This document shows, piece after piece, positions 1-64,000 of a stretch of DNA of 64,000 nucleotides. Both the position numbers and the translations under genes were made by a program. Origin of the DNA: Aureimonas frigidaquae (GTDB taxonomy: Bacteria; Pseudomonadota; Alphaproteobacteria; Rhizobiales; Rhizobiaceae); NCBI RefSeq assembly GCF_001463905.1, contig NZ_BBWR01000003.1, positions 186,001-250,000 of the forward strand, read 5' to 3'. The notes beneath the pieces were generated by a model. It did no database searches, was not told the DNA's origin, and was given only the letters and a program-made list of their open reading frames with translations. Position 1 is the stretch's first letter. Every line of letters starts with the position of its first letter.

Positions 1-502
1 TGAAAGCGGCCAGGTCGACGGCCCGTCCCCAGCGCGTCATGTTGCGAAAGCCCCGCTCCGCGAGCTGCCGCTCCAGGGTCGGCGTCTGGACCATCAGCGC
101 ATTGCCGGCATTGTGAAAGCGCCGCTGCAGCGCATAGGCCAGATTGACCCCGTGGCCGATCCGCTTCTCGATATAGTCGCCGAAGCGCGTGTGGAAGGAG
201 GTGGTGAAGGGGAGCCCGCGGCGCAGGCAATAGCGGCGCGTGGCAAGGCCGATCGTTCCCTCGACCGGGATGTGGATCGCATCGGGGCGAAAGGCCTCGA
301 TCATGCCGGCAAGCCGCCGGCCCGGCATGACGGCCAGGCGCACCTCTGAATAGCCGGGCGCCGGGACCGTCGGGAACATGGATGGCTCGACCACCATGAC
401 CTCGTCGCCGCCCGCCCGCAGCAGTGACGCCGTCATATCCAGGACACGGACGACGCCGTTGATCTGTGGATGCCAAGCATCGGTGGAAATGAGAATGCGC
501 AT
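1..502 (-). CDS. GT4-family glycosyltransferase, 3' end cut by window
   Basis: About 167 N-terminal residues are visible, beginning MRILISTDAWHPQINGVV. This is the typical first Rossmann half of a GT-B fold GT4 transferase, with the Q-x-N-G-V loop near the start and a later stretch TSFHTRFGDYIEK characteristic of the MgtA/SqdX/SQD2-like branch. The ATG at 500-502 follows a GGGGAGA-like ribosome site. The gene diverges from sqdB with under 100 bp between starts. Since sqdB makes UDP-sulfoquinovose, a plausible role is transfer of a sugar, possibly sulfoquinovose, to a lipid acceptor, but that rests on context alone. The catalytic C-terminal half is outside the window, so the donor cannot be judged. 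A mannosyl- or glucosyltransferase is the main alternative. Confidence 0.85.
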   Translation of the reverse strand, partial: MRILISTDAWHPQINGVVRVLDMTASLLRAGGDEVMVVEPSMFPTVPAPGYSEVRLAVMPGRRLAGMIEAFRPDAIHIPVEGTIGLATRRYCLRRGLPFTTSFHTRFGDYIEKRIGHGVNLAYALQRRFHNAGNALMVQTPTLERQLAERGFRNMTRWGRAVDLAAF

Positions 503-597
503 CCCCTAATTCTCCCCTCGCGAGATGGATTTGTCGCGACAGACAAGAATGCTAAATCACGGTTGCGTATAGATAGCGTGACGGAGTCGCTAGCCCT

Positions 598-1776
598 ATG
601 AAAATCATTGTACTCGGAGGCGACGGCTTCTGCGGCTGGGCCACCAGCCTGCACTTGTCGGCGGAAGGCCACGATGTTCTGATCGTGGACAATTTCGCAA
701 GGCGCCGCACCGACGAGGAACTCGGCGTCAAGAGCCTCACCCCGATCCGCTCCATGGAGGAGCGGCTGGCGGCGTGGCGCGAAACACGCAACACGCCCAT
801 CGAATTCGTCGAACTGGACGTTGCACGCGACTATGAGCGGCTCGAGGCGCTCTTTGCCAGCGTGCAACCGGACGTGATCGTGCATTTTGCCGAGCAGCGC
901 GCCGCGCCCTATTCCATGAAGTCGCCAGGCCACAAGCGCTATACGGTCGACAACAATGTCAACGCCACCCATGCCGTGCTGTGCGCCATGGTGGAGGCGG
1001 CGCCGGATGCCCATCTGGTGCATCTGGGCACGATGGGCGTGTATGGCTACGGCAAGACCAAGGGAATGACCATTCCCGAAGGCTATATCGACGCGACATT
1101 GCGCTCCCATGGCGCCCATGCCGATGTGGAGATCCTCTACCCGGTCGATCCGGGCTCGATCTACCACATGACCAAGACGCTCGATCAGCTGCTCTTCATG
1201 TATTACGCCAAGAATGACGGGCTGAAGATCACCGATCTGCACCAGGGGATCGTCTGGGGTACGACGACCCCGCAGACCGAGCTGGACGACCGGCTCGTCA
1301 ACCGCTTCGACTATGACGGCGATTACGGGACGGTGCTGAACCGCTTCCTGATGCAGGCGGCCATCGGCCATCCGCTGACCGTCCACGGCTCCGGCGGCCA
1401 GACGCGCGCCTTCATCCATATCCGCGATACGGTCCGCTGCATCGCGCTGGCCGCTGCCGCGGCGCCGGAGCGCGGCGATCGCGTGCGGATCATGAACCAG
1501 ATGACGGAAACCCACCGTATCCGGGATCTGGCGGAGATGATTTCGGGGCTGACGGGCGTGCCGGTCGAGCTGCGGGACAATCCGCGCAAGGAAATGGCCG
1601 AGAACGACCTCGTCGTCGCCAATGATACGCTCTTGAAGCTCGGCCTGGAGCCGACCCGCCTGTCGGAAGGGCTCCTGTCGGAAGTGGTCGATATCGCCGC
1701 GCGGCATCGCGATCGTTGCGACGAAAGCCGGATCGTCTGTTCCAGCCTCTGGGTTCGGCCGCAGGCGGCCGAATAG
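598..1776 (+). CDS. sqdB: UDP-sulfoquinovose synthase SqdB
   Basis: 392 aa, the normal length for SqdB/SQD1, which makes UDP-sulfoquinovose from UDP-glucose and sulfite, the head-group donor of sulfolipid SQDG. The extended-SDR fold is clear: nucleotide-binding GGDGFCG at residues 7-13, catalytic Thr145 in TMGVYG, and Tyr189-x3-Lys193 in YHMTK. The stretch DNFARRRTDEELGVKSLTPI is diagnostic of SqdB rather than other epimerases. The start ATG has an ACGGAG element about 10 bases upstream. No sqdD or sqdC follows; the gene stands alone, divergent from a GT4 transferase that may supply the lipid transfer step. Confidence 0.95.
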   Translation: MKIIVLGGDGFCGWATSLHLSAEGHDVLIVDNFARRRTDEELGVKSLTPIRSMEERLAAWRETRNTPIEFVELDVARDYERLEALFASVQPDVIVHFAEQRAAPYSMKSPGHKRYTVDNNVNATHAVLCAMVEAAPDAHLVHLGTMGVYGYGKTKGMTIPEGYIDATLRSHGAHADVEILYPVDPGSIYHMTKTLDQLLFMYYAKNDGLKITDLHQGIVWGTTTPQTELDDRLVNRFDYDGDYGTVLNRFLMQAAIGHPLTVHGSGGQTRAFIHIRDTVRCIALAAAAAPERGDRVRIMNQMTETHRIRDLAEMISGLTGVPVELRDNPRKEMAENDLVVANDTLLKLGLEPTRLSEGLLSEVVDIAARHRDRCDESRIVCSSLWVRPQAAE

Positions 1777-1802
1777 GGACGGGGCCCCTCCTTGCGAAAA
1801 TG

Positions 1803-1824
1803 GGCGCCGGCCATGGCCGGCGCC
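1803..1824. terminator. perfect 22-bp palindrome between convergent sqdB and hmuQ
   Basis: GGCGCCGGCC joined to its complement forms a perfect 22-bp palindrome 27 bp after the sqdB stop and 8 bp before the hmuQ stop. On the minus strand it is followed by CCATTTTCG, a short T-rich run, so it best serves as a terminator for the heme genes. It could act in both directions. Confidence 0.6.
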
Positions 1825-1831
1825 GATGAGT

Positions 1832-2161
1832 TCAGGCTGCGTCGCGCTTACGCTCGACGGTCTGGATCACCTCGAAGCCTTCGAATTCGGGGTGGCCGAT
1901 ATAAAGCGGCTTCGACCGCGGGGCGGACTGATGCGCCGCGCGGAAGGCCTCGGACCTGGTCCAGTTCTCGAAATCGGCCCGGCTCTCCCAGATCGTATGG
2001 GAGGAGTAGAGCGTGTGATCCTCCCGGTCCGGCCCGCGCAGCATGTGGAATTCGACGAAGCCCGGCAGGTCGGCCAGGTGCGAATCCCGGCTCAGCCAGA
2101 CCTCTTCGAACTCCGCCTCCGACCCCTTGGCCACCTTGAAGCGGTTCATGGCGATGAACAT
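1832..2161 (-). CDS. hmuQ: IsdG/HmuQ-type heme-degrading monooxygenase
   Basis: 109 aa ABM-fold protein beginning MFIAMNRFKVAKGSEAEFEE, with the HMLRG and W-E-S-x-x-D-F-x-x-W-T blocks typical of IsdG-family heme oxygenases, which open the heme ring in the cytosol to release iron. A TAGGAG ribosome site lies about 9 bases before the ATG. It sits 80 bp downstream of the heme receptor on the same strand and next to hmuTUV, as for HmuQ in Bradyrhizobium. There is no hmuS here, so this small enzyme is the only heme-degrading candidate in the locus. Assignment is from family features and context. Confidence 0.88.
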   Translation of the reverse strand: MFIAMNRFKVAKGSEAEFEEVWLSRDSHLADLPGFVEFHMLRGPDREDHTLYSSHTIWESRADFENWTRSEAFRAAHQSAPRSKPLYIGHPEFEGFEVIQTVERKRDAA

Positions 2162-2241
2162 GGAATGAAAACTCCTATCCTACTGTGTCGAAGCCCGGCC
2201 CGACGTGATCCGATGGACTTGCCGGTCCGGGCGCGGGGTGG

Positions 2242-4353
2242 TCAATCCTTCGGCACGCCGAGCTTGAAGCTGAGGCCGACCCGCGCCTCGAAGCCCGGCG
2301 CCGGGAAGGATTCGATGCTCGGTCCACCGCTATAGGCCACATATTCCGTATCGAACACATTCTTGAGCGACACGTCGAATCGCGTGTTCTTGTCCGGCTC
2401 ATAGGCCAGGAACAGATCCACGATATTGTAGGCGGAGGTGGCGAGCTCGGGCGTCGAGACGTCATCGACGCCCTTGGCATCGACCCAGTGCCAGCGCGCA
2501 CCATAGGTCAGGCGGTTGGCGAGCGCCCGCAGGCCGACCGTCGTCGTGACCTTGGCGGGGAAAATGCTGTCCAGCGGAGCGCCGGTCTGGCGGTTTTCGC
2601 CCTCCGACAGGCTGCCGGCAAGGCCGGCAAAGCCCCAACCCCAGTCATAGGCGCCTTCCAGCTCGATGCCGCGGATTCGGGCCTCGTCCACATTGACATA
2701 GGTGACGGCGTCGAAGGGCAGGCGGAAGAAGCAACGCCCGCGCGGCCCCGGCGCCACGCAGGGGTTGATGACGCCCGGCCGATCGATGTTGTCCATATCG
2801 ATATAGTCGTCCACATCGTTCTGGAAGACCGAGAGCTTGGCGCGGAACGCGTCGCCGCCCGTGAACACGTCGTCATAGGACAGGTTCACGCCGGCCTCCA
2901 CCGTATGGCCGACCTCGGGCTTGAGGCCGGGGTTCGGCAGGAATTCGAAGGCCGCGGGCGCCGGGTGGAAGCCGGATACGAGCGCCTCCTGAAGCGTCGG
3001 CGCGCGCAGGCCTTCCGCATAGAGGCCGTAGAGCTGGAAGCCCTGGACCGGCGTGATGCCGAGCGACACCTTGGGGGAGAAGCGGTCGCCCTTATTGTCG
3101 GGGGAGGCGGCGCTGGACAGGTCATAATGGTCGAAGCGGCCGCCGAGCGTCAGGTCGATCAGCTCCTCATACTCGAAGAGCGCCTGTGCGAAACCGCCAT
3201 AGAGCGTCCGGTCGCCGGCCGGGTTGAAGAGCGCCGTCGTGTCATAGTCGCTCGATACGTCGACCTCGTCCCGGAAGGCGTCCACGCCGTAGGTCAGCGT
3301 CGTGGCGATCGACGGCGTCACATCCACGATGGATGAGTTGTAAAGGTCGAAGCCGGTCGTGGCGACATCCACCTTGCGACGATCTCCCGAGCCGTCCTGC
3401 AGCGTCTGCCGGTAATCCGTATCGGTGCGGTAGAGGTTGAATGTCAGGTCGATCGCCTGCGAATCGGCCGGATCGAAGCGGTAGCCGAGCCGGTAGGTGC
3501 TGGTGCTGACATCCGTGTCGCGCGGGTCGCCCGTGCCGGTGGCCGATTCGAAATCCGTATCGTAGATGAGGCCGGAGAATTCCAGCTCGTGCCCGTCGGC
3601 CGGTCGCAGCCGCGTCTTGAAGATGCCGCTCTCGACACCGAAACCCGTCAGGTCGATCGTATCGCCGTTGCCGGCGACATAGTCGGCGTTGCGGCGGAGC
3701 GCGAAAGCGCCGAAGACGTCCAGCTGATCGGTGATGTAGGTGCCGGCCTGCAGGTTCAGAAGGCCCGACGGTCCGTTGGAGCCAAGGTCGATGCCCAGGC
3801 GCATGGCCGCCTTCTCATCCGGATCGACCAGATCCTCGATGCCGAGCGTGCGCAGCGAGACGACGCCGCCGATCGCGCCCGAGCCATAGGCATTGGCGAT
3901 CGGGCCGCGAATGACGTCGATGCCGGCCAGCAGCGACGGGTCCACATAGAAGGCGTTGCCGGCATTGTGCCCGGCCACCTGGAAATTCTGCCGCGCCCCG
4001 TCGATCAGCACGTTGACGCGCCCCGAATCCTGCAGGCCGCGAATGTTGACGACCGTGGCCGGATCGTCGTTGCGCGGGCCGGCCGACACGCCGGGGATCG
4101 TGTTCAGCACCTCGTTGATGAGGGATGGCTGCATTCGGTCGATTTCGCCCCGGCTGACGACGGAAACCCCGCCCAGCGTGTCGATCGGCTTCTGCGGGCG
4201 CCGGTCGGACAGGATGGTCACCTGATCGAGCTCGATCACACCGGCTGTTGCGGTGGCTTCCTGCGCATAAGCGGCTCGGGCCAGGGGAATGGCGGCGACG
4301 CTGCACAGGACAGTGGACAGGAGAAGCGGGATGGAACGGTCTGAACGCAGCAT
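2242..4353 (-). CDS. hmuR: TonB-dependent heme/hemoglobin outer-membrane receptor
   Basis: 703 aa. A signal peptide of about 30 residues ending AAYAQ is followed by a TonB-box-like segment (VIELDQVTIL) and a plug domain with NIRGLQDSGRVNVLIDGARQ and VIRGPIANAYGSGAIGGVV. The rest is beta-barrel with many aromatic and aspartate-rich strands and the family block LKPEVGHTVEAGVN. This is the heme/hemoglobin receptor type (HmuR/ShmR/BhuR). It faces the hemP-hmuTUV operon across a shared control region and precedes hmuQ. The protein ends in KLGVPKD rather than the terminal aromatic residue usual for barrels, which is mildly odd but the reading frame is intact. Confidence 0.92.
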   Translation of the reverse strand: MLRSDRSIPLLLSTVLCSVAAIPLARAAYAQEATATAGVIELDQVTILSDRRPQKPIDTLGGVSVVSRGEIDRMQPSLINEVLNTIPGVSAGPRNDDPATVVNIRGLQDSGRVNVLIDGARQNFQVAGHNAGNAFYVDPSLLAGIDVIRGPIANAYGSGAIGGVVSLRTLGIEDLVDPDEKAAMRLGIDLGSNGPSGLLNLQAGTYITDQLDVFGAFALRRNADYVAGNGDTIDLTGFGVESGIFKTRLRPADGHELEFSGLIYDTDFESATGTGDPRDTDVSTSTYRLGYRFDPADSQAIDLTFNLYRTDTDYRQTLQDGSGDRRKVDVATTGFDLYNSSIVDVTPSIATTLTYGVDAFRDEVDVSSDYDTTALFNPAGDRTLYGGFAQALFEYEELIDLTLGGRFDHYDLSSAASPDNKGDRFSPKVSLGITPVQGFQLYGLYAEGLRAPTLQEALVSGFHPAPAAFEFLPNPGLKPEVGHTVEAGVNLSYDDVFTGGDAFRAKLSVFQNDVDDYIDMDNIDRPGVINPCVAPGPRGRCFFRLPFDAVTYVNVDEARIRGIELEGAYDWGWGFAGLAGSLSEGENRQTGAPLDSIFPAKVTTTVGLRALANRLTYGARWHWVDAKGVDDVSTPELATSAYNIVDLFLAYEPDKNTRFDVSLKNVFDTEYVAYSGGPSIESFPAPGFEARVGLSFKLGVPKD

Positions 4354-4467
4354 GGCGAGACTTCGGAGCGGAAGGGCGTTGAAGGCTGGCTGGCTGCGGA
4401 TGCGGCTGGCTGGCTGGTGAGGAGCGCAAGACGGCGGTGCGTCTTGCCTTGCCAGCGCTAATTAATA

Positions 4468-4482
4468 TGATATCGACAGTCA
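4468..4482. promoter_or_regulatory. TGA-N9-TCA iron-responsive operator (RirA-type)
   Basis: TGA, nine bases, then TCA, the iron-responsive operator recognised by RirA in rhizobia. It is symmetric and lies between the divergent receptor (ATG 115 bp away) and hemP (72 bp away). It overlaps a TTGACT -35-like element on the minus strand, so it could repress both operons when iron is sufficient. The match is exact; the regulator is inferred from the order. Confidence 0.65.
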
Positions 4483-4553
4483 ACTTTAAACCACGCACCG
4501 GGGCGACCGGACGCGAGCCTTGCGTCCGCGGTGCAACACCGAGGCTGAGAGGG

Positions 4554-4742
4554 ATGGACGAGATGACGCGCGAGGAACCCAACCTGGAGGCGAGCGACAA
4601 GGCCGGCAAGCTCCGCCGTGACCGTTCCGCCATCGACAGCCGCGACCTCTTCGCCCACACGCGGGAGGTGACCATCCTGCATGAAGATGCGCAGTACCGG
4701 CTCCGCCTGACCTCCAACAACAAGCTGATCCTCACAAAATGA
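4554..4742 (+). CDS. hemP: HemP/HmuP hemin uptake protein
   Basis: 62 aa from ATG 4554 (MDEMTREEPNLEASD), a normal size for HemP. The diagnostic C-terminal half is present: DSRDLFAHTREVTILHED followed by YRLRLTSNNKLILTK. In rhizobia HmuP is a small cytosolic coactivator needed for heme receptor expression. An ATG at 4563 has GAGAGGG 9 bases upstream and may be the true start. A longer reading from 4437 would run through the operator, so it was rejected. The stop overlaps the hmuT start as AATGA, so the genes are translationally coupled. Confidence 0.88.
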   Translation: MDEMTREEPNLEASDKAGKLRRDRSAIDSRDLFAHTREVTILHEDAQYRLRLTSNNKLILTK

Positions 4743-5668
4743 AGCGCTGCCTGACCGTCCTGGCGGCGCTGGCCGCCTGTCTTTTCCTGTCGCCGGCGGC
4801 CCGGGCCGAAACGGTGCGCGATGCGCATGGCCGCAGCGTCGAGGTGACGGACACGTCCCGCATCGTATCCATCGGCGGATCGGTCACGGAGATCCTTCAT
4901 GCCTTAAGCCGGTCCGACAGCATCGTGGGGCGCGATTCCACCTCGCTCTACCCGCCGGCCGCCCTGTCCGCTCCGGATGTCGGCTATATGCGGGCCTTGT
5001 CGGCCGAGGGCGTCCTGTCCCTGTCGCCGACGCTGATCCTGTCGGTGGACGGCGCGGGGCCACCGGATGTCATCGCGCTGCTCGAAGGGGCCGGCATACC
5101 CTTCGTGAACATTCCCGACGTGCCGACGGCAGAGGGCGTTGCCGCCAAGATCAAAGCCGTTGCACAGGCCGTCGGGGAGATGGAGCGCGGCGCCGAACTG
5201 GCCGAGGCCGTGCGGGCGGACTTCCAGGCGCTCGAACAGGCGTTGGCCGGCGTGGAGACGCGGCCGCGGGCGGCCTTCGTCCTGTCCATGAGCGGGGGCG
5301 CGCCGCTCGTGGCGGGGGCGGGGAGCTCGGCCGACAGCGCCCTGGCGCTGGCCGGCGCGACCAACGTCTTCGCCGGGCTGAAGGGCTTCCGCCCGGCGAC
5401 GCCGGAAGCCGTCCTTGCCGCCGCGCCGCAGGTCATCGTTTCCATGCGCTCGGCGGCCCACGATCCGGCAAGCCTGGCGCAGAGCCCCGTCTTTGCGCAA
5501 ACGCCGGCCGGCCGCGAGGGGCGCATCGTCGCCATGGATGGCGGCTATCTCCTCGGCTTCGGCCCCCGCGCACCCCAGGCCATGCGGGAGCTGGCACAGG
5601 CCCTGCACCCCGGCCTCGCCCTGCCGAGCCTTCCCGACCGTCCATGGGCGGCCGGGACGGACGGCTGA
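4739..5668 (+). CDS. hmuT: Heme ABC transporter periplasmic binding protein HmuT
   Basis: 309 aa. A signal peptide ends AARAET near residue 24. The mature protein shows the heme-binding family blocks RDSTSLYPPAALSAPDVGYM and ALSAEGVLSLSPTLIL and the usual ending of the TroA-type fold. The tyrosine in the TSLYP loop matches the conserved heme-ligand region of HmuT/ShuT. It receives heme from the TonB receptor in the periplasm and delivers it to HmuUV. The start overlaps the hemP stop and the stop overlaps the hmuU start. Confidence 0.93.
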   Translation: MKRCLTVLAALAACLFLSPAARAETVRDAHGRSVEVTDTSRIVSIGGSVTEILHALSRSDSIVGRDSTSLYPPAALSAPDVGYMRALSAEGVLSLSPTLILSVDGAGPPDVIALLEGAGIPFVNIPDVPTAEGVAAKIKAVAQAVGEMERGAELAEAVRADFQALEQALAGVETRPRAAFVLSMSGGAPLVAGAGSSADSALALAGATNVFAGLKGFRPATPEAVLAAAPQVIVSMRSAAHDPASLAQSPVFAQTPAGREGRIVAMDGGYLLGFGPRAPQAMRELAQALHPGLALPSLPDRPWAAGTDG

Positions 5669-6753
5669 TGTCCGCCCTGGCAGTGGCCGGCCGGACTGTG
5701 GGAGACCGTCGCCGGACCGGGCAACTCGTCCTGTGCCTTTCTGCGGTGCTGATGCTGGCAGCCGGGCTTGCGGCTCTTGCCGGGGGCGCGGCCGGCTATG
5801 GGCCGGGCGCGGTCCTGAAGGCGCTCGTGGCGGGAATGTCCGGCAACCGTTCCGGGCTCGATGCCGGGCTGGCGGCCGTGGTGCTGGATATCCGCCTGCC
5901 GCGCGTTCTCCTGGCCATGGCCGTCGGCGCGGCTCTGGCGCTCTCCGGCGCGATGCTGCAGGGCCTGTTCCGCAACCCGCTGGCCGATCCCGGCCTGGTG
6001 GGCGTGTCCTCCGGTGCGGCGCTCGCCGCGATCTGCGTCATCGTGCTCGGCGGGCTGGCCGTGCCGCTCGTTCCCGCCGCGCTCGTGCCCCATCTCCTGC
6101 CGATGGCTGCCTTTGCGGGGGGCATGGTGTCGACCTTCCTCGTCTACCGCATGTCGACCTTTGGCGGGCATACATCCATGGCCACGATGCTCTTGAGCGG
6201 CATCGCGCTGGCCGCCATTGCCGGCGCCTTCACCGGCATATTGACCTTCATATCCACCGACCAGCAATTGCGGGAGCTGACCTTCTGGACCATGGGCGGC
6301 CTCGGCGGGGCGACATGGACCAAGCTCCTCGCCGCCTTGCCCCTGATGATCCCCGCCTTCCTGGCCGCGCCGCTTTTGGGCGGGGCTCTCGACAGGCTTG
6401 CGATGGGCGAGGCGGAGGCCTTCCATCTCGGCGTATCGGTCGAACCGATCAAGCGGCTGGCCGTGCTCGTCATCGCGGCTGCGGTGGGTGCGGCGGTTTC
6501 GGTTTCGGGCATTGTCGGCTTCGTCGGGCTGGTCGCGCCGCATCTGGTCCGCCTGGTGGCCGGTCCGGGGCATCGGGTGCTGCTGCCGGCCGCTGCCTGC
6601 ACCGGCGCAGCCCTTCTGGCGCTGGCCGATCTGGTGGCCCGCACGCTGGTGGCCCCCGCCGAACTGCCGCTCGGCATCGTGACGGCGCTGATCGGGGCCC
6701 CCTTCTTCCTGTTTCTCCTGATGCGCAGCGCCCGCGCGGGCAAGCTGACATGA
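5668..6753 (+). CDS. hmuU: Heme ABC transporter permease HmuU
   Basis: 361 aa from the ATG at 5668, which overlaps the hmuT stop as ATGA; an in-frame ATG at 5644 is 8 codons upstream but would overlap more deeply. The protein is a BtuC/FecCD-family permease with about ten hydrophobic segments. It has the family marks RLPRVLLAMAVGAALALSGA, FRNPLADPGLVGVSSGAALA and, near the end, VGLVAPHLVRL and ELPLGIVTALIGAPFF. It forms the inner-membrane channel for heme with HmuV. The stop overlaps the hmuV start as ATGA. Confidence 0.93.
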   Translation: MSALAVAGRTVGDRRRTGQLVLCLSAVLMLAAGLAALAGGAAGYGPGAVLKALVAGMSGNRSGLDAGLAAVVLDIRLPRVLLAMAVGAALALSGAMLQGLFRNPLADPGLVGVSSGAALAAICVIVLGGLAVPLVPAALVPHLLPMAAFAGGMVSTFLVYRMSTFGGHTSMATMLLSGIALAAIAGAFTGILTFISTDQQLRELTFWTMGGLGGATWTKLLAALPLMIPAFLAAPLLGGALDRLAMGEAEAFHLGVSVEPIKRLAVLVIAAAVGAAVSVSGIVGFVGLVAPHLVRLVAGPGHRVLLPAAACTGAALLALADLVARTLVAPAELPLGIVTALIGAPFFLFLLMRSARAGKLT

Positions 6754-7529
6754 GCGCCATCGCAGCCCGGGACCTGCGCCTCGCCGTGGGCGGGCGGGCC
6801 ATTCTGGACGGCGTCAGCCTCGAGCTTCGCCCGGGCGAGGTGCTCTGCGTGATCGGCGCCAACGGTGCGGGAAAGTCCACTCTGCTCGGCCTCCTGTCCG
6901 GGGCACGGCGGCCCGATGCCGGCATGCTGACGGGGCCGGTGGCCGACGCGCGCGCGCCCGCGGCCATGGCGCGGGTCCGGGCCGTGCTGCCGCAATCGGT
7001 CGAACTGGGATTTGCTTTCAATGCGTTCGAGCTGGTGCGCCTGGGGGCGGAAGCGGGCGGTGCGCGCGCCGAAGCGGTGGCAAGCCTGTGCCACGATGCG
7101 CTGGCGGAGGTGGGGCTCGACGGTTTTGCCGGCCGCAATGTCGCTGCCATGTCCGGCGGTGAGGCGCAGCGCGTCCATCTGGCGCGCGCACTGGCGCAGG
7201 TCCGCGCCATGCCGGGGCCGCACCGCTTCCTGCTCCTGGACGAGCCGACGGCGAGCCTCGACCTCAAGCACCAGATCCTGACCCTCGATATCGCCCGCCG
7301 CCTGGCGCGCAAGGGTGTCGGCGTGCTCGCCATCCTGCACGATCTGAACCTCGCCTGCCTTGCGGCAGACCGGATCCTGGCTCTGGCCGGCGGCCGGGTC
7401 GTCGCGCAGGGGCGGCCGGAGGAGGTCGTCACCGATGGGGTGGTGGAAGCGACCTACGGCCTGCGCCTGCCGGTGGGCCGCGTACCCGCGACGGCACCCT
7501 TCCTCTTGCCGCAGATCGCGAAAGAGTGA
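6750..7529 (+). CDS. hmuV: Heme ABC transporter ATP-binding protein HmuV
   Basis: 259 aa from the ATG overlapping the hmuU stop. Walker A GANGAGKST lies at residues 36-44, followed by a Q-loop in VLPQS, the ABC signature MSGGEAQR, Walker B FLLLDEPTASLD and the switch histidine in AILHDLNLA. This is the FepC/HmuV type of heme/siderophore ATPase. The same reading frame is open far upstream through hmuU and hmuT, but that part is an antisense-quality shadow and not an N-terminal fusion. It is the last gene of hemP-hmuTUV. Confidence 0.95.
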   Translation: MSAIAARDLRLAVGGRAILDGVSLELRPGEVLCVIGANGAGKSTLLGLLSGARRPDAGMLTGPVADARAPAAMARVRAVLPQSVELGFAFNAFELVRLGAEAGGARAEAVASLCHDALAEVGLDGFAGRNVAAMSGGEAQRVHLARALAQVRAMPGPHRFLLLDEPTASLDLKHQILTLDIARRLARKGVGVLAILHDLNLACLAADRILALAGGRVVAQGRPEEVVTDGVVEATYGLRLPVGRVPATAPFLLPQIAKE

Positions 7530-7639
7530 CGCCGGGCGTCGCTATCGACGCCGCCTGTCACCAATTCGCACTACGTTAAACCTTGGGTTGTTATTACTGC
7601 CTTTCAATCAGGCACATGACGATGCCCAGGAGGCAGGAA

Positions 7640-8467
7640 ATGGGGAACAGGCGCACTTCGATACGCGCGACGATGCTTGCAGCTTGCGCGCTCTTGACGC
7701 TTGCGGCGGCTCCCGCACTGGCGCAGAGCTGCGGCAACGACGCATCCGGTTTCAAACGCTGGATGGAAGGCTACAAGCAGGCGGCCCAGGCGCAGGGCAT
7801 TTCGGCCCGCACGCTGCAGACGGCGCTCGGCTCGGTCACCTACAATCCGGAAGTCATCCGGCTGGATCGCAACCAGCGCAGCTTCAAGCTCTCGCTGGAC
7901 GAGTTCATGCAGCGCCGGGCGCCGGCCTCGTTCGTGAAGCGCGGCAAGGGCATCATGCGCGAGAATGCCAAGCTTCTGAACGCCATCGAGCAGCAATATG
8001 GCGTGCCCAAGGAAATCCTCGTCGCCATCTGGGGCATGGAAACGGGCTTCGGCGCCAATTCCGGCAATATGAACATCTTCCGCTCGCTGGCAACGCTCGC
8101 CTATGACTGCCGCCGATCCGACTTCTTCACGGCCGAGCTCAACGCCGCACTGATGATCGTGCAGCGCGGCGACAAGCGGCCGGAGGATATGAAGGGCGCA
8201 TGGGCCGGCGAGATCGGCCAGACGCAGTTCCTGGCGACCAACTATCTGCGCTATGCGGTGGATTTCGACGGTGATGGCCGCCGCGACCTGATCCGCTCGC
8301 GCGCCGATGTCCTGGCATCGACGGCGAACTTCCTGCGCCAGCATGGCTGGCAGCCGGGCGCCGGCTACATGCAAGGGGAGCCGAACTTCGCCCGCCTGCG
8401 GGATTGGAACCGCGCCGGGGTCTACCAGCAGGCCCTCGCGCTGTTCGCCTCGCGCCTGGCGCAATAG
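7640..8467 (+). CDS. Lytic murein transglycosylase, MltB/Slt35 family
   Basis: 275 aa from ATG 7640, which has AGGAGG 5-9 bases upstream and opens directly into a signal peptide (MGNRRTSIRATML to ALAQS). The catalytic glutamate is expected at Glu134 in IWGMETGFGANSG, followed by SLATLAYDCRRSDFF and the GEIGQTQFLATNYLRYAVDF block of the SLT_2 family. A DGDGRRDLI segment matches the EF-hand-like calcium loop of Slt35. It would cleave peptidoglycan glycan strands in the periplasm, leaving 1,6-anhydro ends. The cysteine after the signal peptide (QSCGN) is one residue too late for a standard lipobox, so it is probably soluble. Confidence 0.9.
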   Translation: MGNRRTSIRATMLAACALLTLAAAPALAQSCGNDASGFKRWMEGYKQAAQAQGISARTLQTALGSVTYNPEVIRLDRNQRSFKLSLDEFMQRRAPASFVKRGKGIMRENAKLLNAIEQQYGVPKEILVAIWGMETGFGANSGNMNIFRSLATLAYDCRRSDFFTAELNAALMIVQRGDKRPEDMKGAWAGEIGQTQFLATNYLRYAVDFDGDGRRDLIRSRADVLASTANFLRQHGWQPGAGYMQGEPNFARLRDWNRAGVYQQALALFASRLAQ

Positions 8468-8497
8468 CCACCCCACACAGCGGGACGGAACGCAGAA

Positions 8498-8532
8498 GGG
8501 CGGCGGATGCGATGGTGCATCCGCCGCCCTTT
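8498..8532 (+). terminator. Rho-independent terminator after the transglycosylase
   Basis: A perfect 13-bp stem (GGGCGGCGGATGC at 8498-8510 with its complement at 8517-8529), a 6-base loop and then TTTGTTGT. It ends the rightward transcript and, lying 14 bp past the frcA stop, may also block leftward read-through. Confidence 0.9.
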
Positions 8533-8545
8533 GTTGTCTGCAGCT

Positions 8546-9330
<785 letters not shown>

Positions 9331-9334
<4 letters not shown>

Positions 9335-10425
9335 GCGGAAACCTTTCTGATCCACTGGTCCGCCGCGACGGCGAGGATGATGAGGCCGCCGACGGTGAGG
9401 CGCGTCCATTGCGGGTCGGTGCCCCAGATGCGCAGGCCCATGGCGAAGACACCGACGATCAGGGCGCCGATGAGCGTGCCCACGACCGATCCGCGCCCGC
9501 CGAAGAGCGAGGTTCCGCCGATCACCACCGCGGTGATGGACTGGATGTTCGCCTCGTAGCCCGATGTCGGGGAGACGGAGCCCAGCCGCCCGATCAGCGC
9601 CCAGCCTGCAAAGCCGCAGATCAGGCCGGCGACGGCATAGACCGAGATGAGCAGGCGGCGCGTGCGGATACCCGACAGGCGCGTCGCATCGGGATCGTCG
9701 CCGATGGCGTAGACATGCCGGCCCCAGGCCGTGTGATTGAGGATGTAGTAGAAGATCACCACCAGGACGACGACGGCCACGACCGCATAGGTGAAGACGG
9801 CGCCCCCGATGCGGAATGTCGATCCGAGGAACTGCAGGAGCGGCGCGGCCGCTTCCACATCCTGCGCGCGGATGGTCGCGTTCTGGGAATAGATGAAGTT
9901 GGCGGCCTCGAAGATGAACCAGGTGCCGAGCGTGACGATGAAGGGTGGCAGGCGCACCAATGCGACGAGCAGCCCGTTGATGACCCCGCAGATGGTGCCG
10001 GTCAGAAGCCCGCAGAACAGCGCTAGCACCGGCGGCATGCCGAAATTCACCGCGAAGGTGCCCATTACGACCGAAGAGAGGACCATGATGGCGCCGACCG
10101 AAAGGTCGATGCCGGCCGTCAGGATGATCAGCGTCTGCGCGATGCCGACGATGCCGACGATGGCCACCTGCTGCATGATGAGCGTCAGGGTGAAGGCGTT
10201 GAAGAAGCGATCGCCGATCAGCGCGCCGAAGGTGCCGATGCCGACCATCAGGACGAAGACCGGAACCATGGTCGGATAGGCGTGCAGGAAGTGCTGCAGC
10301 CGGTCCAGAGGCCCGCGGCCACGGTGGGTGAAGTCGGCGACCTCGCTGCTGCTGCCGGCGAGGCCGGCCTCGAAACTGCTGGCGCTGCCGCTCGGCGGAG
10401 CGCCCTTTTGGCTGGCGTCGGTCAT
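9331..10425 (-). CDS. frcC: Sugar ABC transporter permease, FrcC-like
   Basis: 364 aa RbsC-family permease. After a hydrophilic N-terminus of about 50 residues come 8-10 membrane segments, including AIVGIVGIAQTLIILTAGID and LSVGAIM, the signature of CUT2 permeases, and later AVVIGGTSLFGGRGSVVGTL. It pairs with FrcB and FrcA to import fructose, mannose or ribose across the inner membrane. The long polar N-terminus is also seen in rhizobial FrcC. Its stop overlaps the frcA start. Confidence 0.92.
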
Positions 10426-10492
10426 GGTGCTGGCCCCTGAATACCGGGGCGCGCAATCCTGCGGGGCCGCCGGCCATACGAGATGATCGAGG

Positions 10493-10556
10493 GCCGCGGC
10501 AGGCCTTTCGGGCCGGCCGCGGCGACGGTCAGCGAGCGGGTGCGCGTGGCACCCGC
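10493..10556. other. Two GC-rich hairpins between frcB and frcC
   Basis: The 138-bp gap holds a long stem-loop at 10493-10523 (8 bp GCCGCGGC arms, one mismatch, 4 bp inner stem, TTTCG loop) and a second at 10536-10556 (GCGGGTGC arms, 5-base loop). Neither has a T-run. Such structures commonly protect the binding-protein mRNA and lower expression of the downstream permease; that role is inferred. Confidence 0.55.
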
Positions 10557-10563
10557 GCCGCGC

Positions 10564-11592
10564 TTAGCCCCAGCAGAGCTTGGAGGCTTCTTCCGACGTC
10601 ATGGAGGTGACGCCTTCCATCGGCTCGTCGGTGACGAGGTCGACGCCGGTCGCGGTGATGCTGAGCCCTTCGCTCGCCTGCGGCTTCTGGCCGGAGTCGG
10701 CGAAGGCCTTGATGGCTTCGACGCCCATGGCGGCCATCTTCAGCGGATACTGCATCGACGTGGCGCCGATGACGCCGTCCTTGACGTTGGCGATGCCCGG
10801 GCAGCCGCCGTCCACCGAGACGATGGTCACGCTGTCGGACAGGCCGACCGCCTTGAGCGCTTCGAAGGCGCCGGCGGCCGCAGGCTCGTTGATCGTGTAG
10901 ACGAGGTTGATGGAAGGATCCTTCTGGAGAAGGTTCTCCATGGCCTGGCGGCCGCCTTCCTCGTTGCCGTTGGTGATGTCGTGGCCGACGATGCGCGCAT
11001 CGTCCTCGTCGCCGACGATCGCCTTGTCCTTGTTGTCGATGCCGAAGCCTTCCATGAAGCCCTGGTCACGCAGGACGGCGACCGAAGGCTGCTGCGGCGT
11101 CAGGTCCAGGAAGGCGATCTTGGCGTTCTCGGCCTCGGCGCCCATCTTGCCCTTGGCCCACTGGCCGATCAGCACGCCCGCTTCGTAATTGTCGGTCGCG
11201 AAGGTGGCGTCGGCCGAGTCCACCGGCTCGAGCGGCGTGTCGAGCGCGATGACGAGAAGCCCGGCGTCACGCGCCTGCTTGACGGAGGGGACGATGCCCT
11301 TGGTGTCGGACGCGGCGATCAGGATACCCTTGGCGCCTGCGGCGATGCAGCTTTCGATGGCGGCAACCTGCGACTCGGAGTCGCCGTCGACGCGGCCGGC
11401 ATAGGTCTGCAGATTGATGCCGAGTTCCTTGGCCTTGGCCGTCGCACCTTCCTTCATCTTGACGAAGAAGGGATTGGTGTCCGTCTTGGTGATCAGGCAG
11501 GCCGTCATCGGTTCCTGCGCTGCCGCCAGGGCCGGAAAGGCAAGCACGGCTGCGCCGAGTGCCGCACCGGCGGCCAGATGCTTCAGTATCAT
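10564..11592 (-). CDS. frcB: Sugar ABC transporter periplasmic binding protein, FrcB-like
   Basis: 342 aa from ATG 11592, with GGGAGGA 7-9 bases upstream; a longer reading from 11703 would cross the operator and lacks a ribosome site. A signal peptide ends ALAAAQ near residue 25. The type-I periplasmic fold shows [33 protein letters not shown] and [11 protein letters not shown], close to FrcB of Sinorhizobium in sequence style and length. It binds the sugar in the periplasm and feeds FrcCA. It is the first gene of frcBCA. Confidence 0.92.
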
Positions 11593-11684
11593 GGAATGTC
11601 CTCCCGTTCGGATGGCGCCACTGCCACCACAGGTCCACCTCCCAGTGCGGACCAATATACGAATAGGACGCGAAACGACCGCAG

Positions 11685-11723
11685 CTGTCAATAGATAAAT
11701 CACGCGGATTTATTTATTGACAG
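11685..11723. promoter_or_regulatory. 16-bp-arm palindromic operator with back-to-back -35 boxes
   Basis: Arms CTGTCAATAGATAAAT (11685-11700) and ATTTATTTATTGACAG (11708-11723) match at 15 of 16 positions around a 7-base GC-rich spacer. Each outer end contains TTGACA reading outward, one for frcB and one for the regulator gene, so binding here should block both promoters. The likely ligand is the ROK repressor encoded alongside. Confidence 0.8.
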
Positions 11724-11770
11724 GTCGTACAGTTGGGATCATCGTCGCCGCAATATTGGGGGAGGCGACA

Positions 11771-12997
11771 ATGCAGACGCAGGATGGACGGGTCGCACCG
11801 GCGGCGGCGCCCGCGATGGGTGAGTCGCCGCGTGTGTCCAGCCAGGCCGGCCTGCGCGCCCATAATGAGCGGCTCGTCCTGTCGCTGATCCGCGCCCATG
11901 GCGAGCTCGCCAAGGCGGAGATCGCCCGCTATTCGGGCCTGTCGCCCCAGACCGCATCCGTCATCATGCGCCAGCTGGAGGGGGAGGGCCTCGTTCTGCC
12001 GGGGGTGCCGCGCCGGGGCAAGGTGGGGCAACCCTCGGTGCCGATGCGCCTGAACGCACGGGGCGCCTTCGCGCTCGGGCTCAAGATCGGCCGCCGGACG
12101 AGCGAGATGGTGCTGATGGATTTCGTCGGCAACGTGCTTGGCAGCCGGGACGTCTTCTATCGGCTTCCGGTCTACGATGCCGTCATGGCCTTTGCCGGCG
12201 ACGCAGCCGATGCGCTGCGTGCGCAGCTCGCTCCGCAGGAGCGTTCGCGCATCGCCGGGCTGGGGGTTGGCCTGCCCTTCGAAATCTGGTCCTGGGGGGC
12301 CGCGCGGGGCGCCGACAAGCGGGAGAACGCCACCTGGCGCAACGCCGACATCGCCACCGACCTGGCGGAGGTCACCGGCGAAGACGTGACCATGGCCAAC
12401 GACGTGACGGCCGCCTGCGGGGCGGAACGCGCTTTCGGACAGAGGGCGGGCCCGGACTTCCTCTACCTTTTCGTCGGCGCCTTCATCGGCGGCGGGATCG
12501 TGATCGACGGCCAGCTGATCGAGGGGCGCTCCGGCAATGCCGGCGCGCTCGGCTCGATGCCGGTGCCGGCGCCGGGTGGCGGTTCGCGCCAGCTGATCGA
12601 GGCATCCTCGATCCACCTTCTGGAGCGCCTCGTCGAAGAAGCCGGGGGCGATCCGGTCGAGCTCTGGCGGCGGGAGTCCGACTGGGACGGGCTCGGCCCG
12701 CTCCTGGACCGGTGGCTCGACGAGGCTTCGGCCGGCATTGCGCATGCCATCGTGTCGGCTGTCAGCGTCTATGATTTCCCGGTGGCGGTGATCGATGGCA
12801 GCTTCCCGCCCCGGGTGCGGGCACGCCTTGTCGAGCGTGTCGATGCCGCGCTCCGGCGGCTCGACCGCCGCGGCCTGGCGGACATCGCCGTGATGGAGGG
12901 CACGATCGGCCGCTCCGCGCGGGAGATCGGCTCCGCCAGCCTGCCCTTCTTCGCCCGATTCTTCTCCGACCGCCGGATCCTTTACGCGGACCGCTAG
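11771..12997 (+). CDS. frcR: ROK-family transcriptional regulator, FrcR-like
   Basis: 408 aa from ATG 11771, chosen because GGGAGGCGACA precedes it; an earlier in-frame start at 11717 would lie inside the operator. A winged-helix domain occupies residues 30-90 (AKAEIARYSGLSPQTASVIM). The ROK sugar-binding half follows, with FVGAFIGGGIVIDGQLIEG and GNAGALGSMPV. The cysteine-rich zinc motif of ROK kinases is absent, so this is a regulator rather than a kinase. It diverges from frcBCA and probably represses both itself and the transporter until sugar is bound. Confidence 0.9.
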   Translation: MQTQDGRVAPAAAPAMGESPRVSSQAGLRAHNERLVLSLIRAHGELAKAEIARYSGLSPQTASVIMRQLEGEGLVLPGVPRRGKVGQPSVPMRLNARGAFALGLKIGRRTSEMVLMDFVGNVLGSRDVFYRLPVYDAVMAFAGDAADALRAQLAPQERSRIAGLGVGLPFEIWSWGAARGADKRENATWRNADIATDLAEVTGEDVTMANDVTAACGAERAFGQRAGPDFLYLFVGAFIGGGIVIDGQLIEGRSGNAGALGSMPVPAPGGGSRQLIEASSIHLLERLVEEAGGDPVELWRRESDWDGLGPLLDRWLDEASAGIAHAIVSAVSVYDFPVAVIDGSFPPRVRARLVERVDAALRRLDRRGLADIAVMEGTIGRSAREIGSASLPFFARFFSDRRILYADR

Positions 12998-13083
12998 GCT
13001 GCTCCCTGGTGGCGGCTCCATGATTTGACATTGAACGCCCGATGGCCGATGCGAAGCAGTTCGCCTCGTGCAAGGGAGTGCCT

Positions 13084-15258
13084 ATGTCGGACTATGTGGA
13101 GATGCACGGCCTCAAGGTCGATGCCGGGTTGAAGACTTTCGTCGAGAACGAAGCCCTGCCGGGGACGGGTATCGAGGCCGATGCGCTGTGGCGCGGCCTG
13201 GCCGCCATGCTCGAGGAGCTGGCCCCCCGCAACCGCGCGCTCCTGGCGCGCCGCGATGCGCTCCAGCAAGAGATCGACGCCTGGTGCCGCGAGCGTCAGG
13301 GCGGGGCGCTGGATGGCGCCGCCTACGAGGCCTTCCTTCGGCAGATCGGCTACATCGTGCCCGAAGGCGGCGACTTTTCGGTGGAAACCGACCATGTCGA
13401 CCCGGAAATCGCCTCCATCGCCGGCCCACAGCTTGTCGTGCCCGTCATGAATGCGCGCTATGCGCTGAACGCTGCCAATGCGCGTTGGGGTTCGCTCTAC
13501 GACGCGCTCTACGGCACGGACGCTATTGCCGAAGATGGCGGCGCGCAGAAGGGCAAGGGTTACAATCCGACGCGCGGCGCGCGGGTCATCGCCTGGGCGC
13601 GGGATTTCCTGGACGGCTCGGTCCCCTTGCGCGAAGGCTCCTGGCGCGACGTGACGGCGCTCGAAATTTCGGATGGCCGCCTTGCGGTCACCGTGGACGG
13701 AACGCAGACGGCGCTGAAGGACCCGGCCCAGTTCGTCGGGCTGCGCGGCGAGGATGCCGCGCCGCAGGCGCTGCTTTTCGTGCGCAACGGGCTGCACAGT
13801 GAAGTCGTCATCGATCGCAGCTCGGCGATCGGCAGCCAGGATCCGGCCGGTATTTCCGACGTCGTCCTGGAAAGCGCCGTGACGACCATCCAGGATTGCG
13901 AGGACTCCGTCGCCGCCGTGGATGCGGAAGACAAGGTCGCCGTCTATCGCAACTGGCTCGGCCTCATGAAGGGCGATCTGTCCGAGACCTTCGAGAAGGG
14001 CGGCCGGAGCGTCACGCGGACCCTGTCGCCGGACCGGGTCTACCGCCGTCCCGACGGCTCCGAACTCGTCCTGCCGGGCCGCTCGCTCATGCTGGTGCGC
14101 AATGTCGGGCATCTGATGACCAACCCGGCCGTGCTCCTGGCGGATGGATCGGAGGCGCCGGAGGGTATCCTGGACGGTGTCTTCACCAGCCTCATCGCCC
14201 TGCACGACCTGAAGAAGACCGACGGCCCCCGCAATTCGCGGGCCGGCTCGGTCTATATCGTCAAGCCCAAGATGCACGGCCCGGAGGAGGTCGCCTTCGC
14301 GGACGAGATCTTCGGGCGGGTGGAGGCCCTCATCGGCCTTGCGTCCAACACGCTGAAAATGGGCATCATGGACGAGGAGCGCCGCACGACCGTCAATCTG
14401 AAGGAGGCGATCCGCGCCGCGCGCAAGCGCGTCGTCTTCATCAATACGGGCTTCCTGGACCGGACCGGAGACGAGATCCATTCCTCGATGGAGCTCGGCC
14501 CGATGATCCGCAAGGGCGATATGAAGGGGTCCACCTGGATCCGTTCCTACGAAGATCGCAACGTGGATGTGGGCCTGCATTGCGGCCTGCGCGGGCATGC
14601 GCAGATCGGCAAGGGCATGTGGGCCATGCCCGACCTCATGGCCGCCATGCTCGAGCAGAAGATCGGCCATCCGCGCGCGGGGGCCAATACGGCCTGGGTC
14701 CCGTCGCCCACCGCCGCCACGCTGCACGCGACCCATTATCACACGGTCGATGTCGCCGCCCGCCAGGCCGAGCTCGCCAGCCGCCCCATGGCGCCGCTCG
14801 AGGATATCCTGACCATCCCTGTCGCCGTGCGCCCCAACTGGACGCCGGAAGACATCCAGGCCGAGCTCGACAACAATGCGCAGGGCATACTCGGCTATGT
14901 CGTGCGCTGGATCGATGCCGGCGTCGGATGTTCGAAAGTGCCGGACATCAACGATGTCGGCCTGATGGAAGACCGGGCCACCTGCCGCATTTCGTCCCAG
15001 CACATCGCCAACTGGCTGCATCATGGCGTGGTCAGCGCCGAGCAGGTCGTGGAAACCATGCAGCGCATGGCCAAGGTCGTCGACGGGCAGAATGCGGGTG
15101 ATCCGGACTACGAGCCCATGGCGCCCGGCTTCGACGCATCCATCGCCTTCCAGGCGGCGTTGGACCTGGTCCTGAAGGGGCGCGAACAGCCCAATGGCTA
15201 TACCGAGCCGGTGCTGCACCGGCGGCGGCTGGAAAAGAAGGCGGCGCGCCGCGGCTGA
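13084..15258 (+). CDS. glcB: Malate synthase G
   Basis: 724 aa from ATG 13084 (AAGGGAG upstream), matching the 723-aa family norm; a start at 13042 has no ribosome site. It condenses glyoxylate with acetyl-CoA to malate in the glyoxylate shunt. Visible family blocks include [28 protein letters not shown] with the glyoxylate-binding arginine, [13 protein letters not shown] and [16 protein letters not shown]. The catalytic aspartate is Asp630 in [13 protein letters not shown], equivalent to Asp631 of the Escherichia coli enzyme. No isocitrate lyase is nearby. Confidence 0.97.
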
Positions 15259-15292
15259 CGCGGCCAATTCCGTCGCACCCGCAAATGCACTA

Positions 15293-15320
15293 CCCTTCCC
15301 GAGTAAACCTTCGGGAAGGG
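15293..15320 (+). promoter_or_regulatory. Hairpin that would hide the VOC gene ribosome site
   Basis: CCCTTCCCGA (15293-15302) pairs perfectly with TCGGGAAGGG (15311-15320) around an 8-base loop. The 3' arm contains GGGAAGGG, the Shine-Dalgarno element 8 bases before the ATG at 15329, and no T-run follows. It could be a weak glcB terminator or an element controlling translation of the next gene. Confidence 0.6.
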
Positions 15321-15328
15321 CAGGCTCC

Positions 15329-15733
15329 ATGGTGTCGCGGATCATTCCAACCTTGCGCTACCGCGATGTCGACACGGCCATCGACTGGCTTACCGAGGTG
15401 GTCGGCTTTACCGCCGAAATGGTGATGGAGGACGAGGACGGCCTCGTCTCGCATGCCGAACTGACACTGGACGGTGGAATGCTGATGCTCGGCAGCCTGC
15501 GGGACGATGCGCTCGGCAGTCTCCAGATCACCCCGGACGAGGCGGGCGGTGTGACGCAGAGCACCTATATCGTCATCCGCGATGCCGATGCCCTGTTTCA
15601 GCGCATTTCAGCCTCCGGCGCGGAAATCGTCCTGCCGCTGCGGGACGAGCCCTATGGCAGCCGCGAATTTTCGTGCCGTGATTTCGAAGGCCATGTCTGG
15701 AACTTCGGGACCTACGATCCCTTCGCCCCGTAA
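15329..15733 (+). CDS. VOC/glyoxalase-fold protein
   Basis: 134 aa from ATG 15329. The paired beta-alpha-beta-beta-beta modules of the vicinal-oxygen-chelate fold are recognisable: MVSRIIPTLRYRDVDTAIDW and ELTLDGGMLMLG in the first half, TYIVIRDADALFQRISASGA and SREFSCRDFEGHVWNFGTY in the second. Proteins of this type are annotated as glyoxalase/bleomycin-resistance/dioxygenase-like, and the substrate cannot be told. The usual N-terminal metal histidine is not evident, while the C-terminal histidine (GHVW) is. It lies 70 bp after glcB. Confidence 0.85.
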   Translation: MVSRIIPTLRYRDVDTAIDWLTEVVGFTAEMVMEDEDGLVSHAELTLDGGMLMLGSLRDDALGSLQITPDEAGGVTQSTYIVIRDADALFQRISASGAEIVLPLRDEPYGSREFSCRDFEGHVWNFGTYDPFAP

Positions 15734-15756
15734 GGGCATGATCCGCGCAAAGAAAA

Positions 15757-15784
15757 GCCGGGTGCCTCCCCCGAAGCACCCGGC
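15757..15784 (-). terminator. Rho-independent terminator for the L,D-transpeptidase gene
   Basis: A 9-bp perfect stem (GCCGGGTGC and complement) with a 10-base loop. On the minus strand it is followed by TTTTCTTT, 38 bp past the stop codon of the leftward gene. Confidence 0.88.
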
Positions 15785-15822
15785 ATGGCGGTCCCCCGCC
15801 TTGGAACTCTGGGCGCGGCGGC

Positions 15823-16593
15823 TTAGCTCGCCTGCGCCTTGCGGTTTTCGGCCACGCGCTTCTGCGCCAGCGTCTCGCCCGGCATGAGGACGATGACGCG
15901 GGCCTGCAGGGGCACGCGCTCATACAGGTCGATCACGTCCTGGTTGATCAGGCGGATGCAGCCGGAGGATACGGACTTGCCGATGGACCACCATTCCGGC
16001 GTGCCATGCAGGCGGTACAGCGTGTCCTTGTTGCCCTGCCAGAGGTAGACGGCGCGGGCGCCCAGCGGATTGTTGAGGCCCGGATTCATCCCGACTTCGT
16101 TGCCATAGGGGGCAAGCTCGGGGCGGCGCTCGATCATCTCCTTGGGCGGGAACCACTTGGGCCAATGCTGCTTGTCGCGCGCATAGGCTTCGCCCGACCA
16201 GGAGAAGCCGGCCTTGCCGATGCCGATGCCGTAGCGCATCGCCGTGCCGCGCTCTTCGATGACGTAGAGGAAATGGCTCCCCGTATCGACGATCACGGTG
16301 CCGGCGGGGAAACCCTGGCCGTCATAGACGACACGCTGGCGCAGGAACTTGGGATCGATCTTTTCGATCGGGATGGCCGGCAGTGCGAAGCCGCCATCCT
16401 GGATGGAGGCATAGGCCACCGGCTCGACCGGGCCCAGCGGCCCACCAGCCAGGATGCTCGGCTCGGCCGCGGCATAGGCCGTGGCAACGGCCGGATCGCC
16501 CCGGGAAATGGCGGCGCGGTCGCCGGAGGTCTGGCAGCCGGCAAGGCCGAGCGCCAGAAGGGAAAGGGTGCAGAGGGCGATTCGTTTGGTCAT
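15823..16593 (-). CDS. L,D-transpeptidase lipoprotein, YkuD domain
   Basis: 256 aa. The N-terminus is a lipoprotein signal with lipobox LAGC at residues 17-20. After a linker rich in Ala and Pro, the YkuD domain runs from about residue 90 to 245, with the catalytic block HGTPEWWSIGKSVSSGCIRL, i.e. H-G, then S-S-G-C-I-R with the nucleophilic cysteine. It would make 3-3 peptidoglycan cross-links or attach outer-membrane proteins to peptidoglycan at the periplasmic face. It is monocistronic with its own terminator. Confidence 0.93.
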   Translation of the reverse strand: MTKRIALCTLSLLALGLAGCQTSGDRAAISRGDPAVATAYAAAEPSILAGGPLGPVEPVAYASIQDGGFALPAIPIEKIDPKFLRQRVVYDGQGFPAGTVIVDTGSHFLYVIEERGTAMRYGIGIGKAGFSWSGEAYARDKQHWPKWFPPKEMIERRPELAPYGNEVGMNPGLNNPLGARAVYLWQGNKDTLYRLHGTPEWWSIGKSVSSGCIRLINQDVIDLYERVPLQARVIVLMPGETLAQKRVAENRKAQAS

Positions 16594-16866
16594 GAACAGG
16601 TCCGGATCGGAACCGGCCTTGCCGAGGCATCGGGGCCGGTCGATTGGCTTTACGGATAGGCGCTCGCCGTCAGGCTGGCAATTGTCGTCAACCTAGAGCA
16701 TCTTAGTTAACGAAGCCTTGTTGCGGTGCGAGCACAGATCGCCCGCCGAGGCGGCCACGCTCCGCGTCATCGACGATCCACGGTGTGCCAGGCTGGTATG
16801 TCCCGTGGCTGCCGCGCGACCGGCCCGCCACTCGCTCGATGTGTACAGACAGGACAATTCCGCTCC

Positions 16867-17364
16867 ATGCCGATCGTCTCTTCCGTTCCGTACCAACCGC
16901 TGGTGGACGGCCGCCAGTCCGAGCGCGCCATGATGGTGCGCCGCGGGGTCCAGCGCCTCGTCACCGCACAGGCGGCGGTCAGCCTGCCGGAGATCGCGCT
17001 GGCCTCCGGCCGCCGGGCGGACCTCATCTGCCTGACGGAGAAGGGGGAGATCTGGATCGTGGAGATCAAGACGTCGATCGAGGATTTCCGCGTCGATCGC
17101 AAGTGGCCGGAGTACCGCCAGCACTGCGACAGGCTCTTCTTCGCGACCCATCCCGGCGTGCCGCTCGACATCTTCCCGCAGGATTGCGGGTTGATCCTGT
17201 CGGACGGCTATGGCGGGGAACTCCTGCGCGAGGCGCCCGAGCATCGGCTCGCGCCGGCGGCGCGCAAGGCCGTCACGCTGCGCTTCGCCCGGCTCGCGGC
17301 AACGCGGCTGATGCAGGCGGAATGGGCGGCGAACCCGTTCATGACGGGCGTGCGAGAGGCGTAA
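16867..17364 (+). CDS. mmcB: MmcB-family DNA repair protein
   Basis: 165 aa from ATG 16867 (MPIVSSVPYQPLVDGRQ). An open frame reaches back to 16726 without a ribosome site. It belongs to the small alphaproteobacterial MmcB family, with a PD-(D/E)xK nuclease-like core: RRADLICLTEKGEIWIVEIK, where Asp and E-I-K are the expected metal/catalytic residues, then the conserved DFRVDRKWPEYRQHCDRLFF. In Caulobacter mmcB is a DNA-damage response gene. No clear GTTC-N7-GTTC LexA box was seen upstream. Confidence 0.88.
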   Translation: MPIVSSVPYQPLVDGRQSERAMMVRRGVQRLVTAQAAVSLPEIALASGRRADLICLTEKGEIWIVEIKTSIEDFRVDRKWPEYRQHCDRLFFATHPGVPLDIFPQDCGLILSDGYGGELLREAPEHRLAPAARKAVTLRFARLAATRLMQAEWAANPFMTGVREA

Positions 17365-17380
17365 TCCTTGCGGGCCGCGC

Positions 17381-17956
17381 TCAGCGCGGGGCGTTCTTGG
17401 CCAGGATGCGCTGTAGCGTTCGCCGGTGCATGGACAGGCGGCGGGCCGTCTCGCTGACATTGTGCCCATAGAGCTCGAAGACACGCTGGATATGCTCCCA
17501 GCGGACCCTGTCGGCCGACATGGGATTGTCCGGGGGCAAGGGGCGGTTTTCGGATGTCTGGGTCAGGGCGCCGAGCACCTCATCGACGCTCGACGGCTTG
17601 CACAGATAGTCGGCAGCGCCGATCTTCACCGCCGCGACGGCCGTGGCGATGTTGCCATAGGCGGTCAGCACCACGGTCACTGCATCGGGCCGCCGCTGGT
17701 GAATCAGCTCGACGAGGTCCAGCCCATTGCCGCCGGACAGGCGCAGATCGACCAGCGCACGGGCCGGCGGGCTCGCCTGGATCAGGCGTTCGGCATCGGC
17801 ATAGGTGCCGGCGACCTGGATCTCGTAGCCGCGCTGTTCCAGCCCGCGCGCCAGCCGCGCCGCAAAGCCTGCATCCTCGTCGATGACCAGGATCCGCTTC
17901 GTCTCGTTCCTGGACCGCGCCATACGGGCGTCATGCACCGGCGATTCAGCATTCAT
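17381..17956 (-). CDS. actR: ActR/RegA/PrrA-family redox response regulator
   Basis: 191 aa from ATG 17956 (GGAGAG about 9 bases upstream). The receiver domain has the acidic pair in VIDED, phosphoacceptor Asp70 in LVDLRLSGGNG and the lysine in LCKPSS. The C-terminal Fis-type helix-turn-helix NVSETARRLSMHRRTLQRIL is the near-invariant DNA-binding signature of RegA/ActR/PrrA. It would control redox-, pH- and energy-linked genes. The partner kinase gene actS/regB, usually adjacent, is absent here; hrpB lies immediately upstream on the same strand and mmcB convergent. Confidence 0.92.
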   Translation of the reverse strand: MNAESPVHDARMARSRNETKRILVIDEDAGFAARLARGLEQRGYEIQVAGTYADAERLIQASPPARALVDLRLSGGNGLDLVELIHQRRPDAVTVVLTAYGNIATAVAAVKIGAADYLCKPSSVDEVLGALTQTSENRPLPPDNPMSADRVRWEHIQRVFELYGHNVSETARRLSMHRRTLQRILAKNAPR

Positions 17957-18069
17957 TCCGTGTCTCTCCAAGGACGGCCCGTGGGAAACAACGCGGATTG
18001 TGTCTTCGGGTTGCACGACCGGAGATGGCCGAGCCGATTACCCTTGCGGGTGATTCGCCCGGCGGCGCA

Positions 18070-20541
18070 TCAAACCCCCGGTGCGGGTTCTCCCGGCCGA
18101 CGCGCCCGAGCAGTCGGGGCGGCCCGGGCGGGATCTTCCGGCCAGACATGTTTGGGGTAGCGGCCGCGCAGAGCGGCGCGCACATCCCGCCAGGACCCGC
18201 TCCAGAAGCCCGGCAGATCGAGGGTGATCTGGATCGGCCGATGCGCCGGGGACAAGAGTTCCAACGTCAGCGGCATGCGGCCGCCGGCAATGGCAGGGTG
18301 TTGCGTCAGCCCGAACAATTCCTGGACACGGACCGCCAGCACGACCTTGTCCTCCTCGTAGCGCAGGGGCAGGCGCGAACCGGTCGGCACCGCGTAATGC
18401 GACGGGGCCAGCCTTTCGATCTGGCCGGACAGCCCGTGTGGCAGCCGGTGGAGGAGCCCCTCGCGCAGGGCCCCGGCGCCGATATCGGAGAGGCGCGTCG
18501 CGCCCGGCGCGAAGGGCATGAGCCAGGCTTCGAGCGTATCCATGAGCGAGGCCTCGTCCATGGCGGGCCATGGGTCGCCAAGGGTGCCGTTCAGGAAGCG
18601 CAGCCGCTCCAGAAGCCGCCGTCCCTCCGTGTCGAAGGGCAGGCTGTCCGCGCCGAGGCTGCGGATACCGTCGGCCAGTGCAGCGGCTGCGGCGCCGGGA
18701 TCGACGTCGGGCAAGGGCGTCTCCGACAGGACTGCGCGGCCGATCCGGCGCTGGCGGCGGGCGCGCACCGAACGCGACGCCGGATCGAAGAGGACCCGGT
18801 CCTCCTGCGTTCCGTAACGCTCTTCGAGGATCGCCAGCCCCGCCTTGTCGAGCGCCACGGCGCTGAGGATACGGGCGGCGCGGGCCGCGCCCTGCAGCTC
18901 GGCGACGATCAGGCCGGGGGCGCCTGCCAGGCGGGTCGTGTCCTCGATCTGCCCGCCGCGCCCGCTGGCCAGGACGAAATGGCCGCGCGCCCCCCGGGCG
19001 ACGGCGATCCGGTCGGGATAGGCTTCCGCCAGAAGAAGCGCCGGATCGGGCGTGTCGATCCGGCTTTCGCCGGCATTGGCATCGGCCCCCAGGCGCCGCG
19101 CAAGCTCCAGCGCGGCGCGCGCGCGCGGCCCCCGATCGGCAACGAGCCGGCGGTGGCGCTCGGCCAGGTCCGGATCGTTGCCGCCCAGTCCGCGCTCGGT
19201 CACGAGCACGGCAAACTCGGCGGCCAGCCGCCGGGGCGTGCCGGGCGCGGCGCGCACGACCATGGCGGCCAGGCGCGGCGGCAGGGCAAGGCTGCGCATC
19301 CGGCGCCCCGCTTCGGTCAGCCGTCCATCGGCATCGAAGGCGCCGAGCGCCGTGAGCAGGCCGCGCGCCTCGATCAGTGCCGGTTCCGGCGGCGGATCGA
19401 GGAAGGCGAGCGCCGCCGGATCGCCGATGCCGAAGGCGGCGCAGTCGAGGATCAGGCCGGACAGGTCCGTGGACAGGATTTCCGGCGTGTCGAAGGCCGG
19501 CAGGGCGTTGGTCTGCTCTGCGCGCCAGAGGCGGATGGCCCGGCCGGGACCTGTCCGTCCGGCGCGCCCCGCCCGCTGGTCCGCGCTCGCCCGCGACACG
19601 GCGACGGTTTCCAGCCGGGACAGGCCCGTCGCGGGCTCGAAGACGGGCCGGCGTGACAGTCCGCTATCGACGATGGTGCGGACCCCGTCGATGGTGATGG
19701 AGGTCTGCGCGATGGAGGTGGCGAGCACGACCTTGCGGCGCCCGGCGGGCGCCGGACGGATTGCGATGTCCTGATCGGCCGTGTCGAGCGCGCCATAGAG
19801 CGGCGCCAGGATCACATCGGCGGGCAGCCGCCCGGAAAGCCGCTCGGCCACCCGCTCGATCTCGCGCTGACCGGGCAGGAAGGCCAGGATGCTGCCGTCA
19901 TCCTCTGCCAGCGCATCGCGGATGGCGGTGGCGACGGCGTCCTCGATCCGCTCACTGCCCCGCTCCCGGTGGACGATCTCCACCGGATGGCTGCGTCCCT
20001 GCGTCTGTATGATGGGTGCGGGGGCCAGAAGCTCGGCAACGCGCGCACCGTCGAGCGTGGCGGACATGACCAGGATGGACAGGTCGTCGCGCAGGGCCGA
20101 ACGCACGTCGAGCGCCAGCGCCAGGCCGAAATCGGCATCGAGCGAGCGCTCGTGGAACTCATCGAAGATCACGCAGGCGATGCCGGCCAGTTCCGGATCG
20201 TCCAGGATCAGCCGCGTGAAGACGCCTTCGGTCACGACCTCGATCCGGGTGGCGCGGCCGATGCGCGTGTCGAGCCGCATGCGCCATCCGACGGTCTGGC
20301 CGACCGTCTCTCCCAGGAGCGCGGCCATGCGCGCCGCCGCAGCGCGTGCGGCCAGCCGGCGCGGCTCGATCAGGATGATCCGGCCTTCCGGCAGCGTGGA
20401 CAGGAGATGCAAGGGCACGAGGCTCGTCTTGCCGGCGCCGGGAGGGGCCACCAGTACGGCGCGGCCGCCGCCGACAAGCGCCTGCCCCAATTCGGGCAGC
20501 ACGGCGACAACGGGAAGATCCGGCAGGGAGGGAGGCGTCAT
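18070..20541 (-). CDS. hrpB: ATP-dependent RNA helicase HrpB
   Basis: 823 aa from ATG 20541, a typical HrpB length. Helicase motifs: Walker A APPGAGKTS near residue 35, DExH box FDEFHERSLDADFG, SAT in LVMSATLDG, then the C-terminal SITIDGVRTIVDSGLSRRP and QRAGRAGRTGPG. The C-terminal region ending PKHVWPEDP is the HrpB-specific domain. It is a DEAH-box helicase of unproven cellular role. The open frame upstream of 20541 belongs to another gene in another frame. Its ATG overlaps the stop of the upstream binding-protein gene, so the two are coupled. Confidence 0.95.
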   Translation of the reverse strand: MTPPSLPDLPVVAVLPELGQALVGGGRAVLVAPPGAGKTSLVPLHLLSTLPEGRIILIEPRRLAARAAAARMAALLGETVGQTVGWRMRLDTRIGRATRIEVVTEGVFTRLILDDPELAGIACVIFDEFHERSLDADFGLALALDVRSALRDDLSILVMSATLDGARVAELLAPAPIIQTQGRSHPVEIVHRERGSERIEDAVATAIRDALAEDDGSILAFLPGQREIERVAERLSGRLPADVILAPLYGALDTADQDIAIRPAPAGRRKVVLATSIAQTSITIDGVRTIVDSGLSRRPVFEPATGLSRLETVAVSRASADQRAGRAGRTGPGRAIRLWRAEQTNALPAFDTPEILSTDLSGLILDCAAFGIGDPAALAFLDPPPEPALIEARGLLTALGAFDADGRLTEAGRRMRSLALPPRLAAMVVRAAPGTPRRLAAEFAVLVTERGLGGNDPDLAERHRRLVADRGPRARAALELARRLGADANAGESRIDTPDPALLLAEAYPDRIAVARGARGHFVLASGRGGQIEDTTRLAGAPGLIVAELQGAARAARILSAVALDKAGLAILEERYGTQEDRVLFDPASRSVRARRQRRIGRAVLSETPLPDVDPGAAAAALADGIRSLGADSLPFDTEGRRLLERLRFLNGTLGDPWPAMDEASLMDTLEAWLMPFAPGATRLSDIGAGALREGLLHRLPHGLSGQIERLAPSHYAVPTGSRLPLRYEEDKVVLAVRVQELFGLTQHPAIAGGRMPLTLELLSPAHRPIQITLDLPGFWSGSWRDVRAALRGRYPKHVWPEDPARAAPTARARRPGEPAPGV

Positions 20542-21761
20542 TGCGCCGACAGGCGGGCCGCCACGGCCGGCCGCAGCCAGTCGATCCAGCTGATATGCGG
20601 GCGCGGTATGGCGATGTCGCGCGGGCCGAAGCCGATGGCCGGGGCCATGGCCTGGCGCAGCCGTGCCGCATCTTCGGCCGGCAGCGCCGACAGGGCCAGG
20701 ACCGACGCATCGCCCCACAGGGCAGGATCGGCCTTGCGGATCTGCGCTTGCGGCGACATCAGGAAATCCGCCACCACGAGTGCCGCGGCGGGAACGGGCG
20801 TGTCCCGATCGATCAGAAGGAAATGCGCGTCCACCATGCCGCCGACCGCCAGGCCGAAGCCGGCAATTTCCCCACCGCCGCCATCGGCCGATGGGCTGCC
20901 GGCCCCGCCGGGCAGGGGATCGAAATCGGCGATCATGTCGACACTGCCCTCGGCAAGCAGGCGCCGCGCCTCCGCGCCATTGGCCGGGAACGCCTGGCCC
21001 TCCTGCCAAAGCAGCGGCCGGATCGTGTCCAGCCAGTCCATGAGCGGCTGGGCCACCGCCTCGGCATCGGCGTCCTTGACCGGCGCCTGCAGGAGGGACG
21101 GATCGTCCGCCAGGGCGAAGAGCATCTCTTCCAGGAAGGCTTCCCCGTCGGGCGCGGCCGGATCGACGATGGCGAACCGGCCGGGATTGGCCCGTGCATA
21201 GGTCAGGATCGCTTCCGGCGTATCTGGGCGCGCACTGGTGGCGCGCGTGTTGGCATAGAGCGTGACGCGGCGCAGGCCCAGGGGAACGGCGCCGTAGCGG
21301 GTCGGCAGCCCGGCGGCCTGCAGGAGCGAGGGATGCTTCGCCACATCCACGAACTGCCAGTTCGGCAGCCGGAAGGCGAAGCGCCCGGGCAGGAGATTCT
21401 CCATACGCGCCCTGGCGACGGCCACCGACCCCACCGCCGCAAGGTCGAAAGGAGCAGGCTCTTCCCCGCGCAAGGCTTCGAGCGCGGCCATGTCGGACGG
21501 CAGTTCGACGAGGTCCAGCCGGACGCCGAAGCGGGCCTGCAACTCGGTGGCGGCCCATTCCAGGAAGTCCGGATCGGCCGTGCCGTCGCCCGTCAGGGCC
21601 AGGCGCACCGTCTGGTCATGCGCGGCGGTTGCGATGGCGGGCCAGTCGCGAAGGTCCGGCCAGCCGTCCGGCATCTGCGCGGCGGCCATACCGGGCAGGG
21701 CCGCGGCAATCAGAGCGGCGGCCACGAGGCGGCGCAGGGAGAATCCACGATATACGACCAA
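20538..21761 (-). CDS. Orphan ABC transporter substrate-binding protein, YnjB-like
   Basis: 407 aa if translation starts at TTG 21761, chosen because GGAGACG lies 8 bases upstream and the next residues form a signal peptide (VYRGFSLRRLVAAALIAAAL to GMAAAQ). Longer in-frame readings run through the divergent SDR promoter. The mature part resembles thiamine/iron-type periplasmic binding proteins of the YnjB group: FDLAAVGSVA, GAVPLGLRRVTLYANT and ADFLMSPQAQIRK. No permease or ATPase gene is adjacent; instead its stop overlaps hrpB. Function is therefore open: it may work with a distant transporter. Confidence 0.8.
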   Translation of the reverse strand: MVVYRGFSLRRLVAAALIAAALPGMAAAQMPDGWPDLRDWPAIATAAHDQTVRLALTGDGTADPDFLEWAATELQARFGVRLDLVELPSDMAALEALRGEEPAPFDLAAVGSVAVARARMENLLPGRFAFRLPNWQFVDVAKHPSLLQAAGLPTRYGAVPLGLRRVTLYANTRATSARPDTPEAILTYARANPGRFAIVDPAAPDGEAFLEEMLFALADDPSLLQAPVKDADAEAVAQPLMDWLDTIRPLLWQEGQAFPANGAEARRLLAEGSVDMIADFDPLPGGAGSPSADGGGGEIAGFGLAVGGMVDAHFLLIDRDTPVPAAALVVADFLMSPQAQIRKADPALWGDASVLALSALPAEDAARLRQAMAPAIGFGPRDIAIPRPHISWIDWLRPAVAARLSAQ

Positions 21762-21906
21762 GGCTTTCGTCTCCGTTTCATTGGAAATTTCATGCCGCGT
21801 GCATAAAGGCAATGGTCGGCGCCTACCGGTGCGGTGCGCATATGGCTTTTCATGCCCGCGGACACGATCTAAAGAAAAGCCGCGTGCGATGAGGGGGATG
21901 AAGACC

Positions 21907-22665
21907 ATGTCGGAAACCGAAGGCCAGGATACCCGTCGCACGATCGTGCTGACGGGAGCATCGCGCGGCATAGGCCATGCGACCGTGAAGCGCTTCTCGC
22001 GCGAGGGGTGGCGGGTCATCACCTGCTCGCGGCAGGATTTCTCCACCGACTGCCCCTGGCCGGCCGGGCCGGAGGATCACATCCGCGTGGACCTGGCCGA
22101 CCCGGAAGACATCGGTTTCGCCATCTCGGAAATCCGCCGAAGGCTGGAAGCCAATGGCAGCCGGCTCGACGCACTCGTCAACAACGCGGCCATCTCGCCC
22201 AAGGTCAATGGCGGCGATCGGATGGATTCGATCCACACGCCGATGCATGTCTGGCGGGACGTGTTCCAGGTGAATTTTTTCGCGCCGATCATGCTGGCGC
22301 GGGGTCTTTATGCCGAGCTTCAGACGGCCGGCGGCTCGGTCGTCAACGTCACCTCCATCGTCGGCAGCCGCGTCCACCCCTTTGCGGGGACGGCCTATGC
22401 GACCTCAAAGGCGGCGCTCGCCTCACTCACGCGGGAAATGGCAGCCGATTTCGGCCCGGCCGGCATCCGCGTCAATGCCATCGCCCCCGGAGAGATCGAC
22501 ACCGCCATCCTGTCGCCCGGCACGGAAAAGATCGTTGAGACAATCCCGCTGCGCCGGCTCGGCAAGACGGCGGAAGTCGCCGATGTGATCTACTTCCTGT
22601 GCTCGGGCCAGTCCGCCTATGTCAACGGGGCGGAACTGCATATCAATGGCGGCCAGCACGTCTGA
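21907..22665 (+). CDS. SDR-family oxidoreductase
   Basis: 252 aa from ATG 21907, with AGGGGG 9 bases upstream (in-frame ATGs at 21889 and 21898 are less well spaced). Classical SDR features: TGASRGIG cofactor loop at about residues 16-23, NNAA, the catalytic serine in NVTSIVGS, YATSK with the Tyr-Lys pair, and the terminal NGAELHINGGQHV. It probably reduces or oxidises a carbonyl/hydroxyl with NAD(P); the substrate cannot be told. It is divergent from the orphan binding protein. Confidence 0.9.
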   Translation: MSETEGQDTRRTIVLTGASRGIGHATVKRFSREGWRVITCSRQDFSTDCPWPAGPEDHIRVDLADPEDIGFAISEIRRRLEANGSRLDALVNNAAISPKVNGGDRMDSIHTPMHVWRDVFQVNFFAPIMLARGLYAELQTAGGSVVNVTSIVGSRVHPFAGTAYATSKAALASLTREMAADFGPAGIRVNAIAPGEIDTAILSPGTEKIVETIPLRRLGKTAEVADVIYFLCSGQSAYVNGAELHINGGQHV

Positions 22666-22692
22666 CGGCCGCCATCGGCGCCCCGACGGCCG

Positions 22693-23280
22693 TCAGGGGT
22701 TGCGGCGCGCGTCCAGCGCCGCGAAGAGGAGGCTGGACCCGGAAAAGATGAAGGAGATCCCCAGGAACACGCCGACCGCCCAGACGGCGGTTCCAGGCAG
22801 GCCGAGGATCAGAAGCACGGCCAGCACGATGTTGAGGATCCCCGTCAGCACCAGTGCCCACCAGCCCGACCGGCTGCCCGAGCGGATGGCACGGGCAAGC
22901 GCGAATTCCAGAAAGGCCGTCACGAGGAAGTAGGTCGCCAGCATCCATGTCAGCGTGACGGCGCCGGCCACGGGATTATAGACGATCACCGCGCCAAGCA
23001 CCGCCGCCAGCACCGCCAGCGCCAGATTGGACCAGAAGCCCGAATGGGCGCGTGCCTGGAAGGCGGCGACGATCCCCATGACGCCGCCGATGATCAGGAG
23101 CCATCCGAAAAACAGCGTCGAGGCGAGCGTCGCGGCAAAGGGGGCCAGCAAGGCCAGAATGCCGACGGCGAGCATCAGCCCTCCCTGCAGCGCATAGGCT
23201 TTCCAGTGGTCGTGCAGTTCGGAGCGGAACCGCCGTTCGATGGCGCCGGCTGCGGCCGGCCGATCCTTTGGCAAGGTCAT
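22693..23280 (-). CDS. HdeD-family (DUF308) membrane protein
   Basis: 195 aa from ATG 23280, with GGAAGGGA about 8 bases upstream; earlier in-frame starts lack this. Six hydrophobic segments arranged in pairs follow a polar 30-residue N-terminus, with the typical FGWLLIIGGVMGIVAAFQAR and GFWSNLALAVLAAVLG blocks of HdeD/DUF308. The E. coli relative is an acid-resistance membrane protein, but the mechanism is unknown and this one is named by family only. It diverges from the PBP gene. Confidence 0.88.
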   Translation of the reverse strand: MTLPKDRPAAAGAIERRFRSELHDHWKAYALQGGLMLAVGILALLAPFAATLASTLFFGWLLIIGGVMGIVAAFQARAHSGFWSNLALAVLAAVLGAVIVYNPVAGAVTLTWMLATYFLVTAFLEFALARAIRSGSRSGWWALVLTGILNIVLAVLLILGLPGTAVWAVGVFLGISFIFSGSSLLFAALDARRNP

Positions 23281-23498
23281 GGATTGTCCCTTCCATTCTT
23301 CTGTCATGCCGTTTGACCGCGGCCCGCTGGACCGACAACCGGCCCGTGTGCTGCGTCCGTACGGCGGCAACTCTGCGTGACCGAGGTGCAACAGCGCAAG
23401 GCCCAGTGTGCCGCCGGCCCGTCAAACCGCCATATTTGCAATGCAACGCGGCAACATCGTACAGCCTGCCTAAACACTGCACCGAGCCAGGAGGCCAC

Positions 23499-25991
23499 AT
23501 GGGTTTGCGGCGAAAGGAACCGCGTATCGAGCCGACATTCGGGCAGACGCCCGAGGGATCGGGCGGCGAGGGTTTCCGCCTGTCGGCCGACGACCGGGCC
23601 GTGCCGCAGGACCGTGCGCCGCGCCGCGAACGCGTGGAGCGCAAGGCGCCCCGCCGCCGTGGTGGCGGTGATGGCAATGGTGGGGGCAGCGGCAATGGCG
23701 GCGGCCGGGGCGGTGGACGCTCGAGCGGCGGGCGCCGCCGCCGTTCGCCGTTCGCCCGGCTGGCGGGCTTCGTCGTCATGCTCGGCTTCTGGGCGATGCT
23801 CGCGGGCGCCGCGGTCATCGGTTACTTCGCCCTGACGCTGCCGCAGGAGGCCTGGGTCGTCCCCGACCGGCCGCCCAATGTGCGCATCGTCTCGGTCACG
23901 GGGGATCTGCTTGCGAACCGGGGTGTGACCGGCGGCGAGGCGCTGGCGCTCGACCAGATCAGCCCCTACCTGCCGCAGGCCGTCATGGCGATCGAGGATC
24001 GCCGCTTCTACCAGCATTTCGGCGTGGACCCGATCGGCATCATCCGCGCCTTGACGACCAATCTTCAGGCGGGCGGCACCGTGCAGGGCGGCTCGACGCT
24101 GACCCAGCAGCTCGCCAAGAACATCTTCCTGACGCCCGAGCAGAAGCTGACGCGCAAGATTCAGGAGGCGATCCTCGCCCTATGGCTCGAGCAGCGCTTC
24201 TCCAAGGACCAGATCCTGGAGATGTACCTGAACCGGGTCTATTTCGGTTCGGGCGCCACGGGTGCGCAGGCCGCTGCCCGACGCTATTTCGACAAGGATG
24301 CGAGCGAACTGACGCTGAGCCAGTCGGCCATGCTGGCCGGGCTTCTCAAGGCGCCGTCCGAACTGACGCCGGTGCGCAATCCGGAAGCGGCCAAGGCGCG
24401 GGCCGACGTGGTGCTCGGCGCCATGCTCGAAGCCGGCTTCATCACGCAGGATGAATACAAGGCCGCCCTGGCCGAACAGCCGACCGAGGCCCGCAGCTTC
24501 TGGACCGGCGGCGAGCATTACGCCGCCGACATGGTCATGCGCGATCTGAAAGGCCTGGTCGGGGACGACATCCGCAAGGACGTGATCGTCGAGACGACGA
24601 TCGACCTGCCGCTCGAAAAGGCGGCTGAAAAGGCCATCCGCGATACGATCGACCATGCCAAGCAGAATGTGACGCAGGGCGCGCTCGTCTCCATCGACGG
24701 GACGGGCGCCATCCGCGCCATCATCGGCGGGCGCGATTATGCGGAAAGCCAGTTCAACCGCGCCGTGGACGCGCGCCGGCAGCCGGGCTCGGCCTTCAAG
24801 CCCTTCGTCTACGAGACGGCGCTGGAATTCGGCTGGCGGCCCGAAAGCATGATGATGGACCAGCCGGTGCGCATCGGGAACTGGACGCCGTCCAATTACG
24901 ACAACAAGTTCCGCGGCCCGGTCACCATGGCGCAGGCCGTGGCCCATTCGCTCAACACGACGGCGGCGGCGCTGACGGCCGAACTCGGCCCCAAGACGGT
25001 TATCGAGACCGCCACCTCCATGGGCATCACCTCCCCCATGGAGGAAAACGCCTCCATCGCGCTCGGCACGTCCGAGGTCTCGCTCCTGGAACTGACGGGG
25101 GCCTTCGCTCCCTTCGCCAATGGCGGCTACCGGGCGACACCCCATCTCGTCAACCGCGTGACCACGGTGGATGGCGAGGTGCTCTACGAGCGGCCGTCCG
25201 AAGTCCCGCCCATGGTCATCACCGCCGACATAGCCGGCATGATGAACGCCATGCTGACGGGCGTGGTTACCTCCGGCACCGGGCGGCGCGCGCAGCTGGA
25301 CGGCTGGCAGGTGGCCGGCAAGTCCGGCACCACGCAGGATTTCAAGGACGCCTGGTTCATCGGGTATACGGCCAATCTGACGACGGGCGTCTGGCTCGGC
25401 AACGACAATGGCAAGCCGATGCGGCAGGTCACCGGCGGTTCGCTGCCGGCCGAGGCTTGGAAGGCCTTCATGGTCACCGCGCATGAGGGCCTGCCCCCCG
25501 TGCCGCTGCCGGGCGACTACCGGATCGGCGATCACCAGGGCGGCGTGCCCATGGCGTCCGCGCAGCCGCAAGCGCCGGCGGAGGGCATCCCGGCCGGCGG
25601 CGGAGGGGAGCCGCCCCGCGCCACCTATGTGGACGAATACGGCAACCTGCTGGACCAGTACGGCCGCATGATGCCCAACCAGCCGCCCTCGCAGGCGGAA
25701 CTGGATCGTTCGGGCGGCGTGGCCGCGCCGGCGCAGGATTCCGCCGCCGCTGTTGCTCCGCCACCCGGCGCGCCCGCGCCCCACGATCCCTATGGCGACG
25801 GCACCTATGGCGGCGCGCCGCCGGAATACGGCGCCCCGGCCGATTACGGTGCGCCGCCGCGCATGGTCCTGGAAGGGCCGGCGCGGGTGATCCGGCAGGA
25901 CGAACTGCCGCCGGACGCCGTTCTGGAAGGGCCGGCGCAGGGCGGGCGCGCCACCGATCGCTCCTTGTTCCGCGGCCTTTTCGGCGGCTGA
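23499..25991 (+). CDS. Class A penicillin-binding protein 1A
   Basis: 830 aa from ATG 23499, with CCAGGAGG just upstream. The cytosolic N-terminus (about residues 41-82) is very basic and Gly/Arg-rich, followed by one membrane anchor (about 88-112). The GT51 domain has Glu166 in EDRRFYQHFG, QGGSTLTQQLAKN and KIQEAILALWLEQRFSKDQI. The transpeptidase has S431-A-F-K, S484-L-N and K608-S-G-T, all intact, so both activities should be present. The last 130 residues are a Pro/Gly/Ala/Tyr-rich tail with no recognised domain. It synthesises and cross-links peptidoglycan in the periplasm. Confidence 0.95.
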   Translation: MGLRRKEPRIEPTFGQTPEGSGGEGFRLSADDRAVPQDRAPRRERVERKAPRRRGGGDGNGGGSGNGGGRGGGRSSGGRRRRSPFARLAGFVVMLGFWAMLAGAAVIGYFALTLPQEAWVVPDRPPNVRIVSVTGDLLANRGVTGGEALALDQISPYLPQAVMAIEDRRFYQHFGVDPIGIIRALTTNLQAGGTVQGGSTLTQQLAKNIFLTPEQKLTRKIQEAILALWLEQRFSKDQILEMYLNRVYFGSGATGAQAAARRYFDKDASELTLSQSAMLAGLLKAPSELTPVRNPEAAKARADVVLGAMLEAGFITQDEYKAALAEQPTEARSFWTGGEHYAADMVMRDLKGLVGDDIRKDVIVETTIDLPLEKAAEKAIRDTIDHAKQNVTQGALVSIDGTGAIRAIIGGRDYAESQFNRAVDARRQPGSAFKPFVYETALEFGWRPESMMMDQPVRIGNWTPSNYDNKFRGPVTMAQAVAHSLNTTAAALTAELGPKTVIETATSMGITSPMEENASIALGTSEVSLLELTGAFAPFANGGYRATPHLVNRVTTVDGEVLYERPSEVPPMVITADIAGMMNAMLTGVVTSGTGRRAQLDGWQVAGKSGTTQDFKDAWFIGYTANLTTGVWLGNDNGKPMRQVTGGSLPAEAWKAFMVTAHEGLPPVPLPGDYRIGDHQGGVPMASAQPQAPAEGIPAGGGGEPPRATYVDEYGNLLDQYGRMMPNQPPSQAELDRSGGVAAPAQDSAAAVAPPPGAPAPHDPYGDGTYGGAPPEYGAPADYGAPPRMVLEGPARVIRQDELPPDAVLEGPAQGGRATDRSLFRGLFGG

Positions 25992-26045
25992 GGCCGCCCT
26001 TGGCCCGGCGTGGCAAACTCCTGTCACGCTGGCGCCTCTCGCCGA

Positions 26046-26075
26046 CTTGCACGCTCAAACGCCCGTTCATATATA
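26046..26075 (+). promoter_or_regulatory. Heat-shock (sigma-32-type) promoter of dnaK
   Basis: CTTG at 26046-26049, an 18-base spacer, then CATATATA at 26068-26075. This agrees with the alphaproteobacterial RpoH consensus CTTG-N17/18-CYTATNT. It lies about 120 bp before the dnaK start, leaving a roughly 120-nt leader. Confidence 0.8.
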
Positions 26076-26201
26076 GCTGGCAACCCCGATACCGTCCGCC
26101 ACGCGGATGGTCGGGGAAGCATGTATGGACAACTCACAAGGACCCGCCTGACGGAACGCCTCGACGAGGGTCCGGGCGGTTCGCTCTAGAAGGAGACACC
26201 C

Positions 26202-28136
<1,935 letters not shown>

Positions 28137-28162
28137 CGCCACGCTCCGGCACACCGAAGGGA

Positions 28163-28194
28163 GGCTCCGGCAGTCAAAGCCGGAGCCTTTTCTT
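28163..28194 (+). terminator. Rho-independent terminator after dnaK
   Basis: A perfect 9-bp stem (GGCTCCGGC and complement) with loop AGTCAAA, followed by TTTTCTT. It sits between dnaK and dnaJ. Confidence 0.9.
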
Positions 28195-28324
28195 CATGGG
28201 GCGTTGCCCCGCCGCCGCATGCGGCTGTGGTAAGCGGTTGGAACAATTCCTAAATGAAGGCCGGCGGCGGTCCCGCTGCTTTTCGAACCGGCTCCCGGCA
28301 ACAGATTCTTAAGGTTGGTCACAA

Positions 28325-29467
28325 GTGTCCGTGAAGGTCGATTACTACGAAATGCTCGGGGTCGAGAGGACCTGCGACGATAAGGTGCTCAAGTCGGCAT
28401 TTCGCAAGCTCGCCATGAAGTATCACCCCGACAAGAACCCGGGCGATACGGCAGCGGAACTCAAGTTCAAGGAAATCGGCGAAGCCTACGAGGTCCTCAA
28501 GGATCCGCAGAAGCGCGCCGCCTATGACCGTTTCGGCCATGCCGCCTTCCAGAATGGCGGTGGCGGGGGCGGCGGCTTCAGGGGGGACTTCTCCTCCTCC
28601 ATGGCCGACATCTTCGACGATATATTCGGCCAGATGCATGGCGGCGCCCGGCGCGGACGCTCCACCAGCGGCCGGGAGCGCGGCTCGGACCTGCGCTACA
28701 ACATGGAAATCTCGCTGGAGGAAGCCTTCAACGGCAAGACGGCCGAGATCCGCGTGCCGACCACCATTCAGTGCGATGCCTGCACGGGCTCCGGCGCCAA
28801 GCCGGGCACCGCGCCCCGGACCTGTCCCACTTGTGGCGGCAACGGTCGCATCCGCGCCTCGCAGGGTTTCTTCTCCGTGGAGCGCACCTGCCCGACCTGC
28901 CACGGCAACGGGCAGATCATCAGCGATCCCTGTGGCAAGTGCGGTGGGGCAGGGCGTCTGCCGCAGGAGCGCAACCTTTCGGTCAACATCCCCGCCGGGA
29001 TCGAGGATGGCACGCGCATCCGCCTGGCCGGCGAGGGTGAGGCCGGCCTGCGCGGTGGCCCCTCGGGCGATCTCTACATCTTCCTGTCGGTCCGCAGCCA
29101 CCCGATCTTCCAGCGCGAAGGGGCCGACCTTTACTGCAAGGTGCCGATTTCGATGGTGTCGGCGGCGCTCGGCGGCTCTTTCGAGGTCACCACGCTCGAC
29201 GGAACGCAGAACCGCGTGAAGGTGCCGGAAGGCACCCAAGCCGGGACCCAGTTCCGCGTGCGCGGCAAGGGCATGCCGGTGCTGCGCTCGAACCAGGTCG
29301 GCGACATGTTCATCCAGGTCACGATCGAAACGCCGCAGAACCTGTCGCGCCGCCAGCGCGAACTGCTGGAGGAATTCGAGACGATCTCCTCGCAGGAGAA
29401 CTCGCCGCAATCGACCGGCTTCTTCGCGCGCATGAAAGAGTTTTTGGGCGGACTGGGCGAAAACTGA
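28325..29467 (+). CDS. dnaJ: Co-chaperone DnaJ (Hsp40)
   Basis: 380 aa with a GTG start (GTG TCC GTG AAG), preceded by AAGG. The J domain carries YHPDKNPGD with the HPD motif. A Gly/Phe-rich linker (about residues 78-95) is followed by the zinc centre from Cys150, with four repeats [24 protein letters not shown] and CGKCGGAG, and then the two C-terminal substrate-binding domains. It stimulates DnaK ATPase and delivers clients. dnaK lies just upstream, beyond a terminator. Confidence 0.97.
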
Positions 29468-29666
29468 ACGCCCATTCAAGGGCTTGGCGGCAGAATTCGC
29501 TTCCGTCGCCAGCCTGTTCGGCTAGTCTCGCGCACATGGCCGGCGGCGGGTGGCAGGATCCATCCGGCGCAGCGGCATCCACTGTGCCAGGACGGGATGG
29601 AGCGGGAGCGCCCTTCATGCGCGCCCGTCACGCAGCCACGTGATCCCGAGCGGAACCGGAGTCCCG

Positions 29667-30308
29667 ATGCATTCCAAGAACAGCGCATCCCAGACCGAGC
29701 GGCGACGCAGGGGGGATGAGGCGACATTTCTGGCCGGCTGGCTGCGCAAGCCGCTGATGACCGGCGCCATCCTTCCATCCTCACGCGGCTTGTGCGCCGC
29801 CATGGCGGCGAAGGTGCCTTTGGCGGAGGCCTGTGACGGGCGCGCCGCCGTCCTGGAGCTGGGGCCGGGCACGGGGGCCGTCACGCGGGCGCTCCTCGCC
29901 CATGGCATACCGGAGGCCAATCTCGTCCTTCTGGAATACGCGTCTGCCTTCTGCACGCTCCTGCGCAAGCGCCATGCGGGCGCCCGGGTGATCGAGGGCG
30001 ATGCCTACGATCCCGGCGGGGCACTGCGTGACGCGCTCGGCGGCCGGCGCATCGCGGCCATCGTGTCCAGCCTGCCGCTGATGACGCGCCCGGAAAGCGA
30101 GCGGGAGGCGGCGCTCGGCGGCTACCTGTCCCTTCTGGACTGCCAAGCGCCCTTCATACAGTTCACCTATGCTCTGACCATGCCGGTTCGGGCGGAACGA
30201 ATCGGCGCGCGGCTGGATGGGGTAAGCTGGGTGGCCAGAAACCTGCCGCCCGCGCGTGTGCTTGTCTACAGGCGTGCAGACCCGGCCGGTGCGGCTACGG
30301 GAGCCTGA
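29667..30308 (+). CDS. PmtA-type phospholipid N-methyltransferase, copy 1 (divergent)
   Basis: 213 aa from ATG 29667 (CGGAG 5 bases upstream). The SAM-binding motif is LELGPGTGAVTRALL, followed by IEGDAYDPGG, and the family C-terminal NLPPARVLVYRR is present. Rhizobial PmtA converts phosphatidylethanolamine to phosphatidylcholine by three methylations at the inner membrane, and in that order pmtA follows dnaJ as here. This copy differs from its neighbour at several motif positions (SSLPLMTRP where the second copy has AIPIVNLRQ), so it may have a changed substrate step. It is followed 51 bp later by a second copy. Confidence 0.8.
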   Translation: MHSKNSASQTERRRRGDEATFLAGWLRKPLMTGAILPSSRGLCAAMAAKVPLAEACDGRAAVLELGPGTGAVTRALLAHGIPEANLVLLEYASAFCTLLRKRHAGARVIEGDAYDPGGALRDALGGRRIAAIVSSLPLMTRPESEREAALGGYLSLLDCQAPFIQFTYALTMPVRAERIGARLDGVSWVARNLPPARVLVYRRADPAGAATGA

Positions 30309-30359
30309 ACGCATATTCAATCCGGTATCCGTGGAGCGGACAGGGGAGACGTCGAAGGC

Positions 30360-30980
30360 ATGAGTGAACACAGGGTTGACCGGACCGATATCGAGGAACA
30401 GCGCGGAGACTGGGCCAGGTTTCTCGGCACGTGGCTGCGCCACCCGTTGAAGATGGGTGCGGTCGCCGCGTCCTCCACCGCCTATTGCGACGAGATGGTG
30501 GCGCGGTCCGCGACCGGCAATACGGGCCGCATCCTGGAGCTGGGGCCGGGCCTCGGCGCCGTGACACGGGCCCTCCTGCGCGCCGGCGTGGAACCGGAGC
30601 GGATCGTGTCGATCGAGTATGACCATGATTTCGCATCCGCGCTGAAGTCCCGCTATCCGCGTGTCAACGTGATCGAAGGCGATGGCTTCGACCTCGACGC
30701 CACGCTGGCAGACCAGGGCGAGGAACGCTTTGCCTGCATCCTCCTGGCGATCCCCATCGTCAATCTGCGGCAGGCCGAGCGCCGGGCCCTTCTGGAGCGC
30801 TACTTCCGGCGGCTGAACCCCGGCGGAAACGTGACGCAGCTGTCCTATTTGTGGAAGGCGCCCATCGAGCCGGTGCCGGGGCGCTTCACCGTCAGCGCGT
30901 CGGATGTGGTCTGGAGCAACATTCCACCCGCCCGGGTGTGGGTCTATACGCCCGAGCCGGCCCTGCAGCCCGTGAGCTGA
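30360..30980 (+). CDS. pmtA: PmtA-type phospholipid N-methyltransferase, copy 2
   Basis: 206 aa. The N-terminal amphipathic segment (DWARFLGTWLRHPLKMGAV) precedes SAM motif [18 protein letters not shown], then VNVIEGDGFDLDATL and the family-specific C-terminus NIPPARVWVYTPEP. It looks closer to canonical PmtA than the copy before it. Product: methylated phosphatidylethanolamines, ending in phosphatidylcholine. It forms a tandem pair with the upstream copy and is convergent with folC. Confidence 0.85.
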   Translation: MSEHRVDRTDIEEQRGDWARFLGTWLRHPLKMGAVAASSTAYCDEMVARSATGNTGRILELGPGLGAVTRALLRAGVEPERIVSIEYDHDFASALKSRYPRVNVIEGDGFDLDATLADQGEERFACILLAIPIVNLRQAERRALLERYFRRLNPGGNVTQLSYLWKAPIEPVPGRFTVSASDVVWSNIPPARVWVYTPEPALQPVS

Positions 30981-30996
30981 CGCGTGGGCCTGGCCG

Positions 30997-32337
30997 TCAG
31001 CGCGGCGCCAGGCTGCTGTCGGAGAGGACGTCGCCCGCCAGGTAGAGCGAGCCGCAAATGACGATCCGGGGCGCCGGCTGGCTCTGCCAGCCGGTCGAGA
31101 TCAGGCGGATCGCCTCTTCCACGCTGTCGCAGGGCTCGGCCTCCAGACCGGCGTCCAGCGCCGCGTCGGCCAGCGCGTCGGGGCCGATCCCGGCGTCGGA
31201 GGTGCGGATCGGAACCGTGAAGACACGGCGCGCCATGCCGGCGAACGCCTCGAAGAAGCCCACGGGATCCTTGGTGTTCAGCATGCCGGCAATCAGGAAG
31301 AGCGGGCGCTGCACCCTGTCCTCCATGTCTGCGATGGCCTCTGCCACGACAGTCCCGGCGCCGGGATTGTGCCCGCCATCGAGCCAGAGTTCCGTGCCCT
31401 CGACAGTCAGGGCGTAGAGCCGGCCGGTGGTGATGCGCTGCAGGCGGCCCGGCCATTCCGCGCGCGACATGCCCCTGGAAATCGCCGCATCGCTGGCTGG
31501 AAGGCCCGCCGCGCGCAGGCCGGCAATGGCCAGCGCCGCATTGGATATCTGGTGCCGGCCCGGCAGGCGGGGAAGCGGCAGGTCCAGAAGGCCCTGCTCG
31601 TCCTGATAGATAAGGCGGGCATGCTCCTCATAGGCCAGGAAGTCCTGGCCGTAGACGGTGGCCGGTGCGCCGACCCGCGCGGCCCTGTCGCAGAGCACGT
31701 CCAAAGCGGCCTGCTCGCTCTGCTGGCCGATCACGGCGGGCACGCCGCGCTTGAAGATGCCGGCCTTTTCGCGCGCGATCTCATGGACATGATCGCCGAG
31801 ATACGACTGGTGATCGAGCGAGACGGTGGAGACGAGCGTCGCCGCCGGTGACTTCATCACATTCGTCGCATCGAACCGCCCGCCAAGCCCGACCTCGATC
31901 AGCGCCGCGTCGGCCGGATGCTCGCTGAAAAGGAGAAAGGTCACCGCCGTCAGGATCTCGAAGACGGTGATGGGCGCTCCATCGTTCACGGTGGCGACAC
32001 GGTGGATGGCGTCAGCCAGCACGGCGTCGTCCACCAGGCGTCCTGGCTCCCCCGGGCGCCCCAGCCGGTAGCGCTCCGACCAGGAGACGAGGTGCGGCGA
32101 TGTGTGGACGTGGACCGACAGGCCCTCCGCCTCCAGCATCGCCCGGCAGAAGGCAATGGTCGATCCCTTGCCGTTGGTGCCTGCCACGTGGATCACCGGC
32201 GGCAGCCTGTCCTGTGGGTTGCCGAGCTGGTCCAGAAGGCGGGCGATCCGGTCGAGCGACAGATCGAACCCCTTGGGATGGCGCAGCATCAGGGCGGCGA
32301 TCTCGGCATCCGCCAGCGAGGGGGCGTTCATATCCAT
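30997..32337 (-). CDS. folC: Bifunctional folylpolyglutamate/dihydrofolate synthase
   Basis: 446 aa from ATG 32337 (MDMNAPSLADAE); ATG 32331 is an equal alternative. Mur-ligase-like ATP site HVAGTNGKGSTIAFC, then the family blocks HTSPHLVSWSERYR, IEVGLGGRFDATNV and, for the C-terminal domain, LWLDGGHNPGAG. It adds glutamate to dihydropteroate and tetrahydrofolates in the cytosol. It is the last gene of the leftward trpFBA-accD-folC run, 22 bp after accD. Confidence 0.95.
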   Translation of the reverse strand: MDMNAPSLADAEIAALMLRHPKGFDLSLDRIARLLDQLGNPQDRLPPVIHVAGTNGKGSTIAFCRAMLEAEGLSVHVHTSPHLVSWSERYRLGRPGEPGRLVDDAVLADAIHRVATVNDGAPITVFEILTAVTFLLFSEHPADAALIEVGLGGRFDATNVMKSPAATLVSTVSLDHQSYLGDHVHEIAREKAGIFKRGVPAVIGQQSEQAALDVLCDRAARVGAPATVYGQDFLAYEEHARLIYQDEQGLLDLPLPRLPGRHQISNAALAIAGLRAAGLPASDAAISRGMSRAEWPGRLQRITTGRLYALTVEGTELWLDGGHNPGAGTVVAEAIADMEDRVQRPLFLIAGMLNTKDPVGFFEAFAGMARRVFTVPIRTSDAGIGPDALADAALDAGLEAEPCDSVEEAIRLISTGWQSQPAPRIVICGSLYLAGDVLSDSSLAPR

Positions 32338-32359
32338 CGGTCCGGTCAGGGGCGCCGCG

Positions 32360-33253
32360 TCAGACCTCGGCAGGGGCGGGGAGGGAGTCGTTCTGCGGCT
32401 CCGCCGGCGCATGCGTCAGGATCTTCAACAGGCGGGCGATGGTCGCTTTCAGCTCGTGCCGGTGCACGACCATATCCACCATGCCGTGTTCCATCAGATA
32501 TTCGGAGCGCTGGAAGCCCTCGGGCAGCTTCTCGCGGATCGTCTGTTCGATCACGCGGGCCCCGGCAAAGCCGATCAGCGCCCCCGGCTCGGCGATATGG
32601 ACATCCCCCAGCATGGCGTAGGAGGCCGTCACGCCGCCGGTTGTCGGGTTGGTCAGGACGACGATGTATGGCAGGCCCGCATCCTTGACCATATCCACCG
32701 CCACGGTGGTGCGCGGCAGCTGCATAAGCGACAGGATGCCCTCCTGCATGCGCGCCCCGCCCGATCCAGCGAACAGCACCAGCGGGCGGTGCTGCGCCAC
32801 GGCCGTCTGCGCGGCGGTGACGATCGCCTCGCCGGCGGCCATGCCGAGCGAGCCGCCCATGAAGGCGAAGTCCTGAACGGCGGCGACGATGGGAAGCGTC
32901 TCGATGGCGCCCGTCGCGACGAGCACGCTGTCTTCCAGCCCGGTCTTGGTCCGGTACTCCTTGATGCGGTCCGTATAGCGCTTGGAATCACGGAACTTGA
33001 GCGGATCGGCCACGACCTTGGGAAGCTCGATCGTCTCGTAGGCGCCATCGTCGAAGAAGTGGGTCAGCCGCTCGCGCGCGCTGATCTTCATGTGGACGCC
33101 GGATGTCGGCACGACCCACTGATTGGCTTCCAGATCCTTGCGAAACACCATCTCGCCCGTTTCCGGGCATTTGATCCACAGGTTCTCCGGCACTTCCCGA
33201 GGGCCGAGAAGGCTCGTCAGCTTGGGGCGTACGTAATTGGTGATCCAGTTCAC
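32360..33253 (-). CDS. accD: Acetyl-CoA carboxylase carboxyltransferase subunit beta
   Basis: 297 aa with a GTG start at 33253 ([17 protein letters not shown]), preceded by GAAGGG; the longer in-frame reading has no ribosome site. Carboxyltransferase motifs are clear: [42 protein letters not shown] and [14 protein letters not shown]. AccD with AccA transfers CO2 to acetyl-CoA for fatty-acid synthesis. The N-terminal zinc ribbon is degenerate: only the cysteine of [10 protein letters not shown] remains of the four seen in E. coli AccD, as I recall is usual in this order. Confidence 0.96.
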
Positions 33254-33309
33254 GGGAGGAACCCTTCGTTTCGACCGCTCATGCAAGTGCCCGTCATATC
33301 GACGCAAAA

Positions 33310-34143
33310 TCAGGCAGGGGCAAGCCGTGCCGCGCGCACGCCCGCGGAAAGCTCACGCACCACGTCGAGCACCGCCTCGGCGGCCGCGGCGCTATCGCCG
33401 CCGGCCTGCATCGTGTTTTCAATGGCCGATACCAGTGCCGAGCCCACGACGACGGCGTCCGCCACTTTGCCGAGCGCTTCCGCCTGGGCCGCGCTGCGCA
33501 CCCCGAAGCCGACCGCCACCGGCAGCTCCGTATGCTCCTTGATGCGCCCGATCGCCTTGGCGACGGCGCCCGTGTCGGGCGACGCCGATCCGGTGATACC
33601 GGTGATCGACACGTAATAGACAAAGCCGCTCGTGTTGCGCAGCACGGTCGGCAGGCGCTTCTCGTCGGTGGTGGGCGTTGCCAGCCGGATGAAGCTGATG
33701 CCCGCCTGCATGGCCGGCAGGCAGAGCTCGTCATCCATTTCCGGCGGCAGGTCCACGACGATCAGCCCGTCGACACCGGCCTCCCGCGCCTCCGCCACGA
33801 AGCGATCGACGCCGTGGATGTAGATCGGGTTGAAATAGCCCATCAGAATGATGGGCGTATCCGGGTCCCCCTCGCGGAAACGCCGGACCGTCTGCAGCGT
33901 ATGCGCCAGCGTCTCGCCGCCTTTCAGCGCGCGCAGGCCCGCCTTCTGGATGGCCGGCCCATCGGCCATCGGATCGGAGAAGGGCATGCCGATCTCGATC
34001 AGGTCGGCGCCGGCCTGCGGCAGGCGGCGCAGGATGGACAGGGTGGTTTCGCCGTCCGGATCCCCTGCCATCAGGAAGGTCACCAGGCCGGCCCGTCCCT
34101 CCTGCTTCAGGCGTGCGAAACGGGCTTCAATACGCTGCGTCAT
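33310..34143 (-). CDS. trpA: Tryptophan synthase alpha subunit
   Basis: 277 aa TIM barrel. The catalytic glutamate and aspartate fall in [16 protein letters not shown] and in [10 protein letters not shown]; the phosphate site includes [12 protein letters not shown] and [10 protein letters not shown]. It cleaves indole-3-glycerol phosphate and passes indole to TrpB. It lies 9 bp after trpB and 57 bp before accD on the same strand. Confidence 0.97.
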
Positions 34144-34152
34144 CTTGAAAAC

Positions 34153-35373
34153 TCAAAGCTCCACGCCGAGCATCTTGCCGACGGTATGGACGTCTTTATC
34201 GCCCCGCCCCGACAGGTTGACGATGATGGTCTTGTCCGGGCCCATGCCCGGCGCGATCTTCATGGCCTGCGCGATGGCATGGGCCGATTCCAGCGCGGGG
34301 ATGATCCCTTCCACGCGGGTTAGGAGCTGGAACGCCTCCAGCGCCTCGCTGTCGAGGATCGGGACATAGCTGACGCGGCCGGAATCCTTCAGCCAGGAAT
34401 GTTCCGGACCGACGCCCGGATAGTCGAGGCCGGCCGAGATGGAGTGCCCTTCCAGGATCTGCCCCTCCCGGTCCTGCAAAAGGTAGGTCCGGTTGCCATG
34501 CAGAACGCCCGGGCTGCCCGCCGTCATGGACGCGCAATGCTCGGTGCCCTCCAAGCCCCGCCCACCGGCTTCCACGCCGTAAATGGCCACGTCCGGATCG
34601 TCCAGGAAGGGATGGAACAGGCCGATCGCGTTGGAGCCGCCGCCGACCGCGGCGATGATGGCGTCCGGCAGCCGCCCTTCCTGCTCCAGCATCTGGGCGC
34701 GGGCCTCCACGCCGATCACGGCCTGGAAGTCACGCACCATTTCCGGATAGGGGTGCGGGCCAGCTGCGGTGCCGATCAGGTAGTAGGTGTCGTGGACATT
34801 GGTCACCCAGTCGCGCAGCGCCTCGTTCATGGCGTCCTTGAGCGTCCCGTGGCCGGCGGTGACGGGCTTCACCTCCGCGCCCAGGAGCTTCATGCGGAAG
34901 ACGTTGGGCGCCTGGCGCTCCACATCGGTCGCGCCCATGTAGACGACGCAGGGCAGGCCGAAGCGGGCCGCCACGGTGGCCGAGGCCACGCCATGCTGGC
35001 CGGCGCCCGTTTCCGCGATGATGCGCGTCTTGCCCATGCGGCGGGCCAGGAGGATCTGGCCAAGGCAATTGTTGATCTTGTGGCTGCCCGTGTGGTTCAG
35101 GTCCTCGCGCTTCAGGAAGATGCGCGCGCCGCCAAGGTGCCGTGTCAGCCCCTCGGCGAAATACAGCTTGGACGGCCGGCCCGCATAATGGCGGGACAGA
35201 TTGTCCAGCTCTGCCTGGAAGGCGGGGTCGTCCTGCGCCTTGGCATAGGCATCCTGCAATTCCAGGATGAGCGGCATCAGCGTTTCGGCGACGAAACGGC
35301 CGCCATAGATGCCGAAGCGCCCGTCGGCGTCCGGTCCGGAGCGGAAGGAGTTAGGGAGCGGGGTCTCGTTCAT
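34153..35373 (-). CDS. trpB: Tryptophan synthase beta subunit
   Basis: 406 aa from the ATG overlapping the trpF stop (ATGA). The PLP lysine is Lys99 in HTGSHKINN, and the phosphate-binding GGGSNAIG and the [11 protein letters not shown] block are present. It joins indole to serine to make tryptophan. An open frame continues upstream but there it is antisense-quality sequence inside trpF. Confidence 0.98.
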
Positions 35374-36047
35374 CGTGCGGGGCTCGATCGTTCGGGTTGC
35401 GGTGCGGCGGCGACCGCGTCGAAAAAGGCGTCTATCCGGCCGATATCCTTGACGCCTGGCGACGATTCCACACCGGAGGACACGTCGAGGCCGTAAGGGT
35501 GCAGCCGTGCCATCGCCTGGCCGACATTGTCCGCCGTCAGGCCTCCCGACAGCATATAGGGCGTGTCCGGCGAAAAGCCGCTGAGGAGGGACCAATCGAA
35601 GGTCTGTCCGTTGCCGCCCGGAAGATCGGCTCCCTCGGGCGCCTTGGCGTCCAGAAGAAGGCGGTCCGCCACGGCGCTGTAGGCGGGTATCGCCGCCAGG
35701 TCGTCATGGGTGCGGATGGAAACGGCCTTCATCACGGCAAGGCCCGTGCGGGCGGCCACGTCGCGCACGCGATCGGTCGTTTCATGGCCGTGGAGCTGGA
35801 TCGTGTCGGGCCGCACCGTCGCGACCAGGGCATCGAGAAGGTCATCGTCCGGATCGACCGTCACGACGGCCACGCCGGCGCGCGATCCGACCGCCGCGCG
35901 CAAGGCGGCCATGCGGTCGAGTGAAAGATGCCGCGGGCTTTTTGCGAAGTGGACGAAACCGACCTCCGGCCCACCCCGTGCGAGGACCGCTTCGACGGCC
36001 TCCAACGATGTCAGACCGCAGATCTTGATATGTGGCTGGCGCAGCAC
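35370..36047 (-). CDS. trpF: Phosphoribosylanthranilate isomerase
   Basis: 225 aa from GTG 36047, which has AAAGGA 6 bases upstream; a TTG at 36086 adds 13 residues without a ribosome site. The catalytic cysteine lies in [10 protein letters not shown], the general acid aspartate in VTVDPDDD, with [19 protein letters not shown] and [11 protein letters not shown], all typical. It performs the Amadori rearrangement in tryptophan synthesis. It is the first gene of trpFBA-accD-folC. Confidence 0.95.
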
Positions 36048-36111
36048 CGCCCATCCTTTCGTCGTCTGCCCGCTTATCGCCCGCAAATGGCGTCAGGTAA
36101 ACCCGATCGGA

Positions 36112-36876
36112 TCAAAATCGAATGGCCTGCAGGCCGGTTCCCTGGTGCTTCAGCCAGCGCCGTCCGCGCTCCGTGCCGGGGCAGAGTTCCCGGCACAGCG
36201 CCCAGAAGCCATCGCCATGGTTCATGTGCACGAAATGCGCCACTTCATGCGCGGCCAGATAGTCCAGGACCTCCGGCGGCGCCATGACGATGCGGAAGGA
36301 AAAGGACAGCCGCCGATCGGCCGTGCAGGAACCCCAGCGGCTCGACGTGTCCTTGATGGCCATGGCGCGCGGCCGCAGCCCGACGCGCTCCGCGTGCCGC
36401 TCGACCGCTACGGCCAGATCGCGGCGCGCCTCGCGCACGAGGAAATCCTTCACGCGCCGGCCCATGAACTGCGCCTGCCCGCCGATATGGAGCTCGTCCC
36501 CGCCATCCTGGTGCACGAGGCGGCTCGCCCGCAATTCCGCCCGGTGCCGCAGGGCGAGGGGCTTGCCGCGCAGCATGAGGGTCGCCCCGTCGCCGATGGC
36601 CGGAACCACGTCCCGCTCGGCCAGGCGGGCGCTGGCCCAGGCGCGGTGCCGCTCCACGAATTCGAGCACCACGCCCCGCCGCGTGCGCCGCGGCATGGTC
36701 ACCAGGACGCCCCCGTCCGGCGTCAGCCGCATGATCAGCCGCTTGGCCGTCGGATGCTCCCGGAAGGCCAGCGGCACGGAACGGCCATCCAGCTCGATCC
36801 GGTCCGGCATCCGCTCGGATCGGGCGGCAGGGGCGCGCACCACGCGTGTCAGGAAAGCCGGCAGGAAGGATGTCAT
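36112..36876 (-). CDS. YgjP-like (M48-type) metal-dependent hydrolase
   Basis: 254 aa from ATG 36876; an alternative start at 36930 would run into the upstream terminator region. The C-terminal metal site is HEVAHFVHMNHGDGFW (HExxH plus a later H), preceded by the family block KDTSSRWGSCTADRRLSFSF. This is the YgjP/DUF45 group, whose members have been variously described as metallopeptidase-like or as nucleotide pyrophosphatases. The substrate is unknown. It lies upstream of trpF on the same strand with a 64-bp gap. Confidence 0.88.
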   Translation of the reverse strand: MTSFLPAFLTRVVRAPAARSERMPDRIELDGRSVPLAFREHPTAKRLIMRLTPDGGVLVTMPRRTRRGVVLEFVERHRAWASARLAERDVVPAIGDGATLMLRGKPLALRHRAELRASRLVHQDGGDELHIGGQAQFMGRRVKDFLVREARRDLAVAVERHAERVGLRPRAMAIKDTSSRWGSCTADRRLSFSFRIVMAPPEVLDYLAAHEVAHFVHMNHGDGFWALCRELCPGTERGRRWLKHQGTGLQAIRF

Positions 36877-36919
36877 CGATAGCAAGGGTCCGTCGGGCGG
36901 CCGAATCGAACAGAGAAAA

Positions 36920-36944
36920 GGCCGCGGCAATGTTTGCCACGGCC
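36920..36944 (-). terminator. Rho-independent terminator after the DUF2852 gene
   Basis: Two 5-bp stem segments (GGCCG, GGCAA) with one C-A mismatch and a 3-base loop; on the minus strand TTTTCTCTG follows. It lies 57 bp past the DUF2852 stop. Confidence 0.8.
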
Positions 36945-37001
36945 CGATCGTTTGGCAAGGCGTGCCTTCGGGCCGTGGCCCGAACGCGCGCCAGACTGTC
37001 T

Positions 37002-37421
37002 TCAGTTGGCGTCGACCACCGGTGCGTTGCGGCTCGTGCGGTCGCGCATGAAGCGGTCGAACTCTTCCTGGTCCTTGGCCCGGCGCAACTCGCGGGCATA
37101 GGCTTCGAATTCGGCGCGCGCCGTATCGAGCCGGCGGCGTTCCTCGTCCAGGCGGGTGAGTTCCGCCTCACGCCAGTCGTCGAAGGCGACATTGCCCGTC
37201 CGCTCCGCCGAAAACGGCGTCGTGACGCGGCTGCGGCGCAGGCTTCCCATCACGCGGTCGGTGGACCGGCTGACATCCGTGCGGAAGGCTTCGAGCCGGT
37301 CGCCCCACAGGATATAGGCCAGGACGGCGAGGCCGAGCGGCCAGTAGACGATGAATCCGAGCACCATCAAGGCAATCGTTGCCGGGGTCCATGCCGGGCG
37401 GATCAAGGCTTGCGAGGTCAT
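37002..37421 (-). CDS. DUF2852 membrane protein
   Basis: 139 aa. One or two hydrophobic segments at residues 14-38 (TIALMVLGFIVYWPLGLAVL) are followed by a charged, Arg/Glu-rich coiled-coil-like cytosolic tail containing DEERRRLDTARAEFEAYARE. The layout is that of the alphaproteobacterial DUF2852 family, which has no known function. It has an ATG with GGAGC upstream and its own terminator. Confidence 0.85.
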   Translation of the reverse strand: MTSQALIRPAWTPATIALMVLGFIVYWPLGLAVLAYILWGDRLEAFRTDVSRSTDRVMGSLRRSRVTTPFSAERTGNVAFDDWREAELTRLDEERRRLDTARAEFEAYARELRRAKDQEEFDRFMRDRTSRNAPVVDAN

Positions 37422-37638
37422 TGGACAGCTCCATCAAAGGGCAGGAGCAACAACCGGACGATCCGGCCGCGCTTCCGTGCGTGGTCGAAACGGCCAGGCG
37501 CGCGGTTGTGCCGCGGCGCGATCGGCCCCGGGCGGACTGCGCCGCCCCGCCTTTGAGATGGGAACGGCGCAACCCCGGTTCAATCTTCAGCCGTCGGAAT
37601 TTGTGCTGGCAGGCCAGAGGCTTGGCCTGAATGTCGCC

Positions 37639-39048
37639 TCAATCGGTGATTGGACCCGGCGCGGGGACCCGCCGTGCAACGCGCCGTCCGGCCGGTTTGG
37701 CCGGTGCCGGCACATCCTGTGGCGCCTCTTGCGACCCATCCAGCGAGGCGCTCGCGGCATCCGCCGCTGCCTGGGCAGCCCGGCGCGCCTGCACGGCCCG
37801 CCCCTCCGCGCCGTGCGTCAGCACGAAATCGACGATGCGCGGACAGATTTCGGCACGGAACCGAGATCCGTTGAAGACGCCGTAATGGCCGACCTTCGGC
37901 TGCACGTAATGGGCGCGCCGATCATCCGGCAGGTTGGAGCAGAGGCGATGGGCCGCCTCCGTCTGCCCGACGCCGGAAATATCGTCATTCTCGCCCTCGA
38001 TGGTCAGGAGCGCGGTATCACGGATGGCGGACGGATCGACGCGCGCGCCCCGATGCAGGATTTCGCCTTTGGGCAGCGAATGGCGGATGAACACCTCTTC
38101 CACCGTCTGCAGGTAGAACTCGGCCGTCAGGTCCATCACCGCCAGGTACTCATCGTAGAAGATGCGGTGCCGCTCGGCACCGTCGCCGTCATCCTTGACG
38201 AGGTGCCAGAAGAAATCCTTATGGGCGATGAGGTGCCGGTCGAGATTCATGGACATGAAGCCCGACAGTTGCAGAAACCCCGGATAGACGTCCCGCATGA
38301 AGCCCGCCTGCGGGAAGGGCACCTTCATGATGACGTTCTGGCGGAACCAGTCGATGCCGCGCTCTTGCGCCAGGCGGTTGACGCCCGTCGGGTTGACGCG
38401 CGTGTCGATGGGCCCGCCCATCAGCACCATGGAGGCCGGCCGCGCCGGGTCTTCCCACTCGGCCATGCGGGACACCGCCATCAGAACGGGCACCGCCGGC
38501 TGGCAGACGGCCACGACATGCGTATCGGGCCCGAGGAACCGGATCATGTCCACCACATGGTCGACATAGTCGTCGAGGTCGAAGCCGCCATCCGTCAGCG
38601 GCACGGTGCGCGCATCGGTCCAGTCGGTGATATAGACATCCGCATAGGGCAGGAGCGCTTCGACGGTTCCGCGCAGGAGCGTGGCGTAATGGCCGGACAT
38701 CGGCGCCACGATCAGGATCTTCGGGTCCGCCTTGCGGGTGGGGGGCAGGGCGCGCTCGAAATGCAGGAGCCGGCAGAAGGGCCGCTGCCAGACCGGCTTG
38801 TCGACGACCGGCGTGCGCTGCCCGTCCACCACCGTCTCGTGGAGGTTGAACTCCGGCTTGGCGTAGATCCGCGTCGAACGTTCGAAGAGTTCCGCCATGG
38901 CCGCCGCCGTGCGGCCGGCGCTGGTCCGCGACAGGGGGTTCAGCGGGTTCTGGTAAAAAGCCTTGGTCGCATCCGCCATGGCGCGGAACGGCGCCAGCAT
39001 CGCGTGATTCCATTCGTAAAGCTGGTACAAGATCCGCACTCCGCGCAT
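37639..39048 (-). CDS. phaZ: Intracellular polyhydroxyalkanoate depolymerase
   Basis: 469 aa. It belongs to the intracellular PHB depolymerase family: N-terminal LYQLYEWNHAMLAPFRAMAD, then the nucleophile region AVCQPAVPVLM with Cys182, GGPIDTRVNPT, and the C-terminal GENDDISGVGQT and VGHYGVFNGSRF blocks supplying the catalytic Asp and His. It degrades storage PHA granules in the cytosol to 3-hydroxybutyrate oligomers. The last 50 residues are an Ala/Pro/Arg-rich extension beyond the conserved domain, possibly for granule or partner binding. Confidence 0.93.
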   Translation of the reverse strand: MRGVRILYQLYEWNHAMLAPFRAMADATKAFYQNPLNPLSRTSAGRTAAAMAELFERSTRIYAKPEFNLHETVVDGQRTPVVDKPVWQRPFCRLLHFERALPPTRKADPKILIVAPMSGHYATLLRGTVEALLPYADVYITDWTDARTVPLTDGGFDLDDYVDHVVDMIRFLGPDTHVVAVCQPAVPVLMAVSRMAEWEDPARPASMVLMGGPIDTRVNPTGVNRLAQERGIDWFRQNVIMKVPFPQAGFMRDVYPGFLQLSGFMSMNLDRHLIAHKDFFWHLVKDDGDGAERHRIFYDEYLAVMDLTAEFYLQTVEEVFIRHSLPKGEILHRGARVDPSAIRDTALLTIEGENDDISGVGQTEAAHRLCSNLPDDRRAHYVQPKVGHYGVFNGSRFRAEICPRIVDFVLTHGAEGRAVQARRAAQAAADAASASLDGSQEAPQDVPAPAKPAGRRVARRVPAPGPITD

Positions 39049-39186
39049 GATCGGCCGGACGGCGAAGGCTATTGTTCGACCGGGCCATCCGCATCGTCCC
39101 GCAGGAGGATGGGCCTCCCGGTGCCCAAGGTCAATCCGGCTGCCAGTTTCGACAGGTGGGCGAGGGGCGGCGGCGCCGGCGCGGCG

Positions 39187-39480
39187 TCAGACCTCCACGC
39201 CCTCCACGATGACGATCTCGGCCTCCGACACGTCCTGGCGGATCGCCTTGGCTGCCTGGTATTCGGCGCTGTTGTAGCAGGCGAGCGCGTCGTCGATGGA
39301 CGGAAACTCGATCACCACGTTGCGGCTGCGCGCCGGGCCCTCCATCTCGTGGAAGGGACCGCCGCGCGCCAGGAAGCGCGCGCCATGCCGTTCCAGCGCC
39401 GGCGCGGCCGTGCTGACATAATCGCGGTAGCGCTCGTGATCGGCCACGTCCACACGCGCGATCCAATAGGCCTTGGGCAT
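39187..39480 (-). CDS. DUF1330 family protein
   Basis: 97 aa from ATG 39480 with AAAGGAACG upstream. It is a small ferredoxin-like (ABM-type) fold, beginning MPKAYWIARVDVADHERYRDY and containing RNVVIEFPSIDDALACYNS, both hallmarks of DUF1330. No activity is known for the family. It lies 23 bp after pyrF and probably shares its transcript. Confidence 0.9.
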   Translation of the reverse strand: MPKAYWIARVDVADHERYRDYVSTAAPALERHGARFLARGGPFHEMEGPARSRNVVIEFPSIDDALACYNSAEYQAAKAIRQDVSEAEIVIVEGVEV

Positions 39481-39503
39481 TCTTCGTTCCTTTCGGCAGG
39501 GGT

Positions 39504-40238
39504 CTAGCGGGCGGGGATGCCGGACATTTCGGCCCGGATCAGATCGGCCGCCCGGCGCGGGTCCGGCGCATTCAGGATAGGGCGGGCCACCACCAGATGC
39601 GAGGCGCCGGCCGCCAGAGCATCGGCCGGCGTGACGATGCGCTTCTGATCGTCCGCGCTCGCAAAGCCCGGGCGGATGCCCGGTGTTACGATGGCCATGT
39701 CCGGCCCCACAGTGGCCCGGATTGCGCCGGCTTCGGCCGCCGAGGCGACGATACCGCCGACGCCGCAGGCCTTTGCCTGCGCGGCGCGCCGACGGACGAG
39801 CTCGGCCAAGGGCACGTCGTAGCCCGCTTCGTTCAGATCCGACTGGTTCATCGACGTCAGAACCGTCACCGCCAGGATGGTGACGCCGGAGCCCGCCGAT
39901 GCCTTGGCGGCGGCGCGCATCACCTGCGGATAGGCATGGACGGTCAGCATCGATGCGCCGAGGCCGATCGCGCTGTTGACGCCCTTCTCCACCGTATTGG
40001 CGATATCGAGGAGCTTCATGTCCAAAAAGACCTTCTTGCCCGCCCGCGACAGGTCCTGGACCAGCGGAAGGCCGCCGGCCAGAGCAAGCTGGAAGCCGAT
40101 CTTGTAGAAGCTCACGCTGTCGCCCAGAAGATCGATCATGCGCTCGGCGGCAGCCCGGTCCGGCACATCCAGGCCGACGATCAGGCGGTCGTCGGCCGCA
40201 AGCGCTTCGGCCTGTGCGGTGGCATTGTCCTGTGGCAT
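39504..40238 (-). CDS. pyrF: Orotidine 5'-phosphate decarboxylase
   Basis: 244 aa from ATG 40238, whose first base is the first base of the polA stop (TGATG). The catalytic Lys-Asp cluster lies in [13 protein letters not shown]; the phosphate site includes [17 protein letters not shown] and [11 protein letters not shown]. It makes UMP from OMP. A TTG one codon upstream is also in frame but less likely. It is tightly coupled to polA. Confidence 0.97.
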
Positions 40239-43162
40239 CAATGGGCCTCTTCCCAGTTCGCGGCGGCGCGCGCATCGACGACCAGCGGTACCGAAAGCTG
40301 GATGACCGGCTCGGCCGCGCGCTCCATCACCTCGCGCACCAGCGGGATGGTGCGCTCCACCTCGTCCTCCGGCACTTCGAAGACGAGTTCGTCATGGACC
40401 TGCAGCAGCATGCGTGCCGACAGGCCCGCTGCCGCCAGTTCCGGCTCCATGCGGATCATGGCGCGGCGGATGATGTCGGCCGCCGTGCCCTGGATGGGCG
40501 CGTTGATGGCGGCACGCTCGTTGAAGGCGCGCACCGACGGGTTGGCGTGGCGGATATCGGGGTAATGCGCGCGCCGGCCGAACAGCGTTTCCACATAGCC
40601 CTGCGCCTTGGCCTGGGCCTTCATGGCGTCCATGTAGTCGCGGATGCCGGGGAAGCGCTCGAAGTAGCGGCGGATATAGAGCGCGGCCTCCTCCCGCGGG
40701 ATGGAGAGCTGCGCCGCCAGGCCGAAGGCCGATATGCCGTAGATGATGCCGAAATTGATTGCCTTGGCCCGCCGGCGCACCGAAGGCTCCATGCCCTCGA
40801 CCGGCGTGTTGAACATTTCCGACGCGGTCATGGCGTGGATGTCGATCCCCTGCCTGAACGCCTCCGACAGCTGGGGAATCTCGGCCATATGCGCGAGAAT
40901 CCGCAGCTCGATCTGACTGTAGTCGGCCGAGACGAGCGTCATGCCCGGAGCGGCGATGAAGGCGGTGCGGATGGCGCGGCCTTCCTCGGTGCGCACGGGA
41001 ATGTTCTGCAGGTTCGGCTCGGACGAGGACAGGCGCCCCGTCGTGGTGGACGCCATGGAGTAGGAGGTATGGATGCGCCCCTGCGCATCCATATGGCCCG
41101 GAAGCGCATCCGTATAGGTGCCCTTCAGCTTGGTGAGCTGGCGCCATTCCACGATGCGGCGGGGCAGTTCGTGCCCCTCGGCGGCCAGATCCTCCAGCGT
41201 GCGGGCATCGGTCGACCATTGGCCGGTGCGCGTGCGCTTGCCGCCGGGCAGGCCGAGCTTGCCGAACAGGATTTCGCCGAGCTGCTTGGGCGATCCGGGA
41301 TTGAAGCTTTCGCCGGCAAAGCCGTGAATGTCGGCCTCGAGCGAGGCGGCCTTCTGCGCGAAGCGGCCGGACAGGCGTGACAGGATCTGCCGATCCACCC
41401 TGATGCCGCGCTCTTCCATGCGCGCCAGCACCGGTACGAGCGGCCGCTCCAGCCGCTCATAGACATGGGTCAGGCCATCGGCCACAAGGCGCGGCTTCAG
41501 AACCTCCCAGAGCCGCAGCGTGACATCGGCGTCCTCGGCGGCATATTCGGTCACCTTGTCGATCGGACAGGCGGCGATGGCGCGCGCCCCGCGCCCGCTG
41601 CCGCACAGCTCCTTGTAGCTGATCGGCTTATGGCCCAGGAACCGCTCCGACAGCTCGTCCATGCCATGCCCGTCCAGCGACGACGAGGCGTCCAGCGCAT
41701 AGGAGATGAGCATCGTATCGTCGAAGGGCGCAATGGCGATGCCCCGCCGCAGCATGACGAGATAGTCGTATTTGAAATTCTGCCCGATCTTCAGGACAGC
41801 GCCATCGGTCAGCACCGGGCGCAGCAGATCGAGCGCCAGCGCCTCGGAAAGTTGCGGCCCGACGCCCCCATCCGCGCCCTGGCCGCCACCGAGAAGATCG
41901 CCATCGCCCTCCGCCACATGGGCCAGGGGCACATAGGCAGCCTCGCCCGGGCTGACGGCCAGGGCCAGGCCGACAATTTCGGCATGCATGGCGTCGAGCG
42001 CGGTCGTCTCGACATCGAAGGACAGGATGCCCGTCTCATAGGCGCGGGCGATGAAGGCTTCGAGCCCCGCCTGGTCGCGGATGGTCGTGTAGGCGGTGCG
42101 GTCGACGGGGCGATCGGCCATTTGCGCCATGCGGCCTGCGGCAAAGGCCGCCGGCGTCAGGGGCAGGTCCGCATCGCTCTTGTCGCCGCCCGGGGTTCCC
42201 GTGGGGTCAAGGTCCGGGCCGCGGGCCGGCGCATCGACATCGATCTGCGCCGCTTCGATGCCCGCCACTTCCGTGCCGAGCTTGGCGGAAACGCGTCGCG
42301 TCAGCGTGGTGAACTCCATCGCCTTCAGATAGGCGATTAGCCGCTCCCCATCCGTGTGCTCTATGGCAAGCGCGTCGAGCGGCACGTCGAACGGCGTGTT
42401 CACATCCAGCGTGACGAGCGTGCGCGACAGGCGGGCCTGGTCCGCGAAGGCGATGATGTTTTCGCGCCGCTTGGCCTGCGGAATCTCGGCCGCGCGCGCC
42501 AGAAGCGTTTCCAGATCGCCGAACGTGTCGAGAAGCTGCGCGGCGGTCTTGGGCCCGATCCCGGGAATGCCGGGCACATTGTCCGACGTATCGCCGACCA
42601 GCGCCTGCAGGTCGATCATCTTCTCGGGGTAGACGCCGAACTTCTCGAAGACCTCGGCGGGCCCGAGCCGCTTGTCCTTCATCTGGTCATACAGGGTGAC
42701 GCAGGGCCCGACGAGCTGCATCAGGTCCTTGTCGGACGACACGATGGTCACGTCGCCGCCGGCTTCCAGCGCCAGGCGCGTATAGGTGGCGATCAGATCG
42801 TCCGCCTCGAAGCCCTGCTTCTCGATGCAGGGCAGGTCGAAAGCGCGGACGGCTTCGCGGATCAGAGCGAATTGCGGGACGAGATCTTCCGGCGGCGCGG
42901 TGCGATTGGCCTTGTAGCCTTCGAAGAGCGCGTTGCGGAACGTCGTCGAGGAATGATCGAAGATCACTGCGAAATGCGTCGGCGCCACGCCGACGGAGGT
43001 GTCCTTGCTCTCTTCCACGAGCTTCCACAGCATGTTGCAGAAGCCCGACACCGCCCCGACGGGCAAGCCGTCGGACTTGCGGGTGAGCGGCGGAAGTGCG
43101 TGATAGGCCCGGAAAATATAAGCCGAGCCGTCAACGAGAAAGAGGTGATCGCCCTTTTGCAT
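40238..43162 (-). CDS. polA: DNA polymerase I
   Basis: 974 aa from ATG 43162 ([20 protein letters not shown]); the frame is open to 43267 but without a reason to start there. All three domains are present: 5'-3' nuclease (residues 1-290, [24 protein letters not shown]), a proofreading domain with [10 protein letters not shown], so exonuclease residues appear intact, and the polymerase with motif [13 protein letters not shown], motif [17 protein letters not shown] and motif C VHDELVFE. It acts in repair and Okazaki fragment processing. Confidence 0.98.
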
Positions 43163-43493
43163 GACCGCTCGTACCGTGCCGGAAAACGCCTGTCCATGCC
43201 GCGCGAGCGACACGGCGGCAAGGCTTACCACGAGCTGCGCGGGGCCGACATGCCGCATTGCCAGCATGTCGCCGACAAAACAGAAAATTCCCCTGCGTCA
43301 GGCGGTCGCGGAAACGCTTCCGTAACCGTGTGAGCGAACAAGGACTTGACCGCGCGAAAACCGTTTAAATACAGTTACTTAACCGCACGTTACGCTGACA
43401 TGACGCCGAGATTACGAAAACTTAATCCGCATTATCACGCAAGCGTGAACGGCCGGTCTTGAACCAGCCGGGCAGAAGGCGCATTTTACGATC

Positions 43494-43651
43494 AACGACG
43501 CGACACTAAGGCGTCGTGGTTCGGCCCAAAGCTCGTCCCCCGCTTTCGGACCGGATTGAAGTGGATAATCCCTATCCCCCTCTCGGGATATCCGCTTACT
43601 CAGAGAGAGCCGTCGCGACAATCCCCCTCCAGTCCGCGACGGCTCTTTTTT
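43494..43651 (+). ncRNA. Probable small RNA with three C-rich loops, next to polA
   Basis: A promoter-like TTGAAC (43459-43464), 17 bases, then CATTTT (43482-43487) precede four consecutive hairpins. H1: 7-bp ACGACGC arms at 43495-43517. H2: 43522-43553, loop TCGTCCCCC. H3: 43559-43597, 13 bp with one bulge, loop TATCCCCCTCTC. H4: the terminator, a perfect 12-bp stem at 43606-43646 whose loop holds ATCCCCCTCC, ending in six T. No reading frame fits. The exposed C-runs could pair with ribosome sites (GGAGG), as in anti-Shine-Dalgarno small RNAs of alphaproteobacteria. The position beside polA recalls the rhizobial alpha-r7 (Smr7C) family; membership is unverified. Confidence 0.75.
43606..43651 (+). 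terminator. Terminator of the small RNA gene
   Basis: AGAGCCGTCGCG (43606-43617) pairs perfectly with 43635-43646, followed by TTTTTT. No protein gene lies upstream on this strand, so it implies a short untranslated transcript. Confidence 0.92.
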
Positions 43652-43835
43652 GCGTTCTATCCCCCACGATGATCGGCTTTTCCAAACCGCTGTTGCACCC
43701 CTGCAATAGCTGTTACGCCTTTCGGACAAGGCACTTCGGGCCGCCTCTCCGCCCCAGAAAATCCACCACCCAACCTTGCCGATCCGCCCGGGATCGGCTA
43801 GGAGTCCCGCTCACCAGCCGGCCAAAAGCCGCTCC

Positions 43836-43912
43836 GCACCCGTAGCTCAGCTGGATAGAGTGCTGCCCTCCGAAGGCAGAGGTCACAGGTTCGAATCCTG
43901 TCGGGTGCGCCA
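43836..43912 (+). tRNA. tRNA-Arg (anticodon CCG)
   Basis: 77 nt with encoded CCA. The acceptor arm GCACCCG pairs with CGGGTGC, discriminator G. The D arm contains AGCTCAGCTGGATAGAG. The anticodon stem CTGCC/GGCAG encloses CTCCGAA, anticodon CCG reading CGG. The T arm is ACAGG-TTCGAAT-CCTGT. Accessory DNA begins directly after its 3' end, as often at tRNA insertion sites. Confidence 0.97.
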
Positions 43913-43937
43913 TTTCAGAACTGTACAGCCCGAAGAC

Positions 43938-44712
43938 CTAGGTAACAGATCGTACCTGAGACATAGGTGACAACCTCATGCCGAACGGGTTGTCGATGGT
44001 TTGCTGTGTTCTCTGTTCCAAGTCGATATATCCCAGATCGTAGTGCATGAAGCTTAAGAGCCAGATGCCATCGTCAACCTCCTTCAAGCCGAGTCTCTGA
44101 CCGGCAAGGACGGTCTGATCGCTTGCGGCAATCACGTTGGCGGAACAGACGCAGGAAGGTTTCGATGACGGGCTGCTCCCTCGTCGATTGAAGGGCTTCG
44201 CAGGCCTGGATCATGCGCGAAGCCTGGTCGGTCACCGTCAGGGGGTAACAGTAACGTCCGTCACCGGTCTTGAATTCGCCTTTGAAGTCGGCGCACCACA
44301 GATCGTTGGGCGCGGTTGCGCACGACAAGGTCGTTCCCTCGGCCGTGAAGCGGCGCCGCTGCCGGGCCCGCTTCACAAGCCCATAGCGGTCGAGCACCGC
44401 ACGCACGGTTGATTGGGCTGGAATGCGAACGTCACCTGCCAGACGTCTGAGCAGAAGTTCGCGGATCTTCCTGGCACCCCAATGCGGCTTGTTCCGCTTG
44501 GTTTCGACGATCAGCCGCTCTGTCTGTTGCGGCAGCTGATTGGCGTAGCGCACAGGCCGCCGCGAGCGGTCCGTCAGTGCCTCCAGGCCTTCGTTCCAGT
44601 AGCGGTCCCAGATCTTGTAGCCTGTCTTGCGCAAGATGCCGAACTCTCGACAAACATCGCTCATGCTCTCACCGTCCAAAAGACGGCCGACAAAACGAAC
44701 CCGCTCGTCCAT
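43938..44712 (-). pseudogene. IS481-family transposase, internally deleted
   Basis: The N-terminal part (ATG at 44712) has the helix-turn-helix SDVCREFGILRKTGYKIWDR, RPHWGARKIR-like RNKPHWGARKIRELL and the first catalytic Asp in DLWCADFKGEF. After RLFRQRD near 44140 the frame runs into unrelated codons. In another frame (43938-44135) the family C-terminus resumes: VLAGQRLGLKEVDDGIWLLS. About 100 residues with the second Asp and the Glu of the DDE triad are missing, so it cannot transpose by itself. Confidence 0.88.
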
Positions 44713-44806
44713 AACCGAACTCTCTTTTCACGGCATCAACACCTCCCGCGAAAAGCGAAAAGTGTTACCCATGCGTCCGGTACAAATCGTCACGTATGTC
44801 TCGGGT
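43954..44806. mobile_element. IS481-family insertion sequence remnant
   Basis: Inverted ends ACCTGAGACATAGGTGAC (43954-43971) and, on the other strand, ACCCGAGACATACGTGAC (44789-44806) match at 16 of 18 bases around the broken transposase gene. The 853-bp length is well below the roughly 1.2 kb expected, consistent with an internal deletion. No target duplication was identified by eye. Confidence 0.75.
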
Positions 44807-45435
44807 CGCACACCGATTGCCCGCTATTACCGCCGATAAGCGTGGGAACTACGCTCTGGTAAAGAGTGAGGAATAGCCAGCGGACAGAATAGCATAGAAA
44901 CTGGGGTGTTTTGCGGTCGAGAAGTTCGAATCGCGTTCGGTCGATTGGGCGATTTCCTTACCATCGTAGGCATCGTGTATGGGCTTAGAGTGGCCGGTAT
45001 GCGCCTTCATTTCAGCCGTCCGATCAAATCCCATGAATACCTTAAGGCATTGTCGTCCGACTGGAGGCTCCATCTTATTCTGGGGGCTGCTAAGACCCGA
45101 GTACCCATAAAGCGACTCTCGTGGGAACGCTTGCCGCCCACGCAATCGCGCAACTCGCGAACTATGCGCCGAACAATGCAAACAATTTATGTTGACGCGC
45201 ATGGCAGACAAAACACTGCACGCTAATCTTAGGCGCGGATCATTGCAGTCAACAATATCGTCAAGATTTCCAATGTTTCTAAGTGATGTGCAGAGTCTAC
45301 GCGATCGACAGGGTAGAAAACTGATCATGTGTTACATGAGGCACATCTCGCTTGATTAATTGTTGGCTGAGCCAAGGTCGCTTCGCTACTATCTCGCCCA
45401 AGGACTGGGTCCGCCCCTTAGCACTGCACGACGTT
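44807..45435. other. 629 bp of lower-GC DNA without a supported gene
   Basis: The base composition is visibly poorer in G+C than the flanking core. A leftward frame at 44849-45328 (159 codons) is open but shows no recognisable motif, no good ribosome site and codon use unlike the rest of the window, so it is not called. No repeats or RNA-like structure were seen. Confidence 0.6.
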
Positions 45436-46749
45436 TTACGAGAGTTGCAAAAACTCTTCGACCCTCGACAGCTCGCTCGCTGTCACGACCGAGACCACAC
45501 CTCCGGCAGAGGCTACAGCTTGGATCACTGTCGATCCCGGATGCCGCCAACCCTTGTAGTAGTCTGCGGCCACCACGAACATGGACGGCTTCACCGCCAA
45601 GATCAGTTCAGGGTCGAAATTATGTTCCGACCCATGGTGGGGCAATGTCAGGGTCGTCACCTGGTCGAGCAGTTTGCCGTAGTGCTTCAAGAACGGCTTA
45701 CGGCGTTTCAGCTGCTTGAGCGCCGCATCACCTGTCGTCAGCCAAGCAACCCGCTCGTCCGAAATTGAGGTCGTGCACCACTTACCAAACGACGCAGCAT
45801 ATGAAACCTTTGGCTTTGGGCCTTGCGGTGCCGGCCCCGAATAGAGACACAACGAGGTCACGTTAAGGTTCTTATTGATGCTCGCATAGGCGGAGGACAA
45901 GACCGCGACATGGTCAATGACAATTGTCTGGAGGTCCCTCGTCGTCAGCTTGCCGACTTTAAGACTGAGCGTCTTCGCTCCAGCCGCGTTAAGTTCGAAC
46001 TTCAAGGCCTTTTTAAAAAGCTTGCGATCAGCCTCAATGGTTGGATCGACATATGGTGCTAGAAGCCAGGACATTGATGTACTAAGCGGCACTGCCAGTG
46101 CTTGCGTATCTTCTATCTCCGACACGTCTGAACCTGCTGCTCCCGAACTTGCTGAGTTTGCCTCTGTTCCAGTCGATATCTTTCGGACCGAGCCACGTCC
46201 GACCAGCTTGAATCCAAGCCGCGTGTCGATGGGAACCGAGCTGACATCCCGGTCGCCATCGGGGCCCCCGAAACCATCCCCATCACTTCCTGGCGCCCCG
46301 CCGTCCCCATGTTGCGGGCGCACGAACAGAATTTGACGCGGCTTGAACCGCCCAAGCGCGGTAGCGGGGTCTATGATGAAGTCCCGGTAGAATCCATCCT
46401 GTGCGGAAGCCGCGTCGACGGCGAGGTCGCGGCCATAAGCAATTAAACGGTCCTCAACATTCATCAATGGCAAGACGATGGTGTCGACCTCAAGCCCAGG
46501 GGAGAGCAGTTGTTCGAGCCCGTTCAGATGATCGGCGTGCGCGTGCGAAATAAACAACACGTCGATCAGCGCGTTTGAACCGCAGCCCTTGCGGTACTCT
46601 TCTATCTGCGCAGCTCTTGCAGTCTTATAGGTGGACATCGCGCCACAATCGAACACATAACGGAACACGCGACCGACTTCTTCAAGCCGTGCAGAATGAA
46701 AGAAGCCCTGACCGACGGGATGCTGCGTCCGGTGATGTTGTAGAACCAT
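45436..46749 (-). CDS. MBL-fold metallohydrolase, ComEC-C-terminus-like
   Basis: 437 aa from ATG 46749 (GGGAA just upstream); the frame is open 58 codons further back but without a start signal. Metal motifs of a metallo-beta-lactamase fold are intact and in order: H69-A-H-A-D-H74, T339-G-D341 and P370-H-H-G-S, with a late WRHPG histidine. The TGDA and PHHGS forms match the C-terminal domain of ComEC-like DNA-uptake proteins, but there are no membrane segments. A region at residues 145-215 is a Gly/Asp/Ser-rich insert. It is the only intact gene of the lower-GC island. Substrate unknown; a nuclease or phosphoesterase is plausible. Confidence 0.8.
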   Translation of the reverse strand: MVLQHHRTQHPVGQGFFHSARLEEVGRVFRYVFDCGAMSTYKTARAAQIEEYRKGCGSNALIDVLFISHAHADHLNGLEQLLSPGLEVDTIVLPLMNVEDRLIAYGRDLAVDAASAQDGFYRDFIIDPATALGRFKPRQILFVRPQHGDGGAPGSDGDGFGGPDGDRDVSSVPIDTRLGFKLVGRGSVRKISTGTEANSASSGAAGSDVSEIEDTQALAVPLSTSMSWLLAPYVDPTIEADRKLFKKALKFELNAAGAKTLSLKVGKLTTRDLQTIVIDHVAVLSSAYASINKNLNVTSLCLYSGPAPQGPKPKVSYAASFGKWCTTSISDERVAWLTTGDAALKQLKRRKPFLKHYGKLLDQVTTLTLPHHGSEHNFDPELILAVKPSMFVVAADYYKGWRHPGSTVIQAVASAGGVVSVVTASELSRVEEFLQLS

Positions 46750-47070
46750 GTTTTCCCTGACTGCAGCATACACACCGACGCTAAGTGGGGCTGGTCTGCT
46801 CCACGCTACATTTATACCCAAAAAATCCATACTTGCTCGGTTGGAGGCCAAGTTATGCCCTGTGCCAACATTCCATAGCCTAGGGGTTCGTGACGGGAAC
46901 CAAAAGGCGCCTGCTTGCAGCACGCTGATGCTCTTTGATCAACCGCGATGAGGTTGCAAACCGCCCACGGCAGAACTGCGGCTATCCTATCCCCGGGCCT
47001 TAATCCAGCCAGTGCGCTGGCGGCCCCTCGTATCTCTCCATTGGCCATGGTGGCTAAAAGGAGAAATGAC
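46750..47070. other. Gap between the MBL gene and the integrase remnant
   Basis: 321 bp between divergent reading frames, presumably holding the MBL gene promoter. No operator-like symmetry, terminator or small gene was recognised. Confidence 0.5.
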
Positions 47071-47691
47071 ATGGGTATCTCAAAGTACGACTCAGCCGCC
47101 AAAGGTCGGCCGGCCCGGAATGCAGGCAAGCAGGTCGGCACCAAACGAGCGCTCAAAGTGAAGCAAATCTGGTTGATCCGGTTATCCCCAATCGCGAAGC
47201 GCGAATGTGGGACCGGGCATTGTTTGACCTCGCAATCGACAGCAAGCTTCGCGGTTGCGACCTCGTTAATATGAAAATCGGATCGTTTGTCTCCAGCTCG
47301 GGAATACGGACCCGATCAATGGTGGTCCAGCAAAAGACCGGCCGGCCCGTCCAGCTCGAGATCACCGCAGACACGGGGGCAAGTTTGCTCACGTGGCTCG
47401 AACGCCGTGGTAGCAGTATCGACGACTACGCGTCCCCGAGCCGGGTCGACCACGGGGGGGCACCTCAGCACTCGACAGTACGCGCGATTGGTCGATGAAT
47501 GGGTTACGGCAATTGAACTGCGCTCCGAGGAATAGGGAACGCATTCGCTCCGCCGTACCAAGGCCCTCCTGATCTACAAGGCTACCGGCAATCTCCGAGT
47601 TATTCAGATTTTGCTTGAACACGCTAGAATCGAATACACCGTTCGATACCTCGGTGTCGATATGGATGATGCGCTCATGCGGCCTCGTTGA
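47071..47691 (+). pseudogene. Tyrosine recombinase/integrase, broken in three places
   Basis: AAAGGAG precedes ATG 47071 (MGISKYDSAAKGRPARNAGK). The small XerC-like integrase reading is SAAKGRPARNAGKQVGTKRA, then after a frameshift near 47180-47190 REARMWDRALFDLAIDSKLR and VVQQKTGRPVQLEITADTG. A second shift coincides with a run of seven G at 47454-47460, restoring STRQYARLVDEWVTAIEL. A TAG at 47533-47535 replaces the tyrosine expected before GTHSLRRTKALLIYK, and the catalytic Tyr remains in TVRYLGVDMDD. This is a dead phage or island integrase of a type common in alphaproteobacteria. Confidence 0.88.
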
Positions 47692-48078
47692 ACATGGCGA
47701 GGCCGCGTTCAGAAACGCGCCCTCATTTCAGTCGTTCAGACCAGACCGTCTCGTTCCCACAAGCCGACACTCCATTGACCAGGCGCTAGACCGCACAGTT
47801 GCGATGCTTCGACGTCGGCGTAGTCCTCTCGGCAGTTTAAATACTCCTATACGACATCGCGATCAATCCGCGGCGCGGCGCGCCAATTACCACCGATTGC
47901 CGTAGAACTCGACCTTAGACCCTAAGCTTCCCGGGTTTGAGGGAGATTGTGGGTTTGGTTGCATGACTGAAGCCGTGCGTTTTTCAGCTTGAATTTCAGT
48001 CTCGCCGCGGCCTGATAGGAAATCGAACGCTTGCCTGCTTGAGGCAGGCAAAGAACGGTCTAAGAGCGTCTGCGCTCT
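47692..48078. other. Island edge, no gene; one 8-bp hairpin
   Basis: 387 bp without a supported reading frame. The only structure seen is TTGCCTGC (48031-48038) pairing with 48044-48051 around a 5-base loop, 28 bp past the AraC-gene stop; without a T-run it is at best a weak terminator for that leftward gene. No copy of the tRNA-Arg 3' end was found here by eye. Confidence 0.5.
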
Positions 48079-48972
48079 TCAACCCGCTGGATATGCCAGA
48101 TGCTCGCGCATCCAGCGGATCTCCTCGGTTGCGGTTCGCCCGAAGTGGTTGCGGAAATCGCGGCTGAACTGGGCGGCACTCGCATAGCCGACTTTGGCGG
48201 CAACGGTGGCGATGGAGCCCTGGTTGGAGGCGATCATCATGCGCGCTTCGTGAAGTCGTATTGCCCGGATGTAGCGGATGGGCGAGGTGCCTGTCAGGGC
48301 CTTGAAATGCGCATGGTAGGAGGGAACGCTCATACCGGCCGCTGCCGCCAGTTCCGGGACGGATATGCCCACCGTGAAGGATGCCCGTATGTGCGCAAGG
48401 CTCTGCACGATCCGTCCGGCAGGCCCCCGGTGACGAAGGGCGGCCCGAAGAGCGCCGCCCTGTGGTCCGACAAGGACACGGTAATGCAGCTCCCGCAACA
48501 AGCCTGGTCCAAGGATCGCGCATTCCTGGCGGTCGGCAAGCGCAGCCAAAACCCTGCGCAACAGGTCTCGCAATCTCGGAGATAAGGGGCTCGAGACAAG
48601 GCTTCGGGCCTCATCCTGTACACCGTGTCCGCCATGCTCGAGCATCATGGCTATTTCGGCGGCGAGGTTCAGGTCGAACTCCAGGTAGAGTGCAAGAAGG
48701 GGTACTTCGCGGCTGGCTTGCGATGCCATGCGGAATGGCACGGGTACCGATACGCCGAGATAGTGGTCGGCATCGTAGCGATAGACTTTCCCATCCAGGA
48801 AGCCCTGCTTGGCGCCTTGCAGCACGAAGACCGCCCCAGGTCGATAGAGGACAGGCATATCCTCTAGAACGGTCTCGGACCGCAGGATGCGCATGCCGCG
48901 CAGGGCCGTTGGGTTGTAGCCGGGGCGGGGTGCCAGCCGGGATGCATGCCGGGCAAGGTCATCGGGTTTCAT
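48079..48972 (-). CDS. AraC-family transcriptional regulator
   Basis: 297 aa from ATG 48972; a TTG 4 codons upstream is possible. The N-terminal half is the AraC_N cupin-type ligand domain (PVLYRPGAVFVLQGAKQGFL, HYLGVSVPVPF). The C-terminal half has two helix-turn-helix units, ISVPELAAAAGMSVPSYHAH and IATVAAKVGYASAAQFSRDF. It faces an SDR gene across a gap of about 95 bp and probably controls it, an arrangement common for this AraC subgroup. The inducer is unknown. Confidence 0.92.
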   Translation of the reverse strand: MKPDDLARHASRLAPRPGYNPTALRGMRILRSETVLEDMPVLYRPGAVFVLQGAKQGFLDGKVYRYDADHYLGVSVPVPFRMASQASREVPLLALYLEFDLNLAAEIAMMLEHGGHGVQDEARSLVSSPLSPRLRDLLRRVLAALADRQECAILGPGLLRELHYRVLVGPQGGALRAALRHRGPAGRIVQSLAHIRASFTVGISVPELAAAAGMSVPSYHAHFKALTGTSPIRYIRAIRLHEARMMIASNQGSIATVAAKVGYASAAQFSRDFRNHFGRTATEEIRWMREHLAYPAG

Positions 48973-49067
48973 AGGATTGCTCAATTATGCCAGAGGATCT
49001 GCGGTATTGCGCGGCGCGGCATCAGAGTATTTTGCAATCCATGGACATGCGCAAGCGAGGCTCGACC

Positions 49068-49895
49068 GTGACAGGCAAGACGTTTTTCATCACCGGCGCC
49101 AATTCGGGGTTCGGGCTTGCCATCGCCGGGGCAGCGCTGCGGGCGGGGCATACGGTGATCGGCACTGTTCGCTCCGAGGAGGCGCGCCGCTCCCTGGCAG
49201 AGAGACATCCGCAGGCCCATGCCGTCTTATGTGACGTCACCGATTTCGACCGCATCGAGGAAATCGTCCGACAGGCCGAGGCTGATGTCGGCCCGGTCGA
49301 CGTGCTGATCAACAATGCCGGTTATGGGCATGAGGGGGTGCTGGAGGAATCCCCTCTGTCCGAGATGCAGCGCCAGTTCGACGTGAATGTCTTTGGCGCG
49401 GTAGCCGTGGCCAAGGCGTTTCTGCCGCGCTTCCGCCAGAGGCGCTCGGGATTTATCGTCAACGTCACGTCGATGGGCGGCCTGATCACCATGCCGGGGA
49501 TCGCCTATTACTGCGGCAGCAAATTTGCGCTGCAGGGCATATCCGAAGTCATGCGGGCCGAGATGTCACCCTTTGGCGTGCACGTCACGGCGCTTTGCCC
49601 GGGCTCTTTCAGGACGGACTGGGCGGGGCGCTCGATGGTCCGCACGGAGCGCTCGATCGATGCTTATGACAGGCTCTTCGATCCGATCCGCGAGGCCCGG
49701 CAGAAAAAGCATGGCGCACAGCTGGGGGATCCGGAAAAGCTTGCGCAAGCCGTCCTGACGCTCGTGAATTCCGACAATCCTCCGCCGCAACTGCTTCTGG
49801 GCAGCGACGCCCTCGGGCTGGTGCGTCACCGCCTGCAAGCGATGCTGCGTGAGATCGAGGACTGGGAGACACTGACCTGTTCCACGGATGGGTGA
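49068..49895 (+). CDS. SDR-family oxidoreductase
   Basis: 275 aa from GTG 49068, chosen for CGAGG 7 bases upstream and because translation then opens directly into TGKTFFITGANSGFG; ATG 49041 or 49047 would add 7-9 residues. Cofactor loop TGANSGFG, NNAGYG, serine in VTSMGG, and the Tyr-x3-Lys pair in YYCGSKFALQG are present, followed by the longer C-terminus (ALCPGSFRTDWAG) of ketoreductase-like SDRs. Probably NADP-dependent, since the first strand is followed by basic TVRSEEARR. Divergent from the AraC regulator. Confidence 0.9.
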   Translation: MTGKTFFITGANSGFGLAIAGAALRAGHTVIGTVRSEEARRSLAERHPQAHAVLCDVTDFDRIEEIVRQAEADVGPVDVLINNAGYGHEGVLEESPLSEMQRQFDVNVFGAVAVAKAFLPRFRQRRSGFIVNVTSMGGLITMPGIAYYCGSKFALQGISEVMRAEMSPFGVHVTALCPGSFRTDWAGRSMVRTERSIDAYDRLFDPIREARQKKHGAQLGDPEKLAQAVLTLVNSDNPPPQLLLGSDALGLVRHRLQAMLREIEDWETLTCSTDG

Positions 49896-50069
49896 CGACG
49901 CCGGGATGCGCCATTGCATCGAAAGCATGGGACGCGATCTGCCGCCCGGACGCGATGAAACACGCGTCGATGCGATTTGTGTCGTAGTGACGATCCGGCA
50001 CGATGTGCGCAGAGCGCCGGCATCAGAGCTTCGCAGGGGAGGGCACCCGACGTGGCCGGTCCGTGACGC

Positions 50070-50099
50070 AAAAAAAAGGACGCGGACCTTATGTCCGCG
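50070..50099 (-). terminator. Rho-independent terminator of the amino-acid-type ABC operon
   Basis: CGCGGAC (50081-50087) pairs with 50093-50099 around CTTAT; read leftward, the stem is followed by TCC and then eight T. It lies 33 bp past the binding-protein stop. Confidence 0.9.
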
Positions 50100-50132
50100 C
50101 CCCTCTCACCCCGATGGCGCCAGACGGCCTGC

Positions 50133-50927
50133 CTATTGCAGCATCTCCGCCGGCAGGGGCGAGCCGTGGAAGCGCTGGTAGATCTCGTTGAGCTTGCCGT
50201 TCTTGAGGTTGGTGGAGACCCACTCGTCGAGCTTGGCCTTCAGCTCCGGCTCGTTCTTGCGCAGGCCGATGGCCAGATCGAAGGTGCGGATCACGAATTT
50301 CGGCTCGAAGGCCAGCTCCGGGTTGCGCTGTCCGATCTGGTTCACCAGCGTGGCGGAGGTCGCCACCATCTTGGCCTGGCCGCTGACGGCCGCCGTCACC
50401 ATCGTGGCGTCGTCGTCGTAGCGCGTCACGGTGAAGCCTTTCTCCGAGGCCAGCCCCGTCAGCTCCGTGTCCTGCGTCGTGCCGCGGGTTACGGTGATCG
50501 CCTGGCCGCGCACATCGTCCCAGCTTGCGATGGTCGAGGCCTTCGGCGCGCCGACGACAGACTGGAGCGCGGCATAGGGCGTGGAGAAGTCGATCACTTC
50601 GGCGCGCTGCGGCGTGACCGACAGGGTCGAGATGACGATGTCGGCCTTGTTGGTCTGGAGGTTCGGGATGCGCGTGGCGCCCGTGGTCTGGATGAACTCC
50701 AGTTCCAGGCCCCAGTCGGCGGCCAGGAGCTTGGCGGTTTCGACGTCGGAGCCCGTCGGCTGAAGGTCGGCGTCCAGCATGCCCGACGGCGGGATGGCCA
50801 TGTCGGTGGCGACGCGGATCTTCTTGGCGGCCATGATATCGGCCAGCGCATCGGCCGCGGCGGGCGCGATGCCGGCGGCGAGCGTCGCCAGGACCGCGGC
50901 GATGGTGGTCAAAGACTTCAGCTTCAT
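50133..50927 (-). CDS. Polar amino-acid-type ABC transporter binding protein
   Basis: 264 aa from ATG 50927 with GGGGAGGAACC upstream. Signal peptide to about residue 25 (GIAPAAADA). The family-3 solute-binding fold is shown by KKIRVATDMAIPPSGMLD, GSDVETAKLLAADWGLELEF, ADIVISTLSVTPQRAEVIDF and the late LRKNEPELKAKLDEWV. Such proteins bind polar amino acids, opines or related acids. It is the last gene of a leftward operon that also encodes a sugar-phosphate-type isomerase and a hydroxyacid dehydrogenase, so the ligand may not be a standard amino acid. Confidence 0.92.
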   Translation of the reverse strand: MKLKSLTTIAAVLATLAAGIAPAAADALADIMAAKKIRVATDMAIPPSGMLDADLQPTGSDVETAKLLAADWGLELEFIQTTGATRIPNLQTNKADIVISTLSVTPQRAEVIDFSTPYAALQSVVGAPKASTIASWDDVRGQAITVTRGTTQDTELTGLASEKGFTVTRYDDDATMVTAAVSGQAKMVATSATLVNQIGQRNPELAFEPKFVIRTFDLAIGLRKNEPELKAKLDEWVSTNLKNGKLNEIYQRFHGSPLPAEMLQ

Positions 50928-50971
50928 GTGGTTCCTCCCCTTCATGCAGCCGGTGCGGGTGCGCCCGGCCG

Positions 50972-51727
50972 TCACAATTCTTCGGCGACGAAGTCGCGCA
51001 GCTCCGTGGTGGCCGGCTTGTCGAGAATGCCGGCCGTTCCCTGCTCGTGGATGCGGCCCTGGTGCATGAAGACGACCTGGTCGGCGATGCGCCGGGCGAA
51101 GTTCATCTCATGCGTCACCATGATCATCGTCATGCCGCCGGCGGCCAGGCTCTCGATGACGCGCAGGACCTCCCCGGTGAGCTTGGGGTCGAGCGCGGAG
51201 GTGACCTCGTCGAAGAGCATGACCTTCGGCTCCATCGCCAGTGAGCGGGCGATCGCGGCGCGCTGCTGCTGGCCGCCCGACAGCTGCTCGGGATACTGGT
51301 CCGCCTTCTCGGCAAGGCCCACCTTGGCGAGCACGCCTTCAGCCACCGCCCGTGCCTGCGCCTTCGGCATCTTCTTCACCGAGCGCGGCGCCAGCATGAT
51401 GTTTTCGGCGATTGTCAGGTGCGGAAACAGGTTGTAGCTCTGGAACACGATGCCGACATCCTGCCGCAAGCGCCGCAGGTCGAGCTTCGGATCGTCGACC
51501 CGGTGTCCGCAGACCTCGATCTCGCCGCTGTCGATGACCTCCAGCCGGTCGATGCAGCGCAGCGCGGTGGATTTGCCCGAGCCGCTGGCGCCGATCAGTG
51601 CAACGACTTCGCCCTTCTCCACGGTGAAGGACACGCCGTGCAGCACCTGCACGGCCCCGAAGCTCTTCCGGACGTCTCTGAGGGCGACGATGGGCATGGC
51701 TGTATCCTGGATGGGAGCCGCGGTCAT
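50972..51727 (-). CDS. Amino-acid-type ABC transporter ATP-binding protein
   Basis: 251 aa from the ATG overlapping the permease stop. Walker [11 protein letters not shown]-loop [10 protein letters not shown], signature [16 protein letters not shown], Walker [14 protein letters not shown] and switch VTHEM. The sequence is of the HisP/GlnQ type that pairs with two PAAT permeases, both encoded upstream. Confidence 0.95.
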
Positions 51728-52398
51728 GCCGACAGCGCCTTGAGGGTGGCAAGACGCGCCGCGCCACGCTGCTCCAGACGGCGGCTGAGAAGCGACACCG
51801 GGTAGCAGAGGCAGAAATACAGCGCGGCGACGATGACGTAGATCAGGAAGGGCTCGAAGATCGAGTTGTTGATGAGCTGCCCGGCGCGTGCCAGTTCCAC
51901 GAAGCCGACAACGGATGCGAGCGAGGTGTTCTTGATGATCTGGACGCAGAAGCCGACGGTGGGCGGCGTCGCAATGCGGATCGCCTGCGGGAGGATCACC
52001 TTGAACATGCGGCTGGTCTTCGACAGCGCCAGGCACTCTGCCGCCTCCCACTGGGCCTTGGGGACCGACTGAAGGCAGCCGCGCCAGATCTCGCCGAGAT
52101 AGGCGCCGACATAGATCGTCAGCGACAGGCCGGCGGCCAGGAGCGGGGAGATGGAGTAGCCGAGCGTCGGCAGGCCGAAATAGGTGATGAACAGGATGAT
52201 GAGGAGCGGCGTCCCCTGCACGACCGTCACGTAGAAGCCGGCGAGAACCCGAAGCGCCCGCCAGGGCGCCGTGCGCCCGAGTGCGACTAGGAAGCCGACG
52301 AGCCCACCGCCAGCGAAGGCCATCAGCGACAGGACGAGCGTCCAGAATGCGCCGGTGAGCAGAAACTGGAGATGGCCGAGATTGACGGCGGTGTTCAT
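51724..52398 (-). CDS. Amino-acid-type ABC transporter permease (second)
   Basis: 224 aa, five hydrophobic segments, with the HisMQ/GlnP permease signature [17 protein letters not shown] and the EAA loop [20 protein letters not shown]. It pairs with the other permease to form the membrane channel. AGAGGG precedes the ATG; the start is 12 bp after the first permease stop, and the stop overlaps the ATPase start. Confidence 0.93.
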
Positions 52399-52409
52399 GG
52401 CCGTACCCT

Positions 52410-53087
52410 CTAGAGCGCCGTTCCGAGGCGTCGCAGCCGCGGAAAGATGAGAAGGCCGAAGAGCCAGAAGACGAGCCGCATCACCAGCGACAGGCCGAGA
52501 TAGAGGACCGCCGCCACGAGGAAGGTCTCGAACGGGCGGTACGTCTCGGACTGGATGAAGTTGGCGGCGGCGGTCAGCTCCTCGACGGAGATCTGCGAGG
52601 TGACGGACGAGGCCAGCATCAGGAGGATGAACTGGCTGGTCAAGGACGGGTAGACGCGCTCCATCGCCGGCCGCAGCGCGACGTGCCAATAGGCCTTGGC
52701 CTTCGACAGGCCGAGGCACTCGGCTGCCTCCCACTGTCCCCGGTGCACGGAATCGAAACCCGCGCGCATGATTTCGGCCGTATAGGCGCCGACATTGATG
52801 GTCAGCGCGATGATGGCGACGGTGACGGCCGAGAAGGAGAAGCCCAGGCTCGACAGTCCGAAATAGACGACGAAGATCTGCACCAGGAACGGTGTGTTGC
52901 GAATGCTCTCGATGTAGATGCCCGCCAGCCTGGATGCCCAGGGCCAGCTCGACCGGCGGGCGATCGCGCAGATCGTGCCGATGAGGAAGCCGGTCAGCGT
53001 CGTCACCGCAGCCAGTTGGATGGTCAGGAGAAGGCCGTCCTGAAGCATCTGCCAGCGGGCGAATATGGGGGTGAAGTCGAGGGTCAT
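52410..53087 (-). CDS. Amino-acid-type ABC transporter permease (first)
   Basis: 225 aa HisMQ-family permease with [20 protein letters not shown] and the coupling loop [20 protein letters not shown]. Its ATG overlaps the stop of the dehydrogenase gene (ATGA), so transport and metabolism genes are translated as one unit. Confidence 0.93.
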
Positions 53088-54004
53088 GGCTGGCTGTCAG
53101 ACGCGCCGGCGGCGCGCTGCCCGGTCATCCGGTCATAGACCCGGAACAGGGCCTGGTTGCCGTTGGCGCCTTCGCCATGCGCCCTGGCCTCGAGATACTG
53201 GGTGGTGACGAGAGAGGTCGCCGGCAGGGGAACGGACTGCGCCTGTGCCATGTCGAGCGTCAGGCGCAGGTCCTTGAGCATCAGGTCGATGCGAAAGCCC
53301 GCGCCTGCATCCCCCGCGATCATCGCCGGTCCGAGCTTGTCGAGCATCCAGGATGAAGCCGAGCCGCCGAGCAGCACCGCGCGCATCTGGTCGAGATCGA
53401 CCCCGCAGGCGCGACCGAGCGCCAAGGCCTCGCAGATGGCCTGGAGGTTCACCCCACAGACGAGCTGGTTGCAGAGCTTGACCGTCTGTCCGGCGCCGCT
53501 CTCACCCACGCGAGTGATTGTCGTGCCCATGGCGGACAGGACGGGGCGCACGCGCGCAAAGGCGTCGGCGTCGCCGCCCGCCATGATCGAGAGCGTGGCG
53601 GTCTTCGCACCGATCGGGCCGCCTGAGACAGGCGCGTCGAGCATGAAAATGCCGGTCGATGCCAGGCGCTCCGCCATGGCGCGCGTCGCAGCCGGCGAGA
53701 TCGTGCTCATGTCGATGATGATGGAGCCCGGACGCATGGTCTCGATGAGACCGCCTGCGCCCAGAACCACCTCTTCCACATGCGGTGTATCGGGAAGCAT
53801 CGTGATGACGACGTCCGCGCCCGCGCCGATATCCGCCACGCCAGCCGCGGGCCGGGCGCCGAGCGCCGCCAGGGCGTCAACGGCCGCCGGTGCGATGTCG
53901 TAAGCGGTCACGGCGTAACCCGCCTCGACCAGATTGCGGGCCATCTCGCGGCCCATGGTGCCGAGGCCGACGAAGCCGATCCGGATCGTGTCTTTCTCGT
54001 TCAT
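53084..54004 (-). CDS. Beta-hydroxyacid dehydrogenase (HIBADH/GarR/LtnD family)
   Basis: 306 aa from ATG 54004 with GGGAGGACG upstream. NAD(P) loop GFVGLGTMGREMARNL at the N-terminus, substrate motif DAPVSGGPIGAKTATLSIM, catalytic lysine in GAGQTVKLCNQLV and the all-helical C-terminal domain. The family includes 3-hydroxyisobutyrate dehydrogenase, tartronate semialdehyde reductase and the threonate/erythronate dehydrogenases. Sequence alone does not choose. Next to an RpiB-like isomerase, a role on a four-carbon sugar acid is worth considering. It overlaps the first permease by 4 bases. Confidence 0.9.
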   Translation of the reverse strand: MNEKDTIRIGFVGLGTMGREMARNLVEAGYAVTAYDIAPAAVDALAALGARPAAGVADIGAGADVVITMLPDTPHVEEVVLGAGGLIETMRPGSIIIDMSTISPAATRAMAERLASTGIFMLDAPVSGGPIGAKTATLSIMAGGDADAFARVRPVLSAMGTTITRVGESGAGQTVKLCNQLVCGVNLQAICEALALGRACGVDLDQMRAVLLGGSASSWMLDKLGPAMIAGDAGAGFRIDLMLKDLRLTLDMAQAQSVPLPATSLVTTQYLEARAHGEGANGNQALFRVYDRMTGQRAAGASDSQP

Positions 54005-54033
54005 CCCTGACGTCCTCCCAAACGTCGTCCCGG

Positions 54034-54480
54034 TCAGTCGGCGGATTCGAGTTGGGCGAGCTTGTCGACGCGGCGCACGAAATCTTCGTTGCGATCGAAG
54101 GCGGCGGCGAAGAAGGCATCGACGAGATCGTTGGCGAGCCAGGGGCCGACGATCTGGGCGCCGATGCACATGACATTGACGTCGTCGTGCTCCACCGACT
54201 GGTGGGCAGAATGGACATCGTGGCAGACGGCGGCCCGGATGCCGCGGATCTTGTTGGCCGCGATGGCGGCGCCCACGCCCGTGCCGCAGACGAGAAGGCC
54301 GCGCTCGGCATCCTGTTTGCGCACCTTGTCGCAGACCAGCCGCGCAATATCGGGAAAATCGACTGGATTGGCATCGAAGCTGCCGACATCCTCGATATCG
54401 TGGCCTCCCGCCTTCAGATGCTCGATGAGCTGGGCTTTCAGCGGAAAGCCGGCGTGGTCGCTGCCGATGACGATCTTCAT
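54034..54480 (-). CDS. RpiB/LacAB-family sugar-phosphate isomerase (EryI/DerI-like)
   Basis: 148 aa: MKIVIGSDHAGFPLKAQLIE, catalytic Cys65 in LLVCGTGVGAAIAANKI, then AAVCHDVHSAHQSVEHDD and VNVMCIGAQIVGPWLA. The last block resembles the EryI/DerI branch acting on tetrose phosphates more than ribose-5-phosphate RpiB, as far as I can recall the families. It interconverts aldose and ketose phosphates in the cytosol. Its ATG overlaps the stop of the GntR-type regulator. Confidence 0.85.
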   Translation of the reverse strand: MKIVIGSDHAGFPLKAQLIEHLKAGGHDIEDVGSFDANPVDFPDIARLVCDKVRKQDAERGLLVCGTGVGAAIAANKIRGIRAAVCHDVHSAHQSVEHDDVNVMCIGAQIVGPWLANDLVDAFFAAAFDRNEDFVRRVDKLAQLESAD

Positions 54481-55289
54481 GGATGGGTCCTTGCGTTCTG
54501 GTCGTTCGACGGCCCGGCGGGCGATGCCGCCTCCCGGCGCTCCCCCATCCGGTGCGCGGTCTCGAGCATCGTTGCCCGGCGCCGGAACTCGGCACCGATC
54601 TCGAAGTGGCGGGTGAGAAGATCGTCGGCCTTCTGCGCATCGCGATCGACGATGGCCGAGAAAATCAGACGGTGGTGATCGATCAGGAAGGCGTCGATCC
54701 CCTCGATCCGGATAATCTGCTCGCGCCGGTCGAGGTGCGAGCGCATCATCAATGCGGAGAGCGAGCCATAAATGCTGACGAGCGTCGGCGAATGGGCAGC
54801 CCGCACGATCGCCTCGTGGAAACGGAAGTCTGCGGCGCCCCCTGCTTCCACATCGTGGATGGTCTGCGCGATCTGCGTGAGAGCATCGGCAATGCGGTCC
54901 AGATCGATCTGGCCTGCCCGGCGGCAGGCGAGACGCACCGCATGGTGCTCGATCGCGATGCGCGCTTCCATGATGTCGTCGATGACATCCGCCTGCTGGG
55001 CCAGAACGAAGGAAAAGAACTCGCCGAGCGTCGAGACGTCCGGCCGCTTCACGATCGTCCCGACGCCGTGCCGGATCTCCACCGCGCCGATCATCGCCAG
55101 CGCCCGCAGCGCTTCGCGCAGCATGGGGCGGCTCACGTTCAGCCGCACCGACAACTCGCGTTCGGGCAGGAGGCAGTCACCCGTCCTCAACTGGCCGGAC
55201 AAAAGCTGCTCGCGCAGGAAGGACACGACGCGCTCGTAGCCGCTCCGTGTCTCGGTGTCGCCGCGTGTGATGGAAACGTCACTGCTCAT
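54477..55289 (-). CDS. GntR-family regulator, FCD subfamily
   Basis: 270 aa from ATG 55289; a GTG at 55316 would begin inside the operator. An N-terminal winged helix (SGQLRTGDCLLPERELSVRL, NVSRPMLREALRALAMIGAV) is followed by the helical FCD ligand domain with metal-site residues in DIMEARIAIEHHAVRL, DFRFHEAIVRAAHS and DHHRLIFSAIVDRDAQKADD. FCD regulators usually sense small organic acids, which fits the operon. It is the first gene of the operon, so it controls itself together with transport and enzymes. Confidence 0.92.
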   Translation of the reverse strand: MSSDVSITRGDTETRSGYERVVSFLREQLLSGQLRTGDCLLPERELSVRLNVSRPMLREALRALAMIGAVEIRHGVGTIVKRPDVSTLGEFFSFVLAQQADVIDDIMEARIAIEHHAVRLACRRAGQIDLDRIADALTQIAQTIHDVEAGGAADFRFHEAIVRAAHSPTLVSIYGSLSALMMRSHLDRREQIIRIEGIDAFLIDHHRLIFSAIVDRDAQKADDLLTRHFEIGAEFRRRATMLETAHRMGERREAASPAGPSNDQNARTHP

Positions 55290-55303
55290 CAGGTGATCCG
55301 TCC

Positions 55304-55316
55304 GTGGTAAGACCAC
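55304..55316. promoter_or_regulatory. FCD-type operator GTGGTAAGACCAC
   Basis: A 5-bp-arm palindrome containing TGGT-N3-ACCA, the core recognised by FadR/LldR-type FCD regulators. It is 14 bp before the start codon of the regulator gene, well placed for autoregulation. Confidence 0.75.
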
Positions 55317-55499
55317 TTAAAGACAAGTCGCTTATCCTGTCAACTCCATGCCTGGTTCCAAAGGTCGGGGAAATACTTCGGATCGGTCATGCGCATGTGC
55401 AGGACCGCTGCCTGGACGCTGCAAGCGGTGTCTCAGCGGGTCAGGTCGCCCGTCCATGAACAAGTGGCCCAGGTTGCAGCGTCGCGCGCACGAAGTGCG
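55317..55499. other. Short gap between regulator promoter and hipA remnant
   Basis: 183 bp holding the promoter region of the FCD operon next to its operator. Nothing else was recognised. Confidence 0.4.
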
Positions 55500-56022
55500 C
55501 TAATCCGTGGCATGATCCTTCGTGCCGGCCAGGATCGCCGTTCGCTGCTCGATCGCCGAGCGAACCGAGCCGATCAGCGGCTCCGGGAAGTTGTTCGGCA
55601 GTGCGTTGAAAACTGTGTCCGCCTGGCTTCGCGCATGCACTGACAGATCGTCGAATATCTCGCGCATACGGGGTTTGCCGACCCGCAATGTCCGCCGTCT
55701 GCATGAAATGGCGGGGCATGACGTCGCGGATCGACTAGTGCCGTTTCAGGCCAACAGACATGGCAAGCTTGAATTCCTTACGATCGACATGTCCGGAATC
55801 GAGACTCGGCTGCGCCGTCAGTACATCGTACAAGGGCGTCATACGGAAGCGTCCCCCTGGATCGAGGAAGATACTGAAGTTCTCGGGGTGCGTTTGACAT
55901 TCTTCTCGCCACGAGAGGATGTCCTCGATATCGTCGGCTTCGGTGCGCGGCCTGACGACGAGTTCGAGGCGCAGAGCCGAAAGTGCCTCCATGAGCTCAT
56001 ACGCGAGCGCGTATAAAGACAT
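55500..56022 (-). pseudogene. hipA toxin kinase remnant (C-terminal part)
   Basis: Leftward frames give HipA C-terminal blocks: ENFSIFLDPGGRFRMTPLYD, VLTAQPSLDSG and KLAMSVGLKRH, then a TAG where Tyr is expected (55735-55737), SIRDVMPRHFMQTADIAG, a frameshift near 55680, and KPRMREIFDDLSVHARSQAD, VFNALPNNFPEPLIGSV. The catalytic DGHAKN region before NFSIF is degraded to QTHPEN and the N-terminal two thirds and hipB are missing. A decayed hipBA persistence module is the best reading. Confidence 0.8.
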
Positions 56023-56042
56023 GATATACGCATATGCGTGTA
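55999..56042. promoter_or_regulatory. Two adjacent palindromes sharing TACGC half-sites
   Basis: ATACGCGAGCGCGTAT (55999-56014) is perfect except for its two central bases, and TATACGCATATGCGTGTA (56025-56042) matches at 16 of 18. Centres are 27 bp apart. They lie at the upstream end of the hipA remnant in AT-richer DNA, so they may be relic operators of a lost hipB-like repressor. Confidence 0.45.
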
Positions 56043-56550
56043 GAGCGAGTTATACGTGCCACAGTATAATTCCACTCGAGACGCGACTGCGTATAGCGTT
56101 GCGGCCGATTTCTTGACGGCCGATCCGGTGGGCAGACGTTATCTTCAAAGAATGACGTCAGGTCAGTTCGCTACTGCCCGGCCCGGATCATTGGTGCAAC
56201 CTCCATGCCAGGGCGCTCGATTGACCCCTCAATGCGGTAAAAAATCCCTGCAGCTCGATGGTCAGCTGGCTGCCCAGACGAGGGCCCGACGAACCGCCCG
56301 CACCCGGCCCGTGCCACATGGCGGTTGGATCAGGCCAGGCCTGTTTTTGTCGAAGAACGAAACGGCGGCAGACGCGCCCGCAGCGGCCATGGCGCTTCGT
56401 AAGCGCGCCCCAAGATTGTCACCGGCCGGGAGCCCCCTGCGGCGATAGGGATGCGGGCGAGCGGGTGCGGACAGGTTCGCAGACGACGCAATGGCAGCAG
56501 CCGGTCGAGAGCGACGCGGCAGCTGCCATTCCTGAACCTGTGCGTCCTTT
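56043..56550. other. Gene-free stretch with a nested inverted repeat
   Basis: No supported gene in 508 bp. Next to the ATPase stop there are nested repeats: ACAGGTTC (56471-56478) with GAACCTGT (56534-56541), enclosing AATGGCAGC (56490-56498) with GCTGCCATT (56522-56530). Read leftward this would be a 70-nt structured 3' end for the sugar ABC operon, without a T-run. The remainder looks like decayed accessory DNA. Confidence 0.5.
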
Positions 56551-57378
56551 TCAGGCGTCGGCCATCCGTCGGGGTGGCTTGCCGGACATGATGACCCCGA
56601 CGATCTCGTCCTGGCTCGTCTCCGCCGTGCGCAGTTCGCAGGCGAGGCGTCCGCGGTACAGCACCGCGATCCGGTCCGTCACGCGCATGACGTCGTCCAT
56701 GTTGTGCGTGATGTAGATCACCGCGACGCCCTGGCTGGCGAGGCGCCGGGCGAGTTCCAGGACCTTGTTCTGCTCCGGGACGCTGAGCGCGGCCGTCGGC
56801 TCGTCGAGGATGACGAGATTGGCCTTCCAGCGGATCGCGCGGGCAATGGCGATCGCCTGTCGCTGGCCGCCGGACAGCATGTCGACATTGACCCGCAGCG
56901 ACGGGATGTGAATGTCCAGCTGCTTGAGCGTCTCGGCCGCGTCGCGCTCCATCTCCCGTTTCTTCAGGACCTTGATGAAACCCGGCACCAGGTTCCAGGT
57001 CATCTCCCGGCCAATGAAGAAATTGTCGGCGACGGGCAGGTTCGGAACCAAAGCAAGATCCTGGAAGACGGTCTCGATGCCGAGATCGTGCGCACGATCC
57101 GGTGTCGAGATGCGCGTGACCTCGCCGGTGCAGCGGATCTCTCCCGAGGTCGGCTGATGGACGCCGGAAATGACCTTCACCAGGGTGGTCTTGCCTGCGC
57201 CATTGTCTCCCAGGAGCCCGAGCACCTCTCCGCGGCGAATGTCGAGGGTGATCCCTTCCAGGGCCGTCACGCCGCCGAACCGCTTGCCGACATCGGACAG
57301 GCGCAGGAAATATTCCTCGCCGGGAAAGCCCGCCGGTTGGACGGATGCCGTGCGTGGGGGGAGGGCGGGCGTGGTCAT
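56551..57378 (-). CDS. Sugar ABC transporter ATP-binding protein, single-domain CUT2 type
   Basis: 275 aa. Walker A GDNGAGKTTL, Q-loop ETVFQDLALVPNL, signature LSGGQRQAIAIARAIRW, Walker B LVILDEPTAALS and switch THNMDDVM. It is again a single nucleotide-binding domain of the FrcA kind, not the double RbsA type. It ends the leftward operon; its ATG overlaps the stop of the isomerase gene, so it is separated from its permease by two enzyme genes. Confidence 0.92.
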   Translation of the reverse strand: MTTPALPPRTASVQPAGFPGEEYFLRLSDVGKRFGGVTALEGITLDIRRGEVLGLLGDNGAGKTTLVKVISGVHQPTSGEIRCTGEVTRISTPDRAHDLGIETVFQDLALVPNLPVADNFFIGREMTWNLVPGFIKVLKKREMERDAAETLKQLDIHIPSLRVNVDMLSGGQRQAIAIARAIRWKANLVILDEPTAALSVPEQNKVLELARRLASQGVAVIYITHNMDDVMRVTDRIAVLYRGRLACELRTAETSQDEIVGVIMSGKPPRRMADA

Positions 57379-58202
57379 CGGTCGATCTCCAAACTGTTGC
57401 AGAACGCTTCCCCACCTTTCAGGATCGTGTCCTCGTCGAGCGCGTAGCCATAGACCTGGGCCTCGTATTCGACGGAGGCAAAGCCGTTAAAGCCGGCGGT
57501 CCGCAGGCGGCCGGCAAGATCGTGGAAATCGATCGTGCCCTGCCCCAGCGGCGGAAAGGCGAAATCGGGGAAGCGCCCTTTGCCGTCCTTCAGATGCACG
57601 TGGCGGATGCGGTCCCCCAACTCGTCCGGGACCCGCGCCGGGTTCTCGCCCTGCACTTCCAGATGGCTGGGATCGAAGTTGACGAAGATCGTCGAACCCG
57701 GAAGATCGTGGAACAGGCGGTGATAGTCGTCCGTCGCATGGAACAGGTGGCCGGCGATGGCTTCGACGCCCAGGCCCACCCCGCGGCCGTCCGCATGGCT
57801 TGCGCAACGCGCGATCGCGTCGGCGAACCAGCGCCAGCTCGCGTCATAACTGGCCCCGCTTGCCTGCGGACCGGACAGGACATGCACGAACGGGCAGGCA
57901 AGGTCGGATGCCAGATCGATGCAGCCCTCGACGAAGCGGATAGCAGCCTGGCGCGCCTCTGCGCTTTCGCCGACCATCTCCACATGCGCGCCGATGGCGG
58001 GAATGGCGAGCCCGCGCGCCGCGCAGGCCGTGCGGATCGTGCGCCGCTCCTGCGGCGGTGTGTCCGGTGTGACATGCGGGCCCGCCCAGGGAAGGGTTTC
58101 CGCGTTGAGCTCGATCCCCCGATACCCAGCGTCGGCCACACGATCGATCAGCGCCAGGATGGGGACGTCCGGCAAGCCGACGGAATGGAAGGCACTCTTC
58201 AT
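57375..58202 (-). CDS. Sugar phosphate isomerase/epimerase, IolE-like TIM barrel
   Basis: 275 aa AP-endonuclease-2-type barrel. The metal residues expected for the family are seen as the Glu of GLGVEAIAGH, Asp-x-x-His in FVNFDPSHLEVQGENP, His-x-His/Asp in IRHVHLKDGKGRFPDF and the late Glu in FASVEYEAQVYG. Members include IolE (inosose dehydratase), IolH/IolI, xylose isomerase-like and tagatose epimerases. Flanked by a Gfo/Idh dehydrogenase and near an IolD-like enzyme, an inosose- or keto-sugar-directed step is likely. It begins 8 bp after the dehydrogenase gene. Confidence 0.88.
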   Translation of the reverse strand: MKSAFHSVGLPDVPILALIDRVADAGYRGIELNAETLPWAGPHVTPDTPPQERRTIRTACAARGLAIPAIGAHVEMVGESAEARQAAIRFVEGCIDLASDLACPFVHVLSGPQASGASYDASWRWFADAIARCASHADGRGVGLGVEAIAGHLFHATDDYHRLFHDLPGSTIFVNFDPSHLEVQGENPARVPDELGDRIRHVHLKDGKGRFPDFAFPPLGQGTIDFHDLAGRLRTAGFNGFASVEYEAQVYGYALDEDTILKGGEAFCNSLEIDR

Positions 58203-58210
58203 CGCAGGCC

Positions 58211-59338
58211 TCAGGCGTAGGTGGGGACGAGGAAGGGGGCGTCGGCGTCGAGCGGCAGGTCGACCCAGCCGCCGCGGTCGAGCGACAGGTAGGACGCCTG
58301 CACGACCTCCTGCGCCCGCAGGCCGTCATAGCCGTCGACGACCGCGGGTCGACCTTCGACGGCACTCCGGCGGAAGGCTTCGAGCTGCGCGTCGTAGGGG
58401 CTGCGGCGCGGCGGCTTCACAGAGATCCAACCACCCTTGAACTGCTCCCACCAGGCGTCGGGGTAGTGCGCCTCGCGTAGGACGTCCGGCAGATCCCCCG
58501 CCCCTTTTTCGGTGTGCACCGCAAGGGGGACGGCGTTGAACGGATTGATGGTCTCGCTGGCGATGTGGATGGTGCCCTCGGTGCCGTAGATATCGGTCCC
58601 GTCGCCGATCGCCGGGGAGTAGCGGTTGCCCGACAGGCAGCCACGGGCCCCGCCCTCAAAACGGGTGAGCAGCCAGACATTGTCGTCGACCTTCTCTTGC
58701 ATCTCGCTATGGGCAAGTTCGGCGAAGACGGCGGCATAGTCGCCGACGAGGTGGCGGGCGAGGTCGATCCGGTGGATCGTCAGATCGATGATCGTGGCCC
58801 CGCCGGACTGGGCAAGGTCGTAGCGGTAGCGCGAGGCGGCCGGATAGGCGCTCGCCTTCTCGGCGTAGTTGGACCGGATCTGGTGGACCTTACCGATGAA
58901 GCCCGCATCGATCAGCTCCTTGGCGATCTGCACCTGGCTCCAGAAGCGTTGGTTGAAGCCGACCTGCAGGATGACGCCGGCCTGTTCGCAGGCTTCGATC
59001 ATGCGGCGCGATCCGGCCACATCCATGCTGAGCGGCTTCTCGCAGAAGACGTGCTTACCGTGGCGCGCGGCCGCGACGACGCCTTCCTCGTGGAAACGGT
59101 TTGGCGTTGCGACGATAACGGCATCGACGCCGCCCTTGTCGAGCATCTCCTCGAGATCGTCGAAGGCCTGCCCGCCGAAGGTGTCGCAGATGGCCGACGC
59201 ATTGTCGAGGTTCACGTCGAAGACAGCGGCAAGCTCGGTGCGGGGGTTGCGCGCGATCGTGGGCGCGTGGCTCAGCCGCATGATGGCGCCACCGCCGACG
59301 AGGCCGATCCGGAGGGCGGGTGTATCCTGGTGGGACAT
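58211..59338 (-). CDS. Gfo/Idh/MocA-family dehydrogenase
   Basis: 375 aa. Rossmann N-terminus RIGLVGGGAIMRLSHAPTIA, then the family-defining FCEKPLSMDVAGSRRMIEAC with the catalytic lysine of E-K-P, VGFNQRFWSQVQIAKELIDA and a second-domain histidine region IIDLTIHRIDLARHLVGDYA, which includes the usual D-x-x-x-H. Such enzymes oxidise cyclitols or sugars with NAD(P), e.g. inositol dehydrogenase. The substrate is not determined. It sits between the permease and the IolE-like gene. Confidence 0.9.
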   Translation of the reverse strand: MSHQDTPALRIGLVGGGAIMRLSHAPTIARNPRTELAAVFDVNLDNASAICDTFGGQAFDDLEEMLDKGGVDAVIVATPNRFHEEGVVAAARHGKHVFCEKPLSMDVAGSRRMIEACEQAGVILQVGFNQRFWSQVQIAKELIDAGFIGKVHQIRSNYAEKASAYPAASRYRYDLAQSGGATIIDLTIHRIDLARHLVGDYAAVFAELAHSEMQEKVDDNVWLLTRFEGGARGCLSGNRYSPAIGDGTDIYGTEGTIHIASETINPFNAVPLAVHTEKGAGDLPDVLREAHYPDAWWEQFKGGWISVKPPRRSPYDAQLEAFRRSAVEGRPAVVDGYDGLRAQEVVQASYLSLDRGGWVDLPLDADAPFLVPTYA

Positions 59339-59374
59339 GGAACTGCTTTCTCTGGCTGCAAAGGTTGCGGACGG

Positions 59375-60310
59375 CTACTTGATGATCTTCATCTTGCCGC
59401 GACTGATCGAGATCATCACTGCGCCGACCAGAACGACACCGGTCAGGATCGTCTGAACATTCGTCGAAATGCCAAGGATGACGAGGCCATTGGCAAGCGT
59501 GGTGATCACCAGGCTGCCCACGACCGTGCCGACGATGGAGCCGTGACCACCGGTCAAAGGCGTGCCTCCGATGACGACGGCCGAAATGGCAAGAAGCTCG
59601 AAGCCGACGCCGACCGTCGGGCTGCCCGATCCAAGCTGCGAGGTGAGGATGCCGCCGCCCAGGCCCGCCAGCAGGCCCGAGACGACGAACATGGCAAGCT
59701 TCACGCGGTCGACCGGCACGCCGAGGACACGCGTCTTCTCCTCGTCGCCGCCAATGGCGAGCGTGTAGCGGCCGAACGTCGTGAAGGAGAGGAGCAGTGC
59801 CATCACCACGGCGACGGCGAGGGCGATGATGAAGGGAACCGGAGGGGTCCCGAAGATGTAGAAATCGCTCGTGAAGGGGATCGGGACGGGCCGCCCGCCG
59901 GAAAAGACCACGGTCAGTCCGCGTGCGACCGACAGCATGCCGAGCGTGACGACGAAGGACGGAATGCGGCCATAGACGAAGACAGAGCCGTTCACGGCGC
60001 CCAGCACCGCCCCGACGAGCGGCGCGGCCAGGAAGGCCCAGGCGCCGAACTGGGGTGTCAGGCTTGCGGCGACCGCGCCCGACAGCGCCATCATGGAGCC
60101 GACCGACAGGTCGATGCTGCCGCCGATGATGATGAAGGTTATGCCGATCGCCACGATGCAGAGCACGGCCGCGTTCTGCAGCACCACACCGAGATTGCCG
60201 GGGGTGAGAAAGCGATCGGGCGCGAGCACGCCGAAGACGAGGATGACGACGGCCAGGGCGAGGTAGGCGATATAGCGGGATATGACTTCGCCGAGAGTGG
60301 CTTTGGGCAT
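59375..60310 (-). CDS. Sugar ABC transporter permease, RbsC-like
   Basis: 311 aa with 8-10 membrane segments and the CUT2 signature IGITFIIIGGSIDLSVGSMM, ASLTPQFGAW, SFVVTLGMLSVARGLTVVF and AVVIGGTPLTGGHGSIVGTV. It forms the inner-membrane channel for the binding protein encoded 85 bp upstream and the ATPase encoded at the operon end. Confidence 0.93.
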   Translation of the reverse strand: MPKATLGEVISRYIAYLALAVVILVFGVLAPDRFLTPGNLGVVLQNAAVLCIVAIGITFIIIGGSIDLSVGSMMALSGAVAASLTPQFGAWAFLAAPLVGAVLGAVNGSVFVYGRIPSFVVTLGMLSVARGLTVVFSGGRPVPIPFTSDFYIFGTPPVPFIIALAVAVVMALLLSFTTFGRYTLAIGGDEEKTRVLGVPVDRVKLAMFVVSGLLAGLGGGILTSQLGSGSPTVGVGFELLAISAVVIGGTPLTGGHGSIVGTVVGSLVITTLANGLVILGISTNVQTILTGVVLVGAVMISISRGKMKIIK

Positions 60311-60395
60311 GAAGACGCCTTGACGATACGATGCGGGAATGGCGGGTAGCCAGAGCAGGGAACGTCCCGGAGCCGTGCGCCCCGGGACGCTACCG

Positions 60396-61448
60396 TCACT
60401 TCGTCTCGAGCGGGAACTGCTGCGAGGTGGCGGACGGGTTGTTCGTCAGCGTGTATTGCTCGACATCGTAAGGCGGCTCGCCCTCGATGAACTGCTGCTT
60501 GAACTTGGTGAAATTGCCGGCATCGACGCCGAGAAGGTCGAGCCGCACGACGGGCTTGATCGGGTCGTGGCCGTTCACCTTGTCGTAGGCGATCATCACG
60601 CCGAAGCCGAGCTGGAGCCAGTGGCCGCCGGTCGAGAAGGTGTAGTTCGTCTTCTGTTCGATGAGGTCGAGGGCCTGCGGTACGAGGTCCATGCCGGCGA
60701 GCTTGATCTCGTTCTCGCGGCCGGCCTGGCGCACGGCGCGGAAGGCACCCAGGCACAGCGCATCATTGTAGCACCACACGCTGTCGATCGAACCCTTGGG
60801 GTTCGCCGCCAAAAGGTTCTGCATGGCGCCGTAACCGTCATCCTCGGACTCGCCGGCGCCGACATACTGGACCAGTTGCACGCCGGAGGCCCCGTCCACC
60901 GCGGCCCGCAGCCCCTCCTCGCGCCCTTCGGCCACCGAGGAGCCGGGCGTTCCACCCAGGCCCACCAGCTTCTTGGCGCCATCGTCGATCAGGTGCTGGG
61001 CGATGTCGCGGCCCGCGGTCACGTCGTTGGGTCCGATGAAGGCCACATAGGGCGCATCGGCATTGCCCGGCTCGAAGCCCGGATAGCGGTCCACGATGAC
61101 GATGGGCAGGTTCGCGCGGGCGGCCAGGCGGATCAGCCCGGGCGCACTCGCCGTCGATTGCGGCGTCACGACGAGGGCCTGGGCGCCGGAGGACACCAGG
61201 GACTGGACGTCCGTAAGCTGCTTGTCCTCCCGGTTCTCGGCGCCCACCACGGTCAACTCGATGTCGAGTGCCGTGGCGACATGCTCGGCGAAATTGACTG
61301 CGTTGACCCAGAAGGGGTTGTCGAGGGTGGGGATCGAGACGCCGATACGCGTCGTGGCGGATGCCTGCGTGGCGCCAGCGGCGAGGATCACCGCGCAAAG
61401 AGCCGTTGCCCCGCGCAGGACGCGGCGGCGTGTCATCTCAGATGGCAT
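60396..61448 (-). CDS. Sugar ABC transporter periplasmic binding protein, RbsB-like
   Basis: 350 aa from ATG 61448 with GGGAG upstream. The N-terminus MPSEMTRRRVLRGATALCAV has a twin-arginine-like RRR-V-L motif before the hydrophobic core, so export by Tat is possible. The type-I fold is shown by RIGVSIPTLDNPFWVNAVNF, ALVVTPQSTASAPGLI, PIVIVDRYPG and WCYNDALCLGAFRAVRQAG. It captures a sugar or cyclitol for the RbsC-like permease. First gene of a five-gene leftward operon. Confidence 0.92.
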   Translation of the reverse strand: MPSEMTRRRVLRGATALCAVILAAGATQASATTRIGVSIPTLDNPFWVNAVNFAEHVATALDIELTVVGAENREDKQLTDVQSLVSSGAQALVVTPQSTASAPGLIRLAARANLPIVIVDRYPGFEPGNADAPYVAFIGPNDVTAGRDIAQHLIDDGAKKLVGLGGTPGSSVAEGREEGLRAAVDGASGVQLVQYVGAGESEDDGYGAMQNLLAANPKGSIDSVWCYNDALCLGAFRAVRQAGRENEIKLAGMDLVPQALDLIEQKTNYTFSTGGHWLQLGFGVMIAYDKVNGHDPIKPVVRLDLLGVDAGNFTKFKQQFIEGEPPYDVEQYTLTNNPSATSQQFPLETK

Positions 61449-61822
61449 GCATTTTCTCCCTGGTTCGCCCGACCCGCGGAGCGACCCAGTCGCGCATCGC
61501 AGATCGCAACGCCCTTCTCCCAAAAGGCACAGGAAGCTAATCACGCTGTATCACACTAGTCAACACCGTTTCATTTTAGCGGTTTTGGTTGCGATGGATG
61601 TGCTGGGCGCCGGAAGGCGGACTGCAATGCGCCACGTGATCTGCTCCCCTCGTTTGCGGTAAAAGGGGAGTGAAAGCGGTTGTCGCTTAAACAGTCAGCA
61701 TTTCAAAGCGCAGCGCTTTCATGTCATATGGCCAGTGCACGAACGAAATGGCACGCAACATCGTTGACCGATGTGCAACAAGGCCCTAATCTTTCCCTCG
61801 ATTAGCAGATGGCGGCTCGCTC
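61449..61822. promoter_or_regulatory. Divergent control region with inverted repeats
   Basis: 374 bp between the sugar operon and the IclR gene. Two similar inverted repeats, AAGCGGTTGTCGCTT (61674-61688) and AAAGCGCAGCGCTTT (61705-61719), have centres 31 bp apart, about three helical turns. CTCCCCT (61644-61650) pairs with AGGGGAG (61664-61670). A minus-strand TTGACT lies near 61558, close to the binding-protein start. These are candidate IclR-regulator sites. Confidence 0.5.
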
Positions 61823-62626
61823 ATGGAAATCAGATCGCTGACGAAAGCCCTTCGGCTCCTGGATGCCCTCGGCGAGCAGCCTGGGACGTTGGGCGTGTCC
61901 GAGTTGGCCCGCCAGCTCGAGCTCGACAAGAGTTCGGTGTCACGCATGCTGAGAACCATGGAGCAGTCCGGCTATGTCGAGCAGGACCCCAAGACACAGC
62001 GATATTCGCTCGGCATCCGGATGGGCGTGCTCGGCCACAAGGCCCTGCGCCGCCTGGACCTGCGGGAGGCGGCGCGCCCTTTCCTGGAGGCTCTGGCGGA
62101 AGAGACGGGGGAGTGCAGCCATATCGCAATTCTCGCCGACAACCGGGCCTTCTATATCGATCAGGCGTCCCCGCGCCGGGGCGTCGTCGTCGATGCTCCG
62201 ATCGGAACGCTCGCACCGGTGCACTGCACGGCGCTTGGCAAGACGCTCGTCGCCTTCCAGCCGGAAGCGCTGCGGGAAGAGATCTTGGCGGCAGGTGTGC
62301 TCGAACCCTTCACGCGCCGCACCATCGTCGACCCTGCAGGTCTCGTCCGCCACCTCGACAGCGTGCGTGAGCAGGGAGTGGCGATCGACGACGAGGAGTT
62401 CAGCATCGGTGTGCGGTGCATTGCTGCGCCGGTGTTTCGCTATGACGGCGCCGTCTGCGGCGCCATCGGGGTATCGGGACCGAGCCCTCGGGTGACGGAC
62501 GAGCGCCTGCGCGCATGGGAGCCGCGGGTGAAGGGGGCGGCAGCGGAACTGTCGGCGCGTTTGGGTTGGGAGGAGGACGGCTTCGCCGTGTCCCCGGAAG
62601 GGGCGAGCGTGCGGGTACGGACCTAA
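61823..62626 (+). CDS. IclR-family transcriptional regulator
   Basis: 267 aa. Winged helix at residues 1-65 (MEIRSLTKALRLLDALGEQ, GVSELARQLELDKSSVSRML), then the IclR effector domain with HCTALGKTLVAFQP, VRCIAAPVFRYDGAVCGAIG and VSGPSPRV. It sits between the divergent sugar operon and the ThDP enzyme gene and probably controls both in response to the transported sugar or an intermediate. Confidence 0.93.
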   Translation: MEIRSLTKALRLLDALGEQPGTLGVSELARQLELDKSSVSRMLRTMEQSGYVEQDPKTQRYSLGIRMGVLGHKALRRLDLREAARPFLEALAEETGECSHIAILADNRAFYIDQASPRRGVVVDAPIGTLAPVHCTALGKTLVAFQPEALREEILAAGVLEPFTRRTIVDPAGLVRHLDSVREQGVAIDDEEFSIGVRCIAAPVFRYDGAVCGAIGVSGPSPRVTDERLRAWEPRVKGAAAELSARLGWEEDGFAVSPEGASVRVRT

Positions 62627-62675
62627 GGCATGGACGACTGCCGCGCCCTGGCTGCGGCAGCCTGAAAGGAAGGTC

Positions 62676-64000
62676 ATGAGCGAGTTGGATAGAGTAGGGC
62701 GCGCTGCCGCCGTAGCGCGCGCGGGAGAAGTCGTGCGCGCCATCGAGAGCGGGGCACTGCCGAACACCGTCGACGTCACGGTGTCGGAAGGGGTGGTGCT
62801 TGGCCTACTGAAGCAGGGGGTGAACAAGTTTTTCGGCATCCTCGGTCACGGCAATACGGATATCGGAGAGGTGCTGCGCGTCTATGCCGAGGCCGGAGCC
62901 CTGCGCTTCATTCAATGCCGCAACGAGACCGCGATGGCGCATGCGGCGACGGCGCTGTCCTGGGTCTATGGTGAGGTCCCCGCTGTCCTGACCTCGATCG
63001 GCCCGGGCGCACTCCAGGCGCTGGCCGGGTCACTGGCGGCCGCTGCCAACGGCATTGGCGTCTATCACCTCTACGGCGACGAGACGACCCATGGCGAGGG
63101 TCCGAACATGCAGCAGGTGCCCGGCGGCCGGCAGGACCAGTTCGGGCGATTGACCGAAACCATGGGTCCGAGTTTTACGCTCCACACGCCCGAAGCCCTG
63201 CGCGATGCGATGCGCCGCGGCACCGCAGCGGTGCATCACCCTTATGCTGCCTCGCCCTTTTACCTGAACCTGCCGATCAACGTGCAGCCGCGCCGCATTG
63301 AAGGGCTGCGCCTCGATGCTTTGCCGGAGCGCATCGATGTTGCCCCGCTGGCCCCGAGCGATCCGGCCGCCTTCGCCAGGGTAGCGGAGCTCGTGGGGCG
63401 CCATCCCCGCATTGTCATGAAGGTGGGCGGCGGCGCCCGCAGGCATGCCGATGCCGTGCGGCGCCTTGCCGAGCGCATCGGCGCGGCCGTCGTCCTGTCG
63501 CCGGGATCGCTCGGCGTGCTGCCGGACGCCCATCCGCAGAACATGCATGTGGGCGGATCGAAGGGCTCGATCAGCGGGAACTTCGCCATGGAGCATGGCG
63601 AGTTGCTGGTCGTCGTCGGCTCGCGCGCCGTGTGCCAGGCCGACTGCTCGGGAACGGGCTATCCGTCCGCGAAGGCAGTTGTGAACATCAATGCCGATAT
63701 TGCCGCGGCCACACACTACAACCGGACCGTGGCGCTTGTCGGCGATATCGGGGCGACCATCGAGGGCCTGCTCGGCGCGCTCGGCAACCGGCCGGCCGAC
63801 GAAGGGGCACGCAATGCGTGGCTTGCCGAATGCGGGGCGCGCAAGCGGGAATGGGCGGCGCTCAAGGCGCAGAGGTGCGCAGAGGTCCGCCTGGACGACC
63901 CGGTCTGGAAGGGGCCCGTCCTGACCCAGCCAAGTGCGATTGCCATCGTCGCGCGCTTTGCCCGGGAGATCGGAGCGGTCAAGCTCTTCGACGCCGGCGA
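62676..64000 (+). CDS. IolD-like ThDP-dependent enzyme, 3' end cut by window
   Basis: 441 residues are visible from ATG 62676 (AAAGGAAGG upstream). The N-terminal ThDP domain has FGILGHGNTDIGEVLRVY, the conserved glutamate in CRNETAMAHAATAL and TSIGPGALQALAGSLAAAAN, matching the GHGN and N-E-x-x-M-A-H-A-A blocks of IolD, the trihydroxycyclohexane-dione hydrolase of inositol breakdown, better than acetolactate synthases. The middle domain follows (VMKVGGGARRHADAV). A segment around THGEGPNMQQVPGGRQDQFG does not look like IolD. The cofactor-binding C-terminal domain is outside the window. A cyclic-diketone hydrolase or a related lyase is likely. Confidence 0.82.
   Translation, partial: MSELDRVGRAAAVARAGEVVRAIESGALPNTVDVTVSEGVVLGLLKQGVNKFFGILGHGNTDIGEVLRVYAEAGALRFIQCRNETAMAHAATALSWVYGEVPAVLTSIGPGALQALAGSLAAAANGIGVYHLYGDETTHGEGPNMQQVPGGRQDQFGRLTETMGPSFTLHTPEALRDAMRRGTAAVHHPYAASPFYLNLPINVQPRRIEGLRLDALPERIDVAPLAPSDPAAFARVAELVGRHPRIVMKVGGGARRHADAVRRLAERIGAAVVLSPGSLGVLPDAHPQNMHVGGSKGSISGNFAMEHGELLVVVGSRAVCQADCSGTGYPSAKAVVNINADIAAATHYNRTVALVGDIGATIEGLLGALGNRPADEGARNAWLAECGARKREWAALKAQRCAEVRLDDPVWKGPVLTQPSAIAIVARFAREIGAVKLFDAG

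Follow-up and report, generated by a model that had tools for sequence, protein, structure and literature searches.

An Aureimonas orthologue of the polA-linked small RNA ar7, with conserved hairpin loops and phased operator-type sites upstream

The window analyzed here, 64,000 nucleotides of Aureimonas frigidaquae DNA, carries at positions 43494 to 43651 a predicted small RNA that is the Aureimonas orthologue of the trans-encoded RNA ar7 (RF02342), an assignment made because the Rfam model matched over its full length and because the RNA lies beside polA, as published for the family. The structure, loops, promoter and operator of ar7 are held by selection. Our joint explanation, to which we give a probability of about 0.7, is that an ar7 orthologue is driven by an activator and silences mRNAs by pairing through its loops. 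The features of the region are listed below; the 5' end of the RNA was placed at 43494 from conservation and promoter spacing.

40238-43162, minus strand: polA, divergent neighbor of ar7 (open reading frame open to 43267)
43412-43425, unstranded: second related site, TTAC-N6-TTAA, centered at -75
43435-43448, unstranded: putative operator TCACGC-AA-GCGTGA (TCAC-N6-GTGA), centered at -52
43459-43486, plus strand: putative promoter, TTGAAC (43459-43464) and GCGCATTT (43479-43486)
43494-43651, plus strand: ar7 (SmrC7/sra03/SmelC023) small RNA gene, four hairpins, about 158 nt
43495-43517, plus strand: hairpin 1, the 5' hairpin, no C-rich loop
43518-43557, plus strand: hairpin 2, loop 43533-43541 TCGTCCCCC, including GUCCCCCGC at 43535-43543
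43559-43597, plus strand: hairpin 3, loop 43573-43584 TATCCCCCTCTC (as RNA UAUCCCCCUCUC), suited to Shine-Dalgarno pairing
43602-43650, plus strand: hairpin 4, loop 43620-43631 AATCCCCCTCCA (as RNA AAUCCCCCUCCA)
43602-43651, plus strand: intrinsic terminator, the long stem of hairpin 4 followed by T6
43836-43912: tRNA-Arg(CCG), adjoining ar7 downstream
44074-44712, minus strand: transposase-like open reading frame (by eye), after tRNA-Arg(CCG)

A preliminary description of this DNA had proposed a small RNA belonging to the polA-linked alpha-r7/Smr7C family. Four hairpins, promoter, terminator and conservation pattern all agreed with a small RNA, and family membership was borne out by the adjoining polA and by the covariance-model search with the Rfam alpha-r families that the description had recommended: run with cmscan at a relaxed threshold on the gap, RF02342 matched over positions 1 to 145 of its 145 (58.9 bits, E = 8e-11). 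This score is 1.1 bits short of the curated gathering score of 60 bits, which is a cut-off for Rfam listing and no trait of ar7. At Rfam's own cut-offs, a tRNA was the sole match in the whole window and ar7 was not called. Matches to 6C, Ms_IGR-8 and snoU13 lay far below their respective cut-offs and were taken as chance. The A. frigidaquae genome contained one RF02342 match, and four further genomes of the same genus among the matches listed gave E values of 1.9e-12 to 4.0e-10. In sampled genomes of the GTDB family, 251 of 297 matched (208 above the cut-off); in sampled genomes of the order, the count was 9 of 249, all 9 from the own family, under strict filters by which weak matches are lost. 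BLASTN with the window sequence detected the RNA in 21 of 61 relatives, namely, all 21 of the genus (A. frigidaquae included) and none of the 40 others. The statement that the stretch contains no reading frame held in part: mechanical open reading frames cross it on both strands, while the conservation pattern fits an RNA.

Kinship with ar14/NfeR1 had been suggested as well, and this suggestion failed. That the RNA is of the ar14/NfeR1 type, with redundant anti-Shine-Dalgarno bait loops, is very improbable: RF02344 (ar14) did match the same stretch weakly (35.0 bits, E = 7e-5), and two of the loops read CCCCCUC(C), but this score compares with a cut-off of 58.8 and with 58.9 bits for ar7, a separate ar14 scored 91.2 bits, above the cut-off, on another contig of the same genome, and the position beside polA belongs to ar7. 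Both RNAs present hairpin loops complementary to Shine-Dalgarno sequences; ar14, however, is described as having three hairpins whose loops all carry one anti-Shine-Dalgarno motif (PMC7143759), whereas the ar7 loops here are UCGUCCCCC, UAUCCCCCUCUC and AAUCCCCCUCCA, and the best-conserved loop is GUCCCCCG. The ar14 matches elsewhere are found at L139, L140 and L141 (1501 onward in each), with two weaker ones at 41.5 and 38.8 bits. Another conserved Rhizobiales small RNA that pairs via a loop, EcpR1 (SmelC291), differs from ar7 in lying downstream of divK-pleD and in its loop, UCCGCCGCAUCU (PMC4414408); by this location, it was excluded as the polA-linked RNA.

The Sinorhizobium counterpart, S. 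meliloti SmrC7 (also sra03 and SmelC023), lies in the gap between polA and SMc02851. Northern blots and 5'-end mapping gave two close 5' ends, a length of 148 to 150 nt and a 106-nt processed form, and the RNA was about 13-fold more abundant in nodules (PMC2780559). Its orientation is reported as opposite to polA (order polA <, RNA >; PMC2573895) and as plus strand, 201679-201825 (PMC2873474); these are contradicted by a table in PMC2245857, where the order '< < >' puts sra03 on polA's strand. The published ar7 family comprises 29 relatives, from Rhizobiaceae, Brucellaceae and Phyllobacteriaceae, all but one of them located beside DNA polymerase I, and is described as having four hairpins, with a variable 5' domain, a terminator, and highly conserved loops and base-pair exchanges in the stems of the middle two hairpins (PMC3927594); the main text of that paper does not mention Aurantimonas or Aurantimonadaceae. 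Of this description, the four hairpins, conserved middle loops, exchanged stem pairs and Rho-independent terminator were found here. The S. meliloti and Aureimonas RNAs share the covariance match, a terminator, four hairpins with conserved loops and the place beside polA, and differ in that the Aureimonas copy has diverged to just under the Rfam cut-off. A literature search, with most subscription journals outside its reach, retrieved no published function of ar7.

The four back-to-back hairpins of the preliminary description were all reproduced by folding 43494-43651 (minimum free energy, -70.9 kcal/mol; mean of the shuffles, -46.8; z = -6.56), and none of 200 dinucleotide-preserving shuffles folded equally well. 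The strong terminator it had claimed was likewise present as the long hairpin 4 stem plus T6; a simple terminator scanner did not call it because the loop maximum of the scanner is 8 and the hairpin 4 loop is 12. All three C-rich loops were found, the third having been drawn slightly wide (43618-43634 instead of 43620-43631). Folded one by one, the 21 genus copies all formed four hairpins and placed the three C cores in hairpin loops. Within loop 2, GUCCCCCG is the best-conserved stretch of ar7 and is a motif of a different kind, not an anti-Shine-Dalgarno one; the string CCCCCUC(C), present in loops 3 and 4, is suited, as a candidate site, to Shine-Dalgarno pairing. The proposal of one anti-Shine-Dalgarno bait repeated in three loops therefore stands for loops 3 and 4 and not for loop 2, where GUCCCCCG differs.

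Conservation beyond the genus was assessed with a covariance model built from the 21 Aureimonas copies and run on 80 named polA loci, two of which (L059 and L062) belong to genomes already within this training set. The model matched on the minus strand at 71 of the 80 loci, in 67 of them no farther than 800 bp from the polA match, and gave no match at the other 9. One matched locus, L112, comes from a record titled Bacillus subtilis strain SK6B4, with a polA 66% identical to that of the window; the record is probably mislabelled or contaminated. A structure-fitted alignment of 74 rows, 72 of them distinct (A2), included the window and two off-locus rows; the latter (L133 and L081, plus strand) are not polA-linked ar7 and appear ar14-like by eye, and were kept in the covariation and folding tests and dropped from operator and position counts. 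In the A2 stems, 87.7% of cells were paired, two-sided change was seen in 49 of 51 pairs, none of 500 shuffles reached the observed value on any of five measures, and a shift of the partners by 1 to 3 columns left at most 49.5% paired, a result biased toward structure since the alignment was fitted to structure. Pair counts on a plain MAFFT alignment of the genus only (A1) showed no excess covariation over shuffles, probably because the stems are misaligned there.

Because A2 was structure-fitted and A1 gave no excess, an alignment-free folding test was added. Four hairpins formed in 72 of the 74 A2 rows folded singly. Among rows having the respective core, the loop 2 core lay in a hairpin loop in 71 of 72 (controls, 28 of 360), the loop 3 core in 70 of 70 (controls, 58 of 331) and the loop 4 core, sought as CCCCUCC and found in just 38 of the 74 rows, in 37 of 38 (controls, 12 of 108); in the controls, everything except the cores was shuffled, and 8 to 18% fell in loops. 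GUCCCCCG (as DNA, GTCCCCCG) was lacking solely from the two ar14-like rows, being present in 72 of 74, and the longer loop 2 string GUCCCCCGC occurred in 61 of 74. The comparison of relatives that had been put forward as a check hence revealed compensatory stem change, with stems kept and loops holding, instead of the unconserved stems and drifting loops that would have spoken against an RNA, and the retention of the cores in hairpin loops across A2 agrees with the view of the C-rich loops as likely pairing sites.

With respect to its neighborhood, ar7 adjoins polA on the opposite strand, as in the published family. In the best segment, the window's polA shares 88% identity with the Aureimonas altamirensis polA; of 80 homologues, 75 have a match that starts between residues 23 and 41, and an ATG is present at residue 36. 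A tRNA-Arg was present within the fetched 1.5 kb in just 4 of the 21 genus loci, the own included. polA is accordingly the constant neighbor of ar7, and tRNA-Arg is not; the region beyond tRNA-Arg(CCG) may be an inserted island. The place of the RNA between polA and tRNA-Arg in A. frigidaquae might invite its reading as a cis-acting leader of one or the other gene. Such a role is scarcely credible, as the RNA has its own promoter and terminator, lies on the strand opposite to polA, and is present at 21 of 21 genus loci against 4 of 21 for the tRNA.

The promoter-like element claimed upstream of the RNA was confirmed in that all 21 genus copies had both its strings, TTGAAC and GCGCATTT, unchanged, and 68 of the 71 named loci had TTGA[AT] at -37 to -32. 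A promoter scanner reported nothing at this position, its sole hit being at 43346-43375. TCACGC-AA-GCGTGA at 43435-43448, proposed as the operator, was exact, and TCAC-N6-GTGA was kept at -52 in all 21 genus copies (mononucleotide-shuffle mean, 0.01). A second site, TTAC-N6-TTAA or GTAA, occupied -74/-75 in 19 of 21 (the exceptions being L007 and L019). The related pattern T[TC]AC-N6-[GT]T[AGT]A was present upstream in 67 of the 71 named loci (shuffle mean, 1.62) and absent from 4, L065 (Aureimonas glaciei), L112, L113 and L124; at least two operator-type sites were seen in 42, and the 130 nt downstream of the RNA, used as a control, contained one in 1 of 71. All but one of 110 sites lay near -53, -64, -75 or -85, i.e., in about 11-bp steps, by position bins drawn after the positions had been seen. 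While the Aureimonas genus uses -52 and -74/-75, other ar7 loci mostly use -53/-54 and -64/-65. Since the sites keep fixed 11-bp steps across the family, they point to one regulator, and their arrangement looks like helically phased binding.

Exact TCACG-N4-CGTGA occurred at three sites in the 4.1-Mb genome (reversed control, 0). The other two (L195:1501-1514 and L196:1501-1514) are intergenic and closely precede a DUF1194 gene and a DoxX gene if ATG starts are assumed; the mechanical GTG start of the DoxX open reading frame would overlap its site. These two genes may share the regulator of ar7. Summed over the 21 genus genomes, 137 such sites were counted against 11 for the reversed control, context having been viewed for the three of A. 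frigidaquae. GTCAC-N6-GTGAC yielded one site in the own genome, 167 bp before an open reading frame, and its reversed control also one.

In the mechanism that we propose, an activator would bind the TCAC-N6-GTGA type sites and drive a transcript of about 158 nt, whose loops would pair with G-rich mRNA stretches. Shine-Dalgarno regions would be bound by loops 3 and 4, and a more specific sequence by loop 2. Such pairing would block translation, a proposal made by analogy with NfeR1 and AbcR RNAs, in which loop-exposed C/U-rich motifs act on mRNAs (PMC7143759). ar7 is, by this analogy, probably a silencer of messenger RNAs.

Searches with exact loop complements revealed no conserved ar7 target. 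Complements of the loop 2 core GCGGGGGACG numbered 23 in the own genome, one being ar7 itself, and 23 in the reversed control. For GAGGGGGAT (loops 3 and 4), 29 hits were obtained, 2 of them ar7 itself, against 7 for the reversed control, an excess of 27 hits outside ar7 over 7; the reversed GAGGGGGAT word contains a stop codon, by which its count in genes is lowered. A loose scan gave possible starts near several complements, and a stricter scan for starts near GAGGGGGAT complements gave none. Over the 21 genomes, 13-nt loop 2 complements outside ar7 numbered 11, against 10 for the reversed control. The one site of these 11 whose context was viewed, L143:1501 (reverse strand), is perfectly complementary over 13 nt and ends 4 nt upstream of an ATG; by eye, the gene encodes a GntR-type regulator, and in the other 20 genus genomes none of its best hits exceeded 42% identity.

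This lack of a conserved mRNA target among exact complements would also be expected if the C-rich loops mainly bound a protein or another RNA as a sponge, with three exposed C-rich loops as potential repeated binding sites; SmrC7, moreover, is reported as undetected in an Hfq pull-down (PMC2848018). We consider a sponge unlikely, as the comparable C/U-rich loop motifs of NfeR1 and AbcR act on mRNAs (PMC7143759) and a search for exact complements is blind to imperfect or short pairing. Still less probable is that ar7 resembles PmaR, a C-rich Agrobacterium RNA reported to pair mostly away from the ribosome binding site and mostly to activate (PMC6234868), so that the C-rich sequences of ar7 would largely raise expression: loop 2 is not an anti-Shine-Dalgarno motif, as this would predict, but loops 3 and 4 suit Shine-Dalgarno sequences. 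We therefore retain mRNA silencing as the preferred reading of the loops.

As for the activator, the repeat AGTCAC-N6-GTGACT, adjoining the -35 box, is required by the srlA promoter of S. meliloti, point mutations lower activity, and srlA is tied to CenK-CenR (PMC9561847), CenR being a regulator of envelope stress. The srlA repeat resembles the ar7 operator in having the core TCAC-N6-GTGA upstream of the -35 box, an arrangement taken as the mark of the CenR regulon and found in 21 of 21 genus copies; it differs in being centered at -42, adjoining -35, whereas the ar7 operator is centered at -52. CenR may be regarded as the leading candidate regulator of ar7 because of this shared core. A published one-mismatch search for the srlA repeat named three other promoters, with smrC7 not among them (PMC9561847). 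The repeat assigned to Rhodobacter CenR, TGA-N8-TGA (PMC9275681), has a similar step to the ar7 operator but is direct, not inverted. Previous predictions for smrC7 comprise a UlaR site (PMC2780559) and RpoD plus RpoH1/2 (table in PMC7143759). The CenR-like operator and the S. meliloti RpoH1/2 assignments lend some support to a possible stress regulation of ar7.

The copies of Aureimonas, Aurantimonas, Jiella and Antarcticirhabdus are now added to ar7, and the Aureimonas copy is a new member of an already known family; the phased operator with its CenR-like core is the part worth following, and this core is a further lead beside the UlaR and RpoH predictions. A bolder and rather doubtful extension is that ar7 forms the RNA arm of an envelope-stress circuit, in which CenK-CenR would activate from helically phased sites near -53, -64 and -75 and the loops would silence envelope or transport mRNAs. 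If true, a two-component activator would gain a repressive arm across Rhizobiaceae.
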